Both the position numbers and the translations under genes were made by a program. Positions 1 to 25,883 of a stretch of DNA of 25,883 bases are shown here, piece by piece; positions within the stretch are counted from its first letter, which is position 1; every line of letters begins with the position of its first letter. The stretch lies in IMG/VR virus record IMGVR_UViG_3300035670_001133, positions 1 through 25,883 of that record. One strand, written 5' to 3'. This stretch comes from a virus. The notes beneath the pieces were generated by a model, which was given only the letters and a program-made list of their open reading frames with translations, was not told where the DNA came from and did no database searches.

Positions 1-42
1 CAGGGCTTGACACTGGGAGCCAGCACCAACAAAGGAAACACT

Positions 43-189
43 ATGAGCAACGAATCTAAATTTACAACTATTCGCATTGACAAGAAACTGCACGAGGAAC
101 TGAAGCTCGTTGCAACGTCACAGAATCGAAGCCTGTCAAGTCAGATTGTGTTTATTTTGCGACAGTACATTGAAAAAGCACAGAAGTAA
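43..189 (+). CDS. Ribbon-helix-helix (Arc/CopG-like) DNA-binding protein
   Basis: A 48-residue protein with the shape of an Arc/MetJ/CopG repressor. A short beta strand (residues about 6-13, KFTTIRID) would pair with that of a second subunit and enter the DNA major groove. Two helices follow (KKLHEELKLVATSQ and SLSSQIVFILRQYIEKA), joined by the polar turn NRS, as in Arc. The ATG at 43 has an AAAGGA Shine-Dalgarno sequence at 31-36. An in-frame ATG at 7 would add 12 residues but lacks a ribosome-binding site. It is the first gene of the small-gene operon in this window and is followed by an inverted repeat at 209-230 that could be its operator. The fold assignment is solid by pattern; its role as a regulator of phage genes is inferred. 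Confidence 0.85.
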   Translation: MSNESKFTTIRIDKKLHEELKLVATSQNRSLSSQIVFILRQYIEKAQK

Positions 190-208
190 TGTTGTTTGTG
201 TGAAATCT

Positions 209-230
209 GTTGTATAGTTGAGCTATCAAC
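209..230 (+). promoter_or_regulatory. Inverted repeat between first and second gene
   Basis: GTTG-T-ATAG and CTAT-CAAC form an inverted repeat with a 5-base centre (TTGAG) and one unpaired T at 213. It sits just upstream of the ribosome-binding site (AGGAG, 234-238) of the next gene. A weak -10-like TATAGT (213-218) lies inside it, with no good -35. It could be an operator for the ribbon-helix-helix protein encoded upstream, or an RNA hairpin near the start codon. Function is inferred only. Confidence 0.3.
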
Positions 231-244
231 AACAGGAGAAAGCA

Positions 245-424
245 ATGACAGACCTTGACTACGAAGACGACATCGAGATGCCAAGCAAAGAGCATCTCCG
301 CAACATGATTCAGTTGGCGATTAAAACGCTTAACGATCACAGTGCAGATCAAGTGGCTCGCAACTATGTTGCCAGTGCGCTTGGTGATGCTTTGGCCGAT
401 AACGAGCAATTCCTTTGGGGGTGA
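245..424 (+). CDS. Small acidic hypothetical phage protein
   Basis: A 59-residue protein that I do not recognise. It is acidic at the N-terminus (MTDLDYEDDIEM) and mostly helical after that, with two likely amphipathic helices. It ends in the short tail EQFLWG. The ATG at 245 is chosen because AGGAG lies at 234-238. An upstream in-frame ATG at 218 would start inside the inverted repeat and has no ribosome-binding site. Its stop codon is two bases before the next start, so the two genes are probably translated together. No membrane segment, signal peptide or metal-binding pattern is visible. Confidence 0.7.
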   Translation: MTDLDYEDDIEMPSKEHLRNMIQLAIKTLNDHSADQVARNYVASALGDALADNEQFLWG

Positions 425-426
425 CT

Positions 427-657
427 ATGACTAACAAACAAACAGGTGGGCCAGCGTTTCCTTTGATGTATGACGTACCTTCAGAAAACTTGAGACACAT
501 TCATGTAGGCATGACACTGCGCGACTACTTTGCGGCCAAGGCAATGCAGGGATTGCTGGCGCAGTCCCAAGGAACGGCAATCGGCAGCCGGGTCGAGATT
601 GCAGCAGAGTATGCCTATGCAATGGCCGACGCCATGCTGAAAGCGAGAGAAGCATGA
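427..657 (+). CDS. Conserved small phage protein (GGPAFP / GMTLRDYFAAKAMQ type)
   Basis: A 76-residue protein of a type widespread in phages of proteobacteria. It has the usual opening TGGPAFP, the central block GMTLRDYFAAKAMQGLL, and a helical end rich in Ala and Met (AAEYAYAMADAMLKAREA). The biochemical role of the family is not known to me. The ATG at 427 follows a G-rich ribosome-binding stretch (416-422); an in-frame ATG at 415 would overlap the previous gene. Its TGA overlaps the next start as ATGA (654-657), the usual sign of translational coupling in this operon. Confidence 0.8.
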   Translation: MTNKQTGGPAFPLMYDVPSENLRHIHVGMTLRDYFAAKAMQGLLAQSQGTAIGSRVEIAAEYAYAMADAMLKAREA

Positions 658-950
658 CTATCCTGAATAAGCTCTGGCGCAGATTTGTCCGCAAAGACGC
701 TCCGCAAACGTCCGTGGAAGCAGCACAGTCAATTGCCCCAAACCCAATGGAGTTGATCGTTCTGGAGGTGATTAAAGGCTTTCCAGACGGTTGCATCAGT
801 GACCAAGTGCAAGACGCTTTGCCACACATGGCTTATTCGTCAGTCACGGCACGATTTTCGGGATTGTTCCGTAAAGGTTTAATCACATATTCAGGTGAAA
901 CAAGGAAAGGACGTTCTGGTCGAGGCCAGAGGGTAATGAAAATCTTATGA
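654..950 (+). CDS. Winged-helix (HTH) domain protein
   Basis: A 98-residue protein. The first 30 residues are basic and then low in pattern. From about residue 32 it looks like a compact winged helix: helix 1 (PMELIVLEVIKGFPDG), helix 2 (ISDQVQDAL), a recognition-like helix (YSSVTARFSGLFRKGLI), then a basic Arg/Gly/Lys wing ending in RVMKIL. Similar small winged-helix proteins are common in phage early regions, where they may bind DNA or act as adaptors. Target and role are unknown. Both ends overlap neighbours by ATGA (654 and 947). Confidence 0.7.
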   Translation: MTILNKLWRRFVRKDAPQTSVEAAQSIAPNPMELIVLEVIKGFPDGCISDQVQDALPHMAYSSVTARFSGLFRKGLITYSGETRKGRSGRGQRVMKIL

Positions 951-1114
951 CAACAAAAGCAACACCCTGGAGCTTGGACAAGATGGAAGGCAAATATCTT
1001 TGCCCTGAACTCAAGACTCACCCAACACGACAAGGCTGCATGGACGCATACAAGCTGCCAAGCCTGCAAGGTAAAACACTCGTATATCCAGACGGACGAA
1101 AGGAACTGAAATGA
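947..1114 (+). CDS. Small hypothetical protein (55 aa)
   Basis: A 55-residue reading frame that fills the gap between the winged-helix gene and the DUF7448-like gene. It begins with ATGA overlapping the previous stop and ends with TGA overlapping the next start (ATGA at 1111). That arrangement is the best argument that it is real. The product starts MTTKATPWSLDKMEGKYLC and is polar and basic, with two Cys residues (19 and 31) and no membrane segment. I do not recognise it. It is easily missed because of its length. Confidence 0.6.
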   Translation: MTTKATPWSLDKMEGKYLCPELKTHPTRQGCMDAYKLPSLQGKTLVYPDGRKELK

Positions 1115-1527
1115 GCTTGCTGGAAAAGATTGAAAAAACAAAGTACGGTTACAAGCCAAAGATTTCAGACATGATCGGCGTAACTTTTACAGATGTTGAG
1201 CATGATGAATTTGAATTGATGTTTTACTGCGCTGAAGGTGTTTTCAGATTTACTCATCATCAAGACTGCTGTGAGCACGTTGCAATTCAAGACATCACTG
1301 GCGATATTGAAGATTTGATCGGTGAACCGCTTTTGCTTGCAGAAGAGTCAACTGGCGAAACTCCAGCAGACATTGTTTATGAAGAAGATTATGGTTCGCA
1401 TACATGGACGTTCTATAAATTTGCCACACGCAAAGGATATGTCGATGTTCGCTGGCTTGGCGAGTCAAACGGTTTTTACAGTGAGTCAGTAGATTTGGAA
1501 TTTGAAGCAACAGGAGAAAAAGCATGA
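1111..1527 (+). CDS. DUF7448-like phage protein
   Basis: A 138-residue acidic protein. It resembles, from memory, the phage family annotated DUF7448: a beta-rich N-terminal half, a CCE block (HHQDCCEHVAIQDITGDIED), a LIGEPLLLAEE segment, and a C-terminal WTFYKFATRKGYVDVRWLG segment followed by ESNGFYSESVDLEF. The adjacent Cys pair with nearby His residues suggests a metal or structural site, but no function is established that I know of. Start and stop both overlap neighbours by four bases (ATGA at 1111 and 1524). Confidence 0.75.
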   Translation: MSLLEKIEKTKYGYKPKISDMIGVTFTDVEHDEFELMFYCAEGVFRFTHHQDCCEHVAIQDITGDIEDLIGEPLLLAEESTGETPADIVYEEDYGSHTWTFYKFATRKGYVDVRWLGESNGFYSESVDLEFEATGEKA

Positions 1528-1832
1528 GCACATTTGCAGACATTGAAAACAAAATCGAGATGTGGGGGTACGCTCGCGGCATCATCCAGCACGGCAAACC
1601 ACTAGGTCAGGCAATCAAGACGGCAGAGGAAGTGGTTGAGCTTCTTGACGCGATTAACAGAGGTGATGAAGAGGCCACAACAGATGCTGTTGGTGATGCT
1701 GGAGTGACTCTTCTTATGATTTGTGCTCAACGTGGAGTTACGTTTACCGAGTGTTTGACAGCGGCTTTTGAGCAGATCAAGCACAGGAAGGGCACTCTAT
1801 TGCCAAGCGGTGTCTTTGTTAAAGAGGAGTAA
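1524..1832 (+). CDS. MazG-like nucleotide pyrophosphohydrolase
   Basis: A 102-residue all-alpha NTP pyrophosphatase of the MazG-like group. It would hydrolyse a nucleoside triphosphate to the monophosphate and pyrophosphate in the cytoplasm. In phages such enzymes are proposed to clean the nucleotide pool or to lower (p)ppGpp. The Mg-binding pattern is visible as EEVVE (residues 35-39), then DAVGD (54-58) followed by the hydrophobic helix AGVTLLMIC. The second motif is the phage form DAxGD rather than a perfect ExxD. Length fits the short single-domain phage members. A ribosome-binding site AGGAG lies in the end of the previous gene, which it overlaps by ATGA. Substrate is not predictable from this sequence. 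Confidence 0.8.
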   Translation: MSTFADIENKIEMWGYARGIIQHGKPLGQAIKTAEEVVELLDAINRGDEEATTDAVGDAGVTLLMICAQRGVTFTECLTAAFEQIKHRKGTLLPSGVFVKEE

Positions 1833-1834
1833 GC

Positions 1835-2098
1835 ATGAGCAATTTAACACCTTGGTTCCCTAACACCATCAAACCTTTCCGCAGTGGTGTTTATGAAGTT
1901 CATACGCCAAACGCATCTTCTGGAAATAAATTTGCGTACTTTGACAAAAAAGGATGGCGACTGTGCGGTTCAGAAATTTTTGAAGCGCAAAGAGAAAAAC
2001 ATTACCCAGATGATATGCACTGTTCAAGTATGAATGTCAAAGGGTCAATGTGGCGTGGCCTCACAAAAGAAGGCAAAGAAACATTTGAACAATCATGA
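1835..2098 (+). CDS. Hypothetical phage protein (WFP / GVYEV type)
   Basis: An 87-residue protein with a strong ribosome-binding site (GAGGAG, 1824-1829) and only two bases from the previous stop. The sequence opens with TPWFPNTIKPFRSGVYEV, which resembles small beta-rich phage proteins in which a Trp-Phe-Pro opening is followed by a GxYEV strand. Aromatic residues recur (YFDKKGWRLCG, SMWRGL). No catalytic motif, membrane segment or signal peptide is seen. Function unknown. Its stop overlaps the next small gene (ATGA at 2095). Confidence 0.7.
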   Translation: MSNLTPWFPNTIKPFRSGVYEVHTPNASSGNKFAYFDKKGWRLCGSEIFEAQREKHYPDDMHCSSMNVKGSMWRGLTKEGKETFEQS

Positions 2099-2238
2099 CA
2101 ACACTACACCTTCGTCGCCGTGCCCGTGAACTTTGGAACACACCACATAACCAGAGAAAATGGGTTCGTTCTGTAATTTTCCTTGGAAACAAATGGCTGC
2201 TAGCAGAAAAACAACAAAAGATCGTATCAAAGCAATGA
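2095..2238 (+). CDS. Small basic phage protein (RARELWNTPHNQRKW type)
   Basis: A 47-residue basic protein starting MTTLHLRRRARELWNTPHNQ, followed by RKWVRSVIFLGNKWLLAEK. Small proteins with this pattern (RARELWN, then an RxWVRSVxxLGxxWLLA block) occur in phages of proteobacteria, which supports this being a real gene although it is very short. It starts with an ATGA overlap with the upstream gene and runs into the HNH-like gene, overlapping it by 46 bases if that gene starts at 2193. Role unknown. Confidence 0.65.
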   Translation: MTTLHLRRRARELWNTPHNQRKWVRSVIFLGNKWLLAEKQQKIVSKQ

Positions 2239-2687
2239 TCGTTGAGGAAGGTAATTGCTGGCTCTGGACTGGTAGCAATACTGGTGGCAGACCAGCAATT
2301 AACATGAAACAAGAGGATGGAAGCTGGAGAAATGAAAACGTCAGAAAAGTGCTATTTGCAGAACTGGGAAAAGATACTCAAGGTAAGTACCTCATACCTC
2401 AGTGCGGAGACAAACTGTGTGTCAATCCAAGCCACATCATCATGCTTACAAAGCGTGAGCACCTCAAAAGAGCAAACGCAAAAATAAGCACAATCACGCG
2501 CAGGCTTGCATCAGCAAACACACTGAAGCAAAACCACAAGGTAAACCAACAAATTGCAAATGAGATACGCTTGAGCAGCCTTCCACGAAAAGAGCTTGCA
2601 AGCATTTACGGCATCGCACGTAGAACAGTGGATGACATTTGCAACGGCACAACCTGGCGAACAAACTTTTTTACGGGGTTAATGTGA
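2193..2687 (+). CDS. HNH-endonuclease-like protein with C-terminal helix-turn-helix, probably degenerate
   Basis: A protein of 164 residues from the ATG at 2193 (175 from an in-frame ATG at 2160; neither has a strong ribosome-binding site). The N-terminal half follows the zinc-type HNH pattern: GNCWLWTG, a Gly/Arg turn, then VRKVLFAELG and CGDKLCVNPSHI. The Cys residues and the NPSHI end are kept. The His normally found two residues before the first Cys of the second block, the usual general base, is replaced (IPQCGDKLC). The C-terminal part (KVNQQIANEIRLSSLPRKELASIYGIARRTVDDICNG) is a helix-turn-helix like those beside phage HNH domains. It may therefore bind DNA without cutting it. It sits in the operon with overlaps at both ends, so it is not a simple intruder. 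Confidence 0.65.
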   Translation: MAASRKTTKDRIKAMIVEEGNCWLWTGSNTGGRPAINMKQEDGSWRNENVRKVLFAELGKDTQGKYLIPQCGDKLCVNPSHIIMLTKREHLKRANAKISTITRRLASANTLKQNHKVNQQIANEIRLSSLPRKELASIYGIARRTVDDICNGTTWRTNFFTGLM

Positions 2688-2974
2688 TTCAACACTGGCA
2701 AGACCGATTGGACAAAACCATCACACGATGGCCAACAAACAAAGAGAAAATGGAAGCAATGGAGGCAGAGATCAAGGAGCTTCGCAAGTTCCACAAGTCC
2801 GCTTTTAAGATGCTGATTGCCGCTAATGAACGTGGAGACAAGTGGTACAAGCGTGCTGCAAGCGCAGAGGCAAAGTTGCGCCACAAAGAACGCAAGGAAA
2901 CCAAAGTAGAAAAGCCCACCGTTAGGCAGGCTTCAGGGCTTACTCACTGGATTGGTGGGAGTCCGTTCCACTGA
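2684..2974 (+). CDS. Hypothetical coiled-coil protein
   Basis: A 96-residue protein starting at GTG 2684, which overlaps the previous stop as GTGA. Longer readings starting upstream at 2639 are less likely. After a short aromatic start, residues about 18-70 are highly charged and heptad-like (NKEKMEAMEAEIKELRKFHK, then ANERGDKWYKRAASAEAKLR), indicating a coiled coil. The end is HWIGGSPFH. No function recognised. It is the last + strand gene and its 3' end overlaps the endolysin gene on the other strand by 35 bp. It also contains the terminator of the opposing operon (2905-2933). Confidence 0.6.
   Translation: MIQHWQDRLDKTITRWPTNKEKMEAMEAEIKELRKFHKSAFKMLIAANERGDKWYKRAASAEAKLRHKERKETKVEKPTVRQASGLTHWIGGSPFH
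2905..2933 (-). terminator. Intrinsic terminator of the late operon, inside an opposing gene
   Basis: On the - strand the RNA folds AAGCCUGCC-UAAC-GGUGGGCUU (nine base pairs, two of them G-U), followed by UU-CUACUUU; counted as a seven-pair stem it is followed by UUUU. It lies 7 bases past the endolysin stop at 2940. The two central pairs are C-A mismatches if read on the + strand, so the signal is specific for the - strand. It is encoded within the + strand coiled-coil gene. Confidence 0.6.
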
Positions 2975-3476
2975 GAAACAGGTCTTTTTCGGCTTGCCTT
3001 CGCCGCAAGAGACCTTTCAATACCTTGCCTCCGGCTTTTGACCAGTCCAGCAAAGAGTCGGCAGCAGCTTCCCATTCACCACGCAGAATCTTCTGGCGGC
3101 AGGTAGATCGCTGGAAGTTCCCAAGTCCTACATTGAAGCTAAACGCAACACAGGCATCAAATTTTGATTGATGCTCAGGACTATCGAGATTGGGAGCAAA
3201 TCGTAGAACACCACGTTCAAAAGATACGAGGTCATTCTTGAAAATTTCGACCAGTTCATCTTTCGACCAGACACGGTTGTCCTCCGGCTTGAGTTGGTAT
3301 TCGTTACGCAGAAGGCCAGTGTAGCCTTCCTTGCGAACGACAGGCAGCTTGATTTGGTCTTGATACAGGACATGGCCCCACCCGATCGTCCACATTGAGG
3401 CCGAACAAAGGTATGGCTTGTCTCTGTATCCCTCAAACTGGTGCATCAAATGGATGCCTTTGTCGGATGTTCTCAT
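2940..3476 (-). CDS. Endolysin, GH24 lysozyme (muramidase)
   Basis: A 178-residue phage lysozyme of the T4/P22/P1 type that cleaves the N-acetylmuramic acid to N-acetylglucosamine bond in peptidoglycan. The catalytic signature E15-x8-C24-x5-T30 is seen in FEGYRDKPYLCSASMWTIGWGH, with Cys in place of the Asp of T4 lysozyme, a known variant. The C-terminal lobe carries the family blocks FDACVAFSFNVGLGNF and LLRRRQAEKDLF. No signal peptide or SAR segment is present, so release should depend on the holin encoded just upstream. The start overlaps the holin stop (ATGA at 3473-3476). The 3' end overlaps the last + strand gene. Confidence 0.93.
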   Translation of the reverse strand: MRTSDKGIHLMHQFEGYRDKPYLCSASMWTIGWGHVLYQDQIKLPVVRKEGYTGLLRNEYQLKPEDNRVWSKDELVEIFKNDLVSFERGVLRFAPNLDSPEHQSKFDACVAFSFNVGLGNFQRSTCRQKILRGEWEAAADSLLDWSKAGGKVLKGLLRRRQAEKDLFLSGTDSHQSSE

Positions 3477-3997
3477 TTCTTCTGCCAGCCACGAGAGCCA
3501 AACCAGAACCCGATAATGCCGCCAAGCATGGACATTTCATCAGGCGTAAAGATGATGTCAGTGAACCGAATGAAATCATCCATCGTCTGCATCATGCCTG
3601 GGTGAGTCCAGCCATACCACGCAATCCAAGCGTTAATCCCGATCAACTCAAAGATAAACAGGTACGTCACAGTCGGACGCACAGTGCCGATGTAGTTAGC
3701 AACCCAACGGCTTGATTTCTCAAGAATTGCCTTGTCGTGGTCTTGTGCACCTTTGACCATTCCAGCTTCAGCTTCAGCCATTTGCGCTTGAGTCTGCATT
3801 GCAACCTGCTCGGTGCGGAACTCTTCAATCTTCTGTTGAGCAAGAAAGCCTTCCTTAGCCATTTGGATGTCACGCTCATTTGCCAGCTTTGCCAGCTCCT
3901 GTTCGTGCTTTTGGTCTGATTTGGCTTGGAAGAAGTCCAATAGTTTAGGCAGACCGCTGATAAGCAGACCGCCAAGGGTTGAGATTAGGGAAAGCAT
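3473..3997 (-). CDS. Holin, 3-TM GTA-type family
   Basis: A 174-residue membrane protein like the holins of gene-transfer-agent type (GTA_holin_3TM). A hydrophobic or amphipathic N-terminal segment (LSLISTLGGLLISGL) is followed by a charged coiled coil with many Gln, Glu and Lys. Two C-terminal membrane segments follow, around RPTVTYLFIFELIGINAWIAW and MLGGIIGFWFGSR. The final FWFGSRGWQKK is typical of this family. The ATG at 3997 has an excellent ribosome-binding site (TGAGGTAATCATG). A TTG at 4015 would extend it by six residues without one. It should open the inner membrane for the adjacent endolysin, whose start its stop overlaps. Confidence 0.88.
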   Translation of the reverse strand: MLSLISTLGGLLISGLPKLLDFFQAKSDQKHEQELAKLANERDIQMAKEGFLAQQKIEEFRTEQVAMQTQAQMAEAEAGMVKGAQDHDKAILEKSSRWVANYIGTVRPTVTYLFIFELIGINAWIAWYGWTHPGMMQTMDDFIRFTDIIFTPDEMSMLGGIIGFWFGSRGWQKK

Positions 3998-4004
3998 GAT
4001 TACC

Positions 4005-4484
4005 TCATTTAGCAAGTGGATTGTCTAACGCTCTTTGGACTTTGGCGTTTAGCCTGTCCTCAAGCTCCTTCATATCAGCCTTTTGGGACTGACGCAGTTG
4101 CTCACGACGAGACTCAAATCTCGCATCAGCACTGTCCAACATAGACCGGACTTTTTCCTCTTGCCGATCAGTCTTTTCGGTGTTTCGCTCAACACTACGC
4201 TCCAGGCGCATGATGTCGCTTCTCAGTCCATCCTTGATGTCTTTTGCGTACTTCAGCGATTCCTCAACCTTGGCGTCCATCACTTCCATCTTTTGCTGGT
4301 ATTCGCCAAGATCAAGGCCAGCGACCTCTTCAATCTTTTGGTACAGCACGAAACCACCGTACAAACCGCCTATAACGGTCGATAAGGCGGCCAATATTGC
4401 ACCGATGACCGCAGGTGTCATCTTGAGTCCAAGCACGTTAAATTGCTTGTTTTCCAGATTTTCTAATTGCTCGTCAACGTCCAT
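4005..4484 (-). CDS. Single-TM coiled-coil membrane protein, spanin-like candidate
   Basis: A 159-residue protein. A short acidic cytoplasmic-like N-terminus is followed by one membrane segment (about residues 25-48, Gly/Ala-rich, ending FVLYQ). About 110 residues of charged coiled coil follow (EVMDAKVEESLKYAKDIK, then DIMRLERSVERNTEKTDRQ). N-terminal anchor plus long periplasmic coiled coil is the layout of an inner-membrane spanin, and the gene lies directly upstream of holin and endolysin. No clear lipoprotein partner is nested in it, so this role is inferred. The ATG at 4484, two bases past the upstream stop with GAGAA before it, is preferred over a TTG at 4508. Confidence 0.65.
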   Translation of the reverse strand: MDVDEQLENLENKQFNVLGLKMTPAVIGAILAALSTVIGGLYGGFVLYQKIEEVAGLDLGEYQQKMEVMDAKVEESLKYAKDIKDGLRSDIMRLERSVERNTEKTDRQEEKVRSMLDSADARFESRREQLRQSQKADMKELEDRLNAKVQRALDNPLAK

Positions 4485-4485
4485 A

Positions 4486-4896
4486 TCAGTTCTCGAATTT
4501 CTTGCCAACTTGGAGGTTCTTCAGTGCTTTTAGCTCTGCCTCAAGTTTCTCAACCTCAATTCGCTTTTTGGTCAACTCAAGCTGATACAGAGAATTGCAG
4601 TTGATTCGCTCTGGTACATTGCCAAACGGCACAATGATTCGCGCATAAACGCCAATATCCTTCGACCGTGGCTGGTTAGGGTCAGCAGACGAAAAAACAC
4701 TGTTTGCATTGTTGACAATCCCTGTTACACCAAACTCAACGTTTGTCTCGCCACCGATTGCATTAGAGCAATCAAGATCGCCAGCACGGAACTTGTCAGA
4801 CTGATAATTTGAGTACCCATAAGGCATTTGCAGGCTCAGTGAGTTTTGAGCCAGTGCGCCAGTACATACAAACATCAGTGCGACAGCTTTGAGCAT
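4486..4896 (-). CDS. Exported hypothetical protein with C-terminal coiled coil
   Basis: A 136-residue protein with a clear Sec signal peptide (MLKAVALMFVCTGALA, likely cleaved after Ala16 before QNS). The mature part starts with an aromatic/Asn-rich stretch, has two Cys (in LDCSNA and INCNSLY) that could form a disulfide, and contains a beta-like segment GVYARIIVPFG. It ends in a charged helix (LTKKRIEVEKLEAELKALK) likely to be a coiled coil. It is the last of five consecutive exported proteins and overlaps the preceding one by 22 bases. Whether it is periplasmic, outer-membrane associated or virion-bound is unknown. Confidence 0.7.
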   Translation of the reverse strand: MLKAVALMFVCTGALAQNSLSLQMPYGYSNYQSDKFRAGDLDCSNAIGGETNVEFGVTGIVNNANSVFSSADPNQPRSKDIGVYARIIVPFGNVPERINCNSLYQLELTKKRIEVEKLEAELKALKNLQVGKKFEN

Positions 4897-5246
4897 ATCT
4901 TTGATGACACGGACGCACCTTTGTCCGCATCACTCCTGAGCTTTGATTGTGAACAGACATAAACAGCGTCTTTAACGTCCTCATCACGGATGTAAACATC
5001 AAGTTTTATCCGACCGAGATACTTCAGGTTAATGATGCTGTACTGAGTGACAAAATGAATCGGCTTGAAGTCTTTAGTAAAAACGCCAATCTCGTAATAC
5101 TCAACATCGCTTCTGCGATTGAACATTTCCAGAGATACCTTTTGCACGCCAGCAACATGAGACGTTTGCAGCTTAGGATAAGCCGGAGTCATTTCATGAG
5201 CTTGGGCGGTTGTTATCGCCAGCGCGAGAATCAGTTTGCGATACAT
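4875..5246 (-). CDS. Exported protein, beta-sandwich/chaperone-like appearance
   Basis: A 123-residue protein with a Sec signal peptide (MYRKLILALAITTAQA, likely cut before HEMTP). The mature part reads like a single immunoglobulin-type beta sandwich. It alternates strands such as VQKVSLEMFNRR, VEYYEIGVFTKDFKPI, LGRIKLDVYIRDED and AVYVCSQSKL, then has a second Cys in SKICSKL that could pair with the first. The strand order with an Asn-Arg turn recalls the first domain of pilus chaperones, but the diagnostic FGS-type motifs are not evident, so this is only a resemblance. It overlaps the upstream gene by 16 bases and the downstream gene by 22. Confidence 0.65.
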   Translation of the reverse strand: MYRKLILALAITTAQAHEMTPAYPKLQTSHVAGVQKVSLEMFNRRSDVEYYEIGVFTKDFKPIHFVTQYSIINLKYLGRIKLDVYIRDEDVKDAVYVCSQSKLRSDADKGASVSSKICSKLSH

Positions 5247-5719
5247 TCGGCTTGAACCACTGCGCGATATGTGCCACCAGGAAATGCTTTGCCATAGCCG
5301 TATTTAGCCGTTGACGAACTCTTGAACCAAGTAGAGCCAGCAACCAGTAAGTTGAACTCAGTTGTATTGTTGTAGGTGACTTTGCTGGTTTCATAAGTTG
5401 ACATTGCAGCATCGCTTACCGTCTTGACAGATGTGTCACCAGTCCAGACAACAGTGTCATTCAGCGACGGGCTTGTGGAGAATGATGAAGGCGTAGTAAT
5501 CCGAGCCTTGTACGCACCAGCGAGAGATACGTCATATCGGACAACAGGAACAACACCGCCATCAGCAGGCAGTGTGCTTAATTTGTCAGCAGTCGGGTTG
5601 CCATAAACGCCAGCCGTATCCGTTGTAATGACGCACTTTGATTGGACGTTACCAATAATCGGAACTTCCTCTGCATGACAGGTGGCTGCAAACAGGGCAG
5701 CAAGAATAACGTACTTCAT
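5231..5719 (-). CDS. Exported protein with terminal Cys pair, pilin-like appearance
   Basis: A 162-residue protein with a Sec signal peptide (MKYVILAALFAATCHA, likely cut before EEVP). The mature part is Ser/Thr-rich and probably all beta. Cys29 (VQSKCVITTD) lies near the start and the last Cys near the end (VVQAECIAN); a disulfide between them would tie first and last strands, as in many secreted sandwich domains and pilin-like subunits. It has a strong ribosome-binding site (TGAGGTAAACATG). No enzymatic motif is visible. The pilin comparison is a visual impression only. The next exported protein overlaps its 3' end by 16 bases. Confidence 0.65.
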   Translation of the reverse strand: MKYVILAALFAATCHAEEVPIIGNVQSKCVITTDTAGVYGNPTADKLSTLPADGGVVPVVRYDVSLAGAYKARITTPSSFSTSPSLNDTVVWTGDTSVKTVSDAAMSTYETSKVTYNNTTEFNLLVAGSTWFKSSSTAKYGYGKAFPGGTYRAVVQAECIAN

Positions 5720-5721
5720 GT

Positions 5722-6525
5722 TTACCTCACATATTGTTGATTGACCATCTTGTCGTGCAGTATTTGCTGCGCCAAGCCATTACGTAAACCAGAACGGTTT
5801 TCAGGGATTTTAGTGTCTTTGAGTGAAATAGTCTCACGATACACACCTCCATTCAATGAAAGTGAGTAATAAGCGGTTAAGTTAGTGATGCCATTCAACG
5901 ACTGCAACAGTTGAGATTGACCAACAGCCTCAGCATCTTTGGCTACTTGGATTTTGGTTTCTTTGGCTTCTTTGAGCTTTGTTTCTTTGTACTCTTGCTC
6001 TGTCTTTTGCTTGGAGATTTTTACAGCATCGTCATCAAGTGCTGAGTAGACCTGAATCTCTGGAATCTTTGGCACGTAGTTCGGACAGCCTGGTACTGGT
6101 TCAAAGCACGGGTCTATTCTGTATGAATACGCTACCTTTGCATCTTTGACGGAGCCTTGGCCTTCAACGTCAATTGAGCCACGACCCCAGTATTGAATCG
6201 GTATGTTGTCCACAGGAATCACTTTACTGATCGGTGTTGCAGGTCTACCAGTCCAGTCATCAGTCTCACGGAATATGTATCCGTTGCCTTTGGCGTTTAG
6301 GTTTTGCACGTGGACAAGCATTGCGTCTGTCGGATTTTTGACAGGCGTGTATTGGTAGATCACACCGTTAACGGATAGACCTGATTCTTTTGGCAGGATT
6401 GACATATCCCATGACAAGCCACCATAAGCAGCATTGCCAGTGACACCGTAGACGTACTCAGAGTAAGAAGAGCAGGCCCAAAGCGCCAAGGACAGAGCCA
6501 ATGCCGAACGTAGTCTTTTCAGCAT
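5722..6525 (-). CDS. Exported hypothetical protein, possible lipoprotein
   Basis: A 267-residue protein. The N-terminus is a basic, hydrophobic signal sequence (MLKRLRSALALSLALWACSS). Cys18 in LWAC could be a lipidation site, although Trp at -2 is not standard, so ordinary signal peptidase cleavage is also possible. The central part is beta-rich with a YWGRGSIDVEGQGSVKDAKV segment and two Cys in PCFEPVPGCPNY. Residues about 165-205 are a Lys/Glu-rich helix, probably a coiled coil (KISKQKTEQEYKETKLKEAK). Function unknown. Its first 68 bases overlap the upstream gene in another frame. It is the longest member of the exported cassette. Confidence 0.68.
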   Translation of the reverse strand: MLKRLRSALALSLALWACSSYSEYVYGVTGNAAYGGLSWDMSILPKESGLSVNGVIYQYTPVKNPTDAMLVHVQNLNAKGNGYIFRETDDWTGRPATPISKVIPVDNIPIQYWGRGSIDVEGQGSVKDAKVAYSYRIDPCFEPVPGCPNYVPKIPEIQVYSALDDDAVKISKQKTEQEYKETKLKEAKETKIQVAKDAEAVGQSQLLQSLNGITNLTAYYSLSLNGGVYRETISLKDTKIPENRSGLRNGLAQQILHDKMVNQQYVR

Positions 6526-6964
6526 CTTTCTTCACTTCTGGTTTTTCTTTGGAATTGGCCTTCCAAGCGAGTTTGGCTTCAGGCCCGATCATCCCATCGT
6601 AAGGACAAGGTGTGCCAGCGTTCATCATGGCATCAAAGACGTTTTTGTCTTGACACATCACAGAGACAGCCGCTACCTTCATGCCCATGTCATAAAGCGT
6701 TTTGGCGTTCTTCAGGCGGATACAGTTTTCTTCAGTGAATACCGTACCAGCAGAGATACCAAGAATCTGGGTTTGCACTGCGCCAGCAACTCCAACCGTA
6801 CACAGGTCAGAAGTGGCAGCAGAGCCGATTTGAGGCGATATTGCAGACGGTGGAGGGCTACGCACCGTTGTGGTCATTGAACCCGTTGTAGTGACGTTTG
6901 AGATCGTTTCAATGGGTTGAGCAAATGCCGTAGGTATCAGGAGAGTAATCAGCAGCTTACGCAT
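6458..6964 (-). CDS. Exported Cys-containing protein with C-terminal membrane anchor
   Basis: A 168-residue protein beginning with a signal peptide (MRKLLITLLIPTAFA, likely cut before QPIE). The ATG at 6964 has a near-perfect GGAGGTG ribosome-binding site and is preferred over a start ten codons upstream. The mature part has a Thr-rich region, a Pro-rich SPPPSAISP stretch, and a conserved-looking core with four Cys (DLCTV, ENCIRL, VMCQD, TPCPYD). A Lys/Glu linker leads to a hydrophobic end (FGIGSVLGALGLLFLL) that probably anchors it in a membrane. I recall similar proteins in uncultured aquatic phages but know no function. It heads the five-gene exported cassette. Confidence 0.72.
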   Translation of the reverse strand: MRKLLITLLIPTAFAQPIETISNVTTTGSMTTTVRSPPPSAISPQIGSAATSDLCTVGVAGAVQTQILGISAGTVFTEENCIRLKNAKTLYDMGMKVAAVSVMCQDKNVFDAMMNAGTPCPYDGMIGPEAKLAWKANSKEKPEVKKDAEKTTFGIGSVLGALGLLFLL

Positions 6965-7050
6965 AACACCTCCAGCACTATTTTGATTGTCCAAACCGAC
7001 ATCACTACAACAAGTGCAGCAGCAATGAAGGCAAGGACAAAATCACTCAT
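6949..7050 (-). CDS. Small single-TM peptide (33 aa)
   Basis: A 33-residue reading frame starting at an ATG that overlaps the stop of the structural gene upstream (ATGAGTGA). It ends 16 bases inside the next exported-protein gene, so it fills the only gap in this part of the operon. The product is almost entirely one hydrophobic helix (about residues 4-20, FVLAFIAAALVVVMSVW) followed by IKIVLEVLCVSC. There is no strong ribosome-binding site, so expression would depend on coupling with the upstream gene. It could be a small membrane effector, or simply a leader that couples translation. Confidence 0.42.
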   Translation of the reverse strand: MSDFVLAFIAAALVVVMSVWTIKIVLEVLCVSC

Positions 7051-7756
7051 TGCTTACAGAATAAGCGTTGACGTAAACAGAGATTTCGTTTTCTGAGCTA
7101 GATGACTTGGCTTCAAAAGCAAAATCCGTCTTCGGCTCAATCTTGAAAGGCACTGGAACAGAGTAGTTAACCTGACCAACAGCCCAAGTCGCTTGCCAGA
7201 ATCGCATGATTGCGCTTCCAAATGTCTTTTTATAGACGCGACCAGTCAAGTATTTGTTTGAGTTAACAGTGCCTGACAAGAAGCTAACAGAAGTGATATA
7301 CAGCGATTCGTTTGCGCCAGTTGAATAAATGCCAGCCTGAGCATATCCTGTTTCAGCTTCAATGTAAGCGTATGTCGTACCACTCTTGCTGACAGTTACA
7401 TTACCGCTTTGCGTTCCAGAGACAACATAACAAAAGTTGATTCGCAAAAATGACTTTGTAGTTGTTACTGGAGTTGTTCCGGTCAAAGTGATGTCTTCGC
7501 TGATCGGTAGCCAATCTGTGTCCAAGCCAACAAGACGAACAATGCAAGTATCGGCAGCAGAGGATACCAAGTCCATCGTCATTGCAGACGCAGGAAATGT
7601 GTATATCCCACCACCATCGTTCATCACGGTTTCAAACGATGTTGCAATCGTTCGGTTAAAACCAAAGATGTTTACAGGCGTGACGTTGTTGTAAAAGCCA
7701 CGGGCAATGTCGCAAAATGACCCAAGATGCTGGTGTTCGTCAAATTGGTAAGCCAT
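7043..7756 (-). CDS. Putative virion structural protein
   Basis: A 237-residue beta-rich protein without signal peptide or membrane segment. It contains blocks seen in structural proteins of uncultured aquatic phages: NIFGFNRTI, then a GGGIYTFP stretch, SSAADT, VRLVGLDTDWLPISEDI, and a run of short Ser/Thr-rich strands. These suggest a head- or tail-attached fibre or decoration protein, by resemblance only. Its ATG at 7756 has AAAGGTG before it. It lies between small membrane-protein genes and the exported cassette. Exact virion location is unknown. Confidence 0.6.
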   Translation of the reverse strand: MAYQFDEHQHLGSFCDIARGFYNNVTPVNIFGFNRTIATSFETVMNDGGGIYTFPASAMTMDLVSSAADTCIVRLVGLDTDWLPISEDITLTGTTPVTTTKSFLRINFCYVVSGTQSGNVTVSKSGTTYAYIEAETGYAQAGIYSTGANESLYITSVSFLSGTVNSNKYLTGRVYKKTFGSAIMRFWQATWAVGQVNYSVPVPFKIEPKTDFAFEAKSSSSENEISVYVNAYSVSNE

Positions 7757-7757
7757 G

Positions 7758-8003
7758 TCACACCTTTAACCCGTGGTTGCGGAAAAAATCAAGGAAAACA
7801 TATCCTATGCCAAGAACACCAGCCCACACAAGGCCAGCCAACGTCTTTTCAATGACTGCATCGCGGAATTTAATCTTACGTGCTTCAGCAGCAATGGCTA
7901 AACGCACCCACTGGCGTTCTTCCTCTGTCAGTTCATTAGAACGTGAGTTACCAATGGCAGCAGCGATTTCGGCAATCAGTTGGGCGCGTTCTTCTGGTGA
8001 CAT
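7758..8003 (-). CDS. Small single-TM phage membrane protein
   Basis: An 81-residue protein. The N-terminal half is charged and helical (PEERAQLIAEIAAAIG, then ELTEEERQWVRLAIAAEA). One membrane segment follows (about residues 55-73, LAGLVWAGVLGIGYVFLDF), then the short basic end RNHGLKV. Small proteins with the EERQWVRLAI block and this topology recur in phage structural/lysis regions. Some may act as accessory holins, but this is not established. A GGAG ribosome-binding site precedes the ATG at 8003, which follows the previous stop directly. Confidence 0.68.
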   Translation of the reverse strand: MSPEERAQLIAEIAAAIGNSRSNELTEEERQWVRLAIAAEARKIKFRDAVIEKTLAGLVWAGVLGIGYVFLDFFRNHGLKV

Positions 8004-8222
8004 TTACTGCTCCGTGGTTTCCTCGGATTTTACCAATGCTTGCTTGAGCATGGCAAAAAAAGCGTCACGACCAACTTGCATTTGATCGACGTTAAACCGT
8101 GCAGAGCCAAGTTTGCGGTCAAGATCAGCAACATGGTTGACCAGCACTTTTTGTTGGTCAGTCATGTCCTCAAATTGATATTCAACGCCGTCAATAACGA
8201 TGGGGGTTTTTTGATTTGCCAT
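8004..8222 (-). CDS. Small phage protein, DUF6447-like
   Basis: A 72-residue protein that opens with a beta hairpin (PIVIDGVEYQFEDMTDQQK) followed by two helices (VLVNHVADLDRKLGSAR, then VGRDAFFAMLKQALVKSEE). This matches my recollection of the small phage family DUF6447, which sits near tail-fibre genes in many tailed phages. Its role is not known. The start at 8222 has a modest GAAAG ribosome-binding site just after a perfect hairpin (8239-8260). Its stop abuts the next start. Confidence 0.7.
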   Translation of the reverse strand: MANQKTPIVIDGVEYQFEDMTDQQKVLVNHVADLDRKLGSARFNVDQMQVGRDAFFAMLKQALVKSEETTEQ

Positions 8223-8238
8223 CTTAGTCTTTCAATGT

Positions 8239-8260
8239 GCCACCATCATCGGCTGGTGGC
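8239..8260 (-). other. Hairpin in the gap upstream of the DUF6447-like gene
   Basis: GCCACC and GGTGGC form a perfect six-pair stem with a 10-base loop in the 51-base gap between two small genes. No run of U follows on the - strand, so it is not a standard terminator. It ends about 16 bases before the ATG at 8222, so it could set mRNA stability or act as a processing site between the tail-fibre part and the membrane-protein part of the transcript. Confidence 0.35.
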
Positions 8261-8273
8261 GTTGCCGTTTTAC

Positions 8274-8564
8274 TCACCAAGGAGTGCCAGAGGCCGTCAC
8301 AGGATTCTTCTGAGCCTCAATCTGAGCAGCCACAGCCGCCTCAGTAGCTGCTTTATCAACCTTCTGCCACACCCAACCGAGCACAGTGGCTTCAGTCAGA
8401 GATTCGTAAGGTATAGACAGCTCACCGTCAAAGCCGCAAGAGGCATAGACAGAGCCAGAGAAGTCACCGTCAGTGCCAGTGCATTGCCAGTGTGCGACAT
8501 TTACGTAGCCAGTAGCGACATCGCGCTCAAGACTCGAAACAGTCCAGTTAATAGTTGCAGTCAT
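8274..8564 (-). CDS. DUF7936-like small phage protein
   Basis: A 96-residue protein that matches my recollection of the phage family DUF7936. It has an N-terminal TINWTVSSLER strand, a GYVNVAHWQCTGTDGDFSG region, an IPYESLTEATVLGWVWQKVD helix, and an Ala/Gln-rich end closing in GTPW. These proteins typically lie directly after tail-fibre genes, as here, so a link to fibre assembly or attachment is plausible but unproven. The ribosome-binding leader GAAAGGAAAAATCATG is shared word for word with the tail tube gene at 18523. Confidence 0.75.
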   Translation of the reverse strand: MTATINWTVSSLERDVATGYVNVAHWQCTGTDGDFSGSVYASCGFDGELSIPYESLTEATVLGWVWQKVDKAATEAAVAAQIEAQKNPVTASGTPW

Positions 8565-8575
8565 GATTTTTCCTT

Positions 8576-10381
8576 TCAGGGATGTGTTGCTTTGTATGCG
8601 TCAAACTCGGCCTTCAACTCTTGAATTGCCGCTGTCAGTGTGGCGACCAAGAAGCTGGTGTCGATGCCTTGATAGACTGGATTGCCATCAGCGTCCACAG
8701 CATCTTTCTCACCAGTGACACACTGCGGCACAACCTCTGCAAGTTCGTGAGCAATAAAGCCTTCACCGTCAGAGCCATCAGCGTTCCACTTGTATGTGCA
8801 GGGTTTGAGCAATGCCACCTTTGCCAATGCACCTGTCATTGGTGCAATGGTGTTTTTCAGGCGATAGTCTGAAGAGGTGACGTAAGAAGTGGCGGAGCCT
8901 GAAGTCTGAATAGACCCAACTACACCGTTACCATTAGTAAAAATTACGTTGTAAGTATTTGCCGTTCCAGTGTGAACGCACTCTAATGTGTTGCTTGAAG
9001 CGCCGCCATAAAGAACAAGTTTAGAAACATAAGTGTTACTCGTCGTTCCCAACAGCAAATTCCCACTCGCATCCAGCGTCATCGCCTGAGTGAAGCTAAT
9101 AGCGTTACCTGCTGTGCCGGAGGGGGCGGTAAGCCATGAATGGCCGCCATAAGCAGTGTTTTCGTTTTGCTTGTACTGAGTAGCCGTCCCGTTTGTTGCG
9201 TATCTCCAAGCCCCGCTGCTGTAATAGACATTAGAGTTAAGGTAAATACCGGACTGGCCTGTGCTGCCAGCCAGTGAGCCTCCATACGGGCCAAACTGAA
9301 ATGCGCGAGCAGAATCCCAAGCACTCGGCGTAACCCCCAAGCCGAGGTTGCCGGAGGAGTCGATGCGGAGGCGTTCGGAGCCGCTAGTGTTCAGTATAAA
9401 AACATCACCAAACGCACCGAGTGAAACAGGATTTGTTGTCGTTGTTCCTGTAAATTGGACAATGGATGTACCACTTGACAAGTTTTTAAATATCGTTGAT
9501 ACGCCGCCGGTTCCTGAAGTAATCTGAGCCGCAACACCAGATGCGCTAACAGCATCAAGTCTATAAGAAGGCGAACTCGTCCCAATACCAAGACCTGTGC
9601 TGGTCAGGCGCATTTGTTCGGAGTTGTTGACTCGGAAGGCAATCGGATTTGTCGAGAAAGATGCCAGCGTTGTCGCACTTGTTGCGCTGCTGACATATAA
9701 GGCGAAGTTGTCAACTTCAGAGCTAAAGGCGCTAAAGCCAATCCTGCCGCCAACATTAAACGTTGTTCCATCAAACGTCAGCGCAGACCCCGTGGTCAGG
9801 ACTTTGGAGCCGTTGAGGTAGGCCACGCCGTTGGCTGTACCGCCAGAAAGAGTTACAGCACCAGATGCAGACAGAGTAGTAAAAGCACCGCTAGAGGCCG
9901 TAGAAGCCCCGATAGCCATGTTATTGATGCTGCCACCTGTCAGGGTGGCGCCAGAGCTTGCAAGCGTGTTTAACGTGGCTGTGGACGATGCCGTAAGCGT
10001 AGTGAAAGCACCACTTGATGCTGTACTTGCACCAATTGTCGTGCCGTTAATCGTTCCACCAGTGATTGATACGTTCGCAAGAGCATCGGCTTCCATTGCG
10101 TTGTTCAGCTCAGCACGGGTGATGGATTTCAGCGTTGTTGCGCTTTGATCGTAGATAAAGAACTTGTCATCAGAAGCGGTAGATGCGCCATCAATCGTTG
10201 GCAATCCAGACGGGCTTACGTTAGCCAAATTCTCTTTGGCAAGCGGATAACCACCGGCCAATGAGCCATCATGAATGACAGCAGTGTCTTTAGTGGTGTC
10301 AATCGTGACCTCACCCTCAAGACCCGTAAATGTTGCGTGTTCTGCGGTTGTGCCGCGACGATGTTGGACAGCAGTAGTCAT
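8576..10381 (-). CDS. Tail fibre / receptor-binding protein with C-terminal S74 intramolecular chaperone
   Basis: A 601-residue fibre protein. The N-terminus (VQHRRGTTAEHATFTGLEGE, then IHDGSLAGGYPLA) resembles the N-terminal attachment domain of major tropism determinant proteins. Residues about 95-200 contain beta-type repeats around IGASTASSGAFTTL. The middle has RLRIDSSGNLGLG and MRLTSTGLGIG turns typical of trimeric fibres. From about residue 504 the sequence SDYRLKN begins an endosialidase-type S74 chaperone. Ser504 and Lys509 match the catalytic dyad that releases the domain after trimer folding, followed by GEGFIAHELAEVVP. The promoter at 10400-10428 and AGAGGTG ribosome-binding site favour separate strong expression. 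The receptor is unknown. Confidence 0.88.
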   Translation of the reverse strand: MTTAVQHRRGTTAEHATFTGLEGEVTIDTTKDTAVIHDGSLAGGYPLAKENLANVSPSGLPTIDGASTASDDKFFIYDQSATTLKSITRAELNNAMEADALANVSITGGTINGTTIGASTASSGAFTTLTASSTATLNTLASSGATLTGGSINNMAIGASTASSGAFTTLSASGAVTLSGGTANGVAYLNGSKVLTTGSALTFDGTTFNVGGRIGFSAFSSEVDNFALYVSSATSATTLASFSTNPIAFRVNNSEQMRLTSTGLGIGTSSPSYRLDAVSASGVAAQITSGTGGVSTIFKNLSSGTSIVQFTGTTTTNPVSLGAFGDVFILNTSGSERLRIDSSGNLGLGVTPSAWDSARAFQFGPYGGSLAGSTGQSGIYLNSNVYYSSGAWRYATNGTATQYKQNENTAYGGHSWLTAPSGTAGNAISFTQAMTLDASGNLLLGTTSNTYVSKLVLYGGASSNTLECVHTGTANTYNVIFTNGNGVVGSIQTSGSATSYVTSSDYRLKNTIAPMTGALAKVALLKPCTYKWNADGSDGEGFIAHELAEVVPQCVTGEKDAVDADGNPVYQGIDTSFLVATLTAAIQELKAEFDAYKATHP

Positions 10382-10399
10382 GTGTTCACCTCTTGGTGG

Positions 10400-10428
10400 A
10401 TTATAGGTTTTGCGCTAGATGGCATCAA
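10400..10428 (-). promoter_or_regulatory. Putative sigma70-type promoter of the tail fibre gene
   Basis: On the - strand TTGATG (10423-10428) and TATAAT (10400-10405) are separated by 17 bases. The -10 is perfect and the -35 matches four of six positions. It lies in the 43-base gap before the tail fibre start at 10381, with transcription expected to begin near 10393. The upstream gene's stop codon lies within the -35. It is called from sequence only. Confidence 0.45.
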
Positions 10429-11120
10429 TCGTAAAGTGATGTATCAATGAACATGATGTAACTATTGCCAGTAAATGACATATAGTTGTTTAAATCTGGT
10501 GCTTGTATCAATGGTCGCGCAGGGCCAAATGAAACTGTTGTTGAGCTTGCCTTAACTGCACCAATGTTAAATATCCCCCAAACAGGCCCACCAAGATACA
10601 TCATCAATATCCCAAGACCTGCTGCACTATGAGCATAATTTGTTGGTATAGTCCCAGTAATTGTTGCTGTACCTGGTTCATCATACCCAGAATAATCTGG
10701 GCTTAATATATAACCGCTTATCTTTAGTGTTCTGTTTGCCGTGCTAAATGTAACACTTCCACTTGAATCATATATATTTACTCCATAACCAGTAGCAGCA
10801 ACTTGGTCAGCAGTAAAAATATAAACAGTTGCAGTTGTATGAGATGGCGTATAACCTTGAATTGAAGTCAAGCTGACCCTGTAAGACCAACTGTTTCCAG
10901 AATGTGTTACATATTCAATTTCAGAATAATCTGAGCTTGTATTCGGTTTTACAAATACTATTGGTTGTGTAACGCTACTTACAGTAAACTCAATAACAGC
11001 AGAATCGCCAGATAATATTGTCCTTGTTATTGTTCTTTTGCTTTCTAGTCTGTAACTTTTGTTTTCAGAAGAAAACATTATTTTTCCAGAGTCGTTGTAA
11101 ATATCTATTCCGTGCGCCAT
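10425..11120 (-). CDS. Putative tail-associated protein with two GxxIYxxxG modules
   Basis: A 231-residue protein containing two copies of a short strand module: MAHGIDIYNDSGKIMFSSENKS at the start and a matching YGVNIYDSSGSVTFSTANR around residue 110. The same module opens the next protein upstream. Between and after them it is Ser/Thr/Tyr-rich and beta-like. Proteins of this type (resembling DUF6453) lie between the tail hub and the fibre in many siphoviruses and probably belong to the tail tip. The DNA is visibly richer in A and T than its neighbours, suggesting separate acquisition. No signal peptide or enzyme motif is seen. Confidence 0.6.
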   Translation of the reverse strand: MAHGIDIYNDSGKIMFSSENKSYRLESKRTITRTILSGDSAVIEFTVSSVTQPIVFVKPNTSSDYSEIEYVTHSGNSWSYRVSLTSIQGYTPSHTTATVYIFTADQVAATGYGVNIYDSSGSVTFSTANRTLKISGYILSPDYSGYDEPGTATITGTIPTNYAHSAAGLGILMMYLGGPVWGIFNIGAVKASSTTVSFGPARPLIQAPDLNNYMSFTGNSYIMFIDTSLYD

Positions 11121-11420
11121 TTATATCCCCAATACCAGAACATTTCCATCAATAGGTGTTGGGCCAAGTGGTTTAAAACAAGTTATTGTTACTGATTTTG
11201 TTGAATTATTTACAGAAATTGTCATGCCAGTAGAATAACCACTGCCAACTATACTGACCAAAAGTTCGCTTCCTTTGAAATCGGGATAACTTTTTGTGAT
11301 TGAATATCCATTAGACCAAACAATATAAAAACTATCTACAAGCACTCCAGGCGCAGTATCGCTTGATATTGTTTCAACAAGCGTCCCAGAGCCTGAATAT
11401 ATTGAGAAACCGTAGCTCAT
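11121..11420 (-). CDS. Small tail-tip-associated protein with one GxxIYxxxG module
   Basis: A 99-residue beta-rich protein opening with MSYGFSIYSGSGTLVETI, a shorter relative of the module in the adjacent gene at 10425-11120. The rest is Ser/Thr/Val-rich (YSTGMTISVNNSTKSVTITC) and resembles a small sandwich domain. The start overlaps the end of the large hub gene (ATGA at 11417-11420) and its stop directly precedes the next ATG at 11120, so the three genes are coupled. Function is inferred from position only. Confidence 0.6.
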   Translation of the reverse strand: MSYGFSIYSGSGTLVETISSDTAPGVLVDSFYIVWSNGYSITKSYPDFKGSELLVSIVGSGYSTGMTISVNNSTKSVTITCFKPLGPTPIDGNVLVLGI

Positions 11421-14400
11421 GCTGACAAGTCTCCAATCTTGACGCGCAAAACACCGCTTGAGTCATAGACCTTAATCACACGGTTTGTCATTTCCATCCG
11501 TGCGCCACTTGTTGCTGTCTTAACATCAAAGTTTGCAGAACCAACAAGTGAGATACTTTGAATCTTTGCGGCGGTGATGGCTGCGTCTTCAATCTTTGCA
11601 GTGGTGATAGCACCGTTCTGAATCTTTGCGTTTGTGATTACAGCATCGTTGATTTGAGCAGCCGATGTGATGATTCCAGATGTAGCAAGCAAACCACCAG
11701 TGATTGTGTTTGCAACGATCTTGTCGGCAGTGATAGCACCGGAAGCAATCTTGTCTGCAATCACAGAGTTTGATGCCAACTGGTCAGAACTAATAGCGCC
11801 TGCGGCAATCTTACCTGCCGTGATAGCGTTTGCAGCGATCTGGTCAGCACCAACAGCACCAGCGGCAATCGTTCCAGCCGTTACAGCGTCAGAGGCGATC
11901 TTTCCAGCGGTAATCGCACCAGCAGCAATCTGTCCGGCAGAGATAGTCCCAGACAAGTCACCAGTAGCAACAGCAGCAGTCCAGGCTGTACCAGTGTAGC
12001 GATAAATCTTGTTATCGCTTGTCAGTACAACAGTGCGGCCTTGGAAGTTACCAGATGACGGAAGTGCAGAAACAACCTCAACAGGACGGACGCTTTGACT
12101 GAAGTTTGATGTGGACAGAGTGCCTGAAATATCAGCAGCGGCTACAGATGTTGACCATGCAGCACCGTCATACCGATAAATCTTGTTGTCCGTTGTCAGG
12201 AATACGATCTTTGGCCCTGTGTATCCGGTAGGGCTTGGAAGCTCTGAAACAATGGATACAGGCTCAATACCAGTGGCAAACGATTCGGCGTTTACAGAGC
12301 CTGAAGTGATCGAGAAGATGTCGTCAGACCATTCCTCGTTTGCAGCATCCCACCGCCACAGCTTGACGTTTGTAGTGTCAAACTTGATCTGACCGTCAAA
12401 GTCACCAACAGAAGGCAGCGTAGATACAGGCTCAATACCGTAAGCACCAGCCTCTGCAAACAGATTCATGACCTCTGTACTGAATGAGTCAGAGTCAACG
12501 AATTGAGTTGTTGCGCTTACGCCATCAGAAAAGTCAGATACGTTGCCAGTGCGGTCAACAGCCTTAAGCCAGTAATAACGGCTTACGTTAATGCCCAAAG
12601 GCCCGTCAACGTATGTGGAGCCACGCAGAACGCCAATCTTTGTCGATGTGCCAGAATTGTTTGTTGTGTTTCGGTAAACCTCAACAAAGTCAAAGTCAGA
12701 TACTGTCGGGTTAATCCAACTCAACACAATCTGTTTGTACCCGCCAGTTGCAGTTACGTTAGATGGTGCATTTGGAGCAGTCTGGTCGCCATAAGTGATT
12801 TCGTTAGAAGTCACAAAAGCGGAGCGAACACCCAAAGTGTTGATCGAACGAACCCGAACAGCATACTCAACGCCAGCCACAGCGTTTGGAATAACGTAAT
12901 ATGGCTGAGTTACGATGATCGAGTTGTAGTTAGTCTCGCCAGATGTTGTCGAATCTGTAATTACACCGTAATCAGCTTCTGTATCAACAGAGTCTGTAAT
13001 CAATCCATAGTTAGCTGAATCAGTTGCGCTTGCAGTAATCGTGCCATAGTCAAAGTTAGACGCGCCACGGATATATTGAACTTCGTACTGATAAACAAAA
13101 GCGTTTGCAGGCGGTGTCCATGTCACAAGCAATGAAGACTGAATACCGCCATCAGGCGTAGGAATGTTTGTCGCCTCAATCGTCAGATCGGTAGGCGGTG
13201 CAACCTGGAACGCATTTGGAAGGTTTGTGTTCGGCGCAGGGTCAAACGTCTGTTCTTCATCGGTTGACCAATCAAACACATCAGTGCTAATTTCACGCAA
13301 CTCAAGGTCAACACCCAAAGTCTCGCCCATAGACATATTCATGGACACGACTTCAAACGGTTTTGCAGACCATCCCAAACGGGTGTTGTTGATCTGGACA
13401 ATATCGCCAACGTTAGCCTTCAAGCCTTGCAACTTTAGAGGCAATGTCAGAGTGATCTGCTGACGGGCACGTAGAAGCTCAATCTTTGCCAAGCGTTGAG
13501 CCATCGTTGCCGATGTGGTGAATGGCAGACTGATGTTCTTGAATACTTCTTCGCCACCATCTTCAGCGACATAAGTTGCCGATGTAATAGACGGGAAGTC
13601 AGTAGAGATGTAGTTGTTGTCAGACGAAACAAATACGCCCTTAACCGAGTTGAAGTTCTCACGGCGAGAAACAAGCGTTTGAACCGTAAATCCAGCGCGT
13701 AGGTCATCTTCGTCAAACGTCAGTGTTGGCGTGTAGTATTCTCCAGCCAAAATACGCCACTTGCCAGAACTCCATACGGCTTTGCCAGCCATAGCAGTCA
13801 GCATTTGATTAATGATTTCCTCTGGCGTTGAGCTTGTCAGGAAGAAGCCATCAAGACTGTATTTGTGTTCTGTACCGCCAGCAGCCAAATCAACATCATC
13901 GTCGCAACCCTCGGCAGCAGCAATAAGCGCAGTCTCGTCAATCTCTGTGTCGTAATCAGCACCCAAACCATATTGAGTGTTTGTCAGATAGTCAGCAACG
14001 CACAAAGCAGGGTTGTTAGACCAGACCGTAGTGTCAGAACGTGGGTCATAGACCTTCTTACCACGAATCAGGAAACTGACGTTAGGAACTCCATTTGGAT
14101 ATGCGTCTTGGTCGTATTCAAAGCGGATATAAGCCGCTGCACGGCCACGCATACGGTGGTTTGTAGTCCAGTTGCTGTCAGATGCGCTTACAAGGTCAGA
14201 GAAAGCAGTTTGATCTGCTGTGCCGTATTTGAATTGAACACGAGCCTTACCGGAGTAAGTGCCACCAGAAACAACACCGTCACCGCCGATGGTTACTTCT
14301 TCGTCGTTGAAGTAAACCTTTTCAACGGCATCAATCTCATGTCCTGCCAAAGCATAGACGGAATGAAGATACTTGTTATCGCTTGTGGACTCAAGGTAAA

Positions 14401-14677
14401 CAATCGTGCCACCAGTGCGAGAACGGCCATAAATGACCTTATGAGGAGCCAAAGCATCACGGGTAGATGCCAATGCACCACTACCCAAAGCATTGCCGTC
14501 TGAAGGCTTTTTAGACAGTGCGTATGAGGCAGCACCAAGAACGAATGTGGTTAATGCCGATGTTGCAAAATAAGCGGTAGCAGTTGCAGCAGTAACAGTT
14601 CCAGCAACTAAACCAACGCCAGTAGCGACAGCCGCCGCAACTACGGCAACTTTGAAAAGATCACCTAAAAGGCCCAT
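11417..14677 (-). CDS. Tail tip / central hub protein (lambda gpJ-like)
   Basis: A 1086-residue protein and the largest gene here. Residues 1-55 are Ala/Gly/Val-rich and hydrophobic. A hub region follows (LAPHKVIYGRSRTGG, then ALAGHEIDAVEKVYFNDEEV), with NNPALCVADYLTNTQYGLG and VQTLVSRRENFNSVKGVF blocks typical of gpJ/TipJ proteins. Residues about 490-715 are fibronectin type III-like, with tandem short inserts (NYGLITDS, DYGVITDS). Then come three copies of a VSxLPS...KxYRYDGxAW module and a long run of ten-residue repeats such as AITAGKIASD. The C-terminus (RVIKVYDSSGVLRVKIG) resembles DUF1983-type fibre ends. It should close the tail and take part in host contact. Its AAGGAA ribosome-binding site lies just upstream. 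Confidence 0.88.
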   Translation of the reverse strand: MGLLGDLFKVAVVAAAVATGVGLVAGTVTAATATAYFATSALTTFVLGAASYALSKKPSDGNALGSGALASTRDALAPHKVIYGRSRTGGTIVYLESTSDNKYLHSVYALAGHEIDAVEKVYFNDEEVTIGGDGVVSGGTYSGKARVQFKYGTADQTAFSDLVSASDSNWTTNHRMRGRAAAYIRFEYDQDAYPNGVPNVSFLIRGKKVYDPRSDTTVWSNNPALCVADYLTNTQYGLGADYDTEIDETALIAAAEGCDDDVDLAAGGTEHKYSLDGFFLTSSTPEEIINQMLTAMAGKAVWSSGKWRILAGEYYTPTLTFDEDDLRAGFTVQTLVSRRENFNSVKGVFVSSDNNYISTDFPSITSATYVAEDGGEEVFKNISLPFTTSATMAQRLAKIELLRARQQITLTLPLKLQGLKANVGDIVQINNTRLGWSAKPFEVVSMNMSMGETLGVDLELREISTDVFDWSTDEEQTFDPAPNTNLPNAFQVAPPTDLTIEATNIPTPDGGIQSSLLVTWTPPANAFVYQYEVQYIRGASNFDYGTITASATDSANYGLITDSVDTEADYGVITDSTTSGETNYNSIIVTQPYYVIPNAVAGVEYAVRVRSINTLGVRSAFVTSNEITYGDQTAPNAPSNVTATGGYKQIVLSWINPTVSDFDFVEVYRNTTNNSGTSTKIGVLRGSTYVDGPLGINVSRYYWLKAVDRTGNVSDFSDGVSATTQFVDSDSFSTEVMNLFAEAGAYGIEPVSTLPSVGDFDGQIKFDTTNVKLWRWDAANEEWSDDIFSITSGSVNAESFATGIEPVSIVSELPSPTGYTGPKIVFLTTDNKIYRYDGAAWSTSVAAADISGTLSTSNFSQSVRPVEVVSALPSSGNFQGRTVVLTSDNKIYRYTGTAWTAAVATGDLSGTISAGQIAAGAITAGKIASDAVTAGTIAAGAVGADQIAANAITAGKIAAGAISSDQLASNSVIADKIASGAITADKIVANTITGGLLATSGIITSAAQINDAVITNAKIQNGAITTAKIEDAAITAAKIQSISLVGSANFDVKTATSGARMEMTNRVIKVYDSSGVLRVKIGDLSA
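11558..11947 (-). repeat. Ten-residue repeat array inside the tail hub protein
   Basis: About 130 codons made of units close to A-I-T-A-x-K-I-A-x-x. Nine consecutive units are exactly ten residues (from TISAGQIAAG to TITGGLLATS), then units of 11, 11, 10 and 8. At the DNA level this gives a 30-base rhythm with diverged copies. Regular small-residue and Ile repeats of this kind suggest a fibrous triple beta helix or helical stalk, as in trimeric fibres. Copy number could vary by recombination. Confidence 0.75.
12915..13054 (-). repeat. Short tandem inserts in a fibronectin-like domain
   Basis: The hub protein carries successive units DYGTITAS, NYGLITDS, DYGVITDS and NYNSIIV, each followed by a short acidic or Thr-rich spacer. 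They lie inside the first fibronectin-like domain, between a strand YEVQYIRG and the later YAVRVRS strand. They look like duplicated beta strands inserted in a loop. Confidence 0.55.
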
Positions 14678-14686
14678 TGGTATTCC

Positions 14687-15277
14687 TTACGCTGTTGGTT
14701 TCGACTTACCGCTGCTGTCGTTCCTTCCCCAATTGATCTGAATCTCTTGCAGATTTGGCACAAACTCAAAAGCAACGTCACCAGGGTACTCACGCTGCTG
14801 ATCTTCGTTCGTGTAGCGGCTCTCACGGGTGCGCTGAAGGTCAATCAGGCGTGATTCATAGGTTATAGAGATTGTCGCAGAATCAGCACCCTCTTGTAAG
14901 GCTGGAACGTCCAATCTGCCTTCAAAAACTTGGTACGGGTCAACAATAATGTCGCCGCTTGAATCCAAGAATCCCAGATAAACCTTGCCTGATTTACCTT
15001 GACGCATATCTGACAAAACAAGTGAGATCATGTCAGAAGGTATGCCACTCAGTGTGATAGTGATGCCTTTTGCCGATGTATCTGCGGTTTCCTCAACAGC
15101 AGAAACGGAGAACAGCGTACCAGCACCAGACCAAGTGTAAGAACCCCAAGACAAATCACCGAAACCAGACCAAATACGCATCCAGCCAGAGGCATATTCG
15201 CCTTCAAACAGGATGATCTGTGAAACCTGACTTTCAACGATTGCGTCTTGTACGCCGGACGATAATGCGCGACTCAT
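14687..15277 (-). CDS. Tail hub / baseplate protein (minor tail protein)
   Basis: A 196-residue protein of the siphovirus tail-hub module. Recognisable blocks are GWMRIWSGFGDLSWGSYTWS, SVSAVEETADTSAKGITITLSG, and late in the protein SRYTNEDQQREYPGDVAFEF followed by INWG. This combination is common in minor tail proteins just upstream of gpJ-like genes in phages of proteobacteria. It likely forms part of the distal tail ring complex with the 15274-15888 product. The start overlaps the upstream stop by ATGA (15274-15277), and it is nine bases from the gpJ-like start. No enzymatic motif is seen. Confidence 0.78.
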   Translation of the reverse strand: MSRALSSGVQDAIVESQVSQIILFEGEYASGWMRIWSGFGDLSWGSYTWSGAGTLFSVSAVEETADTSAKGITITLSGIPSDMISLVLSDMRQGKSGKVYLGFLDSSGDIIVDPYQVFEGRLDVPALQEGADSATISITYESRLIDLQRTRESRYTNEDQQREYPGDVAFEFVPNLQEIQINWGRNDSSGKSKPTA

Positions 15278-15888
15278 AGAGCCTCCACGCAGGCAAATGT
15301 GATGCCGTAAATGGAAGCCTCATCCATCGAATATTGAATCTCGTTAGACGATAAACGCCACTGTCCTTTTGGTGCAATCACTGTGATTTGCGCGTTGTCG
15401 GCAGGAGATGAACGAAGATTAGGCCAAATATCAAGAGTGGCATTACCAGAACTGTCAGAAGAAACATCGTTCAATACCTTGTGCAGTCGTGTTGCAGAAC
15501 CTGAGCCAAGCTGAATCCAGTCACCAGCCTTCAAGATTCCAGTGGTGCTTGTTGTCCAGCCATCGGTAATCAACTCACCGCCAGTCTGCGAACCACCGTT
15601 TACAAGAGGAGTTCCTGTTCCAACACCACGTGGAGCCGTGTTAGCAGGGTCTCCCAAAGTGAAAGTGCCATAACGACCATTCAACTTGAGCAGGAAAGCG
15701 GCAATCTGTTCAGCTTCATCACGCTTCATAGGAGGAAGGGTAATTTCAGCCTCCCACCATTGGCCTTGATGCTTATAGACTTGCTGTTGACCAGTAAAAG
15801 GTGATTGGCTTGCACCGACAACCGAAACAGCACGGATGTTCATCGACTTAATGCCGATGCTTGGAAATGCCACAGGGTATGTAATCAT
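15274..15888 (-). CDS. Distal tail protein-like minor tail protein
   Basis: A 204-residue protein. The opening MITYPVAFPSIGIKSMNIR, the block SPFTGQQQVYKHQGQWWEAE with ITLPPMKRDEAEQIAAFLLK, and the LNGRYGTFTLGDPANTAPRG region are characteristic of a siphovirus minor tail family found between the tape measure and the hub proteins. A later segment, ILKAGDWIQLGSGSATRLHK, fits the same family. It probably forms the ring at the end of the tail tube. It has a strong leader (TGAGGTAATCATG), identical to that of the holin gene. Confidence 0.8.
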   Translation of the reverse strand: MITYPVAFPSIGIKSMNIRAVSVVGASQSPFTGQQQVYKHQGQWWEAEITLPPMKRDEAEQIAAFLLKLNGRYGTFTLGDPANTAPRGVGTGTPLVNGGSQTGGELITDGWTTSTTGILKAGDWIQLGSGSATRLHKVLNDVSSDSSGNATLDIWPNLRSSPADNAQITVIAPKGQWRLSSNEIQYSMDEASIYGITFACVEAL

Positions 15889-15890
15889 GA

Positions 15891-17657
15891 TTACCTCAGA
15901 GCGTTAGCGTATGAACCACCACGCAGTTTAGCGTCTGCAACAGCGGATTTGGCACTTGCAGCAATCTGTGGCATCAAAGTCATGATCTCAGCACGGACGG
16001 TTTGCTGTACGCCAGTAGTGACGTTGATTACTTGATTAACCGTTACGCCACCACCAGAGATCGCGTTGTTTGGCGTAATGCCACCACTCATGCCTGGTGT
16101 GAAGATTTCAGGGCCATTCTCGCCAACAAGGTAAGAATTGCCACCAGTCACAGGGCCACCAGTTGCTCGTGTTCCACTGATAATTCCATCAAGGAAACTT
16201 GTGCCCATCTTGATGAGAGGGTCAGTGATGGACTTCTGGACTTGGATGCGAATCAAGTCTTTGATGATGCTGTTTGCCATGTCATTGAACTGGAATTTGC
16301 CAGTCATAACGGCATCGGCCATCACGTTTGTAAAGTCGTTTCCCCATCCAGCCATTGCATCACGCAACTCTTGGAATGTGTCTTTGCCTTTTTCAGCAAG
16401 TGGGTCGAATTGGTCAGCAGCATCAAGAACAGCACGCGAATAAACATCCCAAGAGATAACGCCTTTGGCAAGCAAGTCATCAAGACGGGCCATCTCGATG
16501 TTGAATTTTTCGAGAGGTGTACGTGTGCTGTCGTACAAAGCCTTGCCAGCATCAGCAAGGTCTTTCTGTTTCTTCTTGCGATCTTCTTCCAGCTTGTCAA
16601 ACTCACGACCAATCAGCAACAGTTCCTCGTCCTGATTCTTGAGTTGAGCCTTCAGACGCAGTTGTTTTTCAATCGCTGCAATCTGTTCTTTGGATGCGCC
16701 AAGACGTTTCAATTCAGCAACAAGCGCAGCATCCTCGCCCATTGTGATTTTGTCCAACTCAACGCGCAAAGCTGACAGTTTGTTTGTCAGTTCTTGAGTA
16801 GTGTTAGACGTTGTAAGCGCAGGCAGTGTTCCACCATTTGTTGCAGGCGTTACCATTTCTGGGTTAACAAACCCACGGCCACCACCAGCACGCCCCATTT
16901 GCTTGATTTCTTTATCAACCCGTTTTACTTCTTCAAACTGGCGATTCAGGAAATCTAAGAAACCATGATGCTCAGACAACCATGAACGAATGCGTTGCCC
17001 CATCCAATCCAAGTTATCGTTAAACGCCGCCGCAGCTTTAGCACCGTCCTCACTAATGACGTTAGAGAAGTCACGGATGCCTTCTCCACCTTTATTTAGG
17101 TACTCATTGAGGTTGCCACCAGCACGACCAAACAGCGCAAGCTGATATTGAGTTTTGATTGCCCCATCTTCAACTTGAGAAAGACGAGCCGCAATTTCAG
17201 TAAGAATGTCTGTCGTCGGACGGATATTGCCGTTTACGTCCTTGATCTCAATGCCGAGATTCTTGAACGCAGTGGCTTGCTCTTTAGTTCCAATGGCTGC
17301 CTCACCAATGGACTTTTGCAGATACATGATGGACGATGCAAGTTCGTCCTGGCTGATGCCTGCAAATTGAGCAGAGTTTGTCAGCGCCGATAGCTCAGTG
17401 ACACCGATGTTGGTTTTTGCAGATAACTCATCAAGAGCATCAGCAAGTCGGATGGTTTGAGATGTCATTTCTGACACAAACCGGACTGCTGCACCGACAG
17501 CAGCAATCGAGCCAAGCGCAGCCGTGAGTGCGCCAATCTTTCCGGTTACAGAAACGACACTGGAGGCCATGCCTCCCATCTTCTGTTGTACCGAGCTAAA
17601 CGCCGCGCCAGTCTGGTCGGACGCTGTGATCTTGATATTAAGGTCTTGCGCTGCCAT
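15891..17657 (-). CDS. Tail tape measure protein
   Basis: A 588-residue protein that sets tail length and fills the tube. The N-terminus (LNIKITASDQTGAAFSSVQQ) leads to a hydrophobic Ala/Gly/Val stretch (about residues 35-60). A helical middle with coiled coils follows (about 285-390, such as KELKRLGASKEQIAAIEKQ-like segments). The end is Gly-rich and lambda-like: DLIRIQVQKSITDPL, then RATGGPVTGGNSYLVGENGPEIFTPG. At about 0.15 nm per residue it would give a tail near 90 nm. The gene overlaps the frameshifted chaperone end by 20 bases and has AGGAG upstream. Confidence 0.92.
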   Translation of the reverse strand: MAAQDLNIKITASDQTGAAFSSVQQKMGGMASSVVSVTGKIGALTAALGSIAAVGAAVRFVSEMTSQTIRLADALDELSAKTNIGVTELSALTNSAQFAGISQDELASSIMYLQKSIGEAAIGTKEQATAFKNLGIEIKDVNGNIRPTTDILTEIAARLSQVEDGAIKTQYQLALFGRAGGNLNEYLNKGGEGIRDFSNVISEDGAKAAAAFNDNLDWMGQRIRSWLSEHHGFLDFLNRQFEEVKRVDKEIKQMGRAGGGRGFVNPEMVTPATNGGTLPALTTSNTTQELTNKLSALRVELDKITMGEDAALVAELKRLGASKEQIAAIEKQLRLKAQLKNQDEELLLIGREFDKLEEDRKKKQKDLADAGKALYDSTRTPLEKFNIEMARLDDLLAKGVISWDVYSRAVLDAADQFDPLAEKGKDTFQELRDAMAGWGNDFTNVMADAVMTGKFQFNDMANSIIKDLIRIQVQKSITDPLIKMGTSFLDGIISGTRATGGPVTGGNSYLVGENGPEIFTPGMSGGITPNNAISGGGVTVNQVINVTTGVQQTVRAEIMTLMPQIAASAKSAVADAKLRGGSYANALR

Positions 17658-18131
17658 TCTGACGCTCCTGTTTTAGCTTAAACCAAGCCTGCCATTCAAT
17701 AAACTCCTGAACTGGCATCTCTTCAATCTCAGTTATCGTCTTATGTAGCGTCTCAGCCAGATAAAACAAAAACTGACGTTCAGGAGTCTCAATTAGTTTT
17801 TTTGAACGGCCTCAACGTCCACCCGCATGATCTCGCCAGAAATGCGCTCAAGCACATTCGCATCGACAAGATTACGCAGTGCGTGTTTATCCTCAATCGT
17901 GAAAAGATTGTCACCCTTTTTATCGAGTGCTTTCAGGATAATCAACTCAACCAGAGCATCGACATCACTGCCGGACATACGCGAAACCGCTTGCAGCTTC
18001 GCCTTGTCTTTCAGTGTGAACGGCTCAACGTATATGAGGAGAGGCCCACTCTTGTCACCCCACTCAGGAACCTCAATGGTTTTGGTGGTCAGTGACTTGA
18101 AGTGAGCCTTTGCACGTTCAATGACGCTCAT
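17638..18131 (-). CDS. Tail assembly chaperone fusion (G-T type) made by -1 frameshift
   Basis: The frame downstream of the chaperone at 17793-18131 is open in the -1 frame as far as a TAA at 17638-17640 and has no ATG of its own. A shift at A AAA AAC (17796-17802) gives a 164-residue fusion: 112 residues of the short form plus 52 more, starting LIETPERQFLFYLAETLHKT and including PVQEFIEWQAWFKLKQE. The Trp-rich C-terminal helix looks like the T part of other siphovirus chaperones. Lambda G/GT is the model: both forms load the tail tube protein on to the tape measure. Exact coordinates: 18131 down to 17796, then re-reading 17796 down to 17638. Confidence 0.82.
17793..18131 (-). CDS. Tail assembly chaperone, short form (G-like)
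   Basis: A 112-residue protein between the tail tube and tape measure genes, the position of lambda gpG. It is helical and acidic/basic mixed: MSVIERAKAHFKSLTTKTIE, then VPEWGDKSGPLLIYVEPFTL and a run of helices ending SGEIMRVDVEAVQKN. It is not part of the virion in related systems but guides tail assembly. Its start overlaps the tail tube stop by one base (TAATG). It lacks a clear ribosome-binding site and so depends on the upstream gene. The last codons CAA AAA AAC TAA contain the frameshift site. Confidence 0.82.
   Translation of the reverse strand: MSVIERAKAHFKSLTTKTIEVPEWGDKSGPLLIYVEPFTLKDKAKLQAVSRMSGSDVDALVELIILKALDKKGDNLFTIEDKHALRNLVDANVLERISGEIMRVDVEAVQKN
17796..17802 (-). other. 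Programmed -1 ribosomal frameshift site (A AAA AAC)
   Basis: The - strand reads CAA AAA AAC TAA, a classic X XXY YYZ slippery heptamer directly before the stop codon. A GAGG stretch on the same strand (17810-17813) lies seven bases upstream and could act as an internal Shine-Dalgarno stimulator. Downstream only a weak CTGA-ACG-TCAG hairpin is visible, so any RNA stimulator is modest or more complex than I can see. Confidence 0.78.
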
Positions 18132-18523
18132 TAGGAGGCCGTGCTAGTAGTCAATGCGCCAGTACCCTGGACGGTGATGGAGGCTTGCACCATGCCGTCA
18201 AAAGAACCAGTGACGTTCTTACCAGTCACGATAGCAGTGCCACTCATGTAGGTGTCGCCAGTGGAAGCACCTTCAGGGTAGAACTTGATCGTCACTTCTT
18301 CGCCAACAGCCAGAGCAACTTGACCATTGGTGTCAGACTCGTCCCAATACACATCCACAGAGCCGCTAAACGACTTCAAAGATGCTTTGTAGGTACGAGA
18401 AGAATCACCCATTACGGTGTCCTCAACGGTATCAGCACGTTCGTCAATAGAATAAGAACGGATTTCAGCAATGGCGTTCGTGCCAACGTGAACCGTACCC
18501 TCAGAACCTTTATGGTTAGCCAT
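18131..18523 (-). CDS. Major tail tube protein
   Basis: A 130-residue beta-rich protein in the position and with the look of a siphovirus tail tube subunit. It has GSEGTVHVGTNAIAEIRSYS, an acidic DERADTVEDTVMGDSSRTYK segment, FSGSVDVYWDESDTNGQ, then a YPEGAST loop and a final GSFDGMVQASITVQGTGAL strand pair. Subunits would stack as rings around the tape measure. The leader GAAAGGAAAAATCATG gives a strong ribosome-binding site, in keeping with a product needed in many copies. Codon use leans to G/C relative to nearby minor genes, as for the capsid gene. Confidence 0.82.
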   Translation of the reverse strand: MANHKGSEGTVHVGTNAIAEIRSYSIDERADTVEDTVMGDSSRTYKASLKSFSGSVDVYWDESDTNGQVALAVGEEVTIKFYPEGASTGDTYMSGTAIVTGKNVTGSFDGMVQASITVQGTGALTTSTAS

Positions 18524-18548
18524 GATTTTTCCTTTCGGGAATTAGCAA

Positions 18549-18971
18549 TTAAACATTGCCACGGGTGAAATTATATAGAACTCGCACGGTTACGAGAACC
18601 CCACCAACGGGGTCAATTGAGCCTTCATCAGTCTCAACCGACACCACTTGAGTGTCCAATGCGTAGCCGCCACGGGTGCGATCTACGTCTAAAGCCTCTT
18701 CAATGTACTCAACCAGGTTGTTTCGGGCTGTGTCCAGTGTGGAACCCTTAACGTAACCAGCAATCGAATAATCAATTGTTCCTTCTCGTGTAGCAGAATC
18801 ACCAATCGTCGCATCTTCACGACTTTCTGATGATGTCTGAATCATCACGGCAGGATATTGAGCATTTGACAGCTTTGTGAAGTCAAACGGCTCACGTGTC
18901 ACAAACTTGATCTGAGCAACATTTGATAATGTCGTTTTAATGTTTGCAGCAATTGATTCTCGCTTACTCAT
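18549..18971 (-). CDS. Tail terminator / tail completion protein
   Basis: A 140-residue protein directly upstream of the tail tube gene, the usual place of the tail terminator (lambda gpU-like). The N-terminal helix (SKRESIAANIKTTLSNVAQI) is followed by alternating strands: QYPAVMIQTSSESRED, TIDYSIAGYVKG, and finally GVLVTVRVLYNFTRG. A central helix LVEYIEEALDVDRTR carries the acidic pattern common in this group. It should cap the tube and join it to the head. The start overlaps the upstream stop (ATGA at 18968-18971). The assignment relies on position and fold pattern. Confidence 0.72.
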   Translation of the reverse strand: MSKRESIAANIKTTLSNVAQIKFVTREPFDFTKLSNAQYPAVMIQTSSESREDATIGDSATREGTIDYSIAGYVKGSTLDTARNNLVEYIEEALDVDRTRGGYALDTQVVSVETDEGSIDPVGGVLVTVRVLYNFTRGNV

Positions 18972-19426
18972 TTGAACGCCTTACCAAAGAATGTTTGCAA
19001 TCGTTGTTTCTCAGATACGTTAAAGCCAAAAAACGGCCTGCGTTGATCGTTAAACGCCGCCTTCTTAGCCTCTGTCGCACGGGCAAAGTAAATCTTTACA
19101 GAACTCTGACCATCCAACTTTTGCTGGATACTGGACAACATTTTGCCAGTAACCATTAAATTCACAACACCAGAAGCATCGCCACCAAAGGCTGGCCTAG
19201 TCAAAGTCCTCGGCCATCCCTTGTTCTTGGCTTTTGCATAGAACGGAGAATATGGCTTAAACGGGCCATTGATACCCTTGCCTTTCTCTGTCCTATCCAA
19301 GATGATCTGTGTACCAAACTGCGCCGTTCTCATCAGCGCAACAGGTATCTGCTTTTGGATTTCGTCCTTAGTACGATTCAGAGCCTTTTCAAGCTCCTTC
19401 GTATCCAGACGAATATCAACCTTCAT
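18968..19426 (-). CDS. Neck protein, HK97 gp10-like
   Basis: A 152-residue basic protein. The N-terminus (KVDIRLDTKELEKALNRTKD, with PVALMRTAQFG nearby) is helical. A GINGPFKPYSPFYAKAKNKGW loop, then VNLMVTGKMLSSI, and near the end KKAAFNDQRRPFFGFN match the gp10-like/minor-tail neck family, in which a K-x-A...RPFFG block is usual. These proteins connect head and tail. The gene sits between a connector and the tail terminator and overlaps both by ATGA, which supports the assignment. Confidence 0.75.
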   Translation of the reverse strand: MKVDIRLDTKELEKALNRTKDEIQKQIPVALMRTAQFGTQIILDRTEKGKGINGPFKPYSPFYAKAKNKGWPRTLTRPAFGGDASGVVNLMVTGKMLSSIQQKLDGQSSVKIYFARATEAKKAAFNDQRRPFFGFNVSEKQRLQTFFGKAFK

Positions 19427-19833
19427 CGCACCAACCGATTGATCGTAGTTGAACGCTCTGATTCGCTTACAGTCGAGTCTTCGTTGTAGTCGTACTCAAC
19501 GCCATCAGCATAAATGGATGCCATTTCTTCGCTGTAACGGCTCTTGTAAAACTCAATCATCGTCTGGAAACGATCTTCACCAACCCAGTTCGTGAGTTGA
19601 GGTAGTGCGTATTTCCACAGCACCAAGTAAGAAGCCGCTTTTGTAAACTGGCTGTCAGTCAACAAAGTCGTGTCCAATTCACCAGAGTAGCCAGTCTTTG
19701 ACCACCATTTGATGCGAATGTCACGCTCGATGTCAGCCTGAGCATCGTCATGGTATCCAGAAAAAGACGCAATGCCCAACTGCAAAATGTCGGGAACCAA
19801 GTCCGTCAGATTGGTATCTGTACTAAATGCCAT
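19423..19833 (-). CDS. Head-tail connector protein
   Basis: A 136-residue mostly helical protein directly after the major capsid gene and its terminator. The pattern (TDLVPDILQLGI, DIERDIRIKWWSKTG, FTKAASYLVLWKYALPQL, FYKSRYSEEMASIY) fits the gp6-like helical adaptors that sit under the portal. An Asp/Glu-rich stretch follows near the C-terminus (VEYDYNEDSTVSESE). The leader AAGGACACATCATG provides a good ribosome-binding site immediately after the terminator, so translation does not depend on the capsid gene. The exact subfamily is not certain. Confidence 0.7.
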   Translation of the reverse strand: MAFSTDTNLTDLVPDILQLGIASFSGYHDDAQADIERDIRIKWWSKTGYSGELDTTLLTDSQFTKAASYLVLWKYALPQLTNWVGEDRFQTMIEFYKSRYSEEMASIYADGVEYDYNEDSTVSESERSTTINRLVR

Positions 19834-19846
19834 GATGTGTCCTTAC

Positions 19847-19880
19847 AAAAAAGCCCCCACTCCGGTTAGAGAGCAGGGGC
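19847..19880 (-). terminator. Intrinsic terminator after the major capsid gene
   Basis: The - strand RNA forms a ten-pair stem GCCCCUGCUC / GAGUGGGGGC (two G-U pairs) with an eight-base loop, followed by six U (19852-19847). It starts 15 bases after the capsid stop codon. A leaky terminator here would give more capsid mRNA than downstream neck and tail mRNA. That function is inferred; the structure is clear. Confidence 0.85.
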
Positions 19881-19894
19881 ATTTTACCGGCTAA

Positions 19895-20728
19895 TTACAG
19901 GCCAGCGTCGAAGTACATCTCAACGCCGAAGCTGTCGTCCAGTTCGCCAACGCCGTAAATGGCGGTAGCGTTCAGTTCCCAAGCACGGTTGGAAGCGTCA
20001 CGCTGAGGCTCGATGCGGAAGTCACGCTTCATGGCCAGAGCCAGAGCTTCAGGAGCGAAGATAGCACCCTTGGCATCGCCGGAACCGTCAACAGTCACGT
20101 TAGCGGATTCGTAGATGTCGATACCAGCGATAGTGCCAACGTAGCCATTACGCATAGCTTCGTTTTGCAGGTCGCCACCGTTCGGGTTAGCGAAGGTGTT
20201 GGTCAGGTTAGCTTTCAGAGCATAGGTCTGGTAGGGGTGGAACACACCAACGATACGGCCACGAACCTTGTTAGCGCGCAGGGTGGCAGCGGCTTGGAAC
20301 AGGTAAGCGGCGGTCAGTTCGGTGGTGGTGGAACCCAAGCTGGTGGAGAAACCATCGAACAGAGCGATGATGTCTTTGTCCATCTTGGTAGCGATAGCGT
20401 TACCAAGAACAGTGCCCAACTCGGCAGCGGGGTCGCCATTGCCAAAAGCAGCCATGTCGGTCAGCAGCACTTGTGCGCCAACTTCAGCAACGGTGATGCT
20501 CACGCTAGAGGTGGACACAGCGGTGCTGGACATATCAGTGCCTTCGGTCAGGGCGGCAGCAGTGATAGCGGGGTACTTCGGAACCTGAACAGTAACGCCT
20601 GGTTGAGCGTCAATGTTGTAGATGGTCACGAGGTTACGCAGCAGGGATTGCTCTTCAGCCGTGTAACGGGCTTGAGCAACGATATTAACGAACAGGTCGT
20701 CAAGGGTGGAAGTGGTCGTAGCGGCCAT
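19895..20728 (-). CDS. Major capsid protein (HK97 fold)
   Basis: A 277-residue capsid subunit. It has no N-terminal protease-cleaved delta domain, and a separate scaffold gene lies upstream, as in phages that do not process the coat protein. Characteristic parts are an N-terminal helix (STLDDLFVNIVAQARYT), a spine-like helix (PAAELGTVLGNAIATKMDKD), the AAATLRANKVRGRIVGVFHPYQ segment, and a C-terminal beta region (RIEPQRDASNRAWELN, then GVELDDSFGVEMYFDAGL-like). A strong ribosome-binding site (GGAG) precedes the ATG. Base composition is visibly richer in G and C than its neighbours, consistent with codon selection for very high expression. Confidence 0.9.
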   Translation of the reverse strand: MAATTTSTLDDLFVNIVAQARYTAEEQSLLRNLVTIYNIDAQPGVTVQVPKYPAITAAALTEGTDMSSTAVSTSSVSITVAEVGAQVLLTDMAAFGNGDPAAELGTVLGNAIATKMDKDIIALFDGFSTSLGSTTTELTAAYLFQAAATLRANKVRGRIVGVFHPYQTYALKANLTNTFANPNGGDLQNEAMRNGYVGTIAGIDIYESANVTVDGSGDAKGAIFAPEALALAMKRDFRIEPQRDASNRAWELNATAIYGVGELDDSFGVEMYFDAGL

Positions 20729-20759
20729 GATTTACTCCAAAAGAAAAGAAGAATGTGGT

Positions 20760-21413
20760 TTATTTGCGCTTTTTACTGGCAGCAAAAGCCTCACGGCCTC
20801 CATTATCCCAGTTATCAAGCATTGCAGCCACAGACGTAGGCTTCTGTGTGGAGCCACCAGCAGCACCGCCACTGCCTGCACCACCTGGGGTAGCACGGAC
20901 AAAATGCGGGTTTGCCGTAAGAAATTCGCTCATTAACTCATTGACTGAGAATAATTCGCCTTTGTCATTGTAACGAACTGCTCCAGCCTTATCAAGTACC
21001 TCTACATTACCTTCATCATTAAGTCGAATGTTGGAACGCAGCAGGGCAGATACTTGCTCAGGAGAAACAGCATTTTGGCTTGATGCTGCACTGAGCAACG
21101 AGCCATCAACTTGAATCTGGTGCAGACGCTGAGTAAGTGACTGAATCGTCTGGTCTTTCTTTTCGACCGTGGTTTTCAGTACCTTTTCAAACTCGCCTCG
21201 CTGTTTAGCAGCTTCCAATTCAGCGTTTTGTTTTTCTTCCAAAGCGCGTTTGGCTGCATCAAGGTCGATGCCGTCTGTCTGTTTTTCAAACCGCTTGCGC
21301 TCACGTGCTAGACGTTGCTCAAGGATTTGATTGACCTCATCCTGTGTAAAGGTTTTAGTCGCTTGGTTGTCCGTGTTTTGATCTTGGACTTGATCTTCCG
21401 TGGTGTCGCTCAC
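20760..21413 (-). CDS. Capsid scaffolding protein
   Basis: A 217-residue highly charged helical protein between the MuF-like and major capsid genes, the usual place of scaffold. It begins at GTG 21413 (AGAGGTG upstream); an upstream TTG at 21485 would overlap the previous gene. Residues about 25-115 are a Glu/Lys/Gln/Arg-rich coiled coil (EVNQILEQRLARERKRFEKQ, then LEAAKQRGEFEKVLK). The middle holds RSNIRLNDEGNVEVLDKAGA. A Gly/Ala-rich linker (TPGGAGSGGAAGG) leads to a Lys-rich end (FAASKKRK), the likely capsid-binding tail. It would leave or be removed during head maturation. Confidence 0.85.
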   Translation of the reverse strand: MSDTTEDQVQDQNTDNQATKTFTQDEVNQILEQRLARERKRFEKQTDGIDLDAAKRALEEKQNAELEAAKQRGEFEKVLKTTVEKKDQTIQSLTQRLHQIQVDGSLLSAASSQNAVSPEQVSALLRSNIRLNDEGNVEVLDKAGAVRYNDKGELFSVNELMSEFLTANPHFVRATPGGAGSGGAAGGSTQKPTSVAAMLDNWDNGGREAFAASKKRK

Positions 21414-21445
21414 GTAAGCACCTCTTTCGAGTGGTTGAAAAAAAG

Positions 21446-22327
21446 TTAATCTTCCGAATAATACGGCCTGAAATGATGGCGGCAATTGTAGCCACCTCGG
21501 ACAATAAATGGGTCACCTGGTGCTTTACCAGCCCAATCCGTATTTGCCCAAATATCCCGAATCTCTTGCTCAGTATAAACCTTGCCAGCGTGTTCTTTGC
21601 AAAATGGTCGTGAATCACGGATTACCGAACCGTAATACTTCCATTTGTCTGCGCCAGTTTCTTTGCCAGCCTGCACAGTAATGGATGCGTCGAACTGCAT
21701 CAGGGCATCATGCACCATCTGGGTTGCATAACGCCTCATGTTATTGCCGAGCTTGTCAGCAGCGTAAAACTCTTTGAGCTTCTTGATTGCCTCGTCAGCA
21801 GCATCACCGCCAGCATTGGCAATGTCAACCAACTTCTGAATCTCTACCTGATCGGCTTGGGCATAAACACCGTTGATTTTCTGGCGCACCGTCTTGATTG
21901 AATCAATAACAGGACGACCAGTTAGAGTGTTTTGATATACCTCATTGGCAATCTCATTCAGAAATGTGTTGCCAATATCCTCAAAGCCAAGGAACGACTG
22001 ACGCTTCAAAGCCGATAGAACTTCAGGCGACACACCAACAAAGTCAGTAAATCGGTTAATCAGCTTTGTGGTTGATTCAGCAGCCTCAGAGTATTGGATG
22101 ACGTTTTGATTGGCAGTGCTTAGATACTCATCATTGATTGCTTTGAGAATATCTTTACGGGCGGCAATAGCCCATTCCAGATCGAACAGCTTGCCATCCT
22201 TGATTGGTGCTTTGGACAGGATGGCGGTTATCTTGTCCTCTAAAGCAGCCAAAGCCTCAACAATCCGCTTTTCGTGCGAATCGCCTAAGGCTTCAACAAG
22301 TTTGGCGTGTTGCTCTTCAGGTGTCAT
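21446..22327 (-). CDS. MuF-like minor head protein
   Basis: A 293-residue protein. The N-terminal two thirds are helical. The C-terminal part has the Mu gpF pattern: DKWKYYGSVIRDSRPFCKEH, GKVYTEQEIRDIW, then GDPFIVRGGYNCRHHFRPYY. The conserved Cys, His and Arg residues (RPFCKEH, NCRHHFRP) mark this domain. Such proteins sit inside or beneath the portal and help head assembly or DNA ejection. No toxin domain is fused at the C-terminus. The start overlaps the portal stop by one base (TGATG), so it is translated with the portal. Confidence 0.85.
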   Translation of the reverse strand: MTPEEQHAKLVEALGDSHEKRIVEALAALEDKITAILSKAPIKDGKLFDLEWAIAARKDILKAINDEYLSTANQNVIQYSEAAESTTKLINRFTDFVGVSPEVLSALKRQSFLGFEDIGNTFLNEIANEVYQNTLTGRPVIDSIKTVRQKINGVYAQADQVEIQKLVDIANAGGDAADEAIKKLKEFYAADKLGNNMRRYATQMVHDALMQFDASITVQAGKETGADKWKYYGSVIRDSRPFCKEHAGKVYTEQEIRDIWANTDWAGKAPGDPFIVRGGYNCRHHFRPYYSED

Positions 22328-23688
22328 CAGAACTGACCAATCACCGTAGTGCTGGAGTCAATCTCTGTATAAGCGGCTTGCAGTTGCTCATCATCCAAAA
22401 CCAAGTCAGCAATCTGCTTATCGACTTGCGCTTGCAGTGTGCGAGAACGTACACCAGCAGCCTTGACCGCTTGCAAGAACTCCAACTCTTTAGGGTAATC
22501 CCGAATATCAAACGAATCAGGATAGAACACTTCGACATCAGGAGTGACTGCCTGCCACTTGCAGAAGTATCCCCAAAGTTGTTCTTCAGCCAATTCAAGC
22601 AAGTCAGCCTTTTCAGCCAACTTAGCATTAAGCAACTGGAACTCAGTCTGGAGTGCAATGCCAGAAGCCTCGACAGCTTGTGTGCCACGGATAGCACCCA
22701 TGTGAGCCATGCGGTTGATTGCCTCAACCTTAGACTTGATGGAAGCGTGAATGGCATCAAGGTTAGAGCCAGAAGGCTGCATCTGATACGGCTTGAGGTT
22801 TGGGTTCAAGTCATCAGGCATCGTCACCACAGAACCTGCGCCAGCAGAAGCATCAGTGTCGGCTGTCTTTACAAGGGTCGGATGGTTGCTGATGCGGATG
22901 AGTTGCTCGACCTCAGACAATTCTTGATAAATTGCCCGTTGCATAGTTGCAATATCAGTAAGGTCGCTGATACCAATACCACGGACAACAGAGCGATTAG
23001 CAGGAAGAAATACGGCAGGAATAACGCCAAGAGGGTTAGGCATTGCCTCGACCATGTTCTCCGTATCGTTCTTAACCTCATACAGCTTGATTTCTTCAGG
23101 TGTCCAAACACGGAAATACTGCGTCGAATCCGTAGCGTTATCACGCACAATGGACTCACGTACCTTCAGCATCATCAACTGATAACGACCAGATACACCA
23201 CGCTCCCACTTCCAATCGAATACGTTTTCAGGCGTAAACAGATTGACGTAAGGACGAATTTCTTGAGCCAGTTCTTCAGCGCGTGTGCCAGCGGTTGACT
23301 TTGGCTTATCCAAAATAACCCAAACGTGACCATAAACGGATGCCCAGATTTGGCACTCACGCATGAACGCATCAAACGAACGGCCATCCAGATCAGCATC
23401 TTTGGTAAACAACTCAAGAGCCTGGTTGCCATCAAGCGAGTTGAAGTTACGCACAGGCGGTGTGCGCCACAGATAGCTGGAATAAATGTGGACGATGTTG
23501 CGGCAGTGGTTGTCAATAGGAGTCAAGTCAATGCGGCGACCGTACTCGTTTTTGTCTTCGTTGACGTACTTGGTCAGGTAAGAGCCAGATTTGTACTCCT
23601 CACCACCCATGTAAGACCGCAAGAAAAACTCCCAACGATCTACGTTATCGTCGTAATCTGGGTGTTTGTATGTAATTTCGGTACTCAT
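22327..23688 (-). CDS. Portal protein (DUF4055-like)
   Basis: A 453-residue portal subunit that forms the ring through which DNA enters and leaves the head. The start is ATG 23688 (AAGGTGG upstream); a GTG at 23697 would add three residues. The N-terminal part has PDYDDNVDRWEFFLRSYMGG, RIDLTPIDNHCRNIVHIYSS and a LWRTPPVRNF segment. The central part has FTPENVFDWKWERGVSG and the PNPLGVIPAVFLP block, then a long helix (IATMQRAIYQELSEVEQLIR). Length fits DUF4055 portals. It overlaps terL by one base (TAATG), typical of the packaging cassette. Confidence 0.88.
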   Translation of the reverse strand: MSTEITYKHPDYDDNVDRWEFFLRSYMGGEEYKSGSYLTKYVNEDKNEYGRRIDLTPIDNHCRNIVHIYSSYLWRTPPVRNFNSLDGNQALELFTKDADLDGRSFDAFMRECQIWASVYGHVWVILDKPKSTAGTRAEELAQEIRPYVNLFTPENVFDWKWERGVSGRYQLMMLKVRESIVRDNATDSTQYFRVWTPEEIKLYEVKNDTENMVEAMPNPLGVIPAVFLPANRSVVRGIGISDLTDIATMQRAIYQELSEVEQLIRISNHPTLVKTADTDASAGAGSVVTMPDDLNPNLKPYQMQPSGSNLDAIHASIKSKVEAINRMAHMGAIRGTQAVEASGIALQTEFQLLNAKLAEKADLLELAEEQLWGYFCKWQAVTPDVEVFYPDSFDIRDYPKELEFLQAVKAAGVRSRTLQAQVDKQIADLVLDDEQLQAAYTEIDSSTTVIGQF

Positions 23689-24935
23689 TAAGACCACCTT
23701 ACAGGCTGTTGAGCAAAATCGACCCTGCGCTTGATTGGCATCTTGCGGACAACAAAGTATCCTAGAGCATCATTCATGTGGTCAAATCCGCTAGATTTAT
23801 CAGGCTCACCGTTCTTGTCGTATGCTTGTTGCTCAAGACTTAGAGCAATGTTTGGGCACTTGTCAAGGTTGACGTAGTATAACCTTTGACCCTCGTTGTT
23901 GCAAAGTGCCATATTGACAGCGGCAATCCTATCGCGTACACGACCGTTTGCCTGCGGTGCGTTTATCGTAAAACCAGCGTTTTTCAGCAGTGTGATGTCA
24001 CTTTGAGCAGCATTTGTTGAGCTTGTTGATGCTCCACTTGCGTCAGGATAAACGATTATTGGATTTTCAGGATAACGAGATTTGATTATCTTGATAATCG
24101 CTGGAGTGTCTTGAACCTTGCTGATTTCGTCAACTGCAAAGGCTTTTCCATCACGCATAACGTGAATGGCAGCACTCATGTTGTTGACGTTAAAGTCCAT
24201 CCCAATATGCAGTGTTTCGTGGTTGTTTGCTGTAACCGATGACTTATTCAGGTCACGGTCAAAGTTAACGTAAACACTTCCAGACGTAAGGTTTACGAAC
24301 TCACCCTCAATGTAGGCATTAAGCAGGTTTGACGGGTAAGTCTCTCTCAGTGAGTCAACATAACCAGCAGGAAGGTGCTTGTTTGAGTATGTTGGCGCGC
24401 GGATTAGCTCGTAACTCTCAGTCGGATTTTTATACCACTTATCGTAAACAAAGCGAAATCCCTCTGGAGTCGTTCCAACAGCAACCGTGTTCTGCGTCCC
24501 ATCAGGCTTTTTCTGACGGTTACGGGCAATGATCTTGTTCCAGACCTCTGATGCTTTGCTTGCTGGCAGCGTGTCCAACTCGTCAACCATCGAATCCCCG
24601 ACCTCGTAACCCACAATCGTGTCTGGGTTTTCCATAGTCCTGAAGATGATTTGCTTATTGTTTACCCTTAGAACGTGCTCAGAACGGTTCAATTCATACG
24701 GAATCCCAAGATCATCTAGTGCTTCTTGGAATCTAGGGTAAGCAATTGTTCTAACCAAAGGGTAGTTTGGCAGGTAATAAGCCACATCACCGCCATTGCT
24801 GAAGATCAGGCGTAGTGTTCGCAGAACCAGGGCATGAGTCTTGCCAGCACCAAACCCTGCGACCATTGCAGGGAACTTGGCTTTACTGTTGACCAGCTTG
24901 GATTGCGGGTTAGTAGCTTTCGCCCGTATCTTCAT
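23688..24935 (-). CDS. terL: Terminase large subunit
   Basis: A 415-residue DNA-packaging motor: an ATPase followed by an RNase H-fold nuclease. Walker A is GFGAGKT (residues 27-33), Walker B ends in D118-E119 within VGDSMVDELD, and a coupling-type motif is VAVGTTPEG. Nuclease acidic residues are D247 in GMDFN, the Asp of VYPDASG near residue 300, and D389 in DHMNDALGY. The ATG at 24935 with GAGGTT upstream is preferred over a TTG at 24950. It overlaps terS by 26 bases. Together with portal and small subunit it forms the packaging machine. The cleavage type (cos or headful) cannot be decided here. Confidence 0.93.
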   Translation of the reverse strand: MKIRAKATNPQSKLVNSKAKFPAMVAGFGAGKTHALVLRTLRLIFSNGGDVAYYLPNYPLVRTIAYPRFQEALDDLGIPYELNRSEHVLRVNNKQIIFRTMENPDTIVGYEVGDSMVDELDTLPASKASEVWNKIIARNRQKKPDGTQNTVAVGTTPEGFRFVYDKWYKNPTESYELIRAPTYSNKHLPAGYVDSLRETYPSNLLNAYIEGEFVNLTSGSVYVNFDRDLNKSSVTANNHETLHIGMDFNVNNMSAAIHVMRDGKAFAVDEISKVQDTPAIIKIIKSRYPENPIIVYPDASGASTSSTNAAQSDITLLKNAGFTINAPQANGRVRDRIAAVNMALCNNEGQRLYYVNLDKCPNIALSLEQQAYDKNGEPDKSSGFDHMNDALGYFVVRKMPIKRRVDFAQQPVRWS

Positions 24936-25290
24936 CAGGTACAACCTCAAACTGCGTTACTGTGTGAGTCGAGATTGTTTGGGCTTTGTCTGCCTGTCCA
25001 AGCCATTGCTTGCCAAGCCAGATTTGCATGGGAACCGAGCCTTCTTGAGCTGATTGCCATTGAATACGTCTGAGGGATTGTTTACCAATTCCTGCATATT
25101 TTTTATAGAAGTCCGCAAAATTTGCAAAACCTCTGTCTTTTAGCCTTCGATCTAGCGTGTCTTCTGAGAATCCGAATATGCTGCAAATCTCATCTTGAGT
25201 GCAGCAAATCTTTGCCATTTCGGTAATTTTCTCGAAATCGGCATCAGTCAACTCAATCATTGGCCTACCGACTTTGTTATCTGTCGTCAT
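24910..25290 (-). CDS. terS: Terminase small subunit
   Basis: A protein of 126 residues from ATG 25290 (130 from ATG 25302). It recognises phage DNA and hands it to the large subunit. The N-terminal region GRPMIELTDADFEKITEMAK is followed by a helix-turn-helix (ICCTQDEICSIFGFSEDTLDRRL), then a helical oligomerisation part (LRRIQWQSAQEGSVPMQIWLGKQWLG). The WLGKQWLG segment is common in small terminases of this type. It is the first gene after the promoter/terminator region 25303-25416 and overlaps terL by 26 bases. Confidence 0.85.
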   Translation of the reverse strand: MTTDNKVGRPMIELTDADFEKITEMAKICCTQDEICSIFGFSEDTLDRRLKDRGFANFADFYKKYAGIGKQSLRRIQWQSAQEGSVPMQIWLGKQWLGQADKAQTISTHTVTQFEVVPDEDTGESY

Positions 25291-25322
25291 GATATTTCCC
25301 ATTGGAAACCCAAAGTAAAACC

Positions 25323-25350
25323 ATTATAGACAAAAAAAAGACCACCGCAA
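25323..25350 (-). promoter_or_regulatory. Putative promoter for terS and the late operon
   Basis: On the - strand a perfect TATAAT (25323-25328) follows TTGCGG (25345-25350) at a 16-base spacing, about 33 bases upstream of the terS start. The -35 lies in the loop and stem of the terminator at 25332-25359, so terminator folding and promoter occupy the same DNA. The -35 matches only three to four of six positions. Called from sequence only. Confidence 0.42.
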
Positions 25351-25359
25351 TGATGGTCT
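25332..25359 (-). terminator. Intrinsic terminator upstream of terS
   Basis: The - strand RNA folds AGACCAUC-AUUGC-GGUGGUCU (eight pairs, one G-U, five-base loop) followed by eight U. It is the strongest terminator shape in the window. It lies between the RusA gene and terS, so transcription of the late operon must either start after it or read through it. Confidence 0.85.
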
Positions 25360-25404
25360 AAGGGTCGTCGTGTGACCTAAGGAGAAAGCATCACGGGGAG
25401 TGAT
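25332..25404 (-). ncRNA. Candidate ~73-nt small RNA or antiterminated leader
   Basis: A promoter-like TATAAT at 25411-25416 would start RNA near 25404, and the terminator at 25332-25359 would end it, giving about 73 nt. The predicted RNA has a 5' hairpin (CATCAC-UCCCC-GUGAUG, 25389-25405), then a likely single-stranded stretch GCUUUCUCCUUAGG, then the terminator hairpin. The stretch GCUUUCUCCU is the exact ten-base complement of the ribosome-binding region AGGAGAAAGC of the gene at 245. This could be a regulatory RNA or a lambda 6S-like leader. There is no coding potential for a protein in it. Confidence 0.35.
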
Positions 25405-25410
25405 GTGCAA

Positions 25411-25439
25411 ATTATATCACGGCAATTCTTCCTTGACCA
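25411..25439 (-). promoter_or_regulatory. Putative promoter upstream of the leader RNA
   Basis: TGGTCA (25434-25439) and a perfect TATAAT (25411-25416) are 17 bases apart on the - strand. The -35 matches four of six positions and lies inside the 3' end of the RusA gene. GTGAT (25400-25404) and ATCAC (25415-25419) on the + strand flank the start region as an inverted repeat and could be an operator. Called from sequence only. Confidence 0.38.
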
Positions 25440-25836
25440 TGATTTGCACGAGACTTTCAGTGCCCCATACCTTTGTCACGTGCAAACTTGTAATCTGTGA
25501 GTCATCGCGGTAAACGATGCCGTTCATTGCATCCTCTATTCCCTTGGCGAGATTCGTGCAGTCAGGCTTCTTTGTATGCCTCTCAAAGCCATTTAAACAG
25601 GCCTCACGGCGTTTTTTTGAATAACTTTGAGGCACGGCAAAGGTAACGTGGATAAATAGGCTTACAGGCGTCTCCAAGGCTTCGCTGCTTCCCATTGCTT
25701 GTCTTGCAGCATCAGCAACCACTTTCTCGTAATCACGAGTCTTTGTTGGAGTGTATGCACGGCCTTGGCGTGTAAACCGTGGCCTTGCTTTCGGTACTGG
25801 TTCACCAAAAACCGTGAAAGTGACAATCATGGTCAT
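25417..25836 (-). CDS. rusA: RusA-like Holliday junction resolvase
   Basis: A 139-residue endonuclease of the RusA family that cuts branched DNA before packaging or during recombination. The N-terminal VPKARPRFTRQGRAYTPTKT and the catalytic region KKPDCTNLAKGIEDAMNGIV with YRDDSQI are typical. Asp92, Lys98 and Asp111/112 match E. coli D70, K76 and D91. The position of E. coli D72 is Thr94, a substitution that I recall in other phage members. The ATG at 25836 overlaps the stop of a gene entering from the right. It lies directly before the late control region, so it probably ends a middle operon. Confidence 0.88.
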   Translation of the reverse strand: MTMIVTFTVFGEPVPKARPRFTRQGRAYTPTKTRDYEKVVADAARQAMGSSEALETPVSLFIHVTFAVPQSYSKKRREACLNGFERHTKKPDCTNLAKGIEDAMNGIVYRDDSQITSLHVTKVWGTESLVQIMVKEELP

Positions 25837-25883
25837 ATTGCATCCAGTTCTTTTTTCAGGCGACGATGGAATGAGTCTTCTCC
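25833..25883 (-). CDS. 3' end of an unidentified gene (partial)
   Basis: An open frame enters from the right edge and ends at a TGA that overlaps the RusA start (ATGA, 25833-25836). Only 16 residues are visible (GEDSFHRRLKKELDAI), a charged helical end. The overlap matches the spacing style of the rest of the genome, which suggests a real upstream gene in the same operon. Its identity cannot be judged. Confidence 0.5.
   Translation of the reverse strand, partial: GEDSFHRRLKKELDAI

Follow-up and report, generated by a model that had tools for sequence, protein, structure and literature searches.

Tailed phages carry a cassette of six genes that is a conserved, transferable unit of a kind not described before; five of the genes encode consecutive exported proteins (E1 to E5), the sixth encodes a coiled-coil protein with an N-terminal transmembrane helix (TMCC), and the open-licence papers that we searched hold no description of the set. 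Our preferred reading, held tentatively and with a little less than even confidence, is that the cassette supplies a phage-encoded chaperone/pilin-like pair within a multi-protein assembly that would be built in the host envelope late in infection.

The window, by which we mean the whole 25.9 kb virus record that was analysed, has its late genes on the minus strand, and its portal shares 49-52% identity with the portals of the small pelagiphages HTVC026P, 111P, 112P and 202P. E1 to E5, five minus-strand genes, occupy positions 6964 to 4486, downstream of those for the tail and tailspike. E1 (6458-6964) starts with an ATG (MRKLL) and comprises a signal peptide, a low-complexity stretch, a conserved four-cysteine domain and a hydrophobic C-terminal tail. 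E2 (5722-6525) combines a signal peptide with a β-rich domain, a helical or coiled region and the conserved C-terminal block LAQQxLHxxMVxxQY. In E3 (5231-5719) the signal peptide precedes a predicted pilin-like Ig-type sandwich with a free N-terminal extension, and in E4 (4875-5246) it precedes a single predicted PapD-like fold, that of a periplasmic chaperone N-domain. E5 (4486-4896) has a signal peptide, a small two-cysteine domain and a C-terminal amphipathic helix. TMCC (4005-4484, minus strand) carries its transmembrane helix in front of a long coiled coil that is predicted to face the periplasm and ends in NPLA, an i-spanin-like layout. It is followed on the same strand by a holin-like membrane protein (3473-3997; phrog_6637) and an endolysin (2940-3476; Phage_lysozyme, PF00959, E=1.4e-31), both of them neighbours outside the conserved unit. 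E1 and E2 overlap by 68 nt, E3 and E4 by 16 nt and E4 and E5 by 22 nt, while gaps of 2 nt and 1 nt separate E2 from E3 and E5 from TMCC. A 33-codon open reading frame on the minus strand (6949-7050, MSDFVLAFIAAALVVVMSVWTIKIVLEVLCVSC) begins at the stop of the gene at 7043-7756 and overlaps the E1 start; its product would be a single-pass membrane peptide.

By sequence, all five N-termini read as Sec-type signal peptides: a short n-region with positive charge leads into a hydrophobic core, and an A-x-A-like site follows. A home-made von Heijne-like score gives E1 to E5 of the window values of 3.7-4.5, and among the 26 other window genes one gets to 3.1. Among distinct homologues, whose start codons were chosen partly by the signal-peptide score itself, 241 of 250 score at least 3.0 (E1 59/60, E2 50/56, E3 49/49, E4 44/45, E5 39/40). 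Identical picking on 770 non-cassette genes from the same contigs served as the control; 13.4% of these pass, so that five signal peptides in a row are expected by chance at a rate of about 4e-5. The starts of the mature proteins are conserved among homologues (for E4, HEMTPTYPK) and the signal sequences themselves are divergent. In the alignments, the mature parts contain invariant cysteines (C55, C81, C104 and C120 in E1, C29 and C159 in E3, C98 and C118 in E4, C43 and C100 in E5), which would fit an oxidising compartment. A preliminary description had proposed five adjacent genes for exported proteins, joined by overlapping or two-base-spaced junctions, each with a signal sequence and with cysteine pairs in the products; the reading frames were found where it placed them, and the measured junctions, the scores and the alignments bear out the rest.

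Searches seeded with E1 and with E5 found at least 121 loci with all six genes, at least 80 of which are non-redundant by E2. Where the search started from E1 (80 loci among the matches listed), E2 to E5 follow wherever enough DNA is present, and TMCC follows in every locus except L063, whose DNA stops 1 kb past E5. The search with E5 is independent of E1. Among its listed matches, and counting as testable any locus with enough DNA to hold the gene or genes in question, E1 to E5 are complete and in order in 46/46 loci; gene by gene, E4 is present in 72/72, E3 in 66/66, E2 in 61/61, E1 in 57/57 and TMCC in 71/71 testable loci. The holin family of the window occurs in 0/71 and its lysozyme family in 8/71 of the E5-seeded loci among the matches listed. 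Set against the constant presence of TMCC, these counts define the unit as six genes beside which the lysis genes are exchangeable.

The suggestion that the set is inherited together in relatives is therefore confirmed, co-occurrence being near-absolute, and joint assembly of the products, first raised as a possibility, is likely because the cassette is inherited as one unit. The earlier picture of five genes fused to a lysis operon has to be amended: the five genes for exported proteins are co-inherited, but the unit includes TMCC, and the junction with lysis genes, which holds in the window and in Vibrio phages, does not extend to the window's own holin and lysozyme families in most other loci. 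The supposed rarity of such cassettes is wrong for aquatic phages, since IMG/VR contains at least 598 relatives of E5; those of E1 number at least 584. The cassette is present in small-siphovirus, podovirus-like and T4-like contigs with different adjoining lysis genes, and is flanked by T4-type gp59, gp32, late co-activator and terminase families, by an unrelated portal, or by a podovirus-type portal and capsid. From this diversity we conclude that it moves between phage lineages. A bacterial operon was considered and rejected: the genome collection gave four matches only, all to MAG contigs that resemble binned phage contigs, and one bin accounts for three of them. That bin, Rhodobacteraceae Water_Bin34 (among L091-L094), has three different cassette-bearing contigs and appears to contain several phage contigs.

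The AF2 model of E4, built with 39 homologues, has a pLDDT of 85.4. In a Foldseek search against the PDB, 14 of the 16 matches at E<=1e-3 are chaperones of chaperone-usher systems (FaeE at 9.7e-5, SafB, DraB, PapD, SfaE), with TMq values of 0.5-0.67; the remaining matches are to a Cu-only SOD and to a PapD-like domain of CEP192. Judged by the model and these top matches, E4 qualifies as a PapD-type N-terminal Ig-like domain. Against viral models the best match was a 133-aa protein (1.5e-6), and the search was otherwise uninformative. The cysteines C98 and C118, invariant in 39/39 homologues, fall on the final pair of predicted strands, with a loop shorter than that typical of FGL chaperones; residue 120, two positions beyond C118, is basic (K or R) in 39/39. 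FGL chaperones contain an F1-G1 disulfide, and a G1 lysine is conserved in chaperones (PMC4133393); C98/C118 and the basic residue at 120 would be their counterparts in E4. An invariant N-terminal arginine, which would correspond to the conserved cleft arginine on strand A1 of chaperones, was not found in the 39-homologue alignment, and the second, C-terminal Ig-like domain is absent, E4 being a single domain of 123 aa and its Vibrio type one of about 134 aa. None of the 39 homologues matched PapD_N (PF00345) in Pfam, and hhalign comparison with PapD_N, using profiles from bacterial genomes, gave a non-significant 0.2-0.6%. The Vibrio E4 type shows a weak but specific lean towards PapD_N (hhalign 14-15%, other families mostly <1%).

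The AF2 model of E3 (41 homologues, pLDDT 89.5) is a sandwich in which residues 17-28 are unpaired and of low confidence. Its Foldseek matches are weak (best E 3.1e-3, TM 0.4-0.5); the best is the PapG pilin domain, followed by CfaB, CS17, CsuA/B, Caf1, FimG and PapK, and the list also mixes in non-pilin Ig-type folds, namely staphylococcal adhesins and adaptor domains. A donor-strand motif written after E3 had been seen, V-x-I-x-G-x-V-x-x-x-C, is present in 65/68 E3 homologues, in 2/958 background ORFs and in FimA, FimF and FimG of E. coli K-12; the Vibrio E3 types fail its strict form, their glycine being missing. In pilins a disulfide joins strands A and B (PMC5625045). This A-B disulfide is absent in E3, where C29 lies on the first strand and C159 on the last. 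The hhalign comparison of E3 with SCPU, again with profiles from bacterial genomes, gave 0.2-0.3%, which is not significant, and Pfam, PDB and profile searches returned no sequence-level link of the cassette proteins to pilins or chaperones. The β-rich cores mentioned in the preliminary description thus acquire a specific form from the two models, that of a chaperone-like and pilin-like pair, although their sequence links to those families are not significant.

From the models we infer, in a form open to test, that E4 and E3 would act as chaperone and subunit. E4 would be a PapD-like periplasmic chaperone of one domain and E3 the pilin-like client that it serves; while folding, E3 would borrow the last strand of E4, and the free N-terminal strand of E3 could then complete another subunit or partner, in a donor-strand exchange that works with no usher. 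TMCC would tie the assembly to the inner membrane, perhaps together with E1, and E2 and E5 might bridge outward. A wider proposal is that a transferable chaperone/pilin-like machine with no usher is common to tailed phages from many unrelated lineages and that, joined by E1, E2, E5 and the membrane-anchored coiled coil, it builds a late structure that spans the envelope or lies on the surface. This is more speculative, and we give it well under half of our confidence. The main challenge to the pairing, and to the pairing only since any role is compatible with it, is that E3 and E4 could be ordinary Ig-like and PapD-superfamily domains with no chaperone-client relation. We take this to be a serious possibility, though not the probable one: the E3 Foldseek scores are weak and the profile matches not significant, yet two adjacent, co-inherited genes independently indicate both halves of the same system, and the cysteine and donor-strand patterns agree with it.

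The remaining members gave fewer structural clues. E1 to E5 matched no named family in Pfam, NCBIfam or PHROG, and a profile-based PDB sequence search returned nothing for the cassette proteins. E1 matches PHROG 20531 and E5 PHROG 37374, while the Vibrio E3 and E4 types correspond to 25895 and 25455; all four are labelled as of unknown function, and PHROG does not note their linkage into a cassette. The hydrophobic C-terminal tail of E1 is found in 80/87 homologues and overlaps the region coding for the E2 signal peptide, with an E1/E2 overlap of 62-80 nt in all 80 loci measured. One stretch of that length (6458-6525 in the window, and likewise in 80 relatives) thus encodes the E1 tail in one frame and the E2 signal peptide in another, and this constant dual-coding overlap may couple the translation of both. 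The C-terminal block of E2 recurs in gp53 of pelagiphage HTVC115P (hhalign 81%). The large exported protein of pelagiphages was considered as an E2 homologue, but the relation is confined to this block of gp53; the other three proteins are unrelated by profile. In Roseobacter phage CRP-810 (L089), the "OmpA family protein" at 5827-6582 is homologous to E1 and matches no OmpA family in Pfam, and the "lysozyme" at 7213-7635 is a TMCC homologue; both look misannotated.

Parts of the cassette also occur separately in cultured phages. In pelagiphages an E1 homologue occurs together with a large exported protein and one that is TMCC-like, and E3 to E5 are missing; Vibrio phages have homologues of E3, E4 and E5 only. 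The Vibrio triad was found through a weak E5 match and then supported by profile comparison with the cassette (E3 95.6%, 1.3e-8; E4 84.5%, 7e-6; E5 98.2%, 3.5e-14), in which all off-diagonal pairs stay below 1.5%. E3-E4-E5 is a transferable reduced core. The E3-type and E4-type genes occur in 179 Vibrio phage records each, with near-identical host breakdowns, and records with triad genes include the T5-like Demerecviridae Ceto and VPG01 as well as pVp-1. A search of IMG/VR with a single Vibrio E4 sequence and strict patterns found no relatives. The triad lies between tail-fibre-like genes and holin/endolysin genes, the order in Ceto and VPG01 being a fibre-side gene, the triad, small genes, holin and endolysin. 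In these records (L212-L218, e.g. Ceto, NC_042094) each triad gene overlaps the next, and several records annotate gene parts or wrong starts. Adjoining the triad is a small lipoprotein gene with a clear lipobox (phrog_16916; 6106-6282 in L212, 5149-5352 in L215, 5194-5352 in L218), whose product could be an o-spanin-like partner. Two pelagiphages carry a gene for an HlyC-like lysine acyltransferase, annotated as "toxin-activating", among their tail genes (L085, 21400-21813; L083, 11396-11845), and an HlyC-family gene also lies downstream of one cassette; acylation of tail proteins is a possible function.

What could such an assembly be for? Its gene position, between tail-fibre and holin/endolysin genes, makes a function at the final stage of infection the likeliest, with the assembly opening or bridging the outer membrane during lysis as spanins do, an assignment that nevertheless stays well below an even chance. 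A small membrane protein is encoded among the first four genes downstream in 44/64 non-redundant loci, compared with 20/67 upstream; together with the inner-membrane coiled-coil layout of TMCC, this favours an end-of-infection role at the envelope. The endolysins near cassettes belong to different families. In T4-like contigs the cassette is not adjacent to recognised lysis genes, and this weakens the case.

After lysis, the next candidate is surface or receptor masking, which we consider doubtful. In this reading, which includes superinfection exclusion, the exported proteins would coat or block the cell surface and so keep sister phages, or progeny released among debris, from adsorbing. The position of the cassette speaks for such a function: in Vibrio phages it comes immediately after tail-fibre genes, and in the window it lies downstream of the tailspike region. 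So does the precedent of T5, in which the gene of a receptor-blocking lipoprotein adjoins the receptor-binding gene, and a pilin-like protein of adhesin type would be suited to coating a surface. These families, however, persist across phages with unrelated tail fibres, which makes a receptor-specific blocker unlikely; moreover, almost no homologue has a lipobox, and the cassette shows an obligate link to a coiled-coil protein of the inner membrane. Superinfection exclusion or receptor masking is, in our estimation, an unlikely explanation.

It is less probable still that five unrelated exported proteins merely share a late transcript and have separate minor roles, such as lysis-timing signals, with no single assembly. 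The separate occurrence of the E1 type in pelagiphages and of E3 to E5 in Vibrio phages is in keeping with this, and implies at least two sub-modules, but the co-occurrence in 46/46 and 71/71 loci and the constant order over divergent contigs are hard to explain without a joint function. That the cassette stays whole and ordered across differing virions and lysis genes means that this function must be generally useful. A virion role, with E3 and its partners exported, oxidised in the periplasm and attached to virions during lysis or afterwards, for instance to decorate the tail or capsid, is very unlikely: the late position beside tail genes and the frequency of Ig-like folds on virions would suit it, but virions assemble in the cytoplasm, so that a periplasmic chaperone and an inner-membrane coiled coil would lack a role, and the cassette is common to genomes of siphovirus-, podovirus- and T4-like type, whose virions differ.

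The comparison with known systems reveals partial likenesses. TMCC appears to share with the two-component spanins (Rz/Rz1) the i-spanin layout of an N-terminal transmembrane helix and a periplasmic coiled coil, and the cassette often lies beside holin-like and endolysin genes. Its match to an Rz profile is negligible (phrog_4297, E=0.72), and unlike those spanins the cassette has five exported partners and no outer-membrane lipoprotein; a search for an o-spanin lipoprotein found a lipobox in just 0-2 homologues per cassette family. The receptor-blocking lipoproteins of the T5 Llp type are likewise exported phage proteins encoded beside tail-fibre genes, whereas the cassette products are neither lipoproteins nor encoded by single genes, and they are conserved over phages with different fibres.

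The resemblance to chaperone-usher pili of the FGL and archaic types (PapD/Caf1M/CsuC with FimA/Caf1/CsuA-B) is in the predicted folds, a gene for a PapD-like fold adjoining that of an exported Ig-like subunit. As in the chaperones of these systems, E4 is predicted to have a cysteine pair on the F and G strands and a basic G-strand residue, and as in their subunits E3 would have a free N-terminal extension with alternating hydrophobics and a glycine. The cassette differs in its one-domain E4, the other placement of the E3 cysteines, the lack of significant sequence similarity and the lack of an usher, for which neither the ORFs of the cassette and window nor the Vibrio neighbourhoods offered a candidate. 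With no usher, no second chaperone domain, no A-B disulfide and no match in sequence, we do not claim membership of the chaperone-usher class. The cassette is also set apart by being carried by phages and by having additional exported partners. If the chaperone/pilin reading is true, this would be, as far as we know from the literature searched, the first described donor-strand assembly that a tailed phage brings to the host envelope, and since the Vibrio version sits in cultured phages that infect laboratory strains, the question can be tested now.

Follow-up and report, generated by a model that had tools for sequence, protein, structure and literature searches.

Here, we describe a junction between the early and the late genes of an uncultured phage, in which a promoter (P1), a structured leader, an intrinsic terminator and a second promoter (P2) follow each other in front of terS. 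The whole stretch of DNA analysed, called the window below, is an IMG/VR fragment (G000, 25.9 kb). A comparison of this gap across related phages, which an earlier note on this DNA had proposed and for which relatives were collected via TerS and TerL searches, finds the same order of elements, up to the first late gene, in about 25 contigs. The anatomy of the junction and its conservation can be read from the sequence itself, and from it we infer the start sites, the activity of P1 and P2 and any action of the RNA in trans. With about even confidence, we read the locus as a tandem-promoter junction in which the terminator would insulate P2 and P1 would give a stand-alone small RNA. P1, which sits in the final codons of the preceding early gene, would initiate a short structured RNA that stops at the strong terminator. 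The terminator would also block read-through from the early operon and hence keep the adjoining late promoter clear, and P2, right behind the U tract, would initiate the late mRNA at around 25316 with a small 5' hairpin. Most likely the P1 RNA would be the product itself, like lambda 6S or StxS, and not just a failed late transcript. Since the layout is conserved in about 25 relatives, this small RNA probably has a job, one that is so far undescribed.

On the minus strand of the window, rusA, terS, terL and the portal gene are followed by further late genes as far as an endolysin-like one (3476-2940), and the left end of the plus strand has a convergent set of small genes. TerL is closest to Caulobacter phage DMCA and Salmonella SETP-type phages, with identities below 60%. 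Family matches of terS are weak, and its name comes from its position before terL and from its relatives. Translation of terS probably begins at the conserved ATG at 25290 and not at the listed start, 25302, because the upstream ATG runs into an in-frame stop in one relative (L101) and is absent from the leader of another (L174). Further down in the late operon, directly behind the gene 20728-19895, the presumed major capsid gene, lies a strong intrinsic terminator with 11 pairs and T6 (19852, minus strand). The promoter, the 5' hairpin, the terminator and the second TATAAT named in the earlier note are all found where it had placed them; hairpin B had been missed. The junction is composed of the following features:

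25417-25836, minus strand: rusA, the last early gene upstream of the junction (PF05866, 6e-34; phrog_140, 2e-46)
25439-25434, minus strand: P1 -35 element TGGTCA, inside the 3' end of rusA
25411-25419, minus strand: P1 extended -10 element TGA-TATAAT (TATAAT at 25416-25411), 17 nt from the -35
25332-25404, minus strand: predicted P1 RNA of 73 nt, with putative start A25404 and end in the U tract
25390-25404, minus strand: hairpin A, ATCAC-TCCCC-GTGAT, at the predicted 5' end, with outer pairing CATCAC/GTGATG (25405-25389)
25378-25389, minus strand: unpaired pyrimidine-rich stretch GCUUUCUCCUUA between hairpins A and B
25363-25377, minus strand: hairpin B, GGTC-ACACGAC-GACC, between the other two hairpins
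25332-25359, minus strand: intrinsic terminator with an 8 bp stem (25359-25339), loop ATTGC and U8 (T8 at 25339-25332, the first T belonging to the stem)
25323-25328, minus strand: P2 -10 element TATAAT, directly behind the terminator
25302-25316, minus strand: predicted P2 start A25316, six nt after the -10, and small hairpin C (TTGG-GTTT-CCAA, 25313-25302)
24910-25302, minus strand: terS, the first late gene, likely start ATG 25290 with a conserved MTTDNKVG start

Crude counts over the window are not above chance, neither for promoter-like sites in a consensus scan (3 versus 2.4 expected) nor for terminator-like sites (4 versus 2.2 expected). The case for the promoters therefore rests on ranking and on the comparison with relatives. 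Scored with a sigma70 weight matrix, P1 comes 3rd and P2 12th among 25,847 minus-strand positions, and both rank high in most lineages. A TGn motif stands directly before the P1 -10, and this TGA doubles as the RusA stop codon. Across the relatives a -10 hexamer reaches into the ends of three upstream genes that are not homologous, covering their last codons in RusA-type, NinG-type and two HNH-type phages. The upstream gene is RusA in the window and L174, NinG in L002-L006 and in the junction-carrying contigs among L101-L117, and a DUF968-type HNH gene in L096, L097 and L100. NinG-type relatives have -35-like hexamers (TAGAC[AT] or TAGGC[AG]), likewise at a spacing of 17 nt; L096 and L097 have P1 without a clear -35, and in L100 P1 is absent. 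P1 falls within the top 20 promoter-like positions in most of the RusA- and NinG-type loci scored.

The weak -35 of the P2 promoter (TTGCGG) falls in the loop and 3' arm of the terminator, and the corresponding region in 11 lineages is the variable terminator stem. Across these 11 lineages the columns TA.AAT of the P2 -10 are invariant or shared by 10 of 11, and they are followed by exactly six variable bases, the discriminator, and then by a conserved ACTTTG or (T)ACTG. This pattern reads as that of a promoter with its start-site signature. Hairpin C occurs with the stems TTGG/CCAA, CTTC/GAAG, TTGT/ACAA and CTGT/ACAG; in the window the predicted fold favours another pairing. The terminator, whose stem is retained in relatives with two-sided changes, forms together with P2 the most uniform part of the junction, and under a strict criterion the minus strand of the window has just two intrinsic terminators, this one and that at 19852. 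The earlier note had offered as an alternative that the terminator closes the RusA operon and the second promoter serves terS, and this proposal is supported by the near-invariant P2 -10 and the conserved ACTTTG/ACTG start.

Setting the P1 start 7 nt after the -10 gives predicted RNAs of 73 nt in the window, 74 nt in L174, 71 nt in L082, 55-59 nt in the NinG type and 65-68 nt in the HNH type. The 73-nt RNA folds with -18.9 kcal/mol (z -2.7), and only 5 of 200 dinucleotide shuffles fold as well or better. On sequence evidence, it combines its own promoter, a stable fold and an intrinsic terminator, as expected of a phage small RNA of the 6S/StxS kind. The leader fold has one hairpin immediately before the terminator hairpin, to which the RusA type adds a 5'-terminal one. 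This hairpin A has counterparts in L174 (GTCAC-TTCCC-GTGAT) and L082 (AACTT-TCTCC-GAGTT) and is missing from the predicted NinG-type RNA. Only three phages show the form with three hairpins. The arms of hairpin B are complementary in all lineages, and each position is filled by several kinds of pair (28 of 28 cells paired, seven distinct arm pairs); in L174 the hairpin reads GATC-CACGAC-GATC, a compensatory change, and its loops vary between close NinG-type relatives. The unpaired stretch CUUUCUCCU or UUCUCCU is retained in RusA-type and most NinG-type leaders.

Trained on just the window and L174, a covariance model retrieves L082 (E 4e-8) and the NinG-type leaders (7e-5 to 0.14), and all these matches outrank the first chance-level hits. 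The leader is also present in eight contigs unseen in the terS search (L111-L114, L130, L132, L134 and L142); the junctions of L111 and L113 were examined together with their first gene, and the other six were located by the covariance model only. Among 20 aligned leaders 97.8% of the cells are paired, two-sided changes occur in 12 of 16 pairs and none of 500 shuffles is as good, in an alignment (A5) that is fitted to the covariance model and hence biased toward its structure. The hairpin A columns of A5 lie upstream of the predicted start in NinG-type leaders, and hairpin A of L082 was misaligned by MAFFT and aligned by the covariance model. The first late gene behind the junction varies, being terS, a ParB/methylase-like gene or, in L082, unrelated late genes. 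In L111 (3719-4888) and L113 (4379-5644) the ParB/methylase-like gene keeps the first terS codons (MTTMDKVG), as if it had been swapped in behind a shared start. L174 is itself a mosaic, its RusA and TerS being 62% and 71% identical to those of the window and its TerL only 31%. Loose motif scans of viral and genome contigs gave mostly chance matches, the real ones being L174/L234 and L082; L239 was discarded as a chance match to the P1 end. Model R2 gave 6 weak hits in 397 bacterial genomes from the order of G017, about the number expected by chance. Rfam covariance models found no match in the 984-base stretch, their sole hit being a chance, snoRNA-like one elsewhere in it, and a DNA search of the 984-bp region against annotated phages found none either.

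In L082, RusA is 97% identical to that of the window, and DNA identity breaks off immediately ahead of the P1 start. Exactly at the P1 start site, after rusA, L082 carries an HNH endonuclease gene with a structured leader of its own (374-994). Downstream of the HNH gene the leader reappears with its three-hairpin fold, a diverged terminator and late genes that are unrelated by TerL comparison. Hairpin B is identical to the window over 15 nt despite the divergence of the terminator sequence, and a promoter-like TTGTAC-17-TACACT stands at the expected P1 distance from the leader, ranking only 15th in 4.6 kb. The promoter-like site and the identical hairpin B behind the HNH gene suggest that promoter, leader and terminator are maintained together.

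A possible but rather doubtful explanation of the junction is lambda-like processive antitermination, in which P1 transcripts would end at the terminator unless a Q-, N- or put-like phage factor loaded at P1 or the leader RNA and took RNA polymerase into the late operon, and P2 would provide only basal transcription. The earlier note had compared the locus to lambda pR'-6S-tR', and as anatomy this likeness is sound, with a promoter-leader-terminator unit conserved directly ahead of the late genes and a genome layout that is lambda-like. Such a layout is evident in G415, which has apparently its whole non-structural region between endolysin and terL, with SSB, exonuclease and Erf leftward and a primosomal protein, a phrog_20828 protein, NinB, NinG and then the leader rightward; neither an integrase nor a repressor was recognised in its ORF list. 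Antitermination would also fit the RusA-type leader that stays with the early gene beside unrelated late genes in L082, like a cognate site, and the hairpin directly before the terminator could pause RNA polymerase or bind a factor. The Q-type logic drawn from the likeness, however, is not supported. No -10-like pause site (A2/T6, at least 4/6) was found within +1 to +23 of P1 in ten lineages, on the assumption of a start 7 nt after the -10. The P1 spacers of the window, L174 and L082 have by eye no common motif although the leader is shared; a diverged Q binding element (QBE) could escape such inspection. The search for an antitermination protein that the note had suggested found the Q families PF03589 and PF06530 neither in 20 records, most of them fragments, nor among the scanned early proteins of relatives, including G415; the positive control of the PF06323 profile was silent. 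In addition, the loops of hairpin B differ between close NinG-type relatives, and the conserved P2 beyond the terminator means that terS transcription needs no read-through. An unrelated antiterminator is possible, as L496 and its relatives encode several proteins of unknown function. One of them is the phrog_20828 protein of 155-175 aa, whose N terminus is rich in Lys and Arg; nine examined relatives encode it in their early region (L097:2291-2764, L108:2019-2495 and homologues). A regulatory role for it is unproven: AlphaFold predicts a helical bundle (pLDDT 78.5) without a confident PDB match. Of two complete phages with this protein one has a strong terminator unlike the junction and in the other none was found.

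We regard it as unlikely that the locus is a plain operon boundary, at which the terminator would end the early operon, P2 would serve terS, and P1 and the upstream hairpins would be functionless. The uniformity of P2 and the terminator and the weak or missing P1 -35 of some relatives agree with such a boundary. It does not account for hairpins A and B, which are dispensable for termination yet kept, with compensatory changes and beside varied neighbours, nor for the top-20 rank of P1 in most RusA- and NinG-type loci, nor for the promoter-like site that precedes the leader again after the HNH insertion of L082. A cis attenuator, in which the leader would sense a ligand, a host factor or pausing and switch the terminator off, is very improbable: the hairpin two to four nt before the terminator may resemble pause-hairpin attenuators, but no conserved alternative antiterminator pairing and no leader peptide were seen, the read-through RNA of the window keeps both hairpins and the terminator, and P2 bypasses the device.

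If the P1 RNA is a stand-alone product, it might act in trans as a new mobile phage small-RNA family of the early/late junction, which we consider a long shot. For example, the CUUUCUCCU stretch would bind ribosome binding sites (RBSs) of early genes and so turn expression from early to late genes. At 234-244 of the window (plus strand), the RBS that precedes the ATG at 245, AGGAGAAAGCA, is complementary without mismatch over 11 nt to the unpaired stretch of the leader, and 2 of 400 random tails are as good. The same AGGAGAAAGCA is also an RBS in G415 (L496 position 12924, minus strand), whose leader differs, and hence it may merely be a shared RBS motif. This pairing is the best target candidate, and a weak one after the G415 control.

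Lambda pR'-6S-tR' and phage 21 PR'-tR' likewise have a promoter before the late operon, a short RNA and an intrinsic terminator. In lambdoid phages such short terminated late-leader RNAs are usually taken as by-products of Q control. Q systems are characterised by a Q binding element between -35 and -10 and a -10-like sigma pause in the initially transcribed region (PMC6606751). Unlike the lambda and 21 systems, the window has a second conserved promoter past the terminator, and no QBE-like motif, pause -10 or known Q family was found in it or its relatives. HK022 put and lambda nut have small leader hairpins before a terminator and a pyrimidine-rich stretch beside a hairpin, and the window leader resembles them in both. 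It differs from put and nut in that it has by eye no boxA consensus, that hairpin B loops vary and that its second stem is the terminator. A phage small RNA of near-equal length is StxS, which reportedly arises by termination of a late transcript. StxS is a 74-nt sRNA of Shiga-toxin phages (PMC12197685). No sequence or target link was found between it and the window, whose late genes, in contrast, have their own promoter behind the terminator. There is a small chance that the P1 RNA represents a new class of regulatory RNA in phages. Provided that it is made, the product may here be the leader RNA itself, and the leader would mark a recombination joint for swapping early and late modules between phages. 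By this comparison the predicted RNA belongs to a known kind, the phage late-leader RNAs, and what appears to be new is that selection maintains it in phages where no Q is recognisable and the late genes have a promoter of their own past the terminator.
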